Source: Methanoplanus endosymbiosus | GTDB taxonomy: Archaea > Halobacteriota > Methanomicrobia > Methanomicrobiales > Methanomicrobiaceae | Direction: 5' to 3' | DNA: 64,000 bases | Assembly: GCF_024662215.1 (NCBI RefSeq) | Contig: NZ_CP096115.1 | Coordinates: 1,302,001 to 1,366,000, forward strand | In this document: piece after piece, positions 1-64,000 of the stretch | How positions within the stretch are numbered: the stretch's first letter is position 1 | Layout of the letters: each line of letters opens with the position of its first letter | Notes under the pieces: generated by a model | What the model saw: the letters and a program-made list of their open reading frames with translations, nothing else | Told to the model about the DNA's origin: nothing | The model's database searches: none | Program-made: the position numbers and the translations under genes

Positions 1-11
1 TAGCCATTATT

Positions 12-533
12 TTATGCTCCCAGACATTTATAGACGAGACATATGGTCTTTGCATCAACTATCTTCTCATCATCAATCATTTCGCGAAGATCACTGATTC
101 TGACCTTTACAACCGTTATATCCTCATCCGCATCCTTCTCAAACTCATCTGAAGGTAAAAGCCCTCTTGCCTCATAAAGGTAGATAATCTCATTTGTGTA
201 GCCCGGAGATGTAAAGATATATCCCCTGGGAATCATCTCAGATGCTGAAAAACCAGTCTCCTCAATGATTTCCCTCTTTGCGGTCTCTCCCGGAGATTCA
301 CCCTCCTCTATCGTGCCGGCCGGGGCTTCATAGATGTAATCATCCACAGCATACCTGTACTGTTTTATGAGATAACAGAATTCATCATCCACAGGAAGCA
401 TAGCAACTGCCCCTCCGGGTTTTACAACGATTCTCTCAAGTTTGACCCCGCCGGGAAGATCAATCAGTACTTTCTCGACTTTGAGCCTCTTGCCTTTGTA
501 AATTTCATCAACAAGTTCTTTTTTATCAGCCAT
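12..533 (-). CDS. NUDIX hydrolase, ADP-ribose pyrophosphatase-like
   Basis: This 173-residue protein probably hydrolyses a nucleoside diphosphate linked to another group, most likely ADP-ribose, in the cytoplasm. A complete Nudix box (G-x5-E-x7-RE-x2-EE-x-G) lies at about residues 73-95, with the REIIEETGF core that binds Mg2+. Just before it, QYRYAVDDYIYEAPAG matches the QYR...E.PAG signature of the ADP-ribose pyrophosphatase branch. Length is normal for the family. It lies 38 bp downstream of queC on the same strand, so it may be read from the que operon, but nothing ties its chemistry to deazaguanine synthesis. The family call is firm; the exact substrate is inferred. Confidence 0.88.
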   Translation of the reverse strand: MADKKELVDEIYKGKRLKVEKVLIDLPGGVKLERIVVKPGGAVAMLPVDDEFCYLIKQYRYAVDDYIYEAPAGTIEEGESPGETAKREIIEETGFSASEMIPRGYIFTSPGYTNEIIYLYEARGLLPSDEFEKDADEDITVVKVRISDLREMIDDEKIVDAKTICLVYKCLGA

Positions 534-571
534 TGAAATCAGACTCCACTCATTATTTTAGTTATATAACT

Positions 572-1312
572 TTAGTCACAGAGATTATTTCTGTATTCAA
601 TCGGATCACTTCTGCCGGCCTCTTTAAATGCCTTCAGCCTGAAATAGCAGGAATCACAGCTTCCGCATGCAGGATGATCATCCCTGTAGCATGACCATGT
701 GTACTCATATGGCACACCAAGTTCAAATCCCTTCTTTAATATCTCTGTTTTATTAAGGTTGACAAAAGGCGTTATAAGCTTTATATCTGTATCATCCGAA
801 GTGCCGAGATCAATCACCTTCTGAAAGGCATCAATAAATTCCGGGCGGCAGTCCGGATAACCACTGTAATCTGATGCCTGAACACCTATGAATATCGCAT
901 CCGCACCTTTGGCCTCAGCATAGCTTGTTGCAATTGAGAGGAGGTTTGCATTCCTGAACGGGACATAGGTATTAGGGATGCTCTCCCCGCCCTGATCATT
1001 ATCCCGGCTCAAATCCACAGCATCACCGGTAGATTTACCGGAATTATCATGATCATGGACAGTAAGCCCTTTGTCAGTCAGAGAACTGCCGCCAAAAGAG
1101 GAGAAGTAGTCCAGAGGGACAACAGCAAACTCTACTGCTCCAAGAAGTTCTGCAATCTTTTCAGCACACTGCCCCTCTTTCTTCTCAGTCCTCTGCCCAT
1201 ATGTCGTATGGAGGGCACAGATATCATACCCCATATCCTTTGCAAGATATGCAAGGGTTGATGAGTCCATACCACCTGAAAGAAGGCATACCGCTTTTTT
1301 ATTTTGAGCCAT
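572..1312 (-). CDS. queC: 7-cyano-7-deazaguanine synthase QueC
   Basis: QueC uses ATP and ammonia to turn 7-carboxy-7-deazaguanine into preQ0, which archaea insert at G15 of tRNA and convert to archaeosine. The PP-loop SGGMDSS sits at residues 12-18, and a Cys cluster near the C-terminus ([15 protein letters not shown]) supplies the structural zinc ligands. At 246 residues it is slightly longer than usual because of an Asp/Gly-rich insert at about residues 85-108. Its start overlaps the queE stop by one base, so the two are translationally coupled. queE and queD upstream complete the preQ0 pathway and make the assignment strong. Confidence 0.95.
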
Positions 1313-1926
1313 TATTTCACACCAATTATCTTATGCAGCTGAATCTGCATTCTGCATGGGAGTTTATTATCCAGAATATAATCTGAAACAGCCCTGTAGT
1401 CAGATCCGGATACAGGCGAGAGAAATATTTCCGGAAGGGAAGCACAGGATTGTATAACATTCTCAGCGTATTCCAGATCCTCCTTCCCGGAGACTACGAA
1501 TTTAACAGAATCCCTGTTTCGCAGTTTTTTAAGGAGGGAGAGATCACTGACCTCACCTGAAGACGGACATTTAACGTCCATGCAGATCGAAGCAAAATCC
1601 ATCAGCGGGGTCGGATCTATTGTCCCGTTAGTCTCTATATCGATGATATATCCTTCTGAATCAAGGGCACTTAAGAGAGGAAGAAGTTCATCCATCCACA
1701 GGAGGGGTTCTCCGCCGGTAATGCAGATGTTGCTAAAACTCCTCTTCTTAATCTCACCGATGACCTCATCGGGAGTCATCTCCTCCCCGGATGTACCGTC
1801 CTGTGATTCAGGCGTATCACACCAGGCGCACCTGAGGTTGCACCCGGAAAATCTGACAAAGGTCGTGGGACGGCCCTGATTCTTTCCTTCTCCCTGAAGG
1901 CTGCTGAAAATCTCTACTACTTTCAT
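1312..1926 (-). CDS. queE: 7-carboxy-7-deazaguanine synthase QueE (radical SAM)
   Basis: QueE is the radical SAM enzyme that contracts 6-carboxytetrahydropterin to 7-carboxy-7-deazaguanine. The cluster-binding motif CNLRCAWCD (C-x3-C-x2-C) is at residues 29-36, preceded by the family N-terminus [20 protein letters not shown]. The ITGGEPLL segment follows. The length of 204 residues is typical. It is the middle gene of queD-queE-queC, 26 bp after queD and overlapping queC by one base. Confidence 0.95.
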
Positions 1927-1952
1927 ATCTGGTTTTTCCGGTTAAATCCAAA

Positions 1953-2363
1953 TTACTCGGTTATGTTCCAGTCAGCATAGCAGGATGTTGACTCCCACAC
2001 CCGGCAGCGTGTGACTGTTGCAGTGATGCCTGCATTGTCACATTCTGCCTGAATATCAGCAGCAATTCTTTCAGATAGAAGCTCACTGGTTGGGTCACCG
2101 TCTGTTTTAATTACTTCCTGAAACTGACCAAGGCATTCTGCCATAGGGTCATCCTTATTCAGGATGACCTCATGATCATAGCGGTTCACAGCCTCTTTAA
2201 TCACATTATAATCAATAAGAATCATGCTGTCACCAGCAGTCTCACCCTCTGCCCAGACCTCAATTCTCCACTGATGTCCGTGAAGTCTGTTACACTTCCC
2301 TTTATAGTGCATAAGCCTGTGGCTTGCCTCAATATATACTTCCTTGTAGATGCGTATAGTCAT
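1953..2363 (-). CDS. queD: 6-carboxy-5,6,7,8-tetrahydropterin synthase QueD
   Basis: QueD (PTPS family) makes 6-carboxytetrahydropterin from dihydroneopterin triphosphate, the first dedicated preQ0 step. Zinc ligands are visible as the His of EASHRL and the two His of LHGH, and the catalytic Cys is in GKCNRLHGH. I place the start at the ATG at 2363. An in-frame GTG at 2372 also exists, but it forms part of GTGAT, a good SD four bases before that ATG. The product is about 136 residues. It leads the que operon. Confidence 0.93.
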   Translation of the reverse strand: MTIRIYKEVYIEASHRLMHYKGKCNRLHGHQWRIEVWAEGETAGDSMILIDYNVIKEAVNRYDHEVILNKDDPMAECLGQFQEVIKTDGDPTSELLSERIAADIQAECDNAGITATVTRCRVWESTSCYADWNITE

Positions 2364-2660
2364 AATTATCACAAATTCCCTGAACAGTATTTATACCCCG
2401 GAAGTAATGGACTATACTATCAGTACAGGTTTTGCAGGAACAAAAAACTGCCTGGAATCAGATATAATTTCAGCCATGCAAAGAGGCGGACATTACGCGC
2501 ATAGAGAAATACTGACAAAACAGTCACAATATGTGATATAATTAAGAAACAGCCAGACAGGCAGACCTGACAGCAAAACTAAAAAAACGACAATTTCAAC
2601 CCAATTGGCCAATCAAAAGATAAAATGAAGAAATTAACAGGCGCAACATTCCGGTGGACA

Positions 2661-2670
2661 AAAATATATG
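2661..2670 (+). promoter_or_regulatory. TATA box for candidate ncRNA
   Basis: AAAATATATG is a good archaeal TATA box. Counting about 27 bp from its centre puts a start site near 2693, just before a chain of stem-loops at 2701-2838 and about 370 bp ahead of rps12. This is inferred from sequence only. Confidence 0.4.
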
Positions 2671-2692
2671 AAACCGGACAAAACGCGCAGAA

Positions 2693-2838
2693 ATGGAAGA
2701 TGAGTAATAGATATTAATACTCAGTAAGTCAAGATTTTAGGGAGAAATCTGGTACCGGTGGCAGCGGCGGTGAGGACAGCGGCGCTCGTGTATCTGCCCG
2801 TTTCCTGACAATTCAAAAAGATTAGCCTCGATCTTTTT
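2693..2838 (+). ncRNA. Candidate structured ncRNA upstream of rps12
   Basis: The 694-bp gap between queD and rps12 holds no convincing gene, but 2701-2838 has four consecutive perfect stems. TGAGTA pairs with TACTCA (2701-2706/2718-2723), and AGATTT with AAATCT (2732-2737/2745-2750). GGCAG pairs with CTGCC around a GC-rich loop (2760-2764/2794-2798). AAAAAGAT pairs with ATCTTTTT (2815-2822/2831-2838), a terminator-like stem ending in T5. A TATA box stands at the right distance upstream. It does not resemble tRNA, SRP RNA or RNase P RNA by eye. It could instead be part of a long ribosomal-protein leader. Confidence 0.4.
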
Positions 2839-2967
2839 CAGAGTTCTCATGGATCACTCAATAGCCACAATTTATCAATTTCAGGCGCCCAGCGCAAAAT
2901 TAAGAGGCAAAAAATAGTATTTCCGGATGCGGGCAGCTATGTCACATCAGGAATTACGGCCACAAAG

Positions 2968-3038
2968 GAAAGACCTGTCTTTCTGATGAGGCACCCCAGG
3001 AAAACATCTGCATCCTGAAGAGGAAAAAGGTGTTTTCC
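2968..3038 (+). promoter_or_regulatory. rps12 leader with competing hairpins
   Basis: Within 70 bases of the rps12 start, GGAAAACA (2999-3006) can pair perfectly with TGTTTTCC (3031-3038). The same 3' strand can instead pair with GGAAAA at 3022-3027. A further palindrome, GAAAGAC-CT-GTCTTTC, lies at 2968-2983. Two upstream strands competing for one downstream strand is what a switchable leader or an r-protein autoregulatory site would look like. No experimental support is implied. Confidence 0.35.
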
Positions 3039-3066
3039 AACAAAAAATATACATTGAGGTTATTCA

Positions 3067-3495
3067 ATGGGAAACGGTAAATTCGCAGCAAGAAAGTGTA
3101 AAAGCGATGCCAAGAAGAACAGATGGCGCGACCCGAATTACGCGAGACGCCAGCTTGGTCTTGACATCAAGTCCGATCCTCTGGAAGGAGCACCACAGGG
3201 ACGCGGTATTGTACTCGAAAAGGTAGGAGTAGAGGCAAAACAGCCAAACTCAGCTATCCGTAAGTGTGTCCGTGTTCAGCTTATCAAAAACGGCCGCCAG
3301 GTCACTGCATTCGCAGTCGGCGACGGCGCTATCAACTTCATTGATGAGCACGACGAAGTCACCATCGAAGGTATCGGCGGTCGTCTCGGCCGTTCAAAGG
3401 GAGATATTCCGGGAGTTCGTTTCCAGGTTACAGAAGTAAACAACGTCTGTCTCCGTGAAATGGTTCTTGGAAGGAAAGAGAAGCCACGCAGGTGA
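3067..3495 (+). CDS. rps12: 30S ribosomal protein S12 (uS12)
   Basis: Decoding-centre protein of the small subunit, 142 residues as usual for archaea. The invariant loop with [15 protein letters not shown] is present, followed by the [14 protein letters not shown] and [12 protein letters not shown] segments. The SD GAGGTT precedes the ATG by six bases. It opens the str-type operon with rps7 and EF-2. The S12 start is preceded by a structured leader that may regulate the operon. Confidence 0.97.
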
Positions 3496-3500
3496 TCCCT

Positions 3501-4136
3501 ATGACAGCAGAAGAAATAATCGAAAATACAGAAGCTCCCGTTGTGGAAGAAGCAGAAGAGCCACAAACCAGACCGTGCTACCTCCTCTTCAACAAATGGG
3601 ACCTCTCAGAAGTCCAGATCAACGATCCGGGTCTTGTCCGCTATGTCAGTGTTGACTCACTTATTGTCCCGCACTCAGGCGGAAGGTACCAGCACCAGCA
3701 GTTTGCAAAATCAAATATGCTCATTGTTGAGCGCCTGATTAACAGGCTGATGCAGACTGAGGCAAATACCGGTAAAAAAGAACTTACAACCAGAATTGTA
3801 AAGGATGCCTTTGATATCGTCAACAAGAAGACAAAGAGAAACCCTGTTGAGGTTTTAATTGACGCTATTGCAAATGCAGGCCCACGTGAAGAGACCGTAC
3901 GTCTGAAGTATGGTGGTATCAACGTACCAAAGTCAGTCGATACAGCACCACAGCGCCGTATTGATACTGCACTTATCTTCCTTGCACGTGCTGTCCTTCA
4001 GGCAAGCCACAAAAAGAAGAAACCTGTCGCTGCATGTCTTGCAGATGAGCTTATCGCCGCTGCCGCAGGTGAATCACGCAGTTTTGCTGTTTCAAAGAAA
4101 GAAGAACGCGAACGTGTTGCAAAATCTGCACGTTAA
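3501..4136 (+). CDS. rps7: 30S ribosomal protein S7 (uS7)
   Basis: S7 nucleates assembly of the 30S head by binding 16S rRNA. Conserved blocks include [15 protein letters not shown] and [19 protein letters not shown] choose the ATG at 3501. An in-frame GTG at 3492 overlaps the S12 stop, but the bases AGGTGAT there form a near-perfect SD ending four bases before the ATG. The acidic N-terminal extension is typical of archaeal S7. It follows rps12 directly and is coupled to it. Confidence 0.96.
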
Positions 4137-4173
4137 TATAATAAATTAATTACTTTTTTTTGGTGAATCTTAC

Positions 4174-6369
4174 ATGACCAGACGAAAAAAGATGGTAGAA
4201 AGAGTTACAGGACTGATGTCAAATCCGGAGAACATCAGAAACATCGGTATTGTAGCTCACATTGATCACGGAAAGACAACACTCTCAGACAACCTCCTTG
4301 CAGGTGCAGGCATGATCAGTGATGAGATTGCCGGAAAAGCATGCTGGATGGACTCTGATGAGGAAGAGCAGGCACGTGGAATTACAATTGATTCCTCAAA
4401 CGTCTCAATGGTTCACACGTACAAGGGAAAAGAGTACCTCATCAACATGATTGATACACCAGGTCACGTTGACTTCGGTGGGGATGTCACACGCGCAATG
4501 CGTGCTGTTGACGGTGCAGTCGTTCTTGTGGATGCTGTTGAGGGAACAATGCCTCAGACTGAGACTGTTCTTCGCCAGGCACTCAAAGAGGGTGTAATGC
4601 CCGTTCTCTTCATAAACAAAGTTGACCGTCTTATCAATGAACTTAAAGTTGATGAGATGGAGATGCAGATCCGCCTTGGAAAGGTAATCGACAAGGTCAA
4701 CAAGCTCATCAAAGGAATGAACGAAGAGGCCTACAAGAACGGATGGAAACTTGACGCAGCAGACGGCAGAGTTGCATTCGGATCAGCTCTCTATAACTGG
4801 GCAATATCAGTACCGTATATGAAAGAGAGTGGCATCTCATTCAAGGATGTCTATGATCTCTGTAAAGCAGAGAACATGAAGGAGCTTGGAAAAAGAAGTC
4901 CGCTCTGCGACGTTGTTCTTGACATGGTTGTCCGCCACCTTCCAAATCCGGATCAGGCCCAGAAACGCCGTGTACCTATCATCTGGCAGCACGGAGATCC
5001 AAGCACAGCTGAAGGCAAATCAATGCTCTCCTGCGATCCAAACGGGGCTGCATGCCTGATGGTCACTGACATCTCATTTGACCAGCACGCAGGAGAAGTT
5101 GCAACAGGCCGTCTCTTCTCAGGCACACTCAGACGCGGCAGTGAACTGTACGTCATGGGATCTGCAATGAAAGTCAACCGCCTCACACAGGTAGGTATCT
5201 TCATGGGTGCTGAGAGAATTGAAGTTGAGTCACTTCCGGCAGGAAACATCGCAGCTGTAACAGGCCTTAAAGATGCAATTGTCGGATCAACAGTCAGCTC
5301 CCTTATGGATATGACTCCGTTTGAGTCGCTCAAGCACTACTCAGAACCTGTCATGACAGTTGCTGTCGAGGCAAAGAACATGAAGGATCTTCCAAAGCTC
5401 GTTACTGTCTTAAGACAGGTTGCAAAGGAAGACCCGACAGTCCGTGTCACAATCGATGAAGAGACAGGAGAGCACCTCATCTCAGGTATGGGAGAGCTTC
5501 ACCTTGAGATCATCACCGGACGTATTGCACGTGACAAAGGTGTTGAGATCGTAACCTCCCCGCCAATTGTTGTGTACCGTGAAACAGTCACAGGAAGAGC
5601 AGGCCCGGTTGAAGGTAAGTCACCTAACCGCCACAACAGATTCTACATCATAGTTGAACCTATGGCTGAAAACATTGTCAAGCTCATCAAAGACGGTGAA
5701 CTCTCAATGGATATGCCACAGATGGAACGCCGTGAACTCCTTCGCGAATCAGGATTTGACAAGGACGAAGCAAAGAGTCTCAAAGCAATTGAGGGAACAA
5801 ATATATTCCTCGATATGACAAAGGGTATCCAGTACCTGAATGAAACAATGGAACTTGTTCTTGACGGATGGCGCGAGGCACTTGAGGGCGGACCTCTTGC
5901 AGATGAACTTGTGCAGAATGTCAAGATCAGCCTGGTTGATGTAAAACTTCACGAGGATGCAATCCACCGTGGCCCTGCACAGGTTATTCCGGCAGTCCGT
6001 TCAGCTGTAAAAGCAGGTCTTCTTATGGCCGGCGATTCACTTCTTGAACCTATGCAGAATATCCAGATCACAGTGCCGCAGGATCACATGGGCAGTGCAA
6101 CAGGACTTCTCCAGGGACGCCGTGGACAGGTCTATGATATGCAGTCCGAAGGTGACACCATGATAGTCTCCGGTAAAGCGCCGGTTGCAGAACTCTTTGG
6201 TTTTGCAGGCGATATCCGTTCAGCAACTGAAGGCCGTGCAATGTGGTCCACAGAATTTGCAGGATTTGAGACCATTCCGCAGGGAATGCTCAAAGAGATT
6301 GTAAAAGCTATCAGGCAGCGCAAAGGCCTTAAGGAACAGATCCCTGAGCCTGCTGACTACCTGGCATAA
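4174..6369 (+). CDS. fusA: Translation elongation factor 2 (aEF-2)
   Basis: GTPase that drives ribosomal translocation, 731 residues. The GTP-binding motifs are [10 protein letters not shown] (G1), DTPGH (G3) and NKVD (G4). The diphthamide context LHEDAIHRG is intact, placing the modifiable His at about residue 598, which marks it as the archaeal/eukaryal factor rather than bacterial EF-G. The SD GGTGA lies about six bases before the ATG. It follows rps12-rps7. EF-1alpha and rps10, which follow EF-2 in many archaea, are absent here: the next genes are archaellins on the other strand. Confidence 0.98.
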
Positions 6370-6400
6370 TATTTTTTTAATTTAAATAATTTTTTTACCC
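6361..6400 (+). terminator. T-rich terminator after EF-2
   Basis: Immediately after the EF-2 stop there are two T tracts (seven T near 6372 and again near 6391), the form archaeal transcription terminators usually take. There is no strong hairpin. It separates the ribosomal operon from the convergent archaellin genes. Confidence 0.5.
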
Positions 6401-6511
6401 GGAAAATTACCCCGCATGGTACGGTTTTAATCCGGAATTATTCCGGATTCCAGACTTTTCAGACTTATCAGCCGGAAGATCCAAACTAATTGACAATTCC
6501 GCACTAAAATT

Positions 6512-7111
6512 CTAAAGTACCACATAACACTTTGATTCAAGCCCTGCCGGAATTTCCTTCCTCAGAGTCATAACAGCACAGTCAGACGGCTGAATTTCGA
6601 CAGTAAAGTCCTCATATGGCAGCAGTAAATTGAGCAGTTTCAAATCCAGAACAAATATCTCGCCGGATTCAAGGAAGTTATTTTCGTCACCATTGCTGAC
6701 AGATTTTATGCTCCAGTGATTTATTGCCGGACTTTCAGTCATTAAAGGATCGGATGGAATTAATTCATCATAGTGATCCCTGCTTATACAGACAACATTG
6801 ACCTTTGTGAAGTCAACAGGATCGCCTGTTGGATTTATTGAAACCGGGATTAATATCAGATCCACCCTTACCGGGGAAAAATGCCGGTTTACACCCGCAT
6901 ACATATCACCATTCAGATTCAGGAAAGTTGATGACATGCCCACACCATCATGAACTGATTTTACATCCTGTGCAGCAGCATTAAATCCGGCATCCAGAAC
7001 CACATACGAGAATACAGCAGCCACAATAACAAATGCAATAAGGACTATTGCAGCTTCAAGTCCCGTAAATGCCTCTTCATCTGCGATTGCAGTAAAAATC
7101 CCCCCAGACAT
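6512..7111 (-). CDS. Archaellin (archaeal flagellin) 2
   Basis: Structural subunit of the archaellum filament or a close archaellin-like protein. After a short leader ending DEEA comes the diagnostic type IV pilin-like hydrophobic helix FTGLEAAIVLIAF, then VAAVFSYVVLDAGF. The pre-archaellin peptidase should cut before the Phe. I start at the ATG at 7111; the in-frame GTG at 7120 lies within the weak SD GTGGAT. The product is about 199 residues with a beta-rich C-terminal domain. It lies about 47 bp after the first archaellin and is probably co-transcribed. None of the arl motor genes is in this window. Confidence 0.88.
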   Translation of the reverse strand: MSGGIFTAIADEEAFTGLEAAIVLIAFVIVAAVFSYVVLDAGFNAAAQDVKSVHDGVGMSSTFLNLNGDMYAGVNRHFSPVRVDLILIPVSINPTGDPVDFTKVNVVCISRDHYDELIPSDPLMTESPAINHWSIKSVSNGDENNFLESGEIFVLDLKLLNLLLPYEDFTVEIQPSDCAVMTLRKEIPAGLESKCYVVL

Positions 7112-7158
7112 TCTATCCACACAAAAAAATAACTAAAATCAGACCATGACAGTTTATT

Positions 7159-7719
7159 TCAGACAAGTTCGTAGTAATCATTCTTAACCAGATTATCAGG
7201 AATATCACGACTGAAAAATATCCCGTGCCCTTCAGACGGAATGACAGAGCACTTAAATGAATCCCCTCCGGCAAGTGAGACGGAATCAGGATAAATCCTG
7301 ACCCTCAGAATTTCACCATCCTCAAGAATGTTGTCATCATCCGGACTTATTTTCCAGACATATTCAACAGATGAATCTCCCGGAGGGAAATCCTTAATAA
7401 ATTCATCAGTAGAGATTTCATACGAAATTTTATTGATATCAATGCCTGTTCCGCCTCCGCACTGCTCAAGATAAAACATTATGTACCTCAGTTCAGGATC
7501 AGATACTTTTACTTTGGCAACAACCGTTCCAAAGAGATTAAGGGAATTTGAAGTCTCCTTCAGGCCTGAATTTATGACCTCCTCACTCTTCTCCGTCACA
7601 AAAAAACCGGTTCCAAGCACAACAAAGGAAAATACTGCCGCAACTACGACAAATGAGATCAAAACTATTGCAGCCTCAAGCCCTGTGAAGGCCTCAAAAC
7701 TCCCGGACCCCGACACCAT
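7159..7719 (-). CDS. Archaellin (archaeal flagellin) 1
   Basis: A 186-residue archaellin with a ten-residue leader followed by FTGLEAAIVLISF and VLGTGFFVTEKSEEVI, the classic N-terminal helix that packs in the filament core. Cleavage is expected after FEA. The downstream gene has the same helix but a different C-terminal half, so the two are paralogous subunits (major and minor, or alternating). A TATATATAA run lies only about ten bases before the ATG, so the real promoter is probably further upstream. Confidence 0.9.
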   Translation of the reverse strand: MVSGSGSFEAFTGLEAAIVLISFVVVAAVFSFVVLGTGFFVTEKSEEVINSGLKETSNSLNLFGTVVAKVKVSDPELRYIMFYLEQCGGGTGIDINKISYEISTDEFIKDFPPGDSSVEYVWKISPDDDNILEDGEILRVRIYPDSVSLAGGDSFKCSVIPSEGHGIFFSRDIPDNLVKNDYYELV

Positions 7720-7950
7720 TATTTCTTATATATAACCCATCATATTAAAGATTCCGGTTTGCAACCATACACAACATTATATATTAAAACAGGCCGCAGC
7801 CAAAATATAAAATTATTCCCGACAACTTCAGGAAGATATTTCAGCTCACCACGACTACATAATCCTAAATACTTATTCCGGCATGCAGTCCGGAATGTAT
7901 AATAACCAAACTATTTATGCCCATATGAGCATAATTAACAGAGGTAAATT

Positions 7951-8265
7951 ATGAAAGTAGCAGTAACATCCAAAGGGGAAAATAAAGATTCGGTTTTTGA
8001 AGGAAGATTTGGAAGAACACCATATTTCCTCATATTTGACACTGAATCAGATGAATGTAAGGCAGTTAAAAATCCATACTCTCAGGAGGCATCAGGTGTC
8101 GGCCCAAGAGCTGCACAGCTTCTTGTTGATAACAGTGTAAATAAGGTCATCACCGGAAATGTCGGTGGAAATGCTGCATCTGCACTTCAGATGGCAGGAA
8201 TTGAAGTTGTTCTCGACCGTAACGGCGGCAGTGCCGAAGAAGTGTATAACAAAAATAAGGCCTGA
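7951..8265 (+). CDS. NifX/NafY-like dinitrogenase cofactor family protein
   Basis: A 104-residue single-domain protein of the NifX/NifB-C-terminal (MTH1175-like) fold: VAVTSKG..., FGRTPYFLIFD, VGPRAAQLL and the glycine-rich VITGNVGGNAA are the family blocks. Nitrogenase relatives carry Fe-S or FeMo-cofactor precursors, but stand-alone archaeal members have no settled role. The SD AGAGGT is well placed. It starts a tightly packed five-gene operon with two Fe-S ATPases and a second NifX-like protein, suggesting Fe-S or metal-cluster handling. No nif structural genes are present here. Confidence 0.85.
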   Translation: MKVAVTSKGENKDSVFEGRFGRTPYFLIFDTESDECKAVKNPYSQEASGVGPRAAQLLVDNSVNKVITGNVGGNAASALQMAGIEVVLDRNGGSAEEVYNKNKA

Positions 8266-8279
8266 TTCAGGAGAACCTG

Positions 8280-9140
8280 ATGAAGATAGCGGTTGCAAGC
8301 GGCAAGGGCGGAACAGGAAAATCCACAGTATCTGTAAACCTTGCATACAGCCTTGCATTAAGAGAGAAAGTGGTTCTTGCAGACTGTGATGTTGAGGAGC
8401 CAAATCTTCATCTCTTCTTTGATGCAGAGGAGACTGAAAAAGAGGTTAAAGTGCCTCTGCCTGAATTTGACATGGAAAAATGCACACTCTGCGGAGACTG
8501 TGCGAGGTTCTGCAATTATGGTGCACTGATTGTCGGAAAAGATAAACTTCTCTTCTTAAAAGAGATGTGTCATTCATGCGGCGGATGCAGAATACTATGC
8601 CCTGCTGATGCAGTAAGCGAAACAGAAGTTTCTATAGGCAGAATTCTCACATCACAGCCCTCAGAAAATCTGACACTGATTACAGGCATACTTAATATCG
8701 GCGAGATAAAAGCGCCTGATGTGATTAAGGATGTCAAAAAAGCGGCAGAGAAAATCACCGGTTCACAGATAACCATCCTTGATTCACCACCGGGCACTGC
8801 CTGTTCAATGGTTGAAACTGTTGACAGCATTGACTTTTCCATTCTGGTTGCAGAATCAACACCATTTGGAATGCATGACATAAAACTTGCCGCAGAGGTT
8901 GTAAAGGAGAGAAACATTCCGGCATGTATAGTCATAAACAGAAGTGACGGACAGGATGAAGTAATTGAAATACTTTCAGAAGAGATGAATATACCCATCC
9001 TGATGAGAATTCCGTTTGAAAAAGAGATTGCAGAGATACAGGGCAACGGAGAGATACTCTCTGCACATTCTGAAAAATACCAGAAAGAATTTCTGGCACT
9101 GTTTGATGAAATTCAGAAGATGGCAGGGGGTGAAGCATGA
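8280..9140 (+). CDS. MinD-superfamily ATPase with inserted ferredoxin domain (copy 1)
   Basis: A 286-residue P-loop ATPase with the deviant Walker A GKGGTGKS (about residues 9-16). A 2[4Fe-4S] ferredoxin module is inserted at about residues 60-110: CTLCGDCARFC and CHSCGGCRILCP. The Walker B-like LDSPPG follows. The family is thought to assemble or carry Fe-S or metal clusters in an ATP-dependent way, related to Mrp/NBP35. The SD AGGAGAACC precedes the ATG. Its stop overlaps the start of copy 2 by four bases. Confidence 0.9.
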   Translation: MKIAVASGKGGTGKSTVSVNLAYSLALREKVVLADCDVEEPNLHLFFDAEETEKEVKVPLPEFDMEKCTLCGDCARFCNYGALIVGKDKLLFLKEMCHSCGGCRILCPADAVSETEVSIGRILTSQPSENLTLITGILNIGEIKAPDVIKDVKKAAEKITGSQITILDSPPGTACSMVETVDSIDFSILVAESTPFGMHDIKLAAEVVKERNIPACIVINRSDGQDEVIEILSEEMNIPILMRIPFEKEIAEIQGNGEILSAHSEKYQKEFLALFDEIQKMAGGEA

Positions 9141-10003
9141 AAAAAATTGCAGTAATAAGCGGCAAGGGCGGAACAGGCAAGACGATTGTAACAGGCGGGC
9201 TTGCTGACCGGATCAATGCAAAAATGATAATCTGTGATGCCGATGCTGATGCCTCCAATCTGGATCTGATCTTAAAGCCCGAAATTATCCGGAGAATTCC
9301 ACATGCAGGCCTTAAAATTGCTGAAATTGATCAGGACAAGTGTATAGGCTGCGGCGAATGCTATGAATTCTGCCGCTTTGATTCTGTAATTGACAGAAAG
9401 GACGGAACATATCTCATTGACAACCTGAAATGTGAGGGATGCGGAGTCTGCGGCCTTGTCTGCCCGGCAGAATGTATTGAACTTAATGATAATATCTGCG
9501 GTGAGGTATTCATAGCCAATTCCCCGTACGGCACAGTTGTTTATTCCGAACTGAAAGCAGGTGCCGGAGCAACAGGGCTTCTCGTTCATGAGATCAAGAA
9601 ATACGCCCTTGAAGAGGTCACAGATGAAACGTTAATGCTCATAGACGGCCCGCCCGGAATCGGATGCCCTCTACAGTCCACAATGAGTGGCACTGATTAT
9701 GCCCTCATTGTAACCGAACCAAGCCAGTCAGGGTTACATGACTTAAAGAGACTTGTTCAGGTTCTGGAAAAACTGCCGGTTGAGATATTCGCCTGCATTA
9801 ACAAGGCAGATCTCAACCCCGGGATTACCAGGGAGATCAGGGACTACCTCAATGAATCAGAAGTCCCTATGCTTGGCGAAATTCCATTTGACAAAACAGT
9901 CATTGAATCTGTCAGAAGTGGAATTCCGGTTACGAAAATTAATTCTCCGGCATCAGACGCAGTAAAAAATATCTGCATAAATTTATCGGAGAAGATTCTC
10001 TGA
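9137..10003 (+). CDS. MinD-superfamily ATPase with inserted ferredoxin domain (copy 2)
   Basis: A paralogue of the preceding gene with the same order: Walker A GKGGTGKT near residue 9, ferredoxin insert CIGCGECYEFC and CEGCGVCGLVCP at about residues 65-115, then IDGPPGIGCP as the switch region. At 288 residues it matches copy 1 in length, and the pair probably forms a heterodimer, as neighbouring copies of this family are commonly found together. The SD GGGTGA is inside the end of copy 1, so translation is coupled. Its stop overlaps the next start (TGATG). Confidence 0.9.
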   Translation: MKKIAVISGKGGTGKTIVTGGLADRINAKMIICDADADASNLDLILKPEIIRRIPHAGLKIAEIDQDKCIGCGECYEFCRFDSVIDRKDGTYLIDNLKCEGCGVCGLVCPAECIELNDNICGEVFIANSPYGTVVYSELKAGAGATGLLVHEIKKYALEEVTDETLMLIDGPPGIGCPLQSTMSGTDYALIVTEPSQSGLHDLKRLVQVLEKLPVEIFACINKADLNPGITREIRDYLNESEVPMLGEIPFDKTVIESVRSGIPVTKINSPASDAVKNICINLSEKIL

Positions 10004-10410
10004 TGGAAGATGAAAACGAATTCAGGGGAAGGGGACGGGGCAGGCCCAGAAAAAGACGATCTATGGACAATAACAGTTCATGTGAGTTTTTTGAGCCAGC
10101 CTCACCCGGCAGAGGAGAGAATGAATTCGTTAGGATTCTTCCGGAAGAACTGGAATCAATAAGGCTTGTCGATCTCGAAGGGAACAATCAGGAGACTGCC
10201 GCATCAAAGATGGGAGTTTCAAGGAGAACGCTCTGGAGAGATCTTCATGAGGGCAGAAAGAAAGTTGCAGATGCCCTTGTAAACAGAAAACTGATAATAA
10301 TCAGTAATGAAGATATTCATAAGGATAATTATCCGGGCAGAGGCAGATGCAGAAGAAGATCTGACGAATGCCCTTATTACGATGAAGAAATAAATTCAGG
10401 AAGTGATTAA
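10003..10410 (+). CDS. UPF0251 (DUF134) predicted DNA-binding protein
   Basis: A 135-residue protein with an Arg-rich N-terminus (RGRGRPRKRRS) and a helix-turn-helix of sigma-70 region-4 type (ETAASKMGVSRRTLWRDL, about residues 63-80). FEPA and ILPEELESIRLVDLEG are the family blocks. It is likely the transcriptional regulator of this operon, since UPF0251 genes commonly sit beside NifX-like and ferredoxin-ATPase genes. The C-terminus is acidic and has Cys/Arg-rich stretches. The ligand is unknown. Confidence 0.88.
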   Translation: MEDENEFRGRGRGRPRKRRSMDNNSSCEFFEPASPGRGENEFVRILPEELESIRLVDLEGNNQETAASKMGVSRRTLWRDLHEGRKKVADALVNRKLIIISNEDIHKDNYPGRGRCRRRSDECPYYDEEINSGSD

Positions 10411-10413
10411 AAA

Positions 10414-10749
10414 ATGAAACTTGCTATAGCAAAACAGGGAGACGCTGTATCAGAACATTTCGGACAGTGCGAAGGCTTTGTCCTTTTTGAGATTGAAGAC
10501 AAAGAGATAAAATCAGAGGATTTTGTTGAAAGTCCGGAACACAGACCGGGTGTTATTCCTGAATTCCTGTCATCAGTCGGTGTAACCGATGTCATCGCCG
10601 GAGGCATGGGCGGAGGCGCTGTCAATATCTTTAACAGTAAGGGAATAAATGTGTTCACCGGAATTGCAGGGCCAATCAGAGAAGTTGCTGAAGAGTTTGC
10701 AAAAGGCAATCTTGAAAGCTCAGGCAGCATATGCAGCCACAGCCACTAA
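10414..10749 (+). CDS. NifX-like dinitrogenase cofactor family protein (copy 2)
   Basis: A 111-residue NifX-fold protein: MKLAIAKQG, VSEHFGQCEGFVLFEIE and VIAGGMGGGAVNIF. It ends in a His/Cys-rich tail (CSHSH) that could bind a metal, a feature absent from copy 1 in the same operon. A GTGAT SD overlaps the end of the UPF0251 gene three bases upstream. A T-rich tract follows at about 10770. Confidence 0.86.
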   Translation: MKLAIAKQGDAVSEHFGQCEGFVLFEIEDKEIKSEDFVESPEHRPGVIPEFLSSVGVTDVIAGGMGGGAVNIFNSKGINVFTGIAGPIREVAEEFAKGNLESSGSICSHSH

Positions 10750-11053
10750 ATACTGAAATTTAACTAAAAACTCTTTTTTAACTGCGATTATAACCGGGGT
10801 TTTCTGACAGATATTCTAAAGGAGATACAGCAATATCCTCAGAAACAGAATATCCGGCAGTAATTTACCGGTGAACCTGATATGATACTGATAGAGGCAG
10901 TAAGGGTAAATCAATTCAGACTATATCAAAATTAAAGTCAGGATAAATATTTAAAAATATCCGGAATAATCATAAAAATCTCTCTTTAAAGTAAGAACAC
11001 TACTGCATAAAACAGTAAGATTATGCAGAAAACACCGCCTTATCACAAAAAAA
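10750..11053. other. Intergenic stretch without recognisable gene
   Basis: After the NifX operon there is CTCTTTTTTAAC near 10770, a plausible terminator. I see no gene or strong repeat in the remaining 280 bp; a few short AT-rich inverted repeats are within chance expectation. Confidence 0.4.
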
Positions 11054-11107
11054 GTCATTCATGAACCTGCGGGTTCACAGATGGAAGATGAAACAAATGT
11101 TTCATAG
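11054..11107. repeat. Two-hairpin repeat, copy 1
   Basis: The first 31 bases (11054-11084) are identical to 25211-25241. They contain the hairpin GAACC-TGCG-GGTTC. A second hairpin follows, ATGAAAC-AAAT-GTTTCAT (11088-11105), then AGGAGAT. In the other copy the second stem has a different sequence but still pairs, which points to structure being selected. A run of seven A precedes the unit. On the minus strand this reads as two hairpins followed by T7, directly after the stop of the 59-residue gene, so it could end that transcript. Confidence 0.7.
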
Positions 11108-11120
11108 GAGATTCAGAGAA

Positions 11121-11300
11121 TCATTCCTGTTTAACAATCATATATCCACCGGAGAGCAGAACAACACCAAATATTATTGCTATTACCCCAAGAAATTTTT
11201 CAACAACAGTTTCAATAATATCAATTGAGAAAGTCATACCAACACCAAGAATAATAAGCATTATTCCAAGCAGAACCGAAATTGCACCAAGCCAATCCAT
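11121..11300 (-). CDS. Small two-helix membrane protein (59 aa)
   Basis: A short gene starting MDWLGAISVLLGIMLIILG and ending GGYMIVKQE. It has two hydrophobic helices (about residues 4-22 and 36-54) joined by a short polar loop, so it is predicted to sit in the cytoplasmic membrane as a hairpin. A good SD (GAGGT) lies seven bases before the ATG at 11300, and codon use is normal, which argues it is real. I recognise no family. Neighbours give no clear hint; a transport-like AI-2E gene lies about 190 bp upstream on the same strand. Confidence 0.65.
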   Translation of the reverse strand: MDWLGAISVLLGIMLIILGVGMTFSIDIIETVVEKFLGVIAIIFGVVLLSGGYMIVKQE

Positions 11301-11491
11301 TTATAAACCTCATAATACAGCATAACAAAAAGCCGGAGAAATAACAGTATCAACCTGTAATTCCGGAAATCTGACTATGCTCAACTATATACTATAAATA
11401 CAGCAATCAGATATTAACTTTACCAATGTATTTTCCGGAAATTATTGAGGCGGGACCAGGATTTCATACCAAATACAAACTGCATCCGCCA

Positions 11492-12541
11492 TCATAGATC
11501 AGATCTAACATCCCGCCCATCACCGTTACCATCACCAAATTTATGGAGAAGAATCCTGTAGCAGCCTATCAGCAGTGCGATGAAGACAGGCCCCATGATA
11601 AATCCTAAAATACCCATTACAGCAATACCTCCAAAGAATGCAATAAACATCAGTACAGGATTTATACTCGCTCTTTTGCCCATAAGAACAGGCCTCATCC
11701 ACCAGTCAGGAATGGCACATAAAAGCGGCCATGCAATTGCAAGAATAATTAACAGGCCGTACCAGTCAGAGACTGAGACGGCATACAGAATAAGAAAGGC
11801 AATGAGCACAACCGGCCCGAAGATCGGAATTAAAGCCAGAATTCCGGAGAGAACAGCATAAAACATAATATGCCCATAGCCAAGAATATAAAATACCGGG
11901 AATGCCACAAAAAATACAGCCAGTGCAACTGCAATATGAACATTAAATAGTGCATAAAGCATATCCACAACGGAATTGCGCATAATTACAACTGTATCAG
12001 AACTGTCCTCAGGCAGAATGCCCTCAATCTCAGTGTACATCTTTTCACCGAATAACAGAAAGAGAAATATCGAGAGAAAGAGTATCATTATTTTTATAGC
12101 AAGCATTGGTGCCATTACAAGAAGGCCCAGCAGATAATTCCTCATCTCATCAAGTGAAGACTGGAAAAAATCCGAGATCCAGGGAAGTGGATTTACCTTC
12201 TCACCATAAACAGAACCACCTGAGAACAGTTCATTGTTAAACCACTCAAGGATAGAATTTATCAGTGACATCAGGTAGTCCAGATTATCATACAATACAA
12301 TGGCTGCGACATACATTGCACCAACTATACCCACAGCAACGGCAGTGGTCAGAATTGCGGATGAGAAACCGCCTCTCATATACCGGCAGAGGTACCTGTG
12401 TGCCGGAAGAAGGAATATGGTAAATGATCCGGCGATGATAATTACGCCGGCAAAATCCCAGAATGCCAGGATTGAGGCGATGATGATAATTCCGATTATC
12501 GCATATGTTAATTTATCACCACTGCTTACATTTCCGGGCAT
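11492..12541 (-). CDS. AI-2E family transporter (UPF0118)
   Basis: A 349-residue polytopic membrane protein with about eight hydrophobic helices. It has the central soluble region typical of the family (residues about 90-140) and the conserved C-terminal helices around GGIAVMGILGFIMGPVFIALL. Members export small molecules or exchange Na+/H+; the name from autoinducer-2 export should not be taken literally in an archaeon. A hairpin lies about 45 bp upstream of its start. Confidence 0.87.
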   Translation of the reverse strand: MPGNVSSGDKLTYAIIGIIIIASILAFWDFAGVIIIAGSFTIFLLPAHRYLCRYMRGGFSSAILTTAVAVGIVGAMYVAAIVLYDNLDYLMSLINSILEWFNNELFSGGSVYGEKVNPLPWISDFFQSSLDEMRNYLLGLLVMAPMLAIKIMILFLSIFLFLLFGEKMYTEIEGILPEDSSDTVVIMRNSVVDMLYALFNVHIAVALAVFFVAFPVFYILGYGHIMFYAVLSGILALIPIFGPVVLIAFLILYAVSVSDWYGLLIILAIAWPLLCAIPDWWMRPVLMGKRASINPVLMFIAFFGGIAVMGILGFIMGPVFIALLIGCYRILLHKFGDGNGDGRDVRSDL

Positions 12542-12586
12542 AACAGAGATAATAGCGTTTCTTTAATAAATATATTTTTCCACAAA

Positions 12587-12611
12587 AAGTCACCCACAAA
12601 AAGAGTGACTT
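12587..12611. other. Inverted repeat upstream of AI-2E gene
   Basis: AAGTCAC (12587-12593) pairs with GTGACTT (12605-12611). A further AGTCACCCA occurs at about 12631, repeating the left arm with its CCA extension. It could be an operator or leader hairpin for the transporter gene on the minus strand. It could also be chance. Confidence 0.3.
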
Positions 12612-12730
12612 AACAATGATGGATGAAACACAGAAGTCACCCATCTCCCGTAATCTCTGCCAGCCCGAAGATAATGTGAAAAATATTAAGATAATATAGA
12701 ATAATATTTCAGGAGACATCTGAACAAGGT

Positions 12731-13912
12731 TCAGACACCAAGGGATCGGAGTGCAGTATCAAGCCTTTCCAGACCGGTTTTTATCATCTCCTCATCTGCA
12801 TTTGAGAAGTTGAACCTTATATTATCAAGTCCGCCGGAACCGGCATAAAATGGCACTCCCGGAAGAACAGCCACATTTTCTGCAAGTGCCCTCTCAAATA
12901 ATGTCATTGATGAAATCCCCGCCGGAAGTCCGGCAAGCATGAACATCCCGCCTTCAGGATTTGTATGAGTCAGGCGGTCCATGAAGAGGTCGTCCATCAG
13001 ATCCAGCATTAGACGGCATCTTGCAGAATATACTGATGTGATCTTTCTGATATGGCAATCAAGGTTATTATCCTGAAGGTACCTTGCCATAATCTTCTGG
13101 CAGAGAAAGTTTGAATGGAGATCTGCTGCCTGCTTTGCACTGTCAAACTGAGATATTATCTCCAACGGAGCATAGATCCAGCCAATTCTCATTCCCGGAG
13201 CTATAATCTTTGAAAATGAACCGCTCATAATCCCGTTTTCACCGGCAAATGCCTTAACAGGGATTCTCGGCTTTCTGTCAAAGGCGAGTTCCCCAAAGGC
13301 ATCATCCTCATAAAATACCGTTGAAGAACCTTTTAGAATTTCTCCGATCTCCTTTCTGGTTTCCGGAGTATATGTTCTTCCTGAAGGGTTCTGAAAGTTA
13401 GGGATTCCATAGAAGAATGCAGGATTTTTCTTCCGGATAAGAGCTTCAAACTCCACTGTGTCAATTCCGTCATCAGAGAGGCCGACTGTTGAAAACTCAG
13501 GTTCATACAATGAAAATGCCTCAATTGCACCAAGATAGCCTGGCCTTTCCATGCCGATGCAGTCTCCGGAGTCAGTGAATATCTTGGCAACGAGATCAAG
13601 GCACTGCTGTGATCCATTGACAATTCTGATCTCATCAGGACTGGCATTAAGACCAAGCCGTTTATTGTACCTCTCTGCGATATACTCACGAAGCGGCATG
13701 TATCCGTCAGTGGTTGTGTACTGAAGCGCCTCGCAGCCGTCATCCTCAAATACAGAGATTGCTGCCGATTTTAAGCCCTCAACATCTAAAAGCTCTGCCG
13801 ATGGAAGGCCGCCCGCGAAAGAGATGACACCTGGTTTTGATGAGAGTGAGAATAATCTCTCTATAAAAGATTCAGGCATCTTTGACATTCTTGCAGCAAA
13901 CTGATAATTCAT
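12731..13912 (-). CDS. PLP-dependent aminotransferase, 2-aminoadipate/LysN-like
   Basis: A class I/II aminotransferase of 393 residues. Family blocks are ISFAGGLPSAELLD at the N-terminus, NGSQQCLDLVAKIF, FQNPSGRTYT, and the Schiff-base Lys in SGSFSKIIAPGMRIGW. The blend of GGLPS and PNFQNPSG motifs fits the MocR-like/2-aminoadipate aminotransferase branch without the GntR domain. I start at the ATG at 13912. The frame stays open to 14113, but that would run into the divergent neighbour, and the extra 67 residues look unlike the family. It probably transaminates a branched or aromatic amino acid; the substrate is not determinable. Confidence 0.85.
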   Translation of the reverse strand: MNYQFAARMSKMPESFIERLFSLSSKPGVISFAGGLPSAELLDVEGLKSAAISVFEDDGCEALQYTTTDGYMPLREYIAERYNKRLGLNASPDEIRIVNGSQQCLDLVAKIFTDSGDCIGMERPGYLGAIEAFSLYEPEFSTVGLSDDGIDTVEFEALIRKKNPAFFYGIPNFQNPSGRTYTPETRKEIGEILKGSSTVFYEDDAFGELAFDRKPRIPVKAFAGENGIMSGSFSKIIAPGMRIGWIYAPLEIISQFDSAKQAADLHSNFLCQKIMARYLQDNNLDCHIRKITSVYSARCRLMLDLMDDLFMDRLTHTNPEGGMFMLAGLPAGISSMTLFERALAENVAVLPGVPFYAGSGGLDNIRFNFSNADEEMIKTGLERLDTALRSLGV

Positions 13913-14039
13913 CCGGATAATATTTGCGGCATAAGACAATATAATTTGCACTGACAATAGCCAGATATAATCAGAAAAGAAGCTCTCTGCCTCTACTTCC
14001 GGCAGACTATATGAAGGATAAAAAAAGATATTATAACCT

Positions 14040-15152
14040 ATGAAAATTGATGAATTCAGGCTTGAGAGGTTTCTGGCAGAATATGAATTCAGTGCACCAC
14101 ATCTCTTATGCACCTCAGACTGCCAGTCAATGACAATCAGTGAACTTCTTGCAATGACTGATTATTCACAATCTGAGCTTGGAGAACTACACCTTGGATA
14201 TACGGAGTCCGGAGGATCACCTGTGCTGCGTGAAAAGATCTCTGAATTATACTCTGACCTCGATCCTGACGAGGTTATCGTATTTGCAGGTGCTGAAGAG
14301 GCAATATTTGTCTTCATGAACGTACTTCTGAGTGCCGGCGATCACGTAATTGTTCAGTACCCGGCATACCAGTCACTATATCAGATAGCAGAGGCAGCAG
14401 GATGCAGAGTAAGCAGATGGATGATGAATGAAGATGATGACTGGAAACCCGACATTGAAAAATTAAAAGAGATGATTCAGGAAGATACAAAGGCCATAGT
14501 AATAAACACACCCCACAACCCAACCGGTTATCATTTTTCATACGATGAATTTAAAGAGATCAGGGATATTGCAGCCGGAAAAGAAATAACCATACTGTCA
14601 GATGAGGTTTACAGGGGGCTTGAATATAACAAAAAAGACAGATTACCTGCAATAGCAGAAATTTATGACAGAGGAGTCTCAATCGGAGTTATGTCAAAGG
14701 CTTTCGGTCTGGCGGGGCTTAGAATAGGATGGCTGATATCCAGAGATAAAGAACTATTAAAGCGAATAATGGCCTTTAAGGATTACACAACAATATGCTC
14801 ATCAGCACCCAGCGAATTTCTCTCCACCGCAGCCCTGACTATATCGGAGGATATTTTCCGGAAAAACATTGCAATAATACAGGAAAACCTCTCATATCTG
14901 GACAGCTTTTTTGAGAGATACTGGGGTGCATTCTCATGGGTAAAGCCAAAAGCCGGACCAATTGCTTTTCCATCCATCCTTTCCGGAGAAGGGAGTATGG
15001 ACTTTGCATTAGAAGCGATAAATAATTCCGGAGTTCTTCTGCTTCCTTCAGAGATCTATGATTTTGGGAGCCGGAATTTCAGGATCGGATTTGGAAGAAG
15101 AGACATGAAGATATCGCTTGAGAAGTTTGAGGAGTTTCTGAACAGCAGATAA
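14040..15152 (+). CDS. Class I/II aminotransferase
   Basis: A 370-residue fold-type I PLP enzyme, divergent from the preceding aminotransferase across a 127-bp shared promoter region. The motifs include LHLGYTESGGSP, NTPHNPTGYHFS, ILSDEVYRGLEY and the PLP-lysine block MSKAFGLAGLRIGW. This places it in the aspartate/capreomycidine-synthase-like group. No biosynthetic cluster surrounds it, so the substrate is unknown. An SD is not evident. Confidence 0.85.
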   Translation: MKIDEFRLERFLAEYEFSAPHLLCTSDCQSMTISELLAMTDYSQSELGELHLGYTESGGSPVLREKISELYSDLDPDEVIVFAGAEEAIFVFMNVLLSAGDHVIVQYPAYQSLYQIAEAAGCRVSRWMMNEDDDWKPDIEKLKEMIQEDTKAIVINTPHNPTGYHFSYDEFKEIRDIAAGKEITILSDEVYRGLEYNKKDRLPAIAEIYDRGVSIGVMSKAFGLAGLRIGWLISRDKELLKRIMAFKDYTTICSSAPSEFLSTAALTISEDIFRKNIAIIQENLSYLDSFFERYWGAFSWVKPKAGPIAFPSILSGEGSMDFALEAINNSGVLLLPSEIYDFGSRNFRIGFGRRDMKISLEKFEEFLNSR

Positions 15153-15249
15153 TTTCCGGCACTCAGAAAAGATGATGGATATTATTTGACAGACTCAGAG
15201 ATAGACTCCCGCTGCACCGGACATATATCCCTGCCGGAAAATACTGATA

Positions 15250-15891
15250 TTAATCATTCTTTTCGGCTGCAACACGAAGAAATTCAGGATAACAGAGATT
15301 CCACCGAATTGCCGCGAATCTGATGACAATAACAGTCAGTGTACCAATAACTGTATTTAATGCAAATGTATCCGGGGTATATATCATCAGCATTACATAG
15401 ATGATACCCCCGGTAAAAATCGGCGTTGCATACAGTTCAGGTCTTAAAATCAGATTTGTCCGGTCAGTAAGCATATCTCTGACAATACCGCCTGTAATTC
15501 CGGTTAAGATGCCCATAATAACCGCAACAGTAGGGCCGTACCCGAGAAGCAGAGTTTTGTCTATCGCCTGAATATTGAATACCGCAATTCCAACAGCATC
15601 AAGATGAAGAAGCGGTTTATGTGTTCTCCATAAGAGATCTTCCATAAAAAATGCCACAACTGCTGCAAAAACTGCAATCCACACATAGATAACATTATCA
15701 AGCCAGAATACCGGCGCATCAATAATTATATCCCTGAGTGTCCCGCCACCAAGTGCTGTTATCACGCCGACTACAACAACCCCAAAAATATCCATACCTT
15801 TTTTTGAACCTGCCAGTACACCTGTTATCGCAAAAACAGCCACACCCGCGACATTCAGAATAATATTAGATGTGATATACTCAAAAGGCAT
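15250..15891 (-). CDS. TRIC-type cation channel family protein (UPF0126)
   Basis: A 213-residue membrane protein with about seven helices built as two repeats. Each repeat carries the glycine-rich signature, GGGTLRDII in the first and GGIVRDML in the second. Prokaryotic TRIC homologues conduct monovalent cations, and the fold is the same as UPF0126/YadS. It is monocistronic, with CorA next on the same strand. Confidence 0.9.
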   Translation of the reverse strand: MPFEYITSNIILNVAGVAVFAITGVLAGSKKGMDIFGVVVVGVITALGGGTLRDIIIDAPVFWLDNVIYVWIAVFAAVVAFFMEDLLWRTHKPLLHLDAVGIAVFNIQAIDKTLLLGYGPTVAVIMGILTGITGGIVRDMLTDRTNLILRPELYATPIFTGGIIYVMLMIYTPDTFALNTVIGTLTVIVIRFAAIRWNLCYPEFLRVAAEKND

Positions 15892-15995
15892 TTTTTACTC
15901 CGCCACATATGCTGATTTTTAAGTTATTTATGGATATTTCCGGAAGTTGAAATATCAGATAATATATGTTAGTTTTATACAAAAAATAAGTTCCA

Positions 15996-16940
15996 TCACA
16001 GAAAATTCTTTCTCCACATGACTATTACAAGAACAGAAGAGAGAATAAATGAGAGAAGCATCAGCAGGGGAAAGGCCGCAGAATTATCAGACATCGGCAG
16101 AGGAACATTCATCCCGAAGAGACTTGCAATAATATTTGGAATTGCAATAACAATTGTGACAGATGCAAGCAGTTTCATAACCTGATTCATATTATTGTTA
16201 ATGACAGACGCAAACGCATCCATCATTCCGGAGAGAATGCTGGAATAGATATTTGCCATCTCAATGGCCTGTTTATTCTCAATAATAACATCCTCGAGGA
16301 GATCAGTATCATCCTCATACATCTTAAGCGGCCTGAATTTCAGGATTTTTTCAAGTACCCCCTCATTTCCCTTCAGTGACGTGGAGAAGAATACAAGGCT
16401 CTTTTCAATATTTAAGAGCTGAATCAGTTCTCTGTTCCTCATTGACTTCTGAAGATTAATCTCAATTGCTCCGGATTTACGATCCAGAATTCTCAGGTAA
16501 CGTAAGTACATCAGGGAGTTTTTATACAGAATCAGGAAGAGAAATCTTGTCCGTTTAAATGTGCTGTATTTCAGATATTCATCGTTTAAATATCCTGTAA
16601 TCAGAGGATTTTTCCTCAGGCATACTGTAATCATATACTTTCCGGCGACCATTATCCCAAGAGGCAGTGTACTGTATTCATACGGAGTAGTCTCAGAAGT
16701 CTCCTCCGGAATATCAATGACAATAAGGGTTATCTCATCTTCAAATTCGAGGCGGCTTCTCTCCTCCTCATCAAGTGCCGCGTACAGATATTCTTCAGGG
16801 ACACCGGTATGCCCTGCAACGAAGGAGATCTCATCTGAAGAAGGGCCGGTAAGGTGAATCCAGCAGTCTTCCTCAATGTCTGTTATCTTCTCCTGTTTTA
16901 CTGTCACTTCCGACTTTCTGGTTTTAATAATTTCAATCAT
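15996..16940 (-). CDS. corA: CorA-type magnesium/cobalt transporter
   Basis: A 314-residue divalent cation channel. The large N-terminal cytoplasmic domain is followed by two C-terminal transmembrane helices with the selectivity motif GMN in LFGMNVPLP at the end of the first, and a basic tail (MWRKNFL). The sequence is intact and the length usual. It lies next to the tnpB insertion but is not disrupted. Confidence 0.93.
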   Translation of the reverse strand: MIEIIKTRKSEVTVKQEKITDIEEDCWIHLTGPSSDEISFVAGHTGVPEEYLYAALDEEERSRLEFEDEITLIVIDIPEETSETTPYEYSTLPLGIMVAGKYMITVCLRKNPLITGYLNDEYLKYSTFKRTRFLFLILYKNSLMYLRYLRILDRKSGAIEINLQKSMRNRELIQLLNIEKSLVFFSTSLKGNEGVLEKILKFRPLKMYEDDTDLLEDVIIENKQAIEMANIYSSILSGMMDAFASVINNNMNQVMKLLASVTIVIAIPNIIASLFGMNVPLPMSDNSAAFPLLMLLSFILSSVLVIVMWRKNFL

Positions 16941-17032
16941 GCTTTTCTTTAAGAGAGATTACAGCATTCAGCCGGACTATTCAGAGACATTATGGGTTCA
17001 GTTAATAAGAAGACAGACCCATGCAGACATTC

Positions 17033-17180
17033 GTGAACTACCTCTGGGCTAAAGACCCAGAGGCTTCCTGCTTCATTCCCCAAACCATTGTTCGTAAGTC
17101 CACAGGCCCTTCCCCCCGTTCCAGGGGTGTAAAGATATTATATTCCAATTAGATTCTGTTTATCAAGAGCAAATTTCTTA
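17033..17180 (-). ncRNA. Predicted TnpB guide (omega/re) RNA
   Basis: TnpB proteins use an RNA that overlaps the 3' end of tnpB and the right end of the element, with the guide taken from flanking DNA. Here that region holds a C-rich/G-rich stem (17112-17117 with 17124-17127) and the terminal hairpin at 17041-17063. If the element ends at TAGTTCAC (17040 to 17033), the guide would come from about 17013-17032 on the minus strand. The 5' limit is a guess. Presence is inferred from family knowledge. Confidence 0.5.
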
Positions 17181-18250
17181 ATATTTATCGCGGCATTAAT
17201 ATCCCGATCGTGATGCATCCCACAGTCCGAACAAACCCAGTCCCTTACCGACAAAGTCATATCAGAATTATAATAGCCACAATTGCTACAAATTTTTGAA
17301 GATGGTTCAAACTGTCCTATCTGCAATATAGTCTTACCATACCGCTTTGCCTTATACTTCAGTTTGTCAAAGAAACCTGACCATCCGGCATCAGAAATAC
17401 TTTTTGATAACTTATGATTTTTAAGTAAATTTTCAATCTTTAATGTTTCAACAGCAACTGCTTGGTTCTCGCTAATGAATTGAAAAGAAATTTTATGCTG
17501 AAAATCATTACGCTGATTACTTACTATCTCATGTTGTTTTGCTAACTGTAATTTTGCTTTTCTGAAATTTGAAGAACCTTTCTTTTTCCGGCTTAATCTC
17601 TTCTGAAGAACTTTTAACCGCGCTTCTGAGTTTTTCAGAAATTTAGGATTGTCGTATTTTCTACCATCCGATGTAACAACAAAGTCCTTTATACCTACAT
17701 CAAGACCAATTGTAGTACTTGCGTCAAAGGTTTCAGGTGCTGGATACTCTGTACCGTCATCAACAAGAATACTTATGAAATATTTACCTGAACTGTTACG
17801 GGAGATAGTTGCAGTCTTTAAATCACCGCTAAACTGTCTGTGAAATATCGTTTTAACAGACCCAATTTTGGGCAACTTAACAAAATTCCGGTCAAAATCA
17901 ACAGAATAATGCTGAGGAACTGAAAAGGACTGAACTGGATTTTTCCTGGATTTAAAGTTTGGAAATCCTTTCTTTTCTCTGAAAAACTTAGTAAATGCAT
18001 TATCAAGATGTAATGTAGCTCCCTGAAGAGACTGTGAATTGACTTCCTTTAGCCATTCATTCTTTTGTTTTAGTTCCGGAAGCATATTGTTCAGCTCAAA
18101 TCTTGACAGAGATTTACCTTCAGTTTCATAGTGTAAAATCTTCTTTTCAAGGGCAAAATTATATACAAATCTACAAGCACCAAAATGTTTCTCAATTATG
18201 TCAATTTGAGATTTATTTGGGTACATTCTAAATTTGTACGCAATTAACAT
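17138..18250 (-). CDS. tnpB: RNA-guided endonuclease TnpB
   Basis: A 370-residue TnpB with all expected parts. The N-terminal helix-turn-helix block is YKFRMYPNKSQ...CRFVYNFAL. The RuvC-like residues are Asp in IGLDVGIKDF (about 184), Glu in VAVETLKIENL (about 268) and Asp in HDRDINAA (about 350). The zinc ribbon is CSNC...CSDC. I start at the Met of MLIAYKFR; eight in-frame residues upstream are unlikely. Nothing is broken, so it is predicted active as a guide-RNA-directed nuclease. Confidence 0.92.
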   Translation of the reverse strand: MLIAYKFRMYPNKSQIDIIEKHFGACRFVYNFALEKKILHYETEGKSLSRFELNNMLPELKQKNEWLKEVNSQSLQGATLHLDNAFTKFFREKKGFPNFKSRKNPVQSFSVPQHYSVDFDRNFVKLPKIGSVKTIFHRQFSGDLKTATISRNSSGKYFISILVDDGTEYPAPETFDASTTIGLDVGIKDFVVTSDGRKYDNPKFLKNSEARLKVLQKRLSRKKKGSSNFRKAKLQLAKQHEIVSNQRNDFQHKISFQFISENQAVAVETLKIENLLKNHKLSKSISDAGWSGFFDKLKYKAKRYGKTILQIGQFEPSSKICSNCGYYNSDMTLSVRDWVCSDCGMHHDRDINAAINIKKFALDKQNLIGI

Positions 18251-18395
18251 GCAAATAATAATTGGCATAAACACAATAAATATTTTGCATTAGTGATTAT
18301 CAGTGGACAAGACTAACGCTTACATCCCCTTGGCTAAAGACCAAGGGGTTTTACGCTTATTCTCATATAAATAGCTAATCTGTACTGAGTATTGG

Positions 18396-18417
18396 TTTAA
18401 TATCCGAAGATATTAAA
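18396..18417. other. Perfect 9-bp hairpin upstream of aIF1A
   Basis: TTTAATATC, loop CGAA, then GATATTAAA. It lies between the tnpB left end and aIF1A, and is followed by GGTATATATAC (about 18427-18437), a TATA-like element. It may be an operator, or a terminator for readthrough from upstream. The rest of 18351-18575 shows no gene. Confidence 0.35.
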
Positions 18418-18590
18418 TCATGTAAGGTATATATACAGACAATTCAGGACGTTATCAGAGATTACAGTTCCGGATGACAATAAATAACCGGAAAATTCAG
18501 AGAACAGTGATACAGTCAGACATAGAGTTATAATAACAAGAACAGATATAACCGATTAAAACAATATTATAATAACTGGAGTTGGAATTT

Positions 18591-18899
18591 CTGGCAAGTT
18601 ATAAAGGGAACAATAATCCGGGCGAAGCAATAATCAGAGTTAAGCTGCCTAATAAGAAGAAAGATGAGATATTTGCTACCGCAGACCTGATGCTCGGTGC
18701 AAACCACATACGGGTCAGATGCTATGACGGCATAACAAGGACAGGCAGAATTAAAGGTAAAATCAAGAAGAGAGTCTGGATCAGAGAAGGCGACGTACTG
18801 ATAGTAGTGCCGTGGTCATTCCAGGACGAAAAGTGTGATATCATCTACAGATATACCAGACCGCAGGTTGAATGGTTAAGGAAAAATAAATATATTTAA
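18591..18899 (+). CDS. eif1A: Translation initiation factor aIF1A, probable CUG start
   Basis: aIF1A binds the ribosomal A site and promotes initiation. The OB fold is clear: LMLGANHIRVRCYDG, GRIKGKIKKRVWIREGD and VLIVVPWSFQDEKCDI. There is no ATG or GTG before the first conserved residues. In-frame choices are CTG 18576, TTG 18582 and CTG 18591, with a stop at 18573-18575. The GGAG SD at 18578-18581 touches the TTG but stands nine bases before CTG 18591, which gives the natural-looking N-terminus (M)ASYKGNNN. A leaderless TTG start from GATATAA (about 18546) is the alternative. It may be a second, divergent copy in this genome. Confidence 0.85.
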   Translation: MASYKGNNNPGEAIIRVKLPNKKKDEIFATADLMLGANHIRVRCYDGITRTGRIKGKIKKRVWIREGDVLIVVPWSFQDEKCDIIYRYTRPQVEWLRKNKYI

Positions 18900-18907
18900 T
18901 ATATACA

Positions 18908-19738
18908 TCACATATTTTCAATTTTAATTTTATATTCCTTAATCACTATTTTATTGACATTCTGAAGAGTAAACTCTCCGGGTGTTCCCAATGGAGTCAA
19001 TCCTCCGGATTTAACTGAATCCCCGCTGAAAAAATTATCCCACGCGGCAGAGTAGTCATCGTCAGGATCAGGAACATATTTAATCGTAACGTCTGCTGTC
19101 TGATCACAGTCATTTATTGTAGTCTCAGGCGGACTTAACATACTCATCTGAAGATCACCTATACCGCTCAGGTACTGCTTAACCGTAGATTCTACAGAAA
19201 TCAGATTGATCACCAGAGTGCCGGTATCGTCATCCATGAACCACCTTGGGTTTGCAGCCATAACAGAACCTTCAGTAAACTTCTGCCTTCTGACAAACGC
19301 ACCGTTCTCAATTGACATAACAGCCTCACCTTCTGAAGAAGAATACCTCAGTTCTCCGGGGTAAAAAGTCTTAGACTGAGGCGAACCGTCAGACAGGGTA
19401 TATCCAATGTCAAAATACTGTACACTCTCAGAGGAGTTAATAGTCTCAAGAGTACCTCCGGAAACCATAACGGAGAGATCACGATACGGAACATTGCTGA
19501 ATGTCAGAATTTTCATATCATTCTGAATGGTTATCATTGTCTGCTCCATACTCTTCTCATCAGAACCAACCTGAGTCTTAATCAAAAGCGGATAGCCATA
19601 AAATGTCACCATTGCAATTCCGGTAATGACAATTGAGAACATAATTATAAACCCTATAGATTCCGAAACAGCACTGTCATCCCTTTTCGCTATGGAATTC
19701 TGGATTAGAACACAGAGTCCCCCAATACTTAACACCAT
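18908..19738 (-). CDS. Pilin-like membrane-anchored protein E
   Basis: A 276-residue protein with an N-terminal pilin-like segment, KRDDSAVSESIGFIIMF then a hydrophobic helix (about residues 25-50), and a large extracytoplasmic domain rich in Ser/Thr/Asp. DD-AVSE-IGF is the form of signal seen in archaeal type IV pilin-like and DUF7289-type proteins. The GGAGGG SD, within the last codons of the upstream gene, fixes the ATG at 19738. It is the last gene of a six-gene operon. Its function is unknown; it is probably a surface appendage or adhesion component. Confidence 0.75.
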   Translation of the reverse strand: MVLSIGGLCVLIQNSIAKRDDSAVSESIGFIIMFSIVITGIAMVTFYGYPLLIKTQVGSDEKSMEQTMITIQNDMKILTFSNVPYRDLSVMVSGGTLETINSSESVQYFDIGYTLSDGSPQSKTFYPGELRYSSSEGEAVMSIENGAFVRRQKFTEGSVMAANPRWFMDDDTGTLVINLISVESTVKQYLSGIGDLQMSMLSPPETTINDCDQTADVTIKYVPDPDDDYSAAWDNFFSGDSVKSGGLTPLGTPGEFTLQNVNKIVIKEYKIKIENM

Positions 19739-20329
19739 CTAAAACCCTCCGGAATCATATGTTATCACATTTTCACCTGTACCTGTGGTATTTCCTGTAA
19801 CACCCTTTGTTGCACCTATACCGGATATAGATATTCTGGTTGTAATATACCCGTCAGTGACAATAATTCTCTGTCCTGCACCTGTTGCAAGTGGGTCAAG
19901 CCTCAGATAATACTCTTTTCCGGCAACATCATCAGGAATATTAAAAGAGGTTACAACCCTTCCGGTTTCAGGAGCAATGGCATAAAGATCCACAATCCTC
20001 ACACTCATTCCATTCCCAATATCCACAAAAGAGCTGTATTTGATGGTATTTGAAGGCTTTTCGATGAATATTGTGTTTGCCGCAAAAAAGACAACTACAA
20101 GCATTACAACCATAACTGTTGTAATATTTAAATACTCAATCATAGTGCTTACCGCACAGTCATCAGGTCGTCTGATAAGCCTTCTTAAATCCTGTACACC
20201 TCTGACGGAGAAAATACGCCCAAAACAGGATATTTCGGACCACACACATGATGCAGCTGTAAGATCATACCTCATACCCTCTTCTGACAACATACAACAT
20301 TCAGATCTCATACAATCCTCTGACACCAT
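19739..20329 (-). CDS. Pilin-like membrane-anchored protein D, Cys-rich N-terminus
   Basis: About 196 residues. The core is DDCAVSTMIEYLNI followed by a hydrophobic helix and a beta-rich Gly/Thr-rich C-terminal domain. I place the start at the ATG at 20329, because TGAGGA, overlapping the stop of the upstream gene, is a proper SD eight bases before it; an open frame extends to 20374 without an SD. The N-terminus carries an imperfect duplication (MVSEDCMRSECC then MLSEEGMRYDLT) and several Cys, which is odd ahead of a pilin-type signal. It overlaps or abuts both neighbours. Confidence 0.68.
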   Translation of the reverse strand: MVSEDCMRSECCMLSEEGMRYDLTAASCVWSEISCFGRIFSVRGVQDLRRLIRRPDDCAVSTMIEYLNITTVMVVMLVVVFFAANTIFIEKPSNTIKYSSFVDIGNGMSVRIVDLYAIAPETGRVVTSFNIPDDVAGKEYYLRLDPLATGAGQRIIVTDGYITTRISISGIGATKGVTGNTTGTGENVITYDSGGF

Positions 20330-20339
20330 ATGGCAATCC

Positions 20340-20726
20340 TCATTTTTTCGTGAATAAATTGTAGGATTCATCATATGTTGTAATTCCGTTATTAAAGTGG
20401 ATTAAAATTTCAGTATAATCATACAGTGCATTGTCACCAGGAGTACCTTCTGAAAGTTCAGATACTGAATTGCTCCTTGTCAGTGAGAGAAGCAAAAGTT
20501 CATCAGTCAGAGTATTTTTTGTGCCGTTATCCTCAATTCTGAAAATTTCAGATGATATATCCCTTACATCCTGAATTTCAGTCTTTGGAAATTCAAGTAC
20601 GGCTTCTGAAGTAGTCTGCCCGACAAGTACAGACTGGTTTATCAGAAATGCCAGGAAAAATATCGAAACACTGACAATAAATCCCATAAGGACAATCCAC
20701 TGTCCTTCATCATTCATTCTCTCCAT
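20340..20726 (-). CDS. Pilin-like membrane-anchored protein C
   Basis: A 128-residue protein starting MERMNDEGQWIVLMGFIV, then a hydrophobic helix and a soluble domain. The DEGQW-hydrophobic start resembles DUF7261-type proteins that lie in archaeal pilin-like operons. The SD GAGGTGAT, four bases before the ATG, is nearly perfect. It overlaps gene B by 13 bases. The role is inferred only from context. Confidence 0.72.
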   Translation of the reverse strand: MERMNDEGQWIVLMGFIVSVSIFFLAFLINQSVLVGQTTSEAVLEFPKTEIQDVRDISSEIFRIEDNGTKNTLTDELLLLSLTRSNSVSELSEGTPGDNALYDYTEILIHFNNGITTYDESYNLFTKK

Positions 20727-21229
20727 AATATCACCTCAAAACGGACAATACTGTCACTCCCGCCCCATTCGGTCAGAAGATATCTCCCTGCACTGACAGA
20801 GGGCCTTCTTGCGTAATTTTCCGGATTATCGGGCAGTGATTTATTCACCACCACTCCGGCATCCACATAATATACAGCCGAGCTGAAATTAAATGAATCA
20901 ACTATAGTAGTTGCACCTGTGCCGGATGAGATCAGTTCGCCAAAACTGTTCCTGAACTGAAGAGCAGCAGATGTCTCATTAACTCCACCGAGATCAATCT
21001 CAGAGACAATTCCCCCAAGTTCACTCTCAGCCCCGTAAATATAAGGTGTTGACATAACCCTTAAGGCATCAAAACCAAGCTGCTCCGTCTGCATATCGCT
21101 GATATGCACATCAGCCGGAGTGTAAACCGAAGCAGTACCCACTATAAAAAATACGGTTGTGAGCATGATAAGCCCGGCAACAAGCCCTTCAATGGTAAAA
21201 AGCTGTGCTTCATCTCCGGGAATTACCAT
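20714..21229 (-). CDS. Pilin-like membrane-anchored protein B
   Basis: A 171-residue protein. The N-terminus reads GDEAQLFTIEGLVAGLIML, a pilin-like GQ-x-xT-x-EG signal before a single helix, like DUF7288-type proteins, and an extracytoplasmic domain follows. The SD GGAGGTT lies eight bases before the ATG. It is coupled to gene A (7-base overlap) and gene C (13-base overlap). Confidence 0.72.
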   Translation of the reverse strand: MVIPGDEAQLFTIEGLVAGLIMLTTVFFIVGTASVYTPADVHISDMQTEQLGFDALRVMSTPYIYGAESELGGIVSEIDLGGVNETSAALQFRNSFGELISSGTGATTIVDSFNFSSAVYYVDAGVVVNKSLPDNPENYARRPSVSAGRYLLTEWGGSDSIVRFEVILWRE

Positions 21230-22296
21230 ATGGCAACCTCCATCACAACAGGAGTCAGATACGGTTCTGCCACATAATCCCGGCCATAACCATAATCAAA
21301 ATCCCCGGATATGTAATTATGATCATATAAATTATTATCAAATTCATATGTCATATTCAGAACGACCTTAAATACCGCATCTGCCTGGGAAGAGAAGAGA
21401 GTTGGCGGGAGCAGCATAAACCTGATAGTATCAGAATCTGTCACATTAATGTCATCTGCTGAAGCATCACTCCCCATTGTATAATATATGCCATCAACAT
21501 CGAACTGGTATGTGGAATTCTCAAACCGGTCATAACTCCTCGGGACATATGCACCGGACTTATAATAGCGTATCTTTGTAATTTTTGCTGAGGAGATATA
21601 GCTCTTATTCAGAGATGCTGAAAAGTTTGAGATCTCAAATAATGCAGTCTCAGATAAGGGATTTATTCTGTACTCCACCGGAATTTCGGCATTGATAAGT
21701 TCACTGTAATTTAAACTAAGTGTAATTCCTGTATTAACAGAGGTTAGATTTCTTTCAGCAATGCTTGTATTATATTCGCCGCAGTCAATCTCAGCCACAG
21801 GATCAATTCTTATAAGCCCGACCCGCCTCATATACCCATATCCCGTATCCGGCACGGGAGAACCGGCATAATAGGCAGCACCGTCCTCAATCTTTAAGGA
21901 TATGTTATAGTTATACTCAATCTCACCAAAGACTGCAAGATCCCGGTAATCATCCTCTGTAAACTCAAAACTACCCTGATTAAAAAATTCAAGAACCTTT
22001 TTTTCAGATAAAACTGCCGGAGATTCAGATGACAAAGAAAGGCCAAACCTCTCAATGTCATCTTTATCCGAGACCTCCAGATATTCCCAGCCGGGATCTG
22101 AAGGAGAACCGGGATCTTCCATCAGAATTACAGATGTCCGGTACGCAACAGCATCATAATCAATACCGGCACCATTAATCCCGACAAAGAGCCCCGGAAC
22201 AATATTGACCACCATTATAAAAGCCACAAGAAAGATCCCGAAACCGACAAGAAAGTCAATGGTAAGAAATCCTTCATCATTACAGTAATTTCTCAG
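21223..22296 (-). CDS. Pilin-like membrane-anchored protein A, probable CUG start
   Basis: The largest protein of the pilin-like operon, about 357 residues. The hydrophobic signal NDEGFLTIDFLVGFGIF continues into a helix and then VPGLFVG, followed by a Tyr/Asp-rich extracytoplasmic domain (DYDAVAYRTSVILMEDPG). No ATG, GTG or TTG precedes the signal: the frame opens after TGA 22305-22303, and the only near-cognate start is CTG at 22296, five bases after a GTGAT SD. The next usual start (GTG 22227) would delete most of the signal. It begins just after the lipoprotein stop, so translational coupling is likely. Confidence 0.7.
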   Translation of the reverse strand: MRNYCNDEGFLTIDFLVGFGIFLVAFIMVVNIVPGLFVGINGAGIDYDAVAYRTSVILMEDPGSPSDPGWEYLEVSDKDDIERFGLSLSSESPAVLSEKKVLEFFNQGSFEFTEDDYRDLAVFGEIEYNYNISLKIEDGAAYYAGSPVPDTGYGYMRRVGLIRIDPVAEIDCGEYNTSIAERNLTSVNTGITLSLNYSELINAEIPVEYRINPLSETALFEISNFSASLNKSYISSAKITKIRYYKSGAYVPRSYDRFENSTYQFDVDGIYYTMGSDASADDINVTDSDTIRFMLLPPTLFSSQADAVFKVVLNMTYEFDNNLYDHNYISGDFDYGYGRDYVAEPYLTPVVMEVAIW

Positions 22297-22297
22297 T

Positions 22298-22900
22298 TCA
22301 GATCACATCCCCCGTCTTAGAATCAAATTTCAATGCTGTCAGTACTCCACCGTCATTGATAAGAATTCTGTAATAACCGGAACTAATCTCAAGATCCATA
22401 TGGGGGTCAACAGAATTATCAATTATTCCGGAGATAAGGAGAGAATTATTTTCAAATAATTCAGAAGGTGAAATAATCTCATCAATGTTTATATCATCAC
22501 CCCTGAGAACTCCGGGCCACGGCTCTTCACTCCATCCGGAGAGAGTGTATTTTAACAAAATATCTTCACCATCCCTCACCGCTCCAACAACCCAGGCATC
22601 ACAATTGCCATAAATATCTGCATTAGTGCCACGGATTATCCTGAGGGAATAATTGTCTCCTGTAAGGTAACCGTCAGATACAGAGAGCATCAGACTCATA
22701 AATGCATAACTAAGGTCCATTCTGTTACTGTCTGACAGATCAGATCCGGAAGTTTCATTAAACAGTCCAAAAGATTCAGAATTATCAGAAACAGGTGTAC
22801 CTTCTTCCGGCAGGGAAGACCCAGGCCCCTCACCCAGACATCCGGATAAAAGAACAAGTGATACAATGATAAGAAGAACTAAAAAGGAGAGACATTTCAT
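22298..22900 (-). CDS. Putative lipoprotein heading the pilin-like operon
   Basis: About 200 residues. A signal peptide (MKCLSFLVLLIIVSLVLL) ends in the lipobox LSGC, so Cys should be lipidated and the protein anchored outside the membrane. The mature part is acidic and Ser-rich and then beta-rich, resembling no family I know. I choose ATG 22900, which has a GGGGT SD; an in-frame ATG at 22933 has none. It reads straight into pilin-like gene A. Confidence 0.78.
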   Translation of the reverse strand: MKCLSFLVLLIIVSLVLLSGCLGEGPGSSLPEEGTPVSDNSESFGLFNETSGSDLSDSNRMDLSYAFMSLMLSVSDGYLTGDNYSLRIIRGTNADIYGNCDAWVVGAVRDGEDILLKYTLSGWSEEPWPGVLRGDDINIDEIISPSELFENNSLLISGIIDNSVDPHMDLEISSGYYRILINDGGVLTALKFDSKTGDVI

Positions 22901-22959
22901 AAGAACAACCCCGATCATATTTACAGATCCCATATATAAAATGAAACATTAATTAATCT

Positions 22960-22981
22960 TTGCCGGATGATTATCCGGCAA
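22960..22981. other. GC-rich 8-bp hairpin upstream of lipoprotein gene
   Basis: TTGCCGGA, loop TGATTA, TCCGGCAA. It lies 60 bp before the lipoprotein start. A weak 67-codon plus-strand reading frame begins inside it, but I do not accept that as a gene. It may act in the leader of the pilin-like operon, or as a terminator on the minus strand. Confidence 0.35.
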
Positions 22982-23176
22982 CAAAAAATATTCAGAATAA
23001 ATAACTCCGGTTATCAGGCACATATTAGATGTCGCCATCAGGAAAGCAGAGTCGGATTTACCAGTGATCTTTCAGGTGATTTTCCGGACAGCTCAATCAG
23101 GAATATATCAGAGAATACAAATTTCCGCACCAAGGATGTTTCATCTGCCACAACAGCAGAGATAGCGTAATGCAGG

Positions 23177-23206
23177 TAAAAAAAGAAAAATCCCTCATTC
23201 GAGGGT
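23177..23206 (-). terminator. Hairpin terminator overlapping the DUF1015 stop codon
   Basis: On the minus strand CCCTC-GAAT-GAGGG is followed by ATTTTTCTTTTTTT. The TGA stop of the DUF1015 gene is inside the hairpin. This is an unusually bacterial-looking terminator for an archaeon. Confidence 0.6.
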
Positions 23207-24454
23207 ATGAATAACAAGCCCGGAGAGAAGTTTTGGTTCAAACCATGTGGACTTCGGAGGCATCACATTACCTTCATCAGCTACAGAGAGAACAGACTCT
23301 ACTTTTACAGGCTGAAGTGAGAATGCAACTGCGAATGCACCACTGTCAACCCTTACTTTAAGGTCAGCAAGCGGTCTTGCACCGCCGAGATACTGAAGCC
23401 TTGGATCTTTTCTGGGATCAGTTATGCCAAGCATATCCTCCATAACCTCCTTCTGAAGCACTGATACATCGAGTGATGCAATCACGTCTTCCGGATTTTT
23501 GACAGGTGCAGACAGTTCATACCACTTGCCGGCAAGGTACATATGAATCGTATGAATTGGTATCTTAAAGTCTTTTAATGGCGGAATCCTGAATACAGTA
23601 TCGTCAATCTCCCCATATTCCTTAACCTCAAAACGGGTTTTAATCTCAGCCATAAATGTCTCAGGATTATACTTTCCAAGATCAGTCACAAGCCTTGAAT
23701 AGCCGTGGATCTTAACCCTGTCCTCCGCAAATATGACTGCCATGAAACGGTCAGACTCAGATGTCATCCGTCCTTCAGATTCCCTCTTCTCTGCTACATT
23801 TACAGATGACTTAGCACGGTGATGCCCGTCAGCGATATATAACGAATCAACGCCGGAAAAGATCTCTTCAAGCTCTGTCAGAATACGCGGATCTGAAATT
23901 CTGAATAGTTCATGCACCACACCGCTGCCGTCTCTTGCAACTGCATCGGGAGTTCCCTCAGGCACAAGGGAATTTACATACGAATAAATATCTCCTGAAT
24001 CGCGATAGAGAAGTACAACAAGACCGGTATTTGCATTAGTAGTGTCAATATGCTTTGTTCTGTCCTCTTCCTTGTCATAGCGGGTATGCTCATGCTTTTT
24101 AATCAGGTCTGCCCTGTAGTCACCGACAGATACACAGGATACAAATCCAAGATAGATATTTCCGCCCTGCTTAATTCTGTACAGGTATATTCCGGGTTCT
24201 GTATCCTGCATTAAGAGGCCCTTTTCAATCAGACTATTGAGATTTTTACTTGCAGTGTCATAGACCTCAGGAGAGGCAGGATCAACACCGGGAAGGGTTG
24301 CTTCAGACCTGATGACACGCATAAAACTGTTGGGCTGAATTTCAATAATCTCCTTTGCCTCCTCTGTGCTTACAACATCATACGGAACTGAAGCTATATT
24401 GCCTGCTTCTTCTCTGACTGGTCTTACTGCCTTGAAAGGATATATTTTTACCAT
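23195..24454 (-). CDS. DUF1015 family protein
   Basis: A 419-residue protein of a family spread through archaea and bacteria with no agreed function. Recognisable blocks are MVKIYPFKAVRP, SVPYDVVSTEEA, IKKHEHTRYDKEEDRTKHI and the strongly conserved ADGHHRAKSS (about residue 210). Length is typical. The His/Asp-rich motifs look catalytic. It is a single gene that ends in its own hairpin terminator. Confidence 0.87.
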   Translation of the reverse strand: MVKIYPFKAVRPVREEAGNIASVPYDVVSTEEAKEIIEIQPNSFMRVIRSEATLPGVDPASPEVYDTASKNLNSLIEKGLLMQDTEPGIYLYRIKQGGNIYLGFVSCVSVGDYRADLIKKHEHTRYDKEEDRTKHIDTTNANTGLVVLLYRDSGDIYSYVNSLVPEGTPDAVARDGSGVVHELFRISDPRILTELEEIFSGVDSLYIADGHHRAKSSVNVAEKRESEGRMTSESDRFMAVIFAEDRVKIHGYSRLVTDLGKYNPETFMAEIKTRFEVKEYGEIDDTVFRIPPLKDFKIPIHTIHMYLAGKWYELSAPVKNPEDVIASLDVSVLQKEVMEDMLGITDPRKDPRLQYLGGARPLADLKVRVDSGAFAVAFSLQPVKVESVLSVADEGNVMPPKSTWFEPKLLSGLVIHTLE

Positions 24455-24655
24455 TTGTTAGTGCCTCTTTCAGATGCCTATTATTTGGTATTTCACAATG
24501 TTTATAATTGCCCGAATTATCATGCCGGAAAAGACCGATGAATAACGAACCAGACATCCGGACACAAAATAACTGTAAATGGCTATAACTCCAATTGGTA
24601 TGTAGCCGGAGCAGAGAGAGAGAGAAATCATCAGGAATACCGGAGATATTATAAA

Positions 24656-25120
24656 ATGGACAATGGCAAAATAATCATCAGAAGGGCAAAAACAGAGGAC
24701 ATACCTGAAATAATAAAAATAGAGAAGGAAATTTTTGATGACCCGTGGCATAAAGACTCCTTTTATGAAGCAATATTTCTATTCCCCGGACTTTTCTTTG
24801 TGGCTGTAAAAGACTCAGAGATTACAGGCTTTCTTACCGGAGGAATTGAAGATACCGGTGAGGAGAAATACGGTCATATAATGAATATCGGCACTAAAAA
24901 AAGCCATCAGGGAGAGGGTATAGGCAGTCTCCTCATAAAAAGACTTGAATATGAGCTTATTCTGCTTGGGGTGTCCGGCATTCAGCTTGAAGTGCGGGTA
25001 TCAAATACCGGCGCACAGGAATTTTACAAAAAACTTGGATTTTGTGATGTCTTTGTAATATCCGAATATTACAGTGACGGAGAAGATGCCCTGCTTATGG
25101 GGTTCTGGTTTGACAAGTGA
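24656..25120 (+). CDS. rimI: GNAT acetyltransferase, RimI-like
   Basis: A 154-residue N-acetyltransferase. The acetyl-CoA site is SHQGEGIGSLLIKRL (about residues 80-95), with NTGAQEFYKKLGF as motif B. The order and the DPWHKDSF N-terminal motif match RimI-type N-alpha-acetyltransferases, which modify ribosomal or other protein N-termini. The two-hairpin repeat copy 2 lies after it. Confidence 0.85.
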   Translation: MDNGKIIIRRAKTEDIPEIIKIEKEIFDDPWHKDSFYEAIFLFPGLFFVAVKDSEITGFLTGGIEDTGEEKYGHIMNIGTKKSHQGEGIGSLLIKRLEYELILLGVSGIQLEVRVSNTGAQEFYKKLGFCDVFVISEYYSDGEDALLMGFWFDK

Positions 25121-25210
25121 TAATTGCATGAAAAAGCAGGAATAAAATATTAATCCTTTTTTTATCTGTGAACAGGCAGTAACAGATTAGAATTAATTAT
25201 TTCTTAAAAA

Positions 25211-25273
25211 GTCATTCATGAACCTGCGGGTTCACAGATGGTGTATGAAAAATCGAAGTTTTTCATAGGAGAT
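25211..25273. repeat. Two-hairpin repeat, copy 2
   Basis: Bases 25211-25241 are identical to 11054-11084, including GAACC-TGCG-GGTTC. The second hairpin here is ATGAAAAA-TCGAAG-TTTTTCAT (25244-25265), followed by the shared AGGAGAT. The stem bases differ from copy 1 but pairing is kept. It lies in the leader of the photolyase gene, whose frame is open through it, which might tempt a caller to start the protein inside the repeat. Confidence 0.7.
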
Positions 25274-25303
25274 ATATACCTCCCAAAACCATCTCATAGA
25301 CTG

Positions 25304-26737
25304 ATGGGGAGTAAAGATTACAAAATATCAGTGCATATTTTCAGGCGTGATCTCAGGCTTAATGACAATACTGCACTATTAAATGCACTTGAAAGGTCAG
25401 AAGAGGTCATTCCGGTTTATATCGCTGAACCGGAATTAGGTGTAAATAACCCACATATTCCGGTGATCAGGCATTCCTTCATAATCAGATCGCTGAACGA
25501 ACTTGATCAGGAATTAAGAGATAAGGGAAGCCGGCTTTTTTATTTCAGTGAAGGTACCGGAAGAGCACTGAAATACCTGATAAGAGAGATCGGAGCAGAT
25601 GCAGTATTTGCAAACCGCGATTATTCACCATACGCCGGAATAAGGGACATTAAGGTAACAGAAATTCTGAAATCTGCCGGAATTCCGGATTACAACCTGA
25701 CACCCGATCTTATGCTGAATGATCCCGACAGGATACTCAGAAAAGACGGGGGGACATATAGCGTATTCACACCATATTTCAGACGTGCCGAGGAATATCA
25801 GGTAATAACACCTCAGAGATGCAGAGATGACAATTTTTACAGAAGTAATGATACAGATTCAGACAGAAATAAAATACCTGAAGACTATATCCGGAAAGAA
25901 GATAAATACGGCGAAGACATCCATAAAACAGATCCTGAAAGTTATCACCTGAGGGGGGGAAGGGGTGAGGCACTTTACCTTCTCGAAAAACTTGCAGAGC
26001 TTAATGACTATAGCAATACAAGAAATATTCCGTCTGTTAAAGGCACAACATATCTCTCGGCTCATTTAAGATTTGGTACAGTATCTGTGCGTGAGGTGTA
26101 CCATGCAATATCCGGCACACAGGGATATGATTCTGAACTGTTAAGGCAGCTGTACTGGCGGGATTTTTATACATACATTGCCAGACACAACCCCCATATA
26201 TTCTCCGGACCTTTCCACAGGAAATATGAGACCCTTCCCTGGAATAATGACAGGAAACTCTTTGAAAAATGGTGCTCCGGAAATACCGGATTTCCGATAG
26301 TTGATGCAGGCATGCGGGAACTGAACTCAACCGGATATATGCACAACAGGGTGAGGATGATAACTGCATCATTTCTGGTCAAGGATATCCATATAAACTG
26401 GATGTGGGGTGAGAGATATTTCGCATCAAAGCTTCTCGACTATGACCCCTGTGTCAACAACGGAAACTGGCAGTGGTCAGCATCAACAGGATCTGATTCC
26501 CAGCCATGGTTTAGGATATTCAATCCATGGCTTCAGCAGAAGAAGTACGATCCTGACTGCATATATATCAAAAGATGGATCCCGGAATTGTCAGATATAT
26601 CGTCGGAATGGATACATAATCCCAATATAATGAATAAACATGAAATAGAAGGATATCCACGTCCGGTTGCGGAACACAGAGAAGAGTCACAATTCAGCAG
26701 GAAAATATTTACGGAGATCAGAAGAAAGATTTCCTGA
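25304..26737 (+). CDS. phr: Deoxyribodipyrimidine photolyase (class I cryptochrome/photolyase)
   Basis: A 477-residue FAD enzyme that splits pyrimidine dimers in UV-damaged DNA using light. The N-terminal antenna domain starts ISVHIFRRDLRLND. The C-terminal FAD domain has GFPIVDAGMRELN, MHNRVRMITASFLVKDI and the DYDPCVNNGNWQWSASTG block. I choose ATG 25304, which gives the usual N-terminus; an in-frame ATG at 25238 lies inside a repeat and adds 22 non-family residues. No clear SD is seen. Confidence 0.92.
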   Translation: MGSKDYKISVHIFRRDLRLNDNTALLNALERSEEVIPVYIAEPELGVNNPHIPVIRHSFIIRSLNELDQELRDKGSRLFYFSEGTGRALKYLIREIGADAVFANRDYSPYAGIRDIKVTEILKSAGIPDYNLTPDLMLNDPDRILRKDGGTYSVFTPYFRRAEEYQVITPQRCRDDNFYRSNDTDSDRNKIPEDYIRKEDKYGEDIHKTDPESYHLRGGRGEALYLLEKLAELNDYSNTRNIPSVKGTTYLSAHLRFGTVSVREVYHAISGTQGYDSELLRQLYWRDFYTYIARHNPHIFSGPFHRKYETLPWNNDRKLFEKWCSGNTGFPIVDAGMRELNSTGYMHNRVRMITASFLVKDIHINWMWGERYFASKLLDYDPCVNNGNWQWSASTGSDSQPWFRIFNPWLQQKKYDPDCIYIKRWIPELSDISSEWIHNPNIMNKHEIEGYPRPVAEHREESQFSRKIFTEIRRKIS

Positions 26738-26828
26738 AAAGATGGCGCAGAACGGTATTCGTGAATAATACTGCTCAGGAATAAAAATTGAGAAAAGGAT
26801 CTTTAGGTATGAAAAATAATATATACAT

Positions 26829-27284
26829 ATGACCAATTCTGCAAAGAGAACAAGGGTTATAGGGTGCGGAAATCCTCTGATGGGCAATGATGGGGCAGGA
26901 GTTCTTGCAGCAGAAATGCTGAAGGAATTAAGACCTGACATCGATACAATTGAGGGAGGTACCGGAGGAATTGGACTGATCAACGATATGGAGGGATTTG
27001 ATCGTATAATTATCATCGATGCAATGCTTGGGATAGGGGAGAATAAAGGTGATATAAAAATATTTTATGAAACGCCGCCTGTGATCCCTTCCACAATGTC
27101 AATTCACGATGCAGGAATATCTGAAGTTATTGAAGTCGCAAAAGAGATTATTCCGGGGATAGAAATCATAACGGTGGGTATTGAAGCAGACTTTGTTGAA
27201 GAATACAGTGAATATATTGATCCTGAGATTATAGCAGGCATAGATAAAGCACTGAAAGAGATAGTAATAATTCTTGAAAAATAA
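26829..27284 (+). CDS. Hydrogenase maturation protease
   Basis: A 151-residue HyaD/HycI/FrcD-type endopeptidase that removes the C-terminal tail of a [NiFe]-hydrogenase large subunit after nickel insertion. Family blocks are IGCGNPLMGNDGAGV, IIIDAM and MSIHDAGISEV, whose Asp and His would bind nickel. The large subunit 4 kb downstream has a 21-residue tail after DPCISCATH, a fitting substrate. A 137-bp gap with its own TATA box separates it from the operon. Confidence 0.9.
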   Translation: MTNSAKRTRVIGCGNPLMGNDGAGVLAAEMLKELRPDIDTIEGGTGGIGLINDMEGFDRIIIIDAMLGIGENKGDIKIFYETPPVIPSTMSIHDAGISEVIEVAKEIIPGIEIITVGIEADFVEEYSEYIDPEIIAGIDKALKEIVIILEK

Positions 27285-27387
27285 CAGGAATATCAATACA
27301 TATGAGGAGAATAACATAATTTTGTTCAACAAATATATGTTAAAACAGTTATTAATTCACTAAAATTCACAACAGAATCAAATGATA

Positions 27388-27399
27388 ACATATATATTA
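27388..27399 (+). promoter_or_regulatory. TATA box of the hydrogenase operon
   Basis: ACATATATATTA has its centre about 28 bp before the ATG at 27422, so transcription should start at or within a base or two of the start codon (leaderless mRNA). This marks the likely main promoter of the ten-gene hydrogenase/MinD operon. Confidence 0.6.
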
Positions 27400-27421
27400 C
27401 TAATAGTCACCACAAATTATT

Positions 27422-28003
27422 ATGCAACTGCCCAGAGGCAGATTTGAGCGTTTTGTTCGTGACGTTACAATAAAGGAAATTGTTGACGAACTGGGGAAGG
27501 GGAATTTTTCAGGCTGCTGCTCCGGAATATTCGGAGATACGCAGGGTGAAATTATATTTCAAAACGGGGAAATTGTTCTTGCAGAATCAATGAATAATTC
27601 AGGATTTAATGTTATCGCTGATTTTTCTGCAAGACCTGATGATCCAGCAACTGTAGAGTTATCTGTGTACAGTGAATCCCAGATTAAACTTTCAAAAGAG
27701 TTCAATTCAAAATTCATGGTAATCTCTGAAGAAAAAAGAGAAGTAATTAAGAGGGACAGTCCGGATAAGTCCAGAATCTTAAAAAAAGAGAGACCAGAGT
27801 CAGATAAAACCCTGAAAACAGCAGATAAAAAAAGAGACGACAAAATCAGGAGTAAATCCACACCTCAGCCATCTGATGAAGATGAAATTATCCTTAAACT
27901 GAATGATTCAGAAATTGAATCAATAACCAGAGATTTCCGGTCAAATATTTCAGACATTTTAAAAAAAGTGAATCTGGATCACCTTATTGAAATTAAAAAA
28001 TAG
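27422..28003 (+). CDS. DUF2226/PATAN-like protein, first gene of hydrogenase operon
   Basis: A 193-residue protein. The N-terminal domain (about 1-100) starts MQLPRGRFERFVRDVTI and has FSGCCSGIF...GEIIFQNGEIVLAES, the small beta-domain pattern F-x-G...G-x-I-x-F-x-x-G-x-I-V-x-A seen in PATAN/DUF4388 and DUF2226 proteins. A charged linker (about 100-155) and a C-terminal amphipathic helix follow. A related module recurs in the last gene of this operon (33067). It probably mediates protein contacts in the complex. No SD; translation is likely leaderless. Confidence 0.6.
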   Translation: MQLPRGRFERFVRDVTIKEIVDELGKGNFSGCCSGIFGDTQGEIIFQNGEIVLAESMNNSGFNVIADFSARPDDPATVELSVYSESQIKLSKEFNSKFMVISEEKREVIKRDSPDKSRILKKERPESDKTLKTADKKRDDKIRSKSTPQPSDEDEIILKLNDSEIESITRDFRSNISDILKKVNLDHLIEIKK

Positions 28004-28017
28004 AGAGATGAAAAAGA

Positions 28018-28542
28018 ATGACTATTGATCCAATAATGTATGCAAATCTTATACTATCAGCAATTGCAGTTATACTGATTCTGATACTGGCGGCAATTGT
28101 TCTTATATTGCTTCACATGAGGTCTCTGCCGCCAAAGATTAAAGAAAAAGCAGAAGATAAAGAGAGTAACAAAAAAATAGAGAACGATAAAAAAACGAAA
28201 GATAAAGAAGTTGCTGAACCTTCCACCCTTTATAAATCAGAATCCATTGAAGAAAACTTAATGGAAATATTCAGACAGTATAAGCTTACCTCTTTTACAA
28301 TGGCAACAATTGACGGCCTTGTAATCAGCTCAACGGAATCATACCCGGATGAAGATGCAGCAAATTACAGCTATATGTATCTTCAGGGCAGCCAGCCTGA
28401 ATCACCCTATATAAAACTCATAGGAGTTCCATACAAAGGCGGGACAGTTGTAGGCATAATAAAATCAGAAAATGAACTTTCAGAGAACGATATTACCCTG
28501 ATTGAGAGGGACATCCGGTATATCCTAAGGAAAAACATGTAG
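28018..28542 (+). CDS. Membrane-anchored roadblock/LC7-like protein
   Basis: A 174-residue protein with one N-terminal transmembrane helix (about residues 8-34), a very charged Lys/Glu linker to about 75, and a C-terminal domain: LMEIFRQYKLTSFTMATIDG, LVISSTES and GGTVVGIIKSE. That domain follows the roadblock/LC7 plan. Roadblock proteins dimerise and often regulate small GTPases or ATPases. It would tether the system to the membrane. It lies 14 bp after the first gene and 20 bp before minD. Confidence 0.62.
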   Translation: MTIDPIMYANLILSAIAVILILILAAIVLILLHMRSLPPKIKEKAEDKESNKKIENDKKTKDKEVAEPSTLYKSESIEENLMEIFRQYKLTSFTMATIDGLVISSTESYPDEDAANYSYMYLQGSQPESPYIKLIGVPYKGGTVVGIIKSENELSENDITLIERDIRYILRKNM

Positions 28543-28562
28543 ATTTAAATCCGGAGAAATGC

Positions 28563-29366
28563 ATGACAACAGTAATAACTATAGCATCAGGGAAAGGCGG
28601 CACAGGAAAGACAACAGTTACCGCAAATCTTGGGTCTATGCTTGCCTACCACAAAAAGAGAACGTACATAATGGATTCCGACATGGGTATGGCCAATCTC
28701 GGACTTGTACTTGGTCTTGAAAATATGCCCATCACACTGCATGAGGTGCTTGCAGGAAAGGCCGACATTCATGATGCAATATATGAAGGACCTTTTGGAG
28801 TATCTGTAATCCCAAGCGGTCTCTCACTGGAAGGATTCAAAAATTCAGATCCTGATCTTCTGAGAGGAATAATGGCAGATATTGTTGACGAGTGTGACAT
28901 ACTCATGATAGATGCACCGGCGGGCATAAACCACGACGGAATAATTCCGCTTGCAATTGCAGACGAAGTGATTCTCGTTGTAAATCCGGACATAGCATCA
29001 ATTGTAGACGGTCTGAAGACAAAAATGATAACCGAAATGATGGGCGGGAAAATTCGCGGCGCAATAATCAATCGTGTAAACCGGATAGATGATAAAGGAA
29101 CAGAGGAGCAGATCGAAAAAATTCTTGATGTCCCTATTATCGGAATGATACCTGAAGATACAAATGTAAGGCGTGCATCTGCAAACCGGACACCCATTGT
29201 TGTAAAGTACCCGACATCAGATGCTTCAAGGGCATTTCGCCGGATTGCAAGTCAGACTATAGGCATAGAATATGATGAAGATGAAGAAAAGTCCGAAAAG
29301 AGAAAAGAGAATTTAATAGAGAGATTTGCAAAAGCGTTATTTCCGGGAGGAAGAGATGTCAACTGA
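28563..29366 (+). CDS. minD: MinD/ParA-type ATPase
   Basis: A 267-residue deviant-Walker ATPase. Walker A is SGKGGTGKTT (residues 9-18), followed by the MinD hallmark MDSDMGMANLGLVLGLE and the switch LMIDAPAG. The C-terminus is basic/amphipathic (NLIERFAKALF), as expected for a membrane-targeting helix. MinD proteins in archaea position structures such as archaella and chemosensory arrays rather than a Min division system. Here it is embedded among roadblock and hydrogenase genes and overlaps the next gene by 11 bases. Confidence 0.9.
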   Translation: MTTVITIASGKGGTGKTTVTANLGSMLAYHKKRTYIMDSDMGMANLGLVLGLENMPITLHEVLAGKADIHDAIYEGPFGVSVIPSGLSLEGFKNSDPDLLRGIMADIVDECDILMIDAPAGINHDGIIPLAIADEVILVVNPDIASIVDGLKTKMITEMMGGKIRGAIINRVNRIDDKGTEEQIEKILDVPIIGMIPEDTNVRRASANRTPIVVKYPTSDASRAFRRIASQTIGIEYDEDEEKSEKRKENLIERFAKALFPGGRDVN

Positions 29367-29550
29367 AGCTATACTGCCGTTTGTACTTGGTGCTCTGAAC
29401 ATACTGTTCATCTTTATTATATGGGTGATGTATGTCCGCATACGTCAGCTGTTAAATGATGTAAAAGAACTTAAATCCAGAATGGAATTTTCCGACAATG
29501 AAATTGAACTACTTGCCGAAGCAGTCAGGGGGATCAGCAAAATAAAATGA
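29356..29550 (+). CDS. Small membrane/coiled-coil protein (64 aa)
   Basis: One N-terminal transmembrane helix (LPFVLGALNILFIFIIWV) followed by a short heptad-like coil (RIRQLLNDVKELKSRMEF) and an acidic helix. The GGGAGG SD within the end of minD fixes the ATG at 29356. It is unknown, but with minD upstream it could be a membrane partner or scaffold. A 35-bp gap follows before the ferredoxin. Confidence 0.7.
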   Translation: MSTEAILPFVLGALNILFIFIIWVMYVRIRQLLNDVKELKSRMEFSDNEIELLAEAVRGISKIK

Positions 29551-29585
29551 GAACCATTTTACGATTAATTTTCAGGTGAAAGGAT

Positions 29586-29831
29586 ATGATTGAAATAACT
29601 GTTGATGAGGATTCCTGCGTAGGGTGTGGCCTGTGTGTGAAAGACTGCCCTATGAACGTTTATGAACTAAAGGACGGCCTGAGCACACCTGTAAGGCCAC
29701 AGGACTGTATGGGATGCCTGTCATGCCATGAGATCTGCCCGGCCCAGGCACTGGAACATAAAGGAATTTATCCGGCAAAGAGGCATTACATCGACATAAG
29801 AGTCTGTGAGATGTTAAAAAAGGTGATCTGA
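29586..29831 (+). CDS. 2[4Fe-4S] ferredoxin
   Basis: An 81-residue ferredoxin with CVGCGLCVKDCP and CMGCLSCHEICP, both complete CxxCxxCxxxCP sites. The C-terminal extension of about 30 residues (RHYIDIRVCEMLKKVI) is longer than in simple ferredoxins and may dock to a partner. It is the likely electron partner of the hydrogenase encoded 600 bp downstream, since no mvhD or frhB is present. Confidence 0.93.
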   Translation: MIEITVDEDSCVGCGLCVKDCPMNVYELKDGLSTPVRPQDCMGCLSCHEICPAQALEHKGIYPAKRHYIDIRVCEMLKKVI

Positions 29832-29832
29832 G

Positions 29833-30396
29833 ATGTCTGCAAGTTATATCGATGAGCTGCATGAAAAGTTCAACACCGATATAAAATACAAAGCTGAGGA
29901 CGTTCCACTTGAATGCATCCCTCCGGCAAAGGAGATCGAAGCAACGCTTCACGGAGTCATGAAACTGAACGGTCTTGTCATAAGGTCTCTTGAGGAGATT
30001 GCAGGCCGGGGTGCAAACGCAGTGACATTCAGGGCAGGAAAGAAATTCGGACATGAGGTTGCGAAGTACTTTCAGAAGAGGGATGATATTGAGGATGCAC
30101 TTCACGAACTATCAGATCTTCTTCAGGGGCAGTACACCTTTGAGGTATGGAAACCATCTGACAGTGATACATTCATAATAGAAGAAAATGGCGAGAAATT
30201 CATCTACCTCGTATTTCATGACTGTATTGTCAGACAGACCCTGCGAAGAAACGGTCAGGAACAGGCAGGCCCATTATGCCAGACATTATGCGGATATGTT
30301 GTAGGTGCTATTGAAGAGATCACAGGTTCACGGGTAAAACTTGAGATCATGCACACCGGACCTAATTCATGCCTGAAAAAACTAATTCTCAAATGA
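29833..30396 (+). CDS. V4R-domain (hydrocarbon-binding-type) protein
   Basis: A 187-residue protein with the 4-vinyl-reductase-like small-molecule-binding fold: GRGANAVTFRAGKKFGHEVA, then FHDCIVRQTLRRNGQ and PLCQTLCGYVVGAIEEITG, ending with HTGPNSCLKKL. The conserved Cys and His could hold zinc or an Fe-S centre. V4R domains sense aromatic, hydrocarbon or tetrapyrrole ligands in other proteins. The SD AGGTGAT is adjacent, one base after the ferredoxin stop. It may be the sensory part of the system. Confidence 0.75.
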   Translation: MSASYIDELHEKFNTDIKYKAEDVPLECIPPAKEIEATLHGVMKLNGLVIRSLEEIAGRGANAVTFRAGKKFGHEVAKYFQKRDDIEDALHELSDLLQGQYTFEVWKPSDSDTFIIEENGEKFIYLVFHDCIVRQTLRRNGQEQAGPLCQTLCGYVVGAIEEITGSRVKLEIMHTGPNSCLKKLILK

Positions 30397-30409
30397 GGTG
30401 CAGTCAATT

Positions 30410-31327
30410 ATGAAGATAGCAATAGAAGAACTTGCAGGATGTTCAGGCTGTACAATAGCTGTTCTGGACCTGCATGAGATGATACTTGATCTCTTAAATG
30501 ATGCAGAAATAGTCTATTCTCCGGTAATAATGGATGTAAAAGAACCGCCTGAAGGGATAGATGTCGGTTTTGTTACAGGATGCGTGAGAAATGAGGAGAA
30601 TCAGGAGAGGCTTGAGAAAATAAGAAAAAGATCAAAGATACTTATAGCACTTGGAACATGCGCCTGCTATGGCGGGATATCAGGCCTTTCAATGCTCAGC
30701 AGCAATGAAGAGATCTTTAACACAGTGTACAGGAATGTCGATACAGTAAAAGATGACGGCATCATCCCTACTGATGTCCCTCCATTCACATACCGTGCCT
30801 TTGCTGTAGGGGATCTTGTAAAGATGGACTACTACATAACCGGATGTCCACCAAAGGAACAGTTCCTAAAGCAGATACTCCCTGCACTGATTAAAGGTGA
30901 TCAAAAAGAACTTTCAAGAAAATCTGTCTGTTCTGAATGTGACAGGAAGATGGGATCTGTTGAAAACTGGCACCTTAAAAGGCGCTATGAAGGAGAACCT
31001 GACAGAGAACACTGCCTGCTTGGACAGGGATATCTCTGCCTGGGCCCTGTAACATTCGGGAGATGCGGGGCAGCATGCCCTAAAAAGAACATACCATGCC
31101 ACGGCTGTAACGGCCCGTCTCTGGACATACTGAGAGAACCCTGCCGTGACATATACAATATGATGGTCAGAAGAATTGCTGATCTGACTGACAGACCGCA
31201 AAAAGAGATAGAAAAGGAACTCTACGATGTTGCACACACCATGTATCCATTCACAATTGGAAGCCTTATAATGGAAGACAAGGAGAACTCAAAGATAAGG
31301 GACCTTGTAAAGGAGAGAAGCGGATGA
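30410..31327 (+). CDS. [NiFe]-hydrogenase small subunit, MvhG-like
   Basis: A 305-residue Fe-S subunit. The proximal cluster ligands are C11 and C14 (AGCSGC), GTCACYGG and GCPP. Further Cys-rich parts (CSEC...CLLGQGYLC...FGRCGAACP...CHGC) would hold two more clusters. This is the group 3 (Mvh/Frh) form with no signal peptide, so it is cytoplasmic. The GAGGTG SD nine bases before ATG 30410 decides the start over the in-frame GTG at 30398. It overlaps the large-subunit start by four bases. Confidence 0.93.
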   Translation: MKIAIEELAGCSGCTIAVLDLHEMILDLLNDAEIVYSPVIMDVKEPPEGIDVGFVTGCVRNEENQERLEKIRKRSKILIALGTCACYGGISGLSMLSSNEEIFNTVYRNVDTVKDDGIIPTDVPPFTYRAFAVGDLVKMDYYITGCPPKEQFLKQILPALIKGDQKELSRKSVCSECDRKMGSVENWHLKRRYEGEPDREHCLLGQGYLCLGPVTFGRCGAACPKKNIPCHGCNGPSLDILREPCRDIYNMMVRRIADLTDRPQKEIEKELYDVAHTMYPFTIGSLIMEDKENSKIRDLVKERSG

Positions 31328-32709
31328 AAGTAATCACAATAAATCCTGTTACAAGAATAGAAGGCCATGCAAACGTCAGAATAAACCTTGATGATCAGAA
31401 TAATATAAGTTCAGCCCACTTTCAGGTAGTTGAACTCCGGGGATTTGAAAAATTTCTGATAGGCTCAGCCATTGAGGAAGCACCGAGAATAACACCGAGA
31501 ATATGCGGGATATGCCCGACTTCCCACCACCTGGCGGCGGCAAAGGCATGTGATCAGATATTCGGGGTAACTCCACCTGAAACAGGAGAAAAACTGCGTG
31601 AACTTCTGATGATGGGCCAGTTTATTCATTCTCACTCACTTCATTTCTTCATGCTTGCAGCACCTGATTTTCTTGTGGGACATGATGCTCCGGCTGCTGA
31701 GAGAAGTATTGTAGGACTTGTAAAAAAAGCTCCGGATTTGGCTAAAAAAGCGATAGAAGTGAGAAAATTCGGCCAGAGGCTGACAGAGGCTATAGGTGCA
31801 AAACCGATTCACCCGTCAACATGCATACCCGGCGGAGTGTCGTATCCTCTCTCAGAAGAGAAGCGGACAGAACTTCTTGATATGGCAAAGAGGTCACTTG
31901 AGATTGCCAGTGAAGGATGGGATACAGCAAAGACAGTGCTTGAACAGACAGACCTCGGATTTGGAGCAGTTAAAACCGGATTTATGGGAATATCCAACAA
32001 TGATAAATTTTCAGCATACAAAGGCCCGGTCTGCATAACAGGAGAAAACGGGGAAAACTCAGGTAGTTTTTCCGGTGAAGATTACTTAAACTATATAGAA
32101 GAGTATTCAGAGGACTGGTCTTATCTGAAGTTCTCAAGACTGAAATCACAGGAGTATTACCGTGTCGGCCCGCTTGCAAGGCTTAATATTGTAAAAGAGA
32201 TGGGGACTCCGCTTGCAGATGAGGCACTATCAGAGTACAGAAACACATTTGGAACCTTTACACAGACAACCCTTGCATATAATCTTGCAAGATACATAGA
32301 ACTTCTGTCATGCTGTGAAAAAGCAGTAGATCTGCTCTCTGATTCATCAGTCTGTGGAATGGATACCCGCACAATGACTGAAAGCATAGTGAACAGAAGA
32401 GGAGTCGGTATTGTTGAAGCGCCGAGAGGCACATTGATTCACGACTATTCGGTCGATGAAAAGGGTTTTATTACAAAATGCAACCTGATTGTGGCAACAT
32501 GCCAGAACAACTATGCTATGGACAGAGGAGTTGAAGACGTTGCAAAGAAGGTAATTGAAAACGGAGTTCTGACCGAAAGTGCGGCAAACAAAATTGAGAT
32601 GGTGATAAGGGCATATGATCCGTGCATATCATGCGCAACACATGCCATAGGCAAAATGCCCATCTCTATTGAGATAAACAGGGCGAATAATAAATTTAAA
32701 CCGGAATAA
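31324..32709 (+). CDS. [NiFe]-hydrogenase large subunit, MvhA-like
   Basis: The 461-residue catalytic subunit. The L1 motif RICGICPTSHH gives C61/C64 and L2 DPCISCATH gives C434/C437, together the four nickel-iron ligands. After H440 there is a 21-residue tail that a maturation protease must remove; such a protease is encoded at 26829. The N-terminus NPVTRIEGHANVRI and overall length match the F420-non-reducing group. Partners that couple Mvh to heterodisulfide reductase are not here, so its acceptor is open. Confidence 0.94.
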   Translation: MKVITINPVTRIEGHANVRINLDDQNNISSAHFQVVELRGFEKFLIGSAIEEAPRITPRICGICPTSHHLAAAKACDQIFGVTPPETGEKLRELLMMGQFIHSHSLHFFMLAAPDFLVGHDAPAAERSIVGLVKKAPDLAKKAIEVRKFGQRLTEAIGAKPIHPSTCIPGGVSYPLSEEKRTELLDMAKRSLEIASEGWDTAKTVLEQTDLGFGAVKTGFMGISNNDKFSAYKGPVCITGENGENSGSFSGEDYLNYIEEYSEDWSYLKFSRLKSQEYYRVGPLARLNIVKEMGTPLADEALSEYRNTFGTFTQTTLAYNLARYIELLSCCEKAVDLLSDSSVCGMDTRTMTESIVNRRGVGIVEAPRGTLIHDYSVDEKGFITKCNLIVATCQNNYAMDRGVEDVAKKVIENGVLTESAANKIEMVIRAYDPCISCATHAIGKMPISIEINRANNKFKPE

Positions 32710-32722
32710 GGACGGCATAAAT

Positions 32723-33070
32723 ATGTTAAAACAGATATTAAGTGAATTTTTACAACTTGACGGTGTCACGGCTGCGGTTGTCGCAGGCAGGGATGGTTTT
32801 GTAATTGAAAGTGCAGTATCAGGAGATGTGGATATAGAGGCACTTGGTGCAATGGCTTCAACAGGACTCGGAACATCCGAAGCTATGAGCAGAGAGCTTG
32901 GTAAAGAGACAATGAACCAGATAATAGTTGAGATGGAGGAAGGCCCGATTCTGATAGCTCCACTATCTGAGGATGAACTTATTGCAATTGTAGCTCAGAA
33001 GGGTATAAACGTCGGCCGTATAAGGTACGAACTTAAGAAAAACCGTGACAGAATAATGGCCGCATTATGA
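32723..33070 (+). CDS. Roadblock/LC7 domain protein
   Basis: A compact 115-residue roadblock protein: FLQLDGVTAAVVAGRDGFVI, then a helix with ALGAMASTGLGTSEAMS, then QIIVEMEEGPILIAPL and a C-terminal helix. It should form dimers. It lies 13 bp after the hydrogenase large subunit and overlaps the next start by four bases, so it is part of the same transcript. No partner GTPase (MglA-like) is encoded nearby; MinD may be the partner here. Confidence 0.88.
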   Translation: MLKQILSEFLQLDGVTAAVVAGRDGFVIESAVSGDVDIEALGAMASTGLGTSEAMSRELGKETMNQIIVEMEEGPILIAPLSEDELIAIVAQKGINVGRIRYELKKNRDRIMAAL

Positions 33071-33753
33071 TATCTTCACTTCCATCAGGCGAGCAGATTG
33101 CAGAGATGCAGATTTCACTTGCCGGACTTTTCAGTTTAAGCCCGGATTTTACCGGATATATCAGAACAGAGATTGAAAATACTGATGGTTGTCTCCTTGT
33201 TGAGAATGGAAAACCTGTTGCCGGGAGCTATATTGCAGGAGATCTGAAACTTTCCGGTTCTGACGCATATCGGGCAATGCTGAAGAAAGAGAGAATGAAA
33301 TGTATCCTCAATACATACAGACCCGAAGAACTTGAGAGTGCAAAAGCTGCAATTGATGATAATTTTGTTATATCTGAGGATGCAGATAGGACAGAGATTA
33401 AAGGTGACAGTATATTATCACCCGAAACTTTGCTTAGTGTTATGCGCCAGCCCGGAGTCATTGCAGCCTCAGTATTTTTTGAAGGTTTTGCACTACAGTC
33501 AGCCGGAGATGCAGATTTTGAGCATGTAGCAGCAGTATCTGAGGATTTGGTCAGAACGGGAGCAAAGATGACCGATGACCTTATGATGGGGGAACTGAAC
33601 CAGCTTCTTCTCGAAACAGACGAGGGAAAACTGATAGTCACTCCGGCAAGGGACCTGTTTATATGTATTCTCGCTGAAAAAGATGCTAATCTTGGCCTTA
33701 TCAGGCTCGCACTCCAAAAGATCAGATATGATCTCAATGAAGAGAACAGTTAA
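33067..33753 (+). CDS. Fusion of PATAN-like and roadblock domains
   Basis: 228 residues in two parts. The N-terminal half (about 1-100) has FTGYIRTEIENTDGCLLVENG and PVAGSY, the same pattern as the first protein of this operon. The C-terminal half (about 118-225) has LLSVMRQPGVIAASVFFEG, MMGELNQLLLETDEGKLIVTP and a final helix, a roadblock domain like its neighbour at 32723. A fusion of the operon's two end modules supports the idea that they touch in one complex. It is the last gene of the operon. Confidence 0.68.
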   Translation: MISSLPSGEQIAEMQISLAGLFSLSPDFTGYIRTEIENTDGCLLVENGKPVAGSYIAGDLKLSGSDAYRAMLKKERMKCILNTYRPEELESAKAAIDDNFVISEDADRTEIKGDSILSPETLLSVMRQPGVIAASVFFEGFALQSAGDADFEHVAAVSEDLVRTGAKMTDDLMMGELNQLLLETDEGKLIVTPARDLFICILAEKDANLGLIRLALQKIRYDLNEENS

Positions 33754-34028
33754 TTTTGAAATAACAACGTATTAAAGACAAAAGCCTTATCAGAAATAAC
33801 AATAAAGCCAGATTAACCAGAAACATTCAGATATTAAAACTATACTTCAGTAAAATAATCAAATATCATTCAGCTTTTTCATTACAGGAGTTATCTGCCA
33901 TGTAATTCAGATTATAAACTATCTGTGGCAAATCAGGCAGGTTAACTAATTAATACCATTATAAATCCGGCATTTCAACATAACAAAGATATTTATATCC
34001 ATAATATAACCAGACATTAGTAGTAATT
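33754..34028. other. AT-rich intergenic gap
   Basis: 275 bp between the hydrogenase operon and the cupin gene. I see no gene. TTTATATC at about 33992-33999 is a fair TATA box for the cupin gene, giving a leader of only a few bases. Confidence 0.4.
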
Positions 34029-34421
34029 ATGAGCACCAATAACAGGACTCAGCTTAAGGGAAAGATACTGAATTTAAAAGACCTTGTTGAATACCAGCCA
34101 GGAAGTGTTGCAAGCCGGATGGTTATAAAAAACTCCTGCGGGAGCATAACAGTATTTTCATTTGATGAGGATGAGGGACTTTCAGAGCACACAGCACCCT
34201 TTGATGCAGTGGTTACAATTCTTGACGGCGAATGTGAAGTATGGGTTGCAGGTGAGACAAATGTTATGAAAGAGGGGGATACAATCATATTTCCGGCAGA
34301 TGTCCCGCACGCCCTCTCGGCAGTAACAGGATTCAAAATGGCCCTTACAATGATACGCGGAAATGAATCTGAAAAAGAGAGTGATTCACAGCATCCAAAA
34401 GATGATATGAAATTTGAATGA
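34029..34421 (+). CDS. Cupin-domain protein
   Basis: A 130-residue single cupin. Motif 1 is SEHTAPFDAVVTILDGECEV and motif 2 is FPADVPHALSA, which together give a possible metal site (His, Glu, His). Small cupins of this form act as enzymes or ligand sensors, and the substrate cannot be told. It is followed 15 bp later by a small Cys-containing gene. Confidence 0.87.
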   Translation: MSTNNRTQLKGKILNLKDLVEYQPGSVASRMVIKNSCGSITVFSFDEDEGLSEHTAPFDAVVTILDGECEVWVAGETNVMKEGDTIIFPADVPHALSAVTGFKMALTMIRGNESEKESDSQHPKDDMKFE

Positions 34422-34436
34422 GTTGAGTGTGATACT

Positions 34437-34712
34437 TTGAGTGACGATAAAGACGGTGTTTACTGCACCATATGCGGCGGAATGGTACCTGAAGGAGACA
34501 ATATAAAAAAAATTGACATTGATGGCATAATAACAGGAATAAATATGCTCAGCCGGATAATTCAGGATGTAAAAAAAGACCCACCCGGAACTGATGCAGG
34601 AATAACAGAAGAACTGCTTAAAAGAACTGAAAAATTGAATTATATACCATCAAAGAAGAGAGAGTCATATGGCAGGGCACTGCTGAGTGAATATAAAAAT
34701 TTCATTGGGTGA
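34437..34712 (+). CDS. Small CxxC protein of unknown function
   Basis: A 91-residue protein with YCTICGGMVPEG near the N-terminus, then IDIDGIITGINMLSRII and helices ending NYIPSKKRESYGRALLSEY. The single CxxC could bind metal or be redox-active. The start is TTG at 34437, preceded by GTGAT. I recall similar short proteins in other Methanomicrobiales, but no proven role. It follows the cupin gene closely and could share its transcript. Confidence 0.7.
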   Translation: MSDDKDGVYCTICGGMVPEGDNIKKIDIDGIITGINMLSRIIQDVKKDPPGTDAGITEELLKRTEKLNYIPSKKRESYGRALLSEYKNFIG

Positions 34713-34775
34713 TTCAGGTCATCACACCGGGATCATACGTATCATTTAACCTTCATTAAAACCAAAATTTTTCAG

Positions 34776-35096
34776 ATGCCGGCTTACACAAAAGGAGATG
34801 TAGTGCTTGCTACAGTCGGAATGAACGGGAAATATCCGGACAAAGTCAGACCTGCTGTAATTATGAAGGATTCCGGAGGAAAAGAGGTGGAACTATGCCC
34901 GGTAACAAGCAGAGTTCCAAATGGCGGATCATTTATCCCGGTTGAACTATATGACTTTGAATCCGGCGGGCTTGATCTGTTCAGTGAGAGCTATATTCTG
35001 CTCTCAGAGAAGAGAACAATCAGAAAAAGGGATATAGTATGCAGAAAGGGCAGGCTGTCATGGGAATTCATCATGGAAATCACAAACCGCACATAG
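34776..35096 (+). CDS. PemK/MazF-like toxin-family protein
   Basis: A 106-residue protein with the MazF/PemK plan: YTKGDVVLATVGMNGKYPDKVRPAVIM, VELCPVTSR and RKGRLSWEFI. MazF proteins are sequence-specific mRNA interferases. No antitoxin of AbrB, RHH or HTH type is visible on either side, and the upstream small CxxC protein does not look like one. It may be an orphan or may have a different role. Confidence 0.75.
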   Translation: MPAYTKGDVVLATVGMNGKYPDKVRPAVIMKDSGGKEVELCPVTSRVPNGGSFIPVELYDFESGGLDLFSESYILLSEKRTIRKRDIVCRKGRLSWEFIMEITNRT

Positions 35097-35199
35097 CTCC
35101 TGAAAACTATTGCACTGTCCAAAAAATCAGCTAAAGTTATTTAAAGCCTGCCTGATTAAAGAAACATCTGTAGAATACATAAATATTCAGGATGACATC

Positions 35200-35985
35200 A
35201 TGCCGGCAGACATCTTTCCAAAATTTATAGGATTTGCATATGCTTTTATTGTAATAATTCTTCTCGCATATCTCTGGAACAAAAAACTGATTACCAGAAA
35301 AAAAACAATACCAATACTAATACTCTCGACATTACTGGGCTTTTTGGTTTTTGCCCCCATTGCACCGCATAATTTTCAGAGCCTTATCTTAAAGGATACT
35401 GCAAGGCTTGGCGGCCCGCTGATAATTGCAACCATTGGAATGGCCGCAATGCTTCTTATGACCCTGATATTCGGGAGAATATTCTGCGGGCATATCTGTC
35501 CGGTGGGAACAGTACAGGAGCTTGCATCCTTAGCGCCAACACCTAAATTCGGCAGGAAACTAAAAAGAGAGACGATATCATTTCGTGCAATAGTCTTTGT
35601 AATCATTATTGCGGCAGCGTACTTTTACTCCTATGCAGTGGTTGACCTCTTCGGGATATATGAGTTCTTCCACCTCACAGCAGGCATACTGTTAATCGTA
35701 TTTATTCTGATAATTATTGCATCAGCATTCTTTTACAGGCCGTTCTGTCGCTTAATATGCCCGTACGGAACATTGCTTGCCATATTTTCTGCTTACAGCG
35801 TGCTTGGAATTCAGAGGGGCAGTGAATGTATAAAATGCGGAAAATGCGAGAAGGTCTGCCCTGTTGACGAAGCTAAAATAGGAGATATGGGGGCAGAATG
35901 CTATATGTGCGGCAGATGCCTTGAGGTCTGCCCAAAATCCGGCGCAATCTGGTACGGCCGTCCGGAGAAGAAGGAGAGGAAATAA
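35200..35985 (+). CDS. NapH-like membrane 4Fe-4S protein
   Basis: About 261 residues with five or so transmembrane helices, two CxxxCP motifs at membrane edges (FCGHICPVGTVQE and FCRLICPYGTLLA), then a C-terminal 2[4Fe-4S] ferredoxin domain (CIKCGKCEKVCP and CYMCGRCLEVCP). This is the NapH/MauN/CcoG-like layout for electron transfer across the membrane. I choose ATG 35200, with AGGATG before it, over an earlier in-frame ATG at 35110. The partner is unknown. Confidence 0.86.
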   Translation: MPADIFPKFIGFAYAFIVIILLAYLWNKKLITRKKTIPILILSTLLGFLVFAPIAPHNFQSLILKDTARLGGPLIIATIGMAAMLLMTLIFGRIFCGHICPVGTVQELASLAPTPKFGRKLKRETISFRAIVFVIIIAAAYFYSYAVVDLFGIYEFFHLTAGILLIVFILIIIASAFFYRPFCRLICPYGTLLAIFSAYSVLGIQRGSECIKCGKCEKVCPVDEAKIGDMGAECYMCGRCLEVCPKSGAIWYGRPEKKERK

Positions 35986-36038
35986 CAACAAAAATACAAA
36001 GCAGAAAAAAACTCAAAAAATATTATTTTAACAGAGTT

Positions 36039-37256
36039 TTATCTCCCAAGCTGTTTATGCGCCCGTGCGAGATGGCCCGCACCAAGAGCGCCAAGCAGTG
36101 ACAGTTCACCGGCTAAAACTGCTGATGCGATAATCTCCGCAAACTTTGAACTGTTTGAACCTGAGGTTTCACCACCACCTGCACAGCCCAGCATACTGAG
36201 GCATTCACGCTGTGTATCAAGCCCCGTGCCCCCGCCGACAGTTCCAACCTGAAGAGAAGGAAGTGTAACAGAGACATAAACGCCGCCTTCTGACGGGTCA
36301 ACCGTTGTCATGGCATTCGCGCCCTCAACTACATGCGCAGGGTCCTGCCCGCATGCAAGGAATATTGCTGCAATCACATTCGCGGCATGTGCATTGAACC
36401 CGATTGCTCCAGCCTTTGCAGAACCGACAAGATTCTTTCTTGTGTTAACCTCCATCAGAGTTGCTGCATCGGTCTTAAAAATCTCCTTAATCATATCATC
36501 AGAGAGGAAAATTCCGGCGGACACAGTCTTGCCACGTCCAAGTATGGCATTTATCGCCGCCGGTTTCTTGTCCGTGCACATATTACCCGAAAGTGCAACC
36601 AGAACAGCCCCTGTCTTCTCTGCAACCTCACCGGCAATCCTCTCACTTGCAATGGTAACCATATTCATGCCCATAGCATCTCCGGTTGAGAACTCAATCC
36701 TCACATAGACACTTGTCCCTACAACAAAACAGAGAATATCCTTCATTTTGCCGTGGTTTGTGGTGCTCTCTGCAATCTCTCTCAGACTGCCGGTATTTTC
36801 CTCAATCCAGCAGACGATCTCATTTGCATGGGGAACTGACTTCGCCGCAAATACCGGCGCACGGGTCATGCCATCCCTGAAGATCCTGACTTCAGCACCT
36901 CCGGCCCTGGTAATTGCCTTGCAGCCTCTGTTCACCGATGCAATAAGTGCACCTTCGGTTGTTGCAAGGGGCAGATAATATTCCCCTTCTGCATACTCAC
37001 CCTTAACCTTCAGTTTCCCCGCCACACCAAGAGGGATCTGGACTGCGCCTATCATATTCTCGCAGTTCTTGCTGCATGCCCGGCTGACATCCATCGAATA
37101 ACTGCCGGCCTTCTCAAGAGAAACGCCGGTCTCTTCGCTGATGAAACTTCTCCTGACAGTAAGCGCATCATCAGGAGTAAGAAGCGACTCAAGTGCGTGC
37201 AGTTTGATGGTTCCTTTTTTCAGCCCGGAAATATGCTGCCTGAAATTCTCATCCAT
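36039..37256 (-). CDS. hmgA: 3-hydroxy-3-methylglutaryl-CoA reductase
   Basis: Class I HMG-CoA reductase, 405 residues, which makes mevalonate for archaeal isoprenoid lipids using NAD(P)H. Signatures: ENMIGAVQIPLGVAG, the NAD(P)H site DAMGMNMV, catalytic Lys in CTDKKPAA, and GTVGGGTGLDTQ near the C-terminus followed by GHLARAH with the catalytic His. It diverges from the Trm5-like gene across about 45 bp. HMG-CoA synthase and thiolase lie 6 kb away. Confidence 0.96.
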   Translation of the reverse strand: MDENFRQHISGLKKGTIKLHALESLLTPDDALTVRRSFISEETGVSLEKAGSYSMDVSRACSKNCENMIGAVQIPLGVAGKLKVKGEYAEGEYYLPLATTEGALIASVNRGCKAITRAGGAEVRIFRDGMTRAPVFAAKSVPHANEIVCWIEENTGSLREIAESTTNHGKMKDILCFVVGTSVYVRIEFSTGDAMGMNMVTIASERIAGEVAEKTGAVLVALSGNMCTDKKPAAINAILGRGKTVSAGIFLSDDMIKEIFKTDAATLMEVNTRKNLVGSAKAGAIGFNAHAANVIAAIFLACGQDPAHVVEGANAMTTVDPSEGGVYVSVTLPSLQVGTVGGGTGLDTQRECLSMLGCAGGGETSGSNSSKFAEIIASAVLAGELSLLGALGAGHLARAHKQLGR

Positions 37257-37301
37257 ATTGATCAGTTATTGGTAAGGAAGATACAATATTATAGTGGTCT
37301 T

Positions 37302-38216
37302 ATGCCGGTAAAATGCTGGGGAATAAAGGTAAATAAAACAACTGGAGAGGAGACGAGACAGCGACTTATTGCAGAGGGAACCCTCCATCCGGACTTTAAA
37401 CCCAAAAAAGATGACAAATATCTCTACTTTCCGGTAAAGGAAAAAATACCGGATTCAGAGATATTTGAATTTGAGGAGAGGAGCAGGAAAGAGGAACTTC
37501 CAAGGCATGAACTAATAGGCGGAATTGCAGTCATTCATGAGAATAATATAAATGACGCAGAACTGCTTCTTAAATCAAGGCCGGTCATCCATACAGTACT
37601 CTATTCTGAATCTGCTGTAACCGGAGAATACAGAACAAAAGACTATCAGGTTCTTGCAGGTGAGAATACAACAGAAACGGACTATACAGAGTATGGTCTG
37701 AGATTTAAAATTGATCTCTCAAAGGCATACTTCTCGGCAAGGCTTGCCAATGAGAGGCAGAGAATCCTGAACAGTATGGAAGAAGGAGAGAAGGTATTTG
37801 ATCTCTTTGCAGGTGTCGGCCCTTTTGCAGTTGCACTAAGCAGAAAGGCTTCAGTGGTAATTGCCAATGATATAAACCCGGATGCAGTACGGCTGATGGA
37901 TGAGAATATCCGGCTCAACAGAATAAAAAATATTACACCCATGCTTGGCGATGCCCTGCATATGCCAGGTATATTTCCGGACGGCTCATTTGACAGAATT
38001 ATAATGAACCTGCCTATGAACTCTGTACCATTCCTTAAAGCAGCATTTAAGCTCTGCAGAAAAGGCGGAGTTATACACTTCTATTCAATACAGGGTGAGG
38101 AAGGTGAAATGCTGGAGACTCTGAGGGGTTTCACCACCGGAAATATCACTGAAAATAAGGTTAGATCATATGCACCAAATCTTCACCATGCTGTGTATGA
38201 CATAGTCTTTGAATGA
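37302..38216 (+). CDS. trm5: Trm5-type tRNA (guanine37-N1)-methyltransferase
   Basis: A 304-residue class I SAM methyltransferase. The motifs are EKVFDLFAGVGPFAVALSRK (SAM site), VIANDINPDAVRLM and the NLPMNS catalytic-type loop, with the Trm5 N-terminal part MPVKCWGIKV and an RNA-binding subdomain. It methylates G37, or the related wyosine precursor (Taw2 shares the fold, so this stays possible). I use ATG 37302, with GTGGT before it; the frame is open upstream only into the hmgA leader. Confidence 0.88.
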   Translation: MPVKCWGIKVNKTTGEETRQRLIAEGTLHPDFKPKKDDKYLYFPVKEKIPDSEIFEFEERSRKEELPRHELIGGIAVIHENNINDAELLLKSRPVIHTVLYSESAVTGEYRTKDYQVLAGENTTETDYTEYGLRFKIDLSKAYFSARLANERQRILNSMEEGEKVFDLFAGVGPFAVALSRKASVVIANDINPDAVRLMDENIRLNRIKNITPMLGDALHMPGIFPDGSFDRIIMNLPMNSVPFLKAAFKLCRKGGVIHFYSIQGEEGEMLETLRGFTTGNITENKVRSYAPNLHHAVYDIVFE

Positions 38217-38379
38217 ATACTCAGATCAAATATTCCGGGGAGAGAGGCAGATCATCTCAATGAAGAGAGCAGATGTTTCGGGCAGTTACAACAATTTAAA
38301 CCTGAATCAGACAAATAACTCAGGCAAATAATAATAAACCAGTCATAACATAATCAATACACTGAAGGGATTTCAAATT

Positions 38380-39213
38380 ATGGCATCAATTGGTGATTTA
38401 AAACTGGATCAGGCAATGGACATAGGGAAGCTAACCCTGAGCCCGGAGAACATCATTGCCTGTTTCATAGCACTTATAGCAGGATATATTATCGTAAGAA
38501 TATTATCCGGGAGACTGGAAGCGACCATTGCCAAGAACACAAAAATGCCAAAGATAATGACGAATCAACTCATAAAGGCAATTAAATTATTCCTGTATCT
38601 GATTGTAATTCTCATTGCCCTGGGATTTATTGGTGTCCAGTCGGCAACGATTATTATCAGTGTCATGGCTTTTGTAAGCATTATACTTGGTTTCGGTCTT
38701 CAGGACACAGTGAACAATATCGCATCCGGTGTATGGATAGCCTCATCCAAAGCCTATGATATTGATGATGAGGTAGTAATAGCCGGAGAGTCAGGCGTTG
38801 TAAAGGATATGAACGTCATGTCAACCGAAATTAAAAGGCTTGACAACACAAGGGTTTTAATTCCGAATGGCAAAATCTGGAACGGCAGCATAGTCAATGT
38901 AACAAGAATGCCAACAAGATTAATAGCAGTCGAATACGGGGTTGCATATGATACAGACATAAAAGATGCCATGGAAGCAGCACTTACAGTCTGCGAGAGA
39001 CACCCAAAACTTCACAGAGAACCAGAACCAATTGTCAGGTTTAAGGAGATGGCAGATTCAGCAGTAATCCTGCAGTTAAGGGTCTGGATCGATACCAATG
39101 ACTACTATCCGGTGAAATCAGATTTATTAAACATGCTCTATGATGAACTCAATGCAAGGAATATTACTATACCATTCCCGCAGAGGGATGTTCATCTGTA
39201 CAGCAAAGAGTGA
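38380..39213 (+). CDS. MscS-family mechanosensitive channel
   Basis: A 277-residue small-conductance channel. Three or so N-terminal helices end in the pore helix (ILGFGLQDTVNNIASGVWI), then the beta domain with KRLDNTRVLIPNGKIW and a C-terminal alpha/beta domain. It protects against hypo-osmotic shock. Single gene. Confidence 0.92.
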   Translation: MASIGDLKLDQAMDIGKLTLSPENIIACFIALIAGYIIVRILSGRLEATIAKNTKMPKIMTNQLIKAIKLFLYLIVILIALGFIGVQSATIIISVMAFVSIILGFGLQDTVNNIASGVWIASSKAYDIDDEVVIAGESGVVKDMNVMSTEIKRLDNTRVLIPNGKIWNGSIVNVTRMPTRLIAVEYGVAYDTDIKDAMEAALTVCERHPKLHREPEPIVRFKEMADSAVILQLRVWIDTNDYYPVKSDLLNMLYDELNARNITIPFPQRDVHLYSKE

Positions 39214-39365
39214 AAAAATACATTTTATAAACGGTCACAAATACGGACAATATCAATACTGAAAAGAAATCACAGCATTTCTCCAAACAGGTGGCAGAAT
39301 CATGCCCGTAAATGATATTACTATCCCAAAACTAATCAGTGATTAAGGATTAAAGACTGTAATCC

Positions 39366-40403
39366 ATGCTCATAACTGCCTGGCTGACAATTATTCTTGC
39401 ATTTGTCTTTACATTCACAAACGGCTTTCAGGATGCAAGCTCAATAGCTGCCACATTTATAGCATCCCGGTCAGCAACGCCAAGAAAGGGCATACTGTTT
39501 GTAGCTTTCATGTCATTTTCAGGAGCACTGATGGGCGGCAGTGCAGTTGCTTTTACACTGTCAGGACTGCTCACCATAAATTCCGGTGCAGAAACCCTCA
39601 ATGTACTTCTGATTACATTAATCAGTGCAACATTCTGGAATTTCCTGACCTGGAAATATGCCCTCCCCTCATCTTCAACCCACGCGCTGATAGGAGGACT
39701 TCTTGGTGCAGGCATTGCTGCGGCAGGCACAGGCAGCATATTCTGGGGTTTACATGAACTCCTGACTCCGCCTCATGAACTTACAGGGCTGGTAAAAGTC
39801 ATATTATTCTTTGTAATATCAATACTCATCGGTCTTTGTGCAAGCTATATTATGCGAAAAACAACATCTGTAATTCTCCGGAATGCCAAACGGAGCGTTA
39901 ATAAAAATATTGTAAGAGCAAACTGGCTTGCAGTAGCTCTGATGTCATTCTCAAACGGATCAAATGACAGCCAGAAACAGCTTGGAATAATTGCACTTGT
40001 TCTCCTCTCAGCCGGAATTACAACTGAAATCGAGATGCCAATCTGGGCAAGAGCCTTATGTGCGATACTGCTTGCACTTGGCACGCTTGGGGGCGGATGG
40101 AGAATTATGAACACACTCGGACACAGGATATTTAAGATAAAACCAATCCATTCCTTCGATTCACAGGTATCATCCGGACTTTCAATAGCCCTCTCAACAA
40201 TGGCAGGCGCTCCCATATCATCAACACATATCATAACATCATCAGTGATTGGTGTCGGAGCCGCAGAAAACCGGAAAAAAGTAAACTGGAGTGTGGGGAA
40301 GGATATTATTATTGCTATGGTCATCACAATCCCGATAACAATGATAATTTCAGGCATTCTTTATTATATGACATTCTGTATCGGAGGTGCAGCACTACAA
40401 TGA
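39366..40403 (+). CDS. pit: PiT-family inorganic phosphate transporter
   Basis: A 345-residue permease with inverted repeats. Signatures are FTNGFQDASSIAATFIASR in the first half and SFSNGSNDSQKQLG in the second, plus SSSTHALIGGL and APISSTHIITSS. It imports phosphate with H+ or Na+. Its stop overlaps the DUF47 gene start by four bases. Confidence 0.93.
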   Translation: MLITAWLTIILAFVFTFTNGFQDASSIAATFIASRSATPRKGILFVAFMSFSGALMGGSAVAFTLSGLLTINSGAETLNVLLITLISATFWNFLTWKYALPSSSTHALIGGLLGAGIAAAGTGSIFWGLHELLTPPHELTGLVKVILFFVISILIGLCASYIMRKTTSVILRNAKRSVNKNIVRANWLAVALMSFSNGSNDSQKQLGIIALVLLSAGITTEIEMPIWARALCAILLALGTLGGGWRIMNTLGHRIFKIKPIHSFDSQVSSGLSIALSTMAGAPISSTHIITSSVIGVGAAENRKKVNWSVGKDIIIAMVITIPITMIISGILYYMTFCIGGAALQ

Positions 40404-41053
40404 ACAGAAAAAACGGGGAAGAGAGGTATAAAAAAAAGAAGGGTCTCTTTGGATCAATTTTTCCAAAAGATCATGATTTCAGATTTATGCTTGCAGATCA
40501 GGCGGACAAGACACTGGAAGGAGTACAGACTCTTGTAAACTGGCTAGATGAAAAACCCTTAAGAGATCCTATAGAACTTGAAATTATTGCAGGAGATGTT
40601 GACAAAATGCGCTACAACATGGAGGAGATATTAATTGAAGCATTTTCAACACCTTTTGACAGGCAGGACATATATAGTCTGTCAAGAAATATGGATTATA
40701 TCCTCAATTACTCAAAGGAGACTGCAAGGGAGATATATGCGTATAAGGTAGATCCCGATCCCACAATCCTCGATATGTCAAACGCTCTCCTGCTTGGTAC
40801 AAAATGTGTATATGAAGGGGTAAATTCAATCAATAATGACGGGGAAAAAATCCGGGAGATGATCCGCAGATCAAGAAATGCCATACACGAACTTGAGGAC
40901 ATCTATATCACCGGAACATCAGAACTTTTTAAATCAGATGATCCTATGGATGCACTCAAAAAACGAGAAGTTTACCATCATCTCAGGGATGCAGGCCGTG
41001 CACTGAGGAGCACTGTTGACACCCTGCATACCGTTGTAGTAGGTCTGAATTAA
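40400..41053 (+). CDS. DUF47 (PhoU-like) Pit accessory protein
   Basis: A 217-residue helical protein of the DUF47 family (F-x-LL-DQADKTLEGVQ, DKMRYNMEEILIEAF, TPFDRQDIYSLSRNMD). Members resemble PhoU and nearly always sit beside pit, where they probably gate or assist transport. The order pit-DUF47 is the reverse of the common one. It ends 2 bp from the convergent tspO stop. Confidence 0.92.
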   Translation: MNRKNGEERYKKKKGLFGSIFPKDHDFRFMLADQADKTLEGVQTLVNWLDEKPLRDPIELEIIAGDVDKMRYNMEEILIEAFSTPFDRQDIYSLSRNMDYILNYSKETAREIYAYKVDPDPTILDMSNALLLGTKCVYEGVNSINNDGEKIREMIRRSRNAIHELEDIYITGTSELFKSDDPMDALKKREVYHHLRDAGRALRSTVDTLHTVVVGLN

Positions 41054-41055
41054 AA

Positions 41056-41568
41056 TTATAATATTACCGGATTCAGTATCACCACAGCGGTATTGATTGC
41101 AGTTGCAATTGTCACCCATGAAATGTACGGAATGAGAAGATACGAGACTTTCCGGTTATAATTCCACGAATATACTATCAGGTACAGTATTGCCAGCCAG
41201 AGAACAATGATACATATCAGCCCGGAAACAGGACTTTTAAGACCAAAGAAGAGATAACTCCAGAGTGCATTCAGAAACAGCTGAACGGCAAAGACTGCGG
41301 TAAGGATACGTGCTCTCCTGTCGGCAGCATCTCCGCTTAAGAGGAGATATAACGAGATTCCCATAAGCAGGTATAAAATATTCCAGACAACCGGAAATAC
41401 AATTCCGGGCGGAGTAAACCAGGGTTTTATGAGTACTGTCTGATACCAGGAGTCAGGACCGGTCTCTGTAAAGAGGGACCCTATAAAACCTGCAAGATAA
41501 CAGAGAATAACAGAACCGGCGAGGAGCGGAATATTTACGGATGAAATACTAAAATTACCTTTAGCCAT
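41056..41568 (-). CDS. tspO: TspO/MBR family protein
   Basis: A 170-residue five-helix membrane protein: WYQTVLIKPWFTPPG, VWNILYLLMGISLYLL, and the Trp/Asn-rich AVQLFLNALWSYLFFG. Homologues bind tetrapyrroles and cholesterol-like ligands. It is convergent with DUF47 with a 2-bp gap, so the 3' ends must overlap. Confidence 0.9.
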   Translation of the reverse strand: MAKGNFSISSVNIPLLAGSVILCYLAGFIGSLFTETGPDSWYQTVLIKPWFTPPGIVFPVVWNILYLLMGISLYLLLSGDAADRRARILTAVFAVQLFLNALWSYLFFGLKSPVSGLICIIVLWLAILYLIVYSWNYNRKVSYLLIPYISWVTIATAINTAVVILNPVIL

Positions 41569-41754
41569 AACATCAGAGTATAATATGCAAAGGGATATAG
41601 ACTTTACCCGTGCAAAAACAGAACCTAAATTCAGAAAATAAATAATATTCAGATTAATATTGGATTTTCCCGGAAATTAATCCGGAAAAAAGAGGTTTAT
41701 TTCTGTTAGGAGTTGGAGTTAATCCTTACTTTTTTTATTCTGAAAGCCGTTCAT

Positions 41755-42147
41755 TTATTTATCCGGCACAAACTTGGTACCGTACACTATCGTTCCGCTC
41801 TCGCCGTCTGCAACAATCTTTCTGAAGGTCTGTTTGACAGGCATCCCGATGTAGATCTCATCAAGACCACATACAACAGGTGCTGTCATCCTTGTGCCTT
41901 CGTCAAGTTCAATGATTGCAACGGGGAAAGGTGCCTCACGATCATAGGGTGAACTTGCGGTTCTGACAATCGAGTATGTTACAACCTTTCCTGTGCCCTT
42001 AAATTTGTGCTCTACAACTTTGCCGTTTCTTCTGCATGTAGGACAGAGAGTCCTTGGCGGGAAGAAGTACGAGCCACAGGTCTCACACTTTGTTCCGAGC
42101 AGATTATATCTGTGTGGCTGTTTACGCCAGAATCGTGGTACAGACAT
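41755..42147 (-). CDS. DUF35 OB-fold Zn-ribbon protein of the thiolase/HMG-CoA synthase complex
   Basis: A 130-residue two-domain protein. A rubredoxin-like zinc ribbon (CETCGSYFFPPRTLCPTC, about residues 18-35) is followed by an OB fold (GTGKVVTYSIV, FPVAIIELDEG, GMPVKQTF). In methanogens the DUF35 protein bridges acetoacetyl-CoA thiolase and HMG-CoA synthase, so acetoacetyl-CoA is passed directly. Here it is the last gene after both enzymes, two bases from the thiolase stop. Confidence 0.92.
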   Translation of the reverse strand: MSVPRFWRKQPHRYNLLGTKCETCGSYFFPPRTLCPTCRRNGKVVEHKFKGTGKVVTYSIVRTASSPYDREAPFPVAIIELDEGTRMTAPVVCGLDEIYIGMPVKQTFRKIVADGESGTIVYGTKFVPDK

Positions 42148-42149
42148 AT

Positions 42150-43319
42150 TCAGACCCTCCCGAAGATATTACAGACAACAGTCGCACCTGTGCCGCCGAC
42201 ATTATGGGCCATCCCAATCTCAGCACCGTCAACCTGCCTTCCGTTTGCCTCGCCTCTCAGCTGTTCAACGATCTCACAGACCTGTTTTACACCGGTAGCA
42301 CCGACAGGATGACCGCAGGCTTTAAGGCCACCGCTTGGATTGATCGGCAGATCACCATCAAGTGCAGTATAGCCCTCTTCAGTAAGCCTTCCGGCCTCAC
42401 CTTTCTTACAGAATCCAAGATCCTCAATAGCACAGATCTCAGCAATGGTGAAGCAGTCGTGAACCTCAACAAAGTCAATGTCCTTTCTCTCAAGCTTTGC
42501 CATATCAAATGCACGGTTTCCGGCAGCAACAGTTGCATCAAGTGTGCTTATATCGCGCCTGTCATGCAGTGCAAGTGTATCCGTTGCCTGCGTGGTTGCA
42601 AGAACCTTGATAGGGGTATCGGTAAACTCCTTTGCCCTCTCAAGCGGACATACAATAACTGCTGCTGCACCATCAGTTACAGGTGAGCAGTCCAGAAGCC
42701 TTAGCGGATCTGCCACAAGAGTGGATCTCATCACAGCTTCAATTGAGATCTCCTTTCTGAACTGTGCGATAGGATTTCTTGCACCATTGTAATGGTTCTT
42801 AACTGCAACCTGTGCAAGCTGCTCCCGGGTCAGGCCATAGCGGTGCATGTAATCCTTTGCAATCATTGCATACAATGAAGGGAAAGTAACTCCATAGATG
42901 CCTTCCCATTCACGGTCAGCAGCACCTGCAAGGGTATCAGTAGTCTCGCCGCCGCCGACATCAGTCATCTTCTCAACACCGGCTGCAATGACAATATCCT
43001 GCATACCGGATGCCACACAGGTCACTGCCTGCCTGAAGGCAAGACCACCGGAGGCGCATGCTGCTTCAGTCCTTGTTGACGGGATATGTGTTGTTGATGC
43101 CAGGCCGGAGTAGTCGGATATAAGTGCACCAATATGCTCCTGAAGAACAAAACGGCCACCACTCATATTTCCTACAAACATCTCATCAATCTGGTCGCCG
43201 TCAAGATTTGCATCCTCAAGTGCCTTTGCCCCTGCCTCAACGCAGAGTGACCTGAATGATGTATCCCACTTTTCACCGAATTCAGTGAGACCTATTCCAA
43301 TAACTGCTACATCTCTCAT
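42150..43319 (-). CDS. Acetyl-CoA C-acetyltransferase (thiolase)
   Basis: A 389-residue archaeal thiolase that condenses two acetyl-CoA. Active-site Cys is in [12 protein letters not shown], with [17 protein letters not shown] near the C-terminus and [11 protein letters not shown]. Lacking introns and fitting the HMG-CoA synthase operon, it is the first mevalonate enzyme. Its start shares a base with the synthase stop. Confidence 0.93.
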
Positions 43320-44365
43320 TATTGCATCACTATTTTTCCTTTATGTTTGGCATACTGTGCATAGTCCAGATATACCTTGTCACTTAGCATATCTGCAACA
43401 GTGGGTGAAGCCTTCCGGTCTATCTCGGTCTCGATTGCATCGGTCACGGTTATGTCAAATGCGTCACTACCTGCACCTGATCCATATGAAGTGACAAAAA
43501 TTCTGTCGCCCGGTTTTGCAATATCAAGGGTTGCTGAAAGTCCGACAGGGACAGCACCGGAATAGGTATTACCAAGTGTAGGAACAGCAAGACCGGGATT
43601 AATCTGTTCAGATGTGAATCCAAGCATTGCCGCTACACTCCTTGGGAATTTGGCATTTGGCTGATGGAAGACCGCATAATCGTAATCTGACGGTTTTGTT
43701 CCCATCTGCTCAAGCATCATCCTTGCTGCACCCTGAATGTGCTTAAAGTATGCAGGCTCACCGGAGAATCTTCCGCCGTGCCTTGGATATGCCTGTCCCT
43801 CTCTTCTCCAGAAGTCAGGTGTATCAGTGGTAAATGAACAGGTGTGGTTTATCTCCGCAATTACATCATCATTGCCGATGAAAAACGCAGCTCCGCCGGC
43901 AGCGGCTGTGTATTCAAGAGCATCTCCCGGCGCTCCCTGTGCAATATCAGTACCTATGGCAAGGCCACACTTGATCATGCCACTCTTTACAAGACCCATA
44001 CAGGTCTGGATTCCGGCAGTGCCCGCCTTACATGCAAATTCATAATCTGCTGCCGTCATAACCGGAGTTGCACCTATTGCCTCACCGACTGTTACTGCCG
44101 TTGGTTTGACTGCGTACGGATGGGATTCACTGCCGACATAAACGGCACCGATGTCATCCGGATTTACATCCCTCTTTAACAGGGCATTTCTTGCAGCACT
44201 GACTGATATAGTAATTGTATCCTCATCAAGATCCGGGACGGACTTCTCCATCACACCGAGTCCGGCGGCAATCTCTTTGCCGTTTGCGCCCCAGACCCGT
44301 GCGATTTCCTCCGTTTTTATCCGGAATCTTGGGATATATGCACCGTATGTAATAATTCCTACCAT
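43319..44365 (-). CDS. Hydroxymethylglutaryl-CoA synthase
   Basis: A 348-residue thiolase-fold enzyme joining acetyl-CoA and acetoacetyl-CoA. Key parts: [25 protein letters not shown] with the nucleophilic Cys, and [13 protein letters not shown] with the catalytic His. It is the archaeal form. Two bases separate it from the regulator upstream and it overlaps the thiolase by one base, so regulator-synthase-thiolase-DUF35 are one transcript. Confidence 0.95.
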
Positions 44366-44367
44366 GG

Positions 44368-45069
44368 TTATTCCCTCAGAATTTCAATGATCCTGTCAAC
44401 TTCCATTTCAGTGCTCATGAGGGTGATCTTATCCTTTGCCGCAAGTTCAAAGACAAGCGGATGGATTTTATCGGTAGTAATACCCTGAAGAATCACTGCC
44501 CTTGGCTTAAAAGGAGTAACGCGGATCGCTATCATAGGCGATTTGCCTGTTGAAATATTTGTGAAAATCAACGCTCTCTCAGTACTCCACCCATAAATCT
44601 TGTTAAATTCATTGGAGGATAGCTGAGTTATTGCGTTGAGACTGTCAACAATTGTATATCCATAGATCCTGCATGAAGTATTTCCGGTAAGGAGCTGACA
44701 CCCTATTGCGTCACTAAGAGTCCGGAGTGAAATAGAGGCATCATAGTCATGCATGTCATAAATAACTTCATCATCAAAATCACTGTAGAGAATCTTGGCA
44801 TACTTCTTCATGTACCTGCCTCCATTCTCTTCATCGATTCTTAAAATTGCGTCAACAATCTTTCCAACAACAGCAGTACCGGGACTTTTGCGCCGTCCAC
44901 CCTCATAATCGGAGATGACTGACGGAGAAACCTCAAGTTTATCTGCCAGCACACCCGGTGGTATATTAAAATTAAGCCTCCATTTTCGGAGGGCATCCCC
45001 GGGAGAATCAGACATTGTGATCTCTCCGGCCATCTTTTCGGCAAGCCGGTTCCGCAGTGCGGATTTCAT
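44368..45069 (-). CDS. HTH (XRE-type) regulator of the mevalonate operon
   Basis: About 233 residues. An XRE-like helix-turn-helix, [20 protein letters not shown], lies at about residues 39-58, and the rest is an archaeal-type ligand domain ([34 protein letters not shown]). I choose ATG 45069: a TATA box (AATTATATTA, 45094-45103) 28 bp upstream predicts a leaderless start there. The open frame to 45207 is unlikely. It leads the HMG-CoA synthase operon and probably controls it and itself. Confidence 0.85.
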
Positions 45070-45087
45070 ACATAGATATGTGTCATT

Positions 45088-45132
45088 ACTGATTAATATA
45101 ATTAGCGAAGGGCACTTCGGCATTTCGCGAAG
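45088..45132 (-). promoter_or_regulatory. Promoter/operator of the regulator-HMG-CoA synthase operon
   Basis: On the minus strand CTTCGCTAAT-TAT-ATTAATCAG covers the TATA region. Upstream it is joined to inverted pieces: CGAAG/CTTCG (45106-45110, 45115-45119), and TTCGCGAA, a perfect palindrome, at 45124-45131. The blocks CTTCGCTAAT and ATTAATCAG also occur, three bases closer together, before the pyruvate synthase genes. An autoregulatory operator is likely. Confidence 0.55.
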
Positions 45133-45147
45133 ATAACAGAAAGGCAA

Positions 45148-45159
45148 CCCATATATGGG
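45148..45159 (+). promoter_or_regulatory. Palindromic operator over the ribK TATA box
   Basis: CCCATATATGGG is a perfect 12-bp palindrome whose centre is a TATA box about 29 bp before the ribK ATG, which predicts a leaderless mRNA. A protein bound there would block TBP. RibK with an N-terminal HTH belongs to a family known to repress riboflavin genes, so this is a natural autoregulatory site. Confidence 0.55.
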
Positions 45160-45182
45160 ATGACAACCAGATCTGATATTTA

Positions 45183-45854
45183 ATGTCTCCGGCAGAGGAC
45201 CTTGCACCCTTAAAAAAAATCGGACTTATGGGGGGAATAAGCAGTTCTGTAGCAATATCTTCCCAGAAGTTTGCAGAAGAACTTGGAACAAGCCCACAGA
45301 CCGCATCAAGAAGACTGATCTCACTTGAAAATGAAGGATTGATAACGAGAACCATCAGGACAGACGGTCAGTATATAATGATAACAAAGAGTGGTGAGCA
45401 CCTACTCAGAAAAGAATATGCCGATTATAAAAGTATTTTTGAGAGAGAAACAGGCTACTTCAGATTAGAAGGAAAAGTTGTCAGCGGGCTTGGAGAGGGG
45501 AGATATTACGTTAGCATACCGGAATATCTGATCCAGTTTAAGGAGAAACTTGGATTTGAGCCGTATCCCGGAACGCTTAACCTGAAACTTGATCCGGCAG
45601 GTACTGAAGCCAGAAGAAAACTTAATAACCTGAGATGGACTGAGATCACCGGATTTACATCCAATGACAGAACTTTTGGAAGTGCAGGCTGCCTTAAATG
45701 CAGCATAGGCGGCCACATGTGTGCAATAATCGTGCCCGGACGATCACATTATCCCGAAGATACTGTGGAGATAATCTCTGAAGTAAGACTCAGAGAAGAA
45801 GAGGGACTGACAGACGGAGATATAATTACAGTAGAGGTTGAATACAATGATTGA
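45183..45854 (+). CDS. ribK: CTP-dependent riboflavin kinase with N-terminal HTH (RbkR-type)
   Basis: A 223-residue bifunctional protein. Residues about 1-85 form a winged HTH (FAEELGTSPQTASRRLISL, EGLITRTIRTDGQYIMIT), and 90-223 the archaeal riboflavin kinase: GKVVSGLGEGRYYVS, FEPYPGTLNLKL, CAIIVPGRSHY. It phosphorylates riboflavin to FMN using CTP. The fused regulator form (RbkR) is known to control riboflavin genes. It overlaps ribB by eight bases. Confidence 0.94.
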   Translation: MSPAEDLAPLKKIGLMGGISSSVAISSQKFAEELGTSPQTASRRLISLENEGLITRTIRTDGQYIMITKSGEHLLRKEYADYKSIFERETGYFRLEGKVVSGLGEGRYYVSIPEYLIQFKEKLGFEPYPGTLNLKLDPAGTEARRKLNNLRWTEITGFTSNDRTFGSAGCLKCSIGGHMCAIIVPGRSHYPEDTVEIISEVRLREEEGLTDGDIITVEVEYND

Positions 45855-46524
45855 TAAAGCAGTAAAAGCACTAAAAGACGGAGAAATAATTCTTATTTTC
45901 GATTTTGATGATCGCGAGGGAGAAACAGATTTTGCAGTACGATCAGACGCAATAACACCTGAGATCATAGCAAAGATGAGAAATGATGCAGGAGGACTGA
46001 TCTGCACAGCAATTGAAGGCAGAATTGCAGAAAAACTGGGCCTTCCCTTTGCAGGCGATGCACTGTCCGGCACAAACCTTGTTGAAAAGATAGGAGATAT
46101 ACCATATGACTCTGCAAACCACTCGTCCTTCTCTCTCTTCCTCAATCACCGCGGCACATTTACCGGAATAACAGACAATGACAGAACCCTGACTGCCAAT
46201 AAGCTTGCAGAACATGTAAAAATGGCTGCAAACGGTGGGAACACAACATTTGCTGACGAGTTCAGGACACCCGGACATATGGCAACACTGAGGGCAAACG
46301 ACAGACTTCTTGATCAGAGAAGAGGGCAGACTGAGCTTTCAATAGCACTGGCAAACATAGCAGGCATTACACCATGCGTAACAATATGCGAGATGCTGGA
46401 TGACAATTCCGGAAAGGCACTTACAAAAGATGACGCTAAAAAATACGCAGAGGAACACGGCCTTGTATTTATTGAAGGATCTGAGATCGTAGAATACTGG
46501 AACAAAACCAAAAACAGCCAATAA
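45847..46524 (+). CDS. ribB: 3,4-dihydroxy-2-butanone 4-phosphate synthase
   Basis: A 225-residue enzyme making the four-carbon precursor of riboflavin from ribulose 5-phosphate. Active-site and Mg2+ residues are in FDFDDREGETDF, with HRGTFTGI and RTPGHMATLRA. GAGGTTG is the SD for ATG 45847 inside the end of ribK. TCCTTTTTT follows the stop as a likely terminator. Confidence 0.94.
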   Translation: MIDKAVKALKDGEIILIFDFDDREGETDFAVRSDAITPEIIAKMRNDAGGLICTAIEGRIAEKLGLPFAGDALSGTNLVEKIGDIPYDSANHSSFSLFLNHRGTFTGITDNDRTLTANKLAEHVKMAANGGNTTFADEFRTPGHMATLRANDRLLDQRRGQTELSIALANIAGITPCVTICEMLDDNSGKALTKDDAKKYAEEHGLVFIEGSEIVEYWNKTKNSQ

Positions 46525-46694
46525 CCCACAAATCCTTTTTTTACCAGGAATAACAGCATATTATTGCCATCCGGAAGATAAAACCAGGCATCCGGGATAC
46601 AATAATGTATGAAATCTCCGTATTTTAAGCTTAGAAGATACATACTGCATGACATCGTAATATCAGCAGGAGGAAGCATAAATTCCGGCAGAAT
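46525..46694. other. Intergenic stretch after ribB
   Basis: Apart from the T-rich terminator (about 46531-46541) I see no gene or strong structure in these 170 bp. They lead into a repeat-rich region. Confidence 0.4.
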
Positions 46695-46732
46695 TTAATA
46701 GATCATGAGAGACAGACATTAATAGATCATGA
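46695..46732. repeat. Direct repeat of 14 bp with 24-bp spacing
   Basis: TTAATAGATCATGA occurs at 46695-46708 and at 46719-46732, so the period is 24 bp. It adjoins the 37-bp tandem array and may be an older duplication of the same kind. Confidence 0.6.
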
Positions 46733-46737
46733 CGGAT

Positions 46738-46936
46738 ATATATCCGGATTACAGAGATCAAAAGAAAAACTAAAATATATCCGGATTACAGAGATCAAAA
46801 GAAAAACTAAAATATATCCGGATTACAGAGATCAAAAGAAAAACTAAAATATATCCGGATTACAGAGATCAAAAGAAAAACTAAAATATATCCGGATTAC
46901 AGAGATCAAAAGAAAAACTAAAATATATCCGGATTA
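46738..46936. repeat. 37-bp tandem repeat, five full units plus a partial
   Basis: Five identical units of 37 bp start at 46738, 46775, 46812, 46849 and 46886, and a sixth of 14 bp ends at 46936. Each has ATATATCCGGATTA, then CAGAGATC and a purine-rich A tract. There are no spacers, so it is not a CRISPR array. Perfect identity means recent expansion or strong homogenisation. The array lies 106 bp before a PAS gene, and each unit contains the palindromic core ATCCGGAT. Confidence 0.9.
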
Positions 46937-47042
46937 AAACAATAAATCAGAATAAACGGCAATAAACATTAAGATAAATACCAGTAAATAATCAGTAAAT
47001 TATCCGTATCCAAACGACATTAGGAGATATACCCATAATATC

Positions 47043-48212
47043 ATGCCTGAAAATAAAAAAGAGAATGATTCCTCCGATAATAATACATTATCCCGGAATG
47101 AACTAAGAAAAATTATAATAGGCACAGAGGAAAATTCATTCAGAAAAAATTATTATCCTCAGCCTCATGAGAGACATACAGAGATGGAAAGATTCCGCAA
47201 TCTCTTAGACAGGGTCAATGAATACATAGTAATAGTCAGGGCTGAGGACATGAGAGTTGTCGATCTCAACCAGTCTGCCTGCAAATATTTTGGGTATAAA
47301 AGAGATAATATTGCAAGCCTCAGCCTGACCGACCTTATACAGATTCCGGATAACAACACAAAAATAAACACCATTGAATCAGATGAGATAATAACACCTG
47401 AAAAATCCATCCTGCGTAAGAGAGACGGCAGCACATTCATTGCCGAATACACCATTAATGAGGTATTTTTTGGACCCAGCAGACATCTTGTGATCATTGC
47501 CAGAGACATCACAGATAATGAAAAAATGCACTCCTTAATCAGTGAATCAGAATACCATTACAGAGTCACAATAAATTCCATACCTGATGAGATGGTGGTT
47601 GTGGACAGCGACTTAACTATTACAATCTGCAACACTGCATTTGAGAAATTAACAAAAAAACACGGATATAAGGGAGAAATTATCGGAAAATCACTGATGG
47701 ATGTTGCACCACACCTTACAGGAAAATATGGTCTGGAGTATAAATATGTATTCAGATCAGGTGTGAGACTTGATACAACCCTCAGAATTGAAAATGGCAG
47801 CAAAATAAAAATATATGAAGTAATAAAAACACCGGTAAATGAAAAGGGAAATGTGGGAAAGATAGTCACCCTGTTAAGAGACAGAACAAAGCACCATGAA
47901 CTCGAAGATATAAAAAAAGAGGCATTCCTGCAGATCGAGAAGAACATGGAGCAGTTTGCTATATTAAATGATCATATACGAAATCCCCTTCAGGCAATTG
48001 TCGGACTTGCAGATCTGGAAGGGTCGGAATTTTCCTATAAAATAATTGACCAGGCAAAAGAGATCGATGAAATTGTTAAAAGACTTGATTCAGGGTGGAT
48101 TGATTCAGACAAGGTCAGAGAGATGCTAATCAGACATTATGGAATGAAAGTCCATAAAAAACAGAACCTCTCTCCGCCGACAATATCAGAGAAAAAATCT
48201 CCAAAATCCTAA
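47043..48212 (+). CDS. PAS-domain protein with degenerate kinase H-box (copy 1)
   Basis: 389 residues. The N-terminal family motif is IIGTEENSFRKNYYP. Two PAS domains lie at about residues 55-160 (IVIVRAEDMRVVDLNQSACKYFG) and 180-290. The C-terminal helices EQFAILNDHIRNPLQAIVGL look like the dimerisation domain of a histidine kinase, but the His position in the H-box is Asp (ND-x-IRNPLQ) and no ATPase domain follows. It is therefore probably a non-enzymatic signalling adaptor. It stands directly after the tandem repeats. Confidence 0.78.
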   Translation: MPENKKENDSSDNNTLSRNELRKIIIGTEENSFRKNYYPQPHERHTEMERFRNLLDRVNEYIVIVRAEDMRVVDLNQSACKYFGYKRDNIASLSLTDLIQIPDNNTKINTIESDEIITPEKSILRKRDGSTFIAEYTINEVFFGPSRHLVIIARDITDNEKMHSLISESEYHYRVTINSIPDEMVVVDSDLTITICNTAFEKLTKKHGYKGEIIGKSLMDVAPHLTGKYGLEYKYVFRSGVRLDTTLRIENGSKIKIYEVIKTPVNEKGNVGKIVTLLRDRTKHHELEDIKKEAFLQIEKNMEQFAILNDHIRNPLQAIVGLADLEGSEFSYKIIDQAKEIDEIVKRLDSGWIDSDKVREMLIRHYGMKVHKKQNLSPPTISEKKSPKS

Positions 48213-48343
48213 AATTAATATAATCCAATTCTACCAGAACAAACCCTTTTGACCGCGCATATTATGTACAGGTTTTACAGATCAATACTCCCGGAAGATC
48301 AGAAAACAATTAGCATACGGAAAAATATTGCAGAATAAAGCAT

Positions 48344-48413
48344 CTTTCAGTCAGATAAAATATTCCTGAAAGAAAAAACTGGAAATATTCCTCCTCATTC
48401 AGACCAGAGGAGG
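48344..48413. other. Two hairpins between PAS gene and alcohol dehydrogenase
   Basis: CTTTCAG (48344-48350) pairs with CTGAAAG (48366-48372), and CCTCCT (48390-48395) pairs with AGGAGG (48408-48413). The second is a paired SD-like sequence but is 60 bp from the adh start, so it is unlikely to control translation. These may be 3'-end structures of the PAS transcript. Confidence 0.35.
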
Positions 48414-48471
48414 AAAATAATTCCCAAAAGGTTAACCGGTATAAAGACACCAAAATGATCTAGGAAAAGGC

Positions 48472-49635
48472 ATGCAGGATGAAATAATGGGGGAATTAAG
48501 AAAATTTGTAAGCCCGGAATTTATCACCGGAATTAATTCCAGAGCTTTTGCCGGCAGATATGCAAAAAATTTCAAGGCGGAAAGGGTGCTGCTTACAGTA
48601 GATCCCTCTGTATTTACTCTTGACTGGATGGAAAGCATTTTACAGAGCCTTGATGATGAAAAAGTGGAATATGTACCATTCTCTGAAATCACTGAAAACC
48701 CCAAGACATATGAGATAATGAAAGGGGCATCATTATTCCGTAAGAAGAAATGTGACGGAATTGTTGCTGTGGGAGGAGGAAGCACACTTGACTGTGCAAA
48801 GGGAATAGGAATTGTTGCTGCAAACGGGGGAGATATTACCGATTATATAGGAGTTGATCGCGTATCCATTCCAATGCCCCCCCTCATATGCATCCCGACA
48901 ACGGCGGGAAGTTCAGCAGATGTATCCCAGTATGCAGTCATCAGTGACAATAAATATAAAAAACTTGTAATCTCCAAATCAGTGGTCCCTGATGTATCCC
49001 TTCTTGATCCACAGACCCTGATGACACAGCCGGAAAATGTGACATACTGTAGCGGAATTGATGCACTCTTCCATGCAATAGAAGCATTCTGCTCAAATGG
49101 TTCTTCAAAGGTTACCGACATCTTTGCATTAAAAACAGTTGAAGAGTTGTCATCCGGACTTGTGGAAGTTGCAGAAGATCCCTATAATCCGGAACTCAGG
49201 GAAAAAACAATGTTTGCAAGCCTCTATGCAGGACTTGCCTTCTCAAATGCAGGTCTTGGCCTCATTCATGCAATGTCACATTCCATAGGCGGACTTCTTG
49301 ATATCTCCCACGGAGTAAGTTCAATGCTTACAGCCGGCCCTGTAATCAACTATAATTACAGTTTCTGCCCGGAAAAATACAGGAAAATATCGGCTGCAAT
49401 GGGAATTGATGAATCCCGTCTCTCCGATACAGAACTGAAAGAGGCACTGATAAGTGCCATATATGATATTGCCGGAGAATATACTACCCATATTATTAAT
49501 AATTTCAGGCTGGAGAGGGAACCTGAGGATATAATTGTCAAGAGAACCCTGAACGACCCCTGCATTGCCACAAATCCCGGTATTCCGGATGAAGATGCCA
49601 TAAGGCAGATCTGGAGAGAAGTTTCAGGGAGATAA
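48472..49635 (+). CDS. Iron-containing alcohol dehydrogenase family protein
   Basis: A 387-residue group III alcohol dehydrogenase. The nucleotide-binding motif is GGGSTLDCAKGIGI. Metal ligands lie in DALFHAIEAF, GLIHAMSHSIGG and DISHGVSS. The motif PTTAGSSADVSQYAVISD is typical. Substrate is not predictable; some methanogens oxidise alcohols, though usually with other enzymes. It is flanked by two paralogous PAS proteins. Confidence 0.9.
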   Translation: MQDEIMGELRKFVSPEFITGINSRAFAGRYAKNFKAERVLLTVDPSVFTLDWMESILQSLDDEKVEYVPFSEITENPKTYEIMKGASLFRKKKCDGIVAVGGGSTLDCAKGIGIVAANGGDITDYIGVDRVSIPMPPLICIPTTAGSSADVSQYAVISDNKYKKLVISKSVVPDVSLLDPQTLMTQPENVTYCSGIDALFHAIEAFCSNGSSKVTDIFALKTVEELSSGLVEVAEDPYNPELREKTMFASLYAGLAFSNAGLGLIHAMSHSIGGLLDISHGVSSMLTAGPVINYNYSFCPEKYRKISAAMGIDESRLSDTELKEALISAIYDIAGEYTTHIINNFRLEREPEDIIVKRTLNDPCIATNPGIPDEDAIRQIWREVSGR

Positions 49636-49896
49636 TATACAGGAATATACAATTTTATATTTTTTTCAGCCGGAAAGTTACTGATTCCGGAATATATACG
49701 AAATTTAAGGAGATAAAATAGAGATTAAGGACGATTCAGCATACAAATCTATCCACAATCTGACAATTAATATATACCCAATTACAAAAAGTAAAACAGG
49801 TACAGCAAACATATAATACATAATATAACAATCTCTGCACCAGCTTAAAATCCCGGGAAAAAAAGCAAAACCAGTCAATTCAGGTAAATTCAGAAG

Positions 49897-51045
49897 ATGA
49901 AAGAGAATAATTACGGAAATAACCTTGAAGAAGTGAGAAAAGGAATTATCGGCCTTGGTGAAGCTTCAATCAGGAAAAATTATTATCCGGCACTTCTCGA
50001 CAAGCAAAAAGAACTTGAGAGATTCAGGGCAGTAATAGAACAGACTCCAGATCTGGTCTTCATAGTGTCATGTCCGGGCGGTGAGATAATTGATGCCAAC
50101 CACATGGCAATGGCCTCAACAGGGCTGTCCAGTAAAGATCTGACTATTGCAAAGATTGGTGCAATACTTGAACTCGATGATAAAATACCCATTGAAATCA
50201 GGCTTAACGCTGAATGCAGAGAGTCTGAAATATTAAGGGGTACACTGAAAATTCAGGCAGACGGGAATATAGATAAAATACCCGTGGAGGTAAGCCTGGG
50301 CACATCAAAATACGGCGGCAGGATCTTTGCAGCAGCGGTATGCAGGGACGTTACCGTGCAGAGAAAGATGGAAAGGGCAATTCTTGAATCTGAACTTCAG
50401 TTAAGAATAACTATCGATGCAATACAGGACGCAGTTGTTGTACTTGACCATGATTTAAGAATTGTACTCTTTAATGACAGTTTTGCAGACCTTTACCTGA
50501 AATGGGATGCCGGGAATTTAAAACCGGGCATAAGACTAAATTTATTCTTAGAGCCAATTACAGAACAGGATATATCCAATGTCAGGGAACTCTTACTATC
50601 AGACGACATTCTTAATTTTGCCAGAAAAGTAAATGCCGGAGACGAAACAGCTGTATATGACATCAAAAAAATTCCTATTCTTGATTCCGGCAGAGTAGTT
50701 CAGACCGTTCTTGTGATCAAAGATGTCACAGCAGAACAGCTTACGGATCAGATTAAAAAGGAAGCTTTTGAGCAGATAGACAGAAATATGGAACAGTTTG
50801 CTATCTTAAATGACAACATAAGAAACCCGCTTCAGGCAATATCCGGAATTGTAGATTTAAAAGATCCTGAACTCTCTGAAAAGATCATGCCATACATATA
50901 TGAGATAGACAGTATTGTAAAAAAACTTGACATTGGCTGGCTTGAATCTGAAAAAGTCAGGAAGATGATTGCAAAACATTATGCTGTATCATTAATCGAC
51001 AAAAAAGACATCAGAGAAGTCATCAATTATCTGGACCTGCATTAA
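49897..51045 (+). CDS. PAS-domain protein with degenerate kinase H-box (copy 2)
   Basis: 382 residues, a clear paralogue of the protein at 47043: N-terminal IIGLGEASIRKNYYP, ERFRAVIEQTPDLVFIV starting the first PAS, a second PAS from about 170, and C-terminal EQFAILNDNIRNPLQAISGI. Here too the phospho-His position is Asp and the ATPase domain is missing. The last part, IVKKLDIGWLESEKVRKM, is shared with copy 1. The conserved ends suggest docking of a common partner. Confidence 0.78.
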   Translation: MKENNYGNNLEEVRKGIIGLGEASIRKNYYPALLDKQKELERFRAVIEQTPDLVFIVSCPGGEIIDANHMAMASTGLSSKDLTIAKIGAILELDDKIPIEIRLNAECRESEILRGTLKIQADGNIDKIPVEVSLGTSKYGGRIFAAAVCRDVTVQRKMERAILESELQLRITIDAIQDAVVVLDHDLRIVLFNDSFADLYLKWDAGNLKPGIRLNLFLEPITEQDISNVRELLLSDDILNFARKVNAGDETAVYDIKKIPILDSGRVVQTVLVIKDVTAEQLTDQIKKEAFEQIDRNMEQFAILNDNIRNPLQAISGIVDLKDPELSEKIMPYIYEIDSIVKKLDIGWLESEKVRKMIAKHYAVSLIDKKDIREVINYLDLH

Positions 51046-51195
51046 TGATGGTTTTAAGGATTGCAGGCCATAAAATAAGTGAAAACAGTATAGAGAACAA
51101 ATCCTATACAGACAACAATTTTGTGCCTGGACTCTCAACTAAGGAATAATATAATAAATCTTGTGAAAAAAATACCTGCTCAGGCATGGAGCAGT

Positions 51196-51627
51196 TCAAT
51201 CCACACCATTGCATCTTCTGATTAGAATCTCTTCCATAATATTTCTGGAACTGCAGAAACCCTCACCCTCATAGGCTCCGACTCTGACAACATCGGCCCT
51301 TATGCCCCTCTCTTCAAGAGATTTTTCCAGATTTTCTATATTGAAATACTGATTAAATCCGATTGTAATAATATCGGGATCTATCTCCTCAATGGGCAGG
51401 AACATATCATTATTGTCGCCAAGTCGTGCATAATCCACCGTTTTTAAAGCTGAAACCATCGTTAACCTCTGAGTTTCAGGAACGACGGGTTTTGGCTTAT
51501 GCTTAACGTTGACATCACGCGCAATGATGACACTGAGATGATCACCAAGATTTCGTGACTCCTCAAGATAGAAGAGATGCCCCGGATGAAGTATATCAAA
51601 TGTCCCTGTTGCAACGACTTTCTTTAT
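51196..51627 (-). CDS. ribL: FAD synthetase RibL, AUA start codon
   Basis: A 143-residue cytidylyltransferase-fold enzyme that adenylates FMN to FAD. Reading from ATA at 51627-51625 gives (M)KKVVATGTFDILHPGH, the normal family N-terminus with the catalytic HxGH. The first conventional start (ATG 51459) would lose the first 56 residues and the active site. TGA closes the frame four codons upstream. GGTG lies five bases before ATA, and ATAA overlaps the stop of the JAMM gene, just like the usual ATGA overlap. So AUA initiation is well supported by sequence. Confidence 0.88.
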   Translation of the reverse strand: MKKVVATGTFDILHPGHLFYLEESRNLGDHLSVIIARDVNVKHKPKPVVPETQRLTMVSALKTVDYARLGDNNDMFLPIEEIDPDIITIGFNQYFNIENLEKSLEERGIRADVVRVGAYEGEGFCSSRNIMEEILIRRCNGVD

Positions 51628-51995
51628 GGTACCACCTCAGGATCTGCCAAACGCCCGTCAGCCCTGAAACATCTCCACCCGGAGAGATCATAAGGCGGCC
51701 CGACGATGATATGCCACCTTCCTGACGCGGGGAAAAATCTCAGATCTGCATCTGAAGGTCTCAACGCACCGGACGGGTGGGAATGCGCACTTCCGGCATT
51801 ATTGGTGGACAGCGGGAGCATATACTGGGAAAAACTGGCACTCGTCCGCCCGGTAATAGTTCCGGGTGCAAGCTCAAATTCGTCAATAACCCCGTCATTT
51901 ATCTTAAGCAGGGCGAGAAACTCATCAGGATGCTGACTTTTACCAAGCGCAAGAAGTGTCTCGATCAGTTCCTTCTTTATTTTAATATCAGGCAT
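51624..51995 (-). CDS. JAMM/Mov34-MPN domain protein
   Basis: A 123-residue metalloprotease-type domain. The JAMM ligands are HSHPSGALRPSDADL (His-x-His and Asp), with the upstream Glu region before it. Archaeal JAMM proteins cleave ubiquitin-like SAMPs from targets or play other roles. I start at ATG 51995, with GAGGGT as SD six bases before; an in-frame TTG at 52007 is part of the SD region. It is coupled to ribL. Confidence 0.88.
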   Translation of the reverse strand: MPDIKIKKELIETLLALGKSQHPDEFLALLKINDGVIDEFELAPGTITGRTSASFSQYMLPLSTNNAGSAHSHPSGALRPSDADLRFFPASGRWHIIVGPPYDLSGWRCFRADGRLADPEVVP

Positions 51996-52198
51996 CTGTA
52001 CCCTCAAATATTAAACCTGCTGAATAATTACTCTTGCGAAGCATATCAGAACAAAGATGAATATTTTCGGAGATTTCTTAGGAAACGAATGCAGAATAAC
52101 CTGAGTGAATGACTCCGTCATTTTAAAAATATTCAGAATAACAAATAATAGTATATCAGGCAATTTATGAAAGACTTATTAAGAATAATCCATTACAG

Positions 52199-52654
52199 AT
52201 GACTATGTATTCAAAAATTCTGGTTGCAGTTGATGGATCAGAAACATCCATAAAAGCGCTTTCAAAGGCAGTTGAATTAGCAGAGGGTTGGAATGCAGAA
52301 GTACATGCAGTATATGCAATTGATCCGGGTATATACGGCACATCTGTTGTTGACCCTTCAGTCGGAGTCATAGATCCCACATCAGAAAGAATATTTAAGA
52401 TGCTCAATGAAGAGGGAAAAAAGGTCATTGATAAATGTCTTAAAGTATCAGAATCTGCCGGATACAAGGTAAATTACCAGATCAAAATCGGAGATGCAAA
52501 AGATACAATAACAGACCTTGCAGAAGAGTTAAAAGCTGACCTCATAGTTATAGGATCAACCGGAAAAGGTATAACAAGACGCCTTCTTCTTGGAAGTGTA
52601 AGTTCATACGTTGTCACTCACAGCAAAATATCGACTCTTATTGTAAGAGGCTGA
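52199..52654 (+). CDS. Universal stress protein UspA family
   Basis: A 151-residue Usp domain. The ATP-binding loop GSTGKGITRRLLLGSVS (G-2x-G-9x-G-S) and the start ILVAVDGSETS are complete, so it probably binds ATP. Stress or regulatory role. A second in-frame ATG at 52205 is also possible. Confidence 0.93.
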   Translation: MTMYSKILVAVDGSETSIKALSKAVELAEGWNAEVHAVYAIDPGIYGTSVVDPSVGVIDPTSERIFKMLNEEGKKVIDKCLKVSESAGYKVNYQIKIGDAKDTITDLAEELKADLIVIGSTGKGITRRLLLGSVSSYVVTHSKISTLIVRG

Positions 52655-52741
52655 GTTTAGAAGAGAGATAGAAGGACAAATTATACGGAGTGAACTAAAT
52701 TTCCGGATAATTAAAAATTCATACTATTCTCCAATAACGAA

Positions 52742-54178
52742 TCAGAAATGACCGTCCTGCTCAAAACTGCGCCCGAATCGTAATGCAAGTTCTGCCTTAT
52801 AGAGTTCTTTGCCAAGATATGCAGCATGATCCAGCAGCGAAACTTTACCGGATTTTATAATCTCATAAAAAACATCCTCCCAGCGATCTCCGGTTACTGC
52901 TGCGCCGTCGTTCACCGCAATAATTCTGCCGTCAACTATGCCTATCCTGAAGTTGCCGCATGGATCGAAAGTCACATTATCAGGCATCTTATCTGCTTCT
53001 TTTATACTGCTGTACTCAGGTTCAGGCTCACGCCTCTTTCTCTTCTCCTTAATACAGAAGAGATCGACTCCAAGATCCTTAGGATAAGGTCTATCTGAGG
53101 CAAGGTGCATCATCTCCACCGCCCGCCTCATCTCGGAAACAGAACCGGCAGTCTTGTCAGAATGCTCACTCGTAAAGACTATAGCCGCCTTAGCCTCCAT
53201 CGCAAGTGAAGAGAGGAGGGCATTGACCCCTATTGAATCAGCATCAATAAGCTCGGTCACATTTCCGGCACCGAAGAACAACGGGCATCTGCCCTCTTCA
53301 GAGCGATTATATGCGGCAATATCGCCAAGAGACTCTAACAGACCCGAACCTGCGGGCTGCAAAAGCGGATCTGCAATTATATTTTCAATACCAAAATTAC
53401 GTGCAGACCGGATATTTTCCGGAAGGGATTTTTCGCCCGGAACAACAACTGCCGCAACACCGGACTTTGCAACCTCTTCTGCAACCAGAGGGATATTTTT
53501 CTCCTGAAGTGAGAGAATAATATCAGCATAGGGAAGCGCGGCACGGATGAGTGCAGGGTCCTGTGTGTCTGCCGCGCAGATGACCGGAATGCCACATTTT
53601 CTGACAAGCTCAAAAGTCCTCCTGACATCTTCAGGCGTTGCATCAAAGCCAAATCCGAGGTCTATTATGTCTGCGCCGGATCTATGATATCTCAGAACAG
53701 CGGAGATGAGAACAGGATTTTTATGGGCATCCATAATCTCTGCCAGAACTTTTATCCGGGAACTGCCGCCGATCTTAAGACCATTTACTGTAAAATCACA
53801 GTTCGCAGCAGACTCAAGAGTTTCAAGCTTACTGTAAGCTTCCTGTTTTCTGGATGAGGATATAATCTCGTCTGCCGGAATTTTTGTGGAGAGTTCAATA
53901 TTACCGATCATTGAGAGAACCATGCCGAGATCTGCCGCATGCCTTGGTCCAAGATATACAGGCACACCTGTCCGCTCATATATGCCGGAAAAGTCCGCAG
54001 TGCACATTCCGGATATGATAACCATACCATAATCACCTGTCCGGATCAGTTTTTCAAGCTTTGAAGGTGTCAGAAAAGAGGCAATTTTTCCTGTAACCCG
54101 TACATCCACATCAAAACCTTCTGAAGCCTTCATGACAGTATCATATGCCGCTTCTCCGGTTGGAAGTAGTATGCGCAT
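52742..54178 (-). CDS. Dihydropteroate-synthase-like protein, probable methanopterin pathway
   Basis: A 478-residue archaeal protein. Residues about 135-350 resemble the DHPS TIM barrel (NGLKIGGSSRIKVLAEIMDA, GADIIDLGFGFDATPEDVRRTF, ICAADTQDP). The flanks are special to methanogens: an N-terminal domain (MRILLPTGEAAYD) and a C-terminal domain. Related methanogen proteins are linked to methanopterin synthesis, where p-aminobenzoate chemistry differs from folate. The exact step is unproven. It diverges from the PHP gene. Confidence 0.85.
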   Translation of the reverse strand: MRILLPTGEAAYDTVMKASEGFDVDVRVTGKIASFLTPSKLEKLIRTGDYGMVIISGMCTADFSGIYERTGVPVYLGPRHAADLGMVLSMIGNIELSTKIPADEIISSSRKQEAYSKLETLESAANCDFTVNGLKIGGSSRIKVLAEIMDAHKNPVLISAVLRYHRSGADIIDLGFGFDATPEDVRRTFELVRKCGIPVICAADTQDPALIRAALPYADIILSLQEKNIPLVAEEVAKSGVAAVVVPGEKSLPENIRSARNFGIENIIADPLLQPAGSGLLESLGDIAAYNRSEEGRCPLFFGAGNVTELIDADSIGVNALLSSLAMEAKAAIVFTSEHSDKTAGSVSEMRRAVEMMHLASDRPYPKDLGVDLFCIKEKRKRREPEPEYSSIKEADKMPDNVTFDPCGNFRIGIVDGRIIAVNDGAAVTGDRWEDVFYEIIKSGKVSLLDHAAYLGKELYKAELALRFGRSFEQDGHF

Positions 54179-54200
54179 AACACTTCAGTTAAGTAATCCA

Positions 54201-54905
54201 ATGAAGAAAAATACTATTGATCTGATGCTTAATTGTGATCTGCATATTCACACTGATTATTCACGCGATGGTGAGAGCAGTGTCGAAGATATAATTGCAA
54301 GGGCTGTAAAAACAGGACTTGACGTAATTGCAATAACCGATCATGACACCATCGAAGGTGCCTTAAAAGCGGTTGAATATGCCAGAGAGTATTACCCGGA
54401 ACTTCTGGTGATACCGGGAATAGAGATATCAACAAAACAGGGACACCTCCTTGCACTGGGAATAACAGAAGCAATACCGCCAAAGATTGACTTTGAAGAG
54501 ACGGTTAAAACCGCGAGAGAAAAAGGAGCCTTTCTGATACTGCCGCACCCCTTCCACCAGTGGCGGCACGGTGCTGCACTGAAGGTTAAGGATGCAATCA
54601 GAATTGTTGACGCTGTTGAATCTTTCAACAGCCGTTACATATTCGGCACTGCGAACAAAAAAGCGGAGAGGAAGGCTGCTTATTTCAATAAAACCTGTGT
54701 CGGCGGGAGTGACGCACACAATGCAAAATTTGTCGGTTACGGAAGAACAATAATTGACGCAGAAAAGAATCAGGAATCTGTATTTTCTGCAATAAAAGAG
54801 GGAAATGTGGAGATCATGGGCAAAATGACCCCAATCAGAAGCTATACCAGGCAGTCTTTCAGAAATACCAGAAAAAAAATTATCAGAAGAGTTTACAGAA
54901 GATGA
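54201..54905 (+). CDS. PHP-domain metal-dependent phosphoesterase
   Basis: About 234 residues. The PHP motifs are DLHIHTDYSRDGE, AITDHDTIEGA, PGIEIST, HPFHQWRHG and the terminal GGSDAHN. All metal-binding His/Asp are present. Members hydrolyse nucleotides such as 3',5'-bisphosphates. I choose ATG 54201 as the first start outside the divergent gene's leader; ATG 54225 is possible. Its stop overlaps truA (ATGA). Confidence 0.87.
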   Translation: MKKNTIDLMLNCDLHIHTDYSRDGESSVEDIIARAVKTGLDVIAITDHDTIEGALKAVEYAREYYPELLVIPGIEISTKQGHLLALGITEAIPPKIDFEETVKTAREKGAFLILPHPFHQWRHGAALKVKDAIRIVDAVESFNSRYIFGTANKKAERKAAYFNKTCVGGSDAHNAKFVGYGRTIIDAEKNQESVFSAIKEGNVEIMGKMTPIRSYTRQSFRNTRKKIIRRVYRR

Positions 54906-55684
54906 AAATTGCCTTAAAACTGGGTTATTTCGGGGATAATTTCTATGGGTCACAGCAGCAGTCCGGCATAAGGACAGTTGAGGGGGAATTCATAACAGCC
55001 TGCACGGAACTTGGTCTGATCAAAGACAGGAAGAGTTCAGGATTTTCAATATCAGGCAGGACTGACAGGGGGGTGCATGCAAGATGCCAGATATGCTCAT
55101 TTTTCACCGACCATCCTGAAAGGGCAGTATATGCCATAAATGAAAAACTTCCGGGTGACATCTGGTGCAACGCATATGCAGAGGTGGATGAGTCATATAA
55201 TCCCAGATATGATGTTTTCAGCCGGAAATACAGGTATTACTTCTATGAAGACGGGCTTGACCTTGAAAGTATGCAGAAAGCTGCAGAATACATAAAAGGT
55301 GTGCATGATTTCACATCCTTTGCAAAAATAAAGGGCAAAGATCCGGAGAGGAAAATTCTTGATACAGGAGTATTTACTGACGGGGAATATACTGTCTTTG
55401 AGATAGAGGGGCACAGTTTTTTATGGAATATGGTGCGCTGCCTATCATACGCCCTTAATCTCTGTGGAAAGGGACTATTAAGCCCCGATGATATAAAATA
55501 TTCACTTGACAATCCAGGAAGGCCGAGATATCCCGCAATGCCTCCGGAGGGGCTTTTATTGTGGGACCTTAAAACAGAAGCTGAATTTAACCCGATGGTT
55601 GCAGGTGGAAAATCACTGGAATTCAGAAAGGAAGAGAAGAGAAAACTGGCGCAGGGCAGGAAAATTCTTGAAGTGATAAATTAA
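54902..55684 (+). CDS. truA: tRNA pseudouridine(38-40) synthase TruA
   Basis: A 260-residue enzyme isomerising uridines in the anticodon arm. The catalytic Asp is in GRTDRGVHARCQ, and FEIEGHSFLWNMVRCL is the other family block. Length is normal. It is translationally coupled to the PHP gene. Confidence 0.94.
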   Translation: MKIALKLGYFGDNFYGSQQQSGIRTVEGEFITACTELGLIKDRKSSGFSISGRTDRGVHARCQICSFFTDHPERAVYAINEKLPGDIWCNAYAEVDESYNPRYDVFSRKYRYYFYEDGLDLESMQKAAEYIKGVHDFTSFAKIKGKDPERKILDTGVFTDGEYTVFEIEGHSFLWNMVRCLSYALNLCGKGLLSPDDIKYSLDNPGRPRYPAMPPEGLLLWDLKTEAEFNPMVAGGKSLEFRKEEKRKLAQGRKILEVIN

Positions 55685-55789
55685 GGCAAAAATAAGAGAA
55701 TAACTGTTTACCAACGGTTACAGCCCAGATTGAATATAAAATAGAGAACCGACAGGGGACTGTACCCCTGTCAGCCGGAACGATTTTTA

Positions 55790-56704
55790 TCAGACCGGAG
55801 TTATATCCACAGACCCGGGCTTGAATATCCCAACCATCCATGAGGGCACAGGTGCTGAAGTCTTTGCAATTATCAGGAAATCATCCTTGTTCGTAACGAC
55901 TCCGCGATATGTTGCAGTTATCTGATAATCGCTGTCAAAGAGCGCCATCCCAAACATACTTATTGTTATATGCTTCGCAGGGTATGTTGCACTCTCTCCA
56001 AGCGCCATCGTTCTCCTTACATTATCAATCATAAGAATTGCAGAATCACCGCTGCTTATAGCTGTTACAGGAACGCCTGCGAAGTCCAGGTTTGTGTTAT
56101 CCGGAAGCCTGACATCATACTGTGCACTGTACGAAAGAGGATAGCCGTATGCTTCAAGATGATCATTGCCGGAAATCAGGGATATATATCCGGCAGCGAG
56201 AACTGCAACAATGAGCACAACCACAATGAGAATATTTCTCCCGGTATGACCCGCCTTTCTGCCTTCCTCTTTCTGCTTCTTTAAGATCTCCTTTTCAATC
56301 TCTTTACGCTTCTTCTCTTCCTCAGCTTTCTTCCTCTCCTCTTCACGCGCCCACTCATCACGCTCTTTATCTTTTTTTGCTTCCTCAGCCTGCCTTTCAG
56401 CCTCAAGCCTTGCAAGCTCCTGCTCCTTCTTCTTCTCAGCCAGCAGGCGCTCCTCCTCAGCCTTCTTCTCGGCTTCTATAGCTTCATATTTTCTGGCCTT
56501 TTCAGCCATATCACCATCATTCTTCTCTTTTTCAAGGCGCTTCCTCTCATCCTCACGGATCTTTTCAAGCTCCTCCTCTGTCAGACCCTCTTTATTCTCC
56601 GGAAGCGGTTCAACGCCTTTATCTTCATCAGAAGGCAGTTTTACAGCCTCGCCCACTTTTTTTGTTAATCCTTCAATTGATTTTTTATCAGGTAGTTTCA
56701 CCAT
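55790..56704 (-). CDS. TolA-like coiled-coil membrane protein
   Basis: 304 residues in three parts: a long Lys/Glu-rich charged coil (about 40-150), one transmembrane helix (NILIVVVLIVAVLAAGYISL, about 157-176), and an outside beta-rich domain (180-304). No signal peptide; the coil should be cytoplasmic. The layout recalls TolA or other envelope-spanning scaffold proteins. I recognise no family in the outer domain. A J-domain protein gene lies 100 bp upstream on the same strand. Confidence 0.72.
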   Translation of the reverse strand: MVKLPDKKSIEGLTKKVGEAVKLPSDEDKGVEPLPENKEGLTEEELEKIREDERKRLEKEKNDGDMAEKARKYEAIEAEKKAEEERLLAEKKKEQELARLEAERQAEEAKKDKERDEWAREEERKKAEEEKKRKEIEKEILKKQKEEGRKAGHTGRNILIVVVLIVAVLAAGYISLISGNDHLEAYGYPLSYSAQYDVRLPDNTNLDFAGVPVTAISSGDSAILMIDNVRRTMALGESATYPAKHITISMFGMALFDSDYQITATYRGVVTNKDDFLIIAKTSAPVPSWMVGIFKPGSVDITPV

Positions 56705-56803
56705 AAATCACCTCTGAAAATTCAGGTTTATTTAAGAATATTTAAGCTTATTGAGTAATGGCAGATATATCTTTCCGGTTTATCTGCCAGAATCACTGAA
56801 CAG

Positions 56804-57436
56804 TCACATCTCCCTGATGAGATAACTCTCACCATCTATGACAACATACTCAGATCCACCCTGTATGTAATGTTCTGCATCTGTTACGACAGTTTCAGCA
56901 CCGTCTATCATAAAACGCTCAGTCCCTTCATGAGTAAACCTCAGAATACCTCCCGTATCTATGAGCCTGTCATTGTAAACAATATAATCGTGATCGCCGG
57001 TGATAATATGACGGGCACGGGACATTTCAATCTCCTCACCATCAATCAGGAACTTCTCAGGCTTTTCAGAGTAATACTCATAGTCAGCCATGAGTGAGTA
57101 TTCATCCTTACCGCCTTTTGTGCCGCCCCTGTCGTATGATGATTCATCACCATAATCCTCCCCGGAAAATCTGCGGCCCCCGCCGGCACCATAATCACAA
57201 GCATCTTCGCCTGAATCACCGCCGTTCAGCCTTAATGAATGGTCGTAATCCCGGCGCATTTCCGGCTCAGAAAGAACCCCGTAGGCTTCAGTAATCTTCA
57301 GAAAGAGAAGCTCCGCATTTGGATGTGTGGATATATCCGGATGAAAAGCCTTTGCAAGGCTTCGGTACGCACTCATAATCTCTTTTTGGGATGAACCTGA
57401 AGGAACACCAAGAATTTCATAATAGTTCTGCGCCAT
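56804..57436 (-). CDS. J-domain protein with duplicated C-terminal motif
   Basis: 210 residues. The J domain (1-66) has HPD at 32-34, so it can stimulate an Hsp70. It lacks the zinc-finger and client domains of DnaJ. A Gly/Asp-rich linker (70-125) leads to two copies of a 25-residue motif at about 129-153 and 175-199, each F-[LM]-I-D-G-x-E...A-x-H-x-I-x-G...Y-[IV]-V. This C-terminal module is unknown to me and presumably selects the substrate. Confidence 0.83.
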   Translation of the reverse strand: MAQNYYEILGVPSGSSQKEIMSAYRSLAKAFHPDISTHPNAELLFLKITEAYGVLSEPEMRRDYDHSLRLNGGDSGEDACDYGAGGGRRFSGEDYGDESSYDRGGTKGGKDEYSLMADYEYYSEKPEKFLIDGEEIEMSRARHIITGDHDYIVYNDRLIDTGGILRFTHEGTERFMIDGAETVVTDAEHYIQGGSEYVVIDGESYLIREM

Positions 57437-57526
57437 AAAATACTCCGCTTATTCCTTATCGCACCGGAATTATAAGTAAATTCCCGGATCATAAATCTGA
57501 AATCCCCCACCGGGCATCAAAGAATC

Positions 57527-57546
57527 ACTTCGCTAATATTAATCAG
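57527..57546 (+). promoter_or_regulatory. Motif shared with the mevalonate-regulator promoter, before porB
   Basis: ACTTCGCTAATATTAATCAG contains both CTTCGCTAAT and ATTAATCAG found at the 44368-45069 gene promoter. Its TAATATTAA can serve as TATA, giving a start near 57565 and a 40-base leader with an SD (GAGAGG) before porB. A shared regulator is the simplest explanation. Confidence 0.5.
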
Positions 57547-57604
57547 ACACCCAAGCCAAAATATCATTATAAATTATGACAAATCTTAAAGAGAGGTTTT
57601 AATA

Positions 57605-58486
57605 TTGGCAGAAATTCCGGAAGAGGAATATATTCTTAAAACGACATCGGCATGTGCCGGATGCAGTGCATCCCTGATACTCCGGTATGTCACAAAAGCC
57701 GCAGGACCTGATACAGTTCTTGTAGTCCCTGCGTGCTGTACAAGTGTAATCCAGGGGATTTACCCTGATACCGCAATGAACATCCCTGTTTACAACGTTG
57801 CATTCGCTTCAGCGGCTGCTGTTGCATCGGGAATGAGTGAGGCATTCCGTGCCGAAGGAAAGGACACAAATGTGATCTGTTTTGCAGGTGACGGCGGTAC
57901 GGTGGATATAGGAATACAGGCGCTGTCAGGTGCGCTTGAGAGGGGCACTGATTTCCTGTATATCTGCTATGACAACGAAGCATACTCAAATACAGGCATG
58001 CAGCGTTCAGGCGCAACGCCACTCGGTGCAAGAACGACCACAACTCCGGCCGGAAAAACAGAGTTCAGGAAAGACCTGGATGCAATAATTGCCGCACATA
58101 ATCCGGTATATATGGCAACCGCATGCAGCGCCTATCCTGATGACCTGTATAAAAAGATTAAGAAGGCACTCTCAGTTCCGGGCCCGAAGTTCATGCACGT
58201 GCTCGCGCCATGTCCCCCCGGATGGAGATATCCGTCAGATAAGACGATTGATATGGGAAAGCTTGCCGTTAAATCCGGCATGTGGGTACTGTACGAGAGA
58301 GAGAACGGAAAACTGAGCATCACAGGTGCATCAAAGGCAGCAATGGTGAAGAGAATTCCGGTACTGGATTATATTAAGGTCCAGGGCAGGTTTAAGACAG
58401 CCACAGAAGAGGACATTGAGGCATTGCAGAAGAGCGTTGACCTTGGGATTGAGAAACTGAAGAAGGAGGCTGAAGGAATATGCTGA
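57605..58486 (+). CDS. porB: Pyruvate synthase (pyruvate:ferredoxin oxidoreductase) beta subunit
   Basis: 293 residues carrying the thiamine diphosphate site: GDGGTVDIG...NEAYSNTG is the TPP-Mg motif, and CAGC near residue 17 with later Cys binds a [4Fe-4S] cluster. The start is TTG with GAGAGGT seven bases before. YICYDNEAYSNTGMQRSGATP matches PorB better than the 2-oxoglutarate or 2-ketoisovalerate forms. In methanogens the enzyme makes pyruvate from acetyl-CoA and CO2. Confidence 0.92.
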   Translation: MAEIPEEEYILKTTSACAGCSASLILRYVTKAAGPDTVLVVPACCTSVIQGIYPDTAMNIPVYNVAFASAAAVASGMSEAFRAEGKDTNVICFAGDGGTVDIGIQALSGALERGTDFLYICYDNEAYSNTGMQRSGATPLGARTTTTPAGKTEFRKDLDAIIAAHNPVYMATACSAYPDDLYKKIKKALSVPGPKFMHVLAPCPPGWRYPSDKTIDMGKLAVKSGMWVLYERENGKLSITGASKAAMVKRIPVLDYIKVQGRFKTATEEDIEALQKSVDLGIEKLKKEAEGIC

Positions 58487-59592
58487 CCATCGCAACCGGA
58501 AATAAGGCAGTTGCAACTGCTGTAAGGGATGCAAAGCCAAAGGTTGTCGCTGCATACCCAATTACACCCCAGACAGAAATAGTTGAGAATATTGCAGATT
58601 TTGTCTCTTCAGGAGAGCTTGACTCACGATATATTCCTGTCGAGTCAGAGCACTCCTCAATGGCAGCATGTATGGGTTCATCAATTGCAGGTGTAAGGAC
58701 CTTCACAGCCACATCATCGCACGGACTGGTATATATGTGCGAGATGCTCCATATGGTTGCAGCCGCAAGACTGCCTATTGTTATGGCAAATGCAAACCGT
58801 GCACTCGGCCCCGGATGGAATGTCTGGGCTGAACATTCAGATTCACTCTCCATGCGTGATACCGGATGGCTTCAGGTCTATGTATCAACCGTGCAGGAGG
58901 CATATGATGCAACCCTGATGGCATTCCGTATTGCTGAGGACAATGATGTCCTGCTGCCAGTCATGGTAAACCTTGACGGTTTCCTGCTGACACATATCAT
59001 GCAGGGCTTTGAGACCGTTGAATTAGGAGATTTCATCCCGGAAACTGACCTGCCGCATAAGATCGATGTCAACAATCCGGGAGGATACGGTACGCTCACC
59101 CCGCCAAATGAGCACTTTAAGTTCAGGTGGGACATTGAACGTGCACTTCGCGACTCAGTCAGGATCATTGAAGAGACTGAGAGCGAATTTGAGAAGCGCT
59201 TTGGCAGAAAATACGGCATGACCGAGGACTACCGCACTGAAGATGCAGTGGTTATCATCGTTTCCATGGGCACTCTTGGCAAAGAGATGGAAGTTGCAGT
59301 TGACAGCTTAAGAGAAGAGGGTATTAAAGCAGGTTCTGTCAGAATACGCTGGTACAGGCCGTTTCCGGACCTGAAAAGCAGGCTTGAGGGCCGGGACATT
59401 GTTGTAATAGACCGCGACTATTCATTCGGATTTGGCGGAATTGTTGCCAATGAGATCAGGGCAAAGTGCAATGTTAAACCTTACTCAGTCATTGCCGGAC
59501 TTGGCGGACAGGAAGTGACATATGATGACATCGCAGAATTTGTCAGGGACAGAAAAGCAGATTCTGAATTCTGGTTTGGGGTGAATGAATAA
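58480..59592 (+). CDS. porA: Pyruvate synthase alpha subunit
   Basis: A 370-residue subunit with AAYPITPQTEIVE, VESEHSSMAACMGSSIAG and the PorA-typical GLVYMCEMLHMVAAARLP. It completes the pyruvate-binding site. It overlaps porB by seven bases and abuts porG. Together with PorB this settles the substrate as pyruvate. Confidence 0.93.
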   Translation: MLTIATGNKAVATAVRDAKPKVVAAYPITPQTEIVENIADFVSSGELDSRYIPVESEHSSMAACMGSSIAGVRTFTATSSHGLVYMCEMLHMVAAARLPIVMANANRALGPGWNVWAEHSDSLSMRDTGWLQVYVSTVQEAYDATLMAFRIAEDNDVLLPVMVNLDGFLLTHIMQGFETVELGDFIPETDLPHKIDVNNPGGYGTLTPPNEHFKFRWDIERALRDSVRIIEETESEFEKRFGRKYGMTEDYRTEDAVVIIVSMGTLGKEMEVAVDSLREEGIKAGSVRIRWYRPFPDLKSRLEGRDIVVIDRDYSFGFGGIVANEIRAKCNVKPYSVIAGLGGQEVTYDDIAEFVRDRKADSEFWFGVNE

Positions 59593-60119
59593 TGTATGAG
59601 ATAAGACTTCATTCCAGAGGCGGCCAGGGCGGAGTAACAGCAGCAAAACTCCTTGCCCATGCCGCATTCCTTGACGGCAAGAACGCAACCGCAGCACCGT
59701 TTTACGGCGCAGAGAGACGTGGTGCTCCGGTAGTATCCTTCATCAGGATTGACGATAAGCCGATTAAGATCTATTCACAGATAAGAAAACCTGATCTGGT
59801 AATCGTTCTTGACATGGGCGTTATGGACACGGTAAATGTCCTTGACGGACTGAAGGAGGGTGGAAAGGTGCTAATTAACAGTCCGAATCCTGCTGAATTT
59901 GAAGGTTATAAGACCTACAATGTCGATCTCACAAATATCGCACTATCGCTCGACCTGATTGTATCCGGAAGTCCGATTCTTAACACCCCTCTTCTGGGCG
60001 CTCTTGCAAAAATGGGATTAGTATCAAGGGAATCTGTAAGAACAGCAATCAAAGAGGCATTTAAGGATGAAAGAAATGCAGAGGCAGCCATGAAGGCATA
60101 TGAGGAGATGAAGATATGA
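59592..60119 (+). CDS. porG: Pyruvate synthase gamma subunit
   Basis: A 175-residue gamma subunit: HSRGGQGGVTAAKLLAHAA, FYGAERRGAPVVSF and a conserved core to MDTVNVLDGLK. It overlaps porA by one base and porD by four. In many methanogens the order is porG-D-A-B; here it is B-A-G-D. Confidence 0.92.
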   Translation: MYEIRLHSRGGQGGVTAAKLLAHAAFLDGKNATAAPFYGAERRGAPVVSFIRIDDKPIKIYSQIRKPDLVIVLDMGVMDTVNVLDGLKEGGKVLINSPNPAEFEGYKTYNVDLTNIALSLDLIVSGSPILNTPLLGALAKMGLVSRESVRTAIKEAFKDERNAEAAMKAYEEMKI

Positions 60120-60361
60120 GCGCAAAACTTGCTATTTCAAGGCCGAAAACCGGTGCTGTCGGCAAGACTGGATCATGGAGGACTTTCAGGCCGGAAATTG
60201 ACCTGAATCTCTGCAATAAATGCGGTAACTGTGAAAAATTCTGCCCGGACGGAGTCATTGATAAGGAATATAATATCGACCTTGACTTCTGCAAAGGCTG
60301 TGGAATCTGTGCAGATGTCTGCCCTAAGAAAGCCATAACAATGGTCAGGGAATCCAAATAA
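60116..60361 (+). CDS. porD: Pyruvate synthase delta subunit (ferredoxin-like)
   Basis: An 81-residue 2[4Fe-4S] subunit with CNKCGNCEKFCP and CKGCGICADVCP, preceded by the PorD-type TGSWRTFRPEID. It passes electrons between the TPP site and ferredoxin. The TAA stop is followed by A/T tracts that may terminate the operon. Confidence 0.94.
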   Translation: MSAKLAISRPKTGAVGKTGSWRTFRPEIDLNLCNKCGNCEKFCPDGVIDKEYNIDLDFCKGCGICADVCPKKAITMVRESK

Positions 60362-60414
60362 AAAAATAATTTTTTTGCATAGATAACTATGCCTTTCCGG
60401 AGGGCAGTTCAGAT

Positions 60415-61311
60415 TCAGACTTTTTTAGTCCCGTAATTTTCAAGCTTCTCCTGAATGTCCATAACTCCGGTTATGAACGAAGAACCAGGATCTCCGGATA
60501 GCATTGGTCTGACATCAGGTTCACATTCCAGCAGTTCCTCTTCATACGGAATAATGAACTGCTCTGTGAAGAGATCAAGGGTGTCACCGAGAATATCCTG
60601 CACTTTTGTGATGTCACGCTCTGACCTGACACGGTTGATTACCAGATGGATATAGGGGATGCCAAGATCCTTAGCAAGCCGGGCAGAATGCTTCACCACT
60701 GATACGGCATTGAAGGTGGGATCGGTTACAAGCAGAGCCTGATCAAACCCTTTTGCAATGGCACGCCCGAAATGCTCCACACCCGCCTGAGTGTCCATCA
60801 GAATGACTTCATTCTCCCTGAGATTGATGTACCTGACGACAGATTCAAGCAGGGCATTTTCCGGACATAAACATCCGGTTGCCGCCTGAACAACTGTTCC
60901 CATGACAAGAATGTTCACTCTCTCCGGCCCTTTAACACCAAAGCGCTCCACAACATCAGTCACATCAGGATTGAGCTTAAGCATAAGCCCCCAGCCTTCA
61001 CCGGGGCGTGCACCTGTCTTCTCCTCGACATAATCAAGGTTATGGGTAAGCGGCACAATCATATCACTCTCTTCCCGCGGTACACCTATGGCATACGGCA
61101 GGTTCATCTGAGGGTCTTCATCAACTGCAAGTGTCGTGAACTCCTTCTCCGCGAAGAGATGGGAAAGAAGGGCAGTGATGGTAGTCTTCCCGACACCCCC
61201 CTTTCCGGTGATCACAACCCTGAATCCCTCTTCAGGCACTTTTTCTGTATTGTCCCTGATTGTATTCGCAGTATTGGTTATTCTCTTCCGCTCTGTTTTA
61301 CTGTCGCACAT
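60415..61311 (-). CDS. CooC-like nickel/CODH maturation ATPase
   Basis: 298 residues. A full deviant Walker A (GKGGVGKTT, about residues 37-45) and VDEDPQMNLPYAIG follow CooC, as do CLCPENALLE and LMDTQAGVEHFGRAIA. CooC uses ATP to load nickel into carbon monoxide dehydrogenase. GAGGAG precedes the start. It follows three NuoEFG-like genes on the same strand, an unusual company. No CODH gene is in the window; it might lie beyond the right edge. Confidence 0.85.
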   Translation of the reverse strand: MCDSKTERKRITNTANTIRDNTEKVPEEGFRVVITGKGGVGKTTITALLSHLFAEKEFTTLAVDEDPQMNLPYAIGVPREESDMIVPLTHNLDYVEEKTGARPGEGWGLMLKLNPDVTDVVERFGVKGPERVNILVMGTVVQAATGCLCPENALLESVVRYINLRENEVILMDTQAGVEHFGRAIAKGFDQALLVTDPTFNAVSVVKHSARLAKDLGIPYIHLVINRVRSERDITKVQDILGDTLDLFTEQFIIPYEEELLECEPDVRPMLSGDPGSSFITGVMDIQEKLENYGTKKV

Positions 61312-61326
61312 ATTAGTTATCTCTCC

Positions 61327-62169
61327 TCAGCGTCTGTTGGATGAAGCTGAAATCTCCTTAATGGCAATATTTCTGCTCCGGCATTTTGGGCACATCTCCT
61401 GAATATTCTTTGACAGAGGCGGGTTTATCTTTGCATACACCTTTTCAGCAAGGAGATCAGGCAGATAGTAATTCCCACATACAGGGCACTCTCTCATCTT
61501 CACCTTAGTCTCACCCCAGGACTTCATAATCCGCTCATCACCGGAGTCCCCGGTCACAATGGCATGGGTAGGGCAGACTGAAACACAGGCTTTGCAGCCG
61601 AGGCAGTCAGAATTCTCACCGGAAAAAGGTGTGCTGACCACAGTATAAGGCCCGCGGTTCACAAACGAAATTACACCTGCGCCTATTATCTCATTGCATA
61701 CCCGGACGCAGAGACCGCAGAGAATACATTTGTTACCAAGCGGATCATCCTTATCGGTCTTCTTAAAAAACCGTGTCTTTGTAACGCCATAACGGGCTGC
61801 CAGTGATTTTATGACCTCAGACTTCGGAGCTTCTGCAAGATAAAGTTCCAGAATCATCCTTCTGTGGCGGAGAATCTCAGGTGAGTCAGTAACAACCTCA
61901 AGTCCGTCTTCTGCCCGCAGAGTGCATGAAGTCACCATCTCACTTCTGTCCCTGCATCTCTTCTCAACCATACAGAGCCGGCAGGCACCATAAGGTGAGA
62001 GTGATGCCTCATAGCAGAGGTGAGGAATCTCAATGCCCTCCCTTATAGCCACTCCAAGCATAACCTCGCCTTTCTTAGCCGGATATTCACGTCCATTGAT
62101 AATGACAGTGACATCCTCAGAACTCTTCTTCAGCAGTTCTTCAGTACTGCATACTGTATTATCCGTCAT
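61327..62169 (-). CDS. NuoG-N-terminal-like Fe-S protein (2Fe-2S + 2x4Fe-4S + zinc ribbon)
   Basis: 280 residues. The N-terminal [2Fe-2S] domain has HLCYEASLSPYGACRLC (about 50-66) and a fourth Cys in TSCTLR. Then come two [4Fe-4S] sites (CILCGLCVRVC and CLGCKACVSVCP) and a C-terminal zinc-ribbon-like pair, CPVCG and CPKC. The layout matches the electron-input subunits of hydrogenase, formate dehydrogenase and complex I. The zinc ribbon at the end is unusual. Coupled to nuoF-like by ATGA. Confidence 0.87.
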   Translation of the reverse strand: MTDNTVCSTEELLKKSSEDVTVIINGREYPAKKGEVMLGVAIREGIEIPHLCYEASLSPYGACRLCMVEKRCRDRSEMVTSCTLRAEDGLEVVTDSPEILRHRRMILELYLAEAPKSEVIKSLAARYGVTKTRFFKKTDKDDPLGNKCILCGLCVRVCNEIIGAGVISFVNRGPYTVVSTPFSGENSDCLGCKACVSVCPTHAIVTGDSGDERIMKSWGETKVKMRECPVCGNYYLPDLLAEKVYAKINPPLSKNIQEMCPKCRSRNIAIKEISASSNRR

Positions 62170-63851
62170 AATTTCACCAGCGAATCATATTCTCCCCTGA
62201 AATATTCAAGTGTAGTCAGTACGGGATTTGGCGCAGTCTGACCAAGTCCGCAGAGTGAGGTTGCTGCAATTGTCTCAGAGAGTGACTTTAAGGTATCAAG
62301 ATCCTCAGCCGTCCCTTTACCTGCAAGAATCCTGTTGAGAAGAATAAGCGTATGCTTCAGTCCCTCACGGCAGGGGATACATTTCCCGCACGATTCTCCG
62401 GTTGCGAAACTGATGAAGTAACGGGCAATATCAACCATGTTGGTGTCCTCATCCATAACGACAATTCCACCGGAACCCATAATAGAACCTATTGCATTCA
62501 GACTCTCAAAATCAACAGTCGTATCAAAGAGCCTGAGAGGGATGCACCCCCCTGACGGCCCTCCGGTCTGCACAGCCTTAACAGCCTTTCCGTCTGCACC
62601 GCCGTTTCCGATGTCAAATACAATCCTCTTTAAGGTTGTTCCAAGCGGCACCTCCACAAGTCCGACCTTCTCAACATCACCAACGAGGGAGAATACTTTT
62701 GTGCCGGAATTCTTCTCAGCACCGATATTTCTGTACCATTCACTGCCGTTTTTAATTATCACCGGAACATTGCACCAGGTCTCAACATTGTTGAGATCAG
62801 TAGGTTTTCCCCAGAGTCCGGAGTCAGTGAGACGCGGCGGGCGTGGATGTGGTCTGCCGGTTCTTCCTTCAATAGACGCAACAAGTGCCGTTGATTCACC
62901 ACATACGAAAGCACCGGCCCCGGTTGCAATCTGAATGTCAAATGAAAAATCAGTACCGAATATATTCTCTCCAAGAATGCCCAACTCACGTGCCTCTGCA
63001 ATGGCGTGCTTAAGTCTCCGGATAGCAAGAGGATACTCTGCCCTGATGTAGATTAGACCCTCATCAGTGCCGATGGCATAGGCACCAAGAATCATACCCT
63101 CAATGAGCATATGGGGATCACTCTCCATCTCATTGCGGTTCATGTACGCACCGGGGTCCCCCTCGTCGGCATTGCAGATGATGTACTTCTTATCGCTCTT
63201 CTTCTCTTTTGTTATCCGCCATTTCAGACCGGCGGGAAAACCTGCACCACCCCTGCCGCGAAGACCGGATTTCTCCACCTCTTCAAGGACAGTGTCCGGC
63301 TCCATATTCCGAAGAGCATTATAGGCAGCCGAATAACCGCCGACAGCAAGGAATTCATCAATATCCTCCGGATTTATAATGCCGGCATCCCTGAGGATCA
63401 CCTTCTTCTGCTGCCCGAAAAACGGGATCTCATCATAGAGCGGGATCTCATCAAAGCCCCTGCCATATGTGATATTATGCCCCATCAGGTGATCCCACTC
63501 TTCTATCCGGCAGAGTGCCTTATCATGTGGAACTGTTCCGGAGAGGACAGCATTCAGGATATCATCACAGTCCTTCACGCTCACCCTGTTAAGAAGAACA
63601 AGAGGCTTTCCCGGATGTGCAACTGTGACAATCGGTTCTTCGCGGCAGTAGCCTATGCAGCCGGTTGGGACAAGTGAAAGATCAGGATTTCTCTTTTGGA
63701 TACTCTCCCTTAGGCGCTCATATATTGCAGTCCCGCCAACCGCCGCACCGCAGGTTGCAAGCCCTACTGTGATGCGTGGAATATCGGGTTTTAGTTTTTT
63801 CAGCCCGGAATTTTCCCGGTTGATTATCCCGACAGGCAGTTCAGTCTTCAT
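62166..63851 (-). CDS. NuoF/HndC-like FMN- and NADH-binding subunit
   Basis: A 561-residue flavoprotein. A thioredoxin-like [2Fe-2S] N-terminal part leads to the NuoF core: GRGGAGFPAGLKW (NADH/FMN), CNADEGDPGAYMNR, GESTALVASIEG, and the [4Fe-4S] site ESCGKCIPCREG with CGLGQTAPNP. All cofactor residues look intact. These subunits move electrons between NAD(P)H and ferredoxin or a metal site, often by flavin-based bifurcation. NAD use is unusual in a methanogen, where F420 dominates. Confidence 0.9.
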   Translation of the reverse strand: MKTELPVGIINRENSGLKKLKPDIPRITVGLATCGAAVGGTAIYERLRESIQKRNPDLSLVPTGCIGYCREEPIVTVAHPGKPLVLLNRVSVKDCDDILNAVLSGTVPHDKALCRIEEWDHLMGHNITYGRGFDEIPLYDEIPFFGQQKKVILRDAGIINPEDIDEFLAVGGYSAAYNALRNMEPDTVLEEVEKSGLRGRGGAGFPAGLKWRITKEKKSDKKYIICNADEGDPGAYMNRNEMESDPHMLIEGMILGAYAIGTDEGLIYIRAEYPLAIRRLKHAIAEARELGILGENIFGTDFSFDIQIATGAGAFVCGESTALVASIEGRTGRPHPRPPRLTDSGLWGKPTDLNNVETWCNVPVIIKNGSEWYRNIGAEKNSGTKVFSLVGDVEKVGLVEVPLGTTLKRIVFDIGNGGADGKAVKAVQTGGPSGGCIPLRLFDTTVDFESLNAIGSIMGSGGIVVMDEDTNMVDIARYFISFATGESCGKCIPCREGLKHTLILLNRILAGKGTAEDLDTLKSLSETIAATSLCGLGQTAPNPVLTTLEYFRGEYDSLVKL

Positions 63852-64000
63852 CTCTCCTCCATCCGTACTCTTTCAGAATTGTCGGGAGAGCCTCAGGTTT
63901 AGCATAACCGTAGAGGTTATTGTCAACCCTTAGAACCGGTGCAATACTACAGGCTCCGAAACACCGGGCGATCTCCAGTGTGAAGGCATTGTCATCAGTG
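63841..64000 (-). CDS. NuoE-like [2Fe-2S] subunit (partial, right edge)
   Basis: The C-terminal 52 residues or so of a thioredoxin-fold [2Fe-2S] protein: EIARCFGACSIAPVLRV is the NuoE second Cys pair, followed by YGYAKPEALPTIL and EYGW. The 5' end is outside the window. The stop (TGA, 63843-63841) overlaps the NuoF-like start by 11 bases. It confirms a nuoE-nuoF-like operon. Confidence 0.85.
   Translation of the reverse strand, partial: TDDNAFTLEIARCFGACSIAPVLRVDNNLYGYAKPEALPTILKEYGWRRDED

Follow-up and report, generated by a model that had tools for sequence, protein, structure and literature searches.

Archaeal acetoacetyl-CoA thiolase, HMG-CoA synthase (HMGS) and a DUF35 protein form an enzyme complex, and among XRE-type regulators autorepression is the commoner arrangement. 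The literature that we searched held no description of the helix-turn-helix (HTH) gene leading the archaeal HMGS-thiolase-DUF35 operon or of its operator, nor of the control of acetyl-CoA entry into archaeal ether-lipid (isoprenoid) synthesis. Here we analysed a 64-kb stretch of the Methanoplanus endosymbiosus genome (the window), in which the HMGS-thiolase-DUF35 operon has the same gene content and order as other archaeal operons of this kind, with HMGS and thiolase scoring above curated cut-offs. An XRE-type regulator is the first gene of the operon and is linked to HMGS.

The regulator and its candidate operator at the HMG-CoA synthase promoter

The genes of the operon and the elements of its promoter are as follows.

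41755-42147, minus strand: DUF35/ChsH2-type OB-fold protein, partner of thiolase and HMGS (PF01796, PF12172)
42150-43319, minus strand: acetyl-CoA acetyltransferase (thiolase; NF053570, 629.8 bits, cut-off 600)
43319-44365, minus strand: HMG-CoA synthase, archaeal type (TIGR00748, 565.6 bits, cut-off 353)
44368-45069, minus strand: XRE-type regulator, 233 aa, with an HTH at residues ~23-75 and a C-terminal DRTGG-like-fold domain (HTH_3/HTH_31, AlphaFold, Foldseek)
45093-45107, minus strand: BRE-like CGCTAA and TATA box TTATATTAA (consensus YTAATTATWTAA)
45106-45109, minus strand: third half-site TTCG, abutting the BRE (conservation)
45116-45131, minus strand: imperfect dyad TTCGCGAAATGCCGAA of two inward-facing half-sites (pairing across 110 sequences)
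45106-45131, minus strand: operator-like element TTCG-N8-CGAA-N6-TTCG, here TTCGCGAAATGCCGAA GTGCCC TTCG (HMGS-trained profile, conservation)

HTH_3 and HTH_31 matched the window regulator weakly, HTH_3 reaching 22.2 bits against a cut-off of 23; HTH_3 was matched in 31 of 31 relatives, with a best value of 3e-9. The AlphaFold model of the regulator has a pLDDT of 82, and Foldseek paired the N-terminal part with XRE regulators (e.g., 7t8i, rmsd 1.9 over 56 columns), as expected of an XRE helix-turn-helix fold. The region of the recognition helix was invariant. Residues ~100-233 showed a DRTGG-like fold, with a Foldseek match to CBS-DRTGG (E ~1e-4) and a TM score of 0.63 to 2IOJ (target length). 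Since Pfam DRTGG had no match at E 0.1 in any of the 31 members, we term this domain DRTGG-like rather than a member of that family; a PDB sequence search with the domain likewise returned no match. Strongly conserved residues in the domain suggest a ligand pocket, and its conservation suggests a metabolite sensor. The regulator was present in 99 of 119 genomes of the phylum, and it was single-copy in nearly all of them.

The operator-like element and the BRE/TATA together span 45093-45131, and the third TTCG lies directly on the BRE/TATA. The XRE regulator-HMGS-thiolase-DUF35 operon was compared at 110 promoters from Methanomicrobiales, of which 102 had the consensus TTCGTGAAATGTCGAA-N6-TTCGYTAATTATWTAA, ending 23-25 nt upstream of the regulator ATG with nearly constant spacing. 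The N6 and the sequence past the TATA were not conserved in the 110 promoters, and the remaining eight, all from Methanocorpusculaceae, kept the dyad and lost the third half-site. The outer four dyad pairs were complementary in 92-110 of the 110 sequences. In Methanoculleus chikugoensis (L140), the dyad was inverted in place, as expected of a symmetric binding site. A profile trained on HMGS sites scored 28.9 at the HMGS promoter of the 64-kb window, and the next best site scored 2.9; the HMGS site was also the top match in nearly every genome. Thus, as in autoregulated operons, a conserved dyad stands at the regulator's own promoter. With ~24 nt between the TATA and the ATG, the HMGS transcript is probably leaderless; both the TATA and the predicted start follow the element, which would therefore act as DNA and not as leader RNA.

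The arrangement extends beyond the order. The three-half-site element with a TATA precedes regulator-HMGS operons in genomes of several other families (G083, G118, G110, G064, G072, G114, G138 and G154), and one genome (G082) had only the dyad at its HMGS operon. In the halophile-like genomes G092, G109 and G137, the regulator is not followed by HMGS and the element was not found; a fourth halophile-like genome with no HMGS after the regulator (G121) kept a dyad. Methanosarcina likewise conserves the element. As a separate observation, Methanosarcina-like genomes (L312-L314) have, ~260 nt upstream of the HMGS operator, another TTCG-N8-CGAA-like site, ATCGTCTTTTGACGAA.

From these data, we consider it likely that the XRE-DRTGG regulator, the product of the operon's first gene, has its operator at 45093-45131, that it represses the operon, and that acetyl-CoA synthetase is coupled to the operon in Methanomicrobiaceae. 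This reading draws on sequence, conservation, position and co-occurrence, from which we infer binding by the regulator, repression rather than activation, and a ligand.

The two-block motif and the oxidoreductase operon

The original prediction had placed two strings on the minus strand at 45088-45112 and on the plus strand at 57527-57546, each over a TATA box, as a motif shared by the HMGS operon and a pyruvate synthase operon. The features bearing on this proposal are listed below.

45089-45110, minus strand: motif copy 1, CTTCGCTAAT-TAT-ATTAATCAG, composed of the third half-site, the TATA and an unconserved tail (TCAG)
57528-57546, plus strand: motif copy 2, CTTCGCTAATATTAATCAG, rejected as an operator
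57556-57584, plus strand: conserved promoter block CCAAAATATCATTATAAATTATGACAAAT of the oxidoreductase operon (footprint across the family)
57566-57574: conserved TATA ATTATAAAT of the oxidoreductase promoter
57605-60361, plus strand: 2-oxoacid:ferredoxin oxidoreductase operon (beta, alpha, gamma, delta), a paralogue of uncertain substrate (curated cut-offs)

Both strings exist, although their coordinates were one base off, and copy 1 does span the BRE/TATA (45093-45107), whereas copy 2 lies ~20 nt upstream of the conserved TATA. Two observations favour CTTCGCTAAT and ATTAATCAG with a flexible spacer as the regulator's site at both promoters: pattern and profile searches of the genome found these two copies as the sole exact pair in 3.16 Mb with a 0-6 base spacer, and copy 2 keeps 17 of 19 letters in the sister species. 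However, 29 of 200 dinucleotide-shuffled sets of the 71 promoter regions in the window yielded a two-block exact match of at least 19 letters, so that the resemblance of the strings is weak evidence on its own. In addition, the exact motif was not found in 39 relatives with the same spacer range. Nor were both copies conserved when the two promoters were aligned across 30 relatives for footprinting. The left block of copy 1 was deeply conserved at the HMGS promoter and its right block ATTAATCAG was not, leaving the tail free to vary; copy 2 survived only in the sister species, as CTTTGCTAAAATTAATCAG, and was absent from other genera. Conservation at the HMGS promoter covers a sequence larger than, and offset from, the predicted string, and in the oxidoreductase promoter the conserved block, CCAAAAtATCATTATAAATnATGACAAAT, covers the TATA and sequence beyond it. 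Furthermore, the HMGS-trained profile gave -7.7 at the oxidoreductase promoter of the window and found no site at the oxidoreductase promoters of 28 genomes, where the best score was 8.4. With chance-level shuffles, no matches in relatives and no conservation outside the genus, we rejected the motif as an operator and regard a shared site of this form as very improbable; the two strings resemble each other by coincidence, and one of them overlaps a real element.

The pyruvate synthase identity proposed for the second operon is probably wrong, since the operon scored below the PorA, PorB and PorC cut-offs (395/550, 378/405 and 188/270, respectively), and its beta subunit was closest to the 3-methyl-2-oxobutanoate type. 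By the same kind of scoring, a paralogous operon at 1.94 Mb, ordered gamma-delta-alpha-beta, is the better pyruvate synthase candidate (543/550 and 401.5/405, with gamma at 264, above its cut-off of 225). The TTCG operator was absent from the promoter of this 1.94-Mb operon. Apart from these comparisons, a GATTATC...GATAATC dyad was seen upstream of the oxidoreductase beta gene in one genus (g7; L055, L056 and L058), with a less exact pair in another (g9); it may be the site of a different regulator.

Acetyl-CoA synthetase promoters and a second shared motif

Allowing up to two mismatches, the pattern TTCGNNNAATGNCGAANNNNNNTTCG gave 98 matches in 35 genomes, as compared with 27 for the reversed pattern used as a control. 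Matches that recurred outside HMGS promoters fell into three groups: the gap between the ADP-forming acetyl-CoA synthetase and the AMP-forming acetyl-CoA synthetase or TBP, where either gene is a possible target; the region directly upstream of the AMP-forming acetyl-CoA synthetase; and S-layer leaders. Built from HMGS sites only, a weight matrix scored at least 9.2 at the AMP-forming acetyl-CoA synthetase in 13 genomes, all of Methanomicrobiaceae and including both species of the genus. In the window genome, where this promoter is at about G000:C1:1991290, the site is degenerate, with a decayed left half (TTTG) and a score of 9.2; 2.5% of control windows also reach this value, a share that S-layer loci raise. 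At paralogous synthetases and in other families, the profile found no site except a weak one at an acyl-CoA-synthetase-like gene (G032). The restriction of the acetyl-CoA synthetase link to one family counts against the reading given above, as do the decayed half-site in the window genome and the two possible targets of the intergenic sites.

The position of these sites bears on the direction of control. At acetyl-CoA synthetase, the operator lies about one helical turn farther upstream of the TATA than at HMGS, a typical position for an archaeal activator, and the same regulator on the same operator could instead activate by recruiting TFB from its BRE-proximal site. We think this rather unlikely, since the third half-site abuts the BRE at HMGS, favouring TFB occlusion, and autorepression is the commoner XRE arrangement.

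Conserved TTCG-N8-CGAA-like dyads also occur within conserved leaders of S-layer genes in Methanomicrobiales and Methanosarcina (L102-L108, L221, L297-L300, L304 and L305). We rejected these as regulon members because their position, 45-105 nt ahead of the ATG, is inside the leader, where an RNA hairpin is the more likely identity; as such dyads are found there, not every one of them is this operator. A thiolase promoter of Archaeoglobus type was also rejected: the TTCGTTAAATGTCGAA at G099:C1:926395-926417 (L309), ~50 nt ahead of paired thiolase and DUF35 genes in an Archaeoglobi-like genome, is suggestive, yet the pattern did not exceed the reversed-pattern control in that family.

The S-layer dyads, together with the merging of the third half-site into the BRE/TATA, could be taken to mean that the element is not bound by the neighbouring regulator and is instead an unusually strong core promoter or a site for some other factor with a more global role. 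This appears improbable, because the dyad is 2-fold symmetric and lies upstream of the core promoter, it was inverted without loss in one species, and across whole genomes it is found almost exclusively at acetyl-CoA synthetases and the regulator's operon. Binding by the regulator of the operon thus remains our preferred reading.

A different motif is common to the promoters of pyruvate synthase and acetyl-CoA synthetase.

G000:C1:1943019-1943033 (also L347, L349-L355): ATTAATCATGTAAAAT, between the TATA and the start, common to pyruvate synthase and acetyl-CoA synthetase promoters

In the pyruvate synthase promoters of the order, ATTAATCATGTAAAATT stands immediately past the TATA. The exact core TTAATNATGTANAAT had ten matches in seven genomes and none in the control, and eight of the ten lay in the promoter of a pyruvate synthase or an acetyl-CoA synthetase. 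When a profile was built solely from pyruvate synthase promoters, most acetyl-CoA synthetase promoters of several families scored at least 10, the 99th percentile of the controls being 12.1; the top-scoring control loci were themselves other acetyl-CoA synthetase promoters. On that profile, the oxidoreductase promoter of the window scored 12.4, a weak match near the control 99th percentile. Acting at ATTAATCATGTAAAATT, between the TATA and the start site, a separate second regulator might link pyruvate synthase with acetyl-CoA synthetase, leaving HMGS outside that circuit. The counts of the exact core and the reach of the profile across families favour such a regulator, whereas the motif is short, AT-rich and overlaps the core promoter; we put its chances at about even, and it is compatible with the operator proposed for HMGS.

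Proposed regulation and comparison with known systems

For the preferred reading, a regulator dimer would sit on the TTCG-N8-CGAA dyad, with a further subunit on the third TTCG adjoining the BRE. Bound there, the regulator would be in competition with TFB/TBP for the probably leaderless promoter, and for this reason it most likely represses its own operon, i.e., HMG-CoA synthase, thiolase and DUF35. Repression would set in when the C-terminal DRTGG-like domain senses a metabolite signalling that acetyl-CoA or HMG-CoA is sufficient. Where the operator also stands at acetyl-CoA synthetase genes, as in Methanomicrobiaceae, it would tie isoprenoid lipid synthesis, at its first committed steps, to the activation of acetate.

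The small acetyl-CoA regulon of the original prediction is thus still plausible, but through other motifs and mostly with other targets than those proposed. The regulator of the first operon does have a deeply conserved operator-like site, also present at acetyl-CoA synthetase promoters; the motif and the second target assigned to it were wrong. More tentatively, and with somewhat less than even confidence, the phylum may have a two-module acetyl-CoA circuit, in which an ancient XRE-DRTGG sensor acts through TTCG-N8-CGAA-N6-TTCG on HMG-CoA synthase, with acetyl-CoA synthetase added in some lineages, and a second factor acts at ATTAATCATGTAAAAT on pyruvate synthase and acetyl-CoA synthetase. 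If so, both lipid synthesis and anabolic pyruvate would be connected to acetate activation.

The element is thus a phylum-wide operator candidate for an uncharacterised HMG-CoA synthase regulator, extended to acetyl-CoA synthetase in one family; a single-copy regulator with a phylum-wide candidate site beside HMG-CoA synthase offers a defined protein, site and target set. Compared with the DRTGG domains of the Clostridium pyrophosphatase (CBS-DRTGG, 3L2B) and AF1212 (2IOJ), residues ~100-233 of the regulator are alike in fold, but the regulator has no CBS domain and no Pfam DRTGG sequence match. With XRE/HTH_3 autoregulators, it shares a probable HTH_3-like domain, a short dyad at its own promoter and an invariant recognition helix. 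However, it differs from them in carrying a DRTGG-like C-terminal domain instead of a cupin or another known sensor, and in having an extra third half-site merged with the archaeal BRE.
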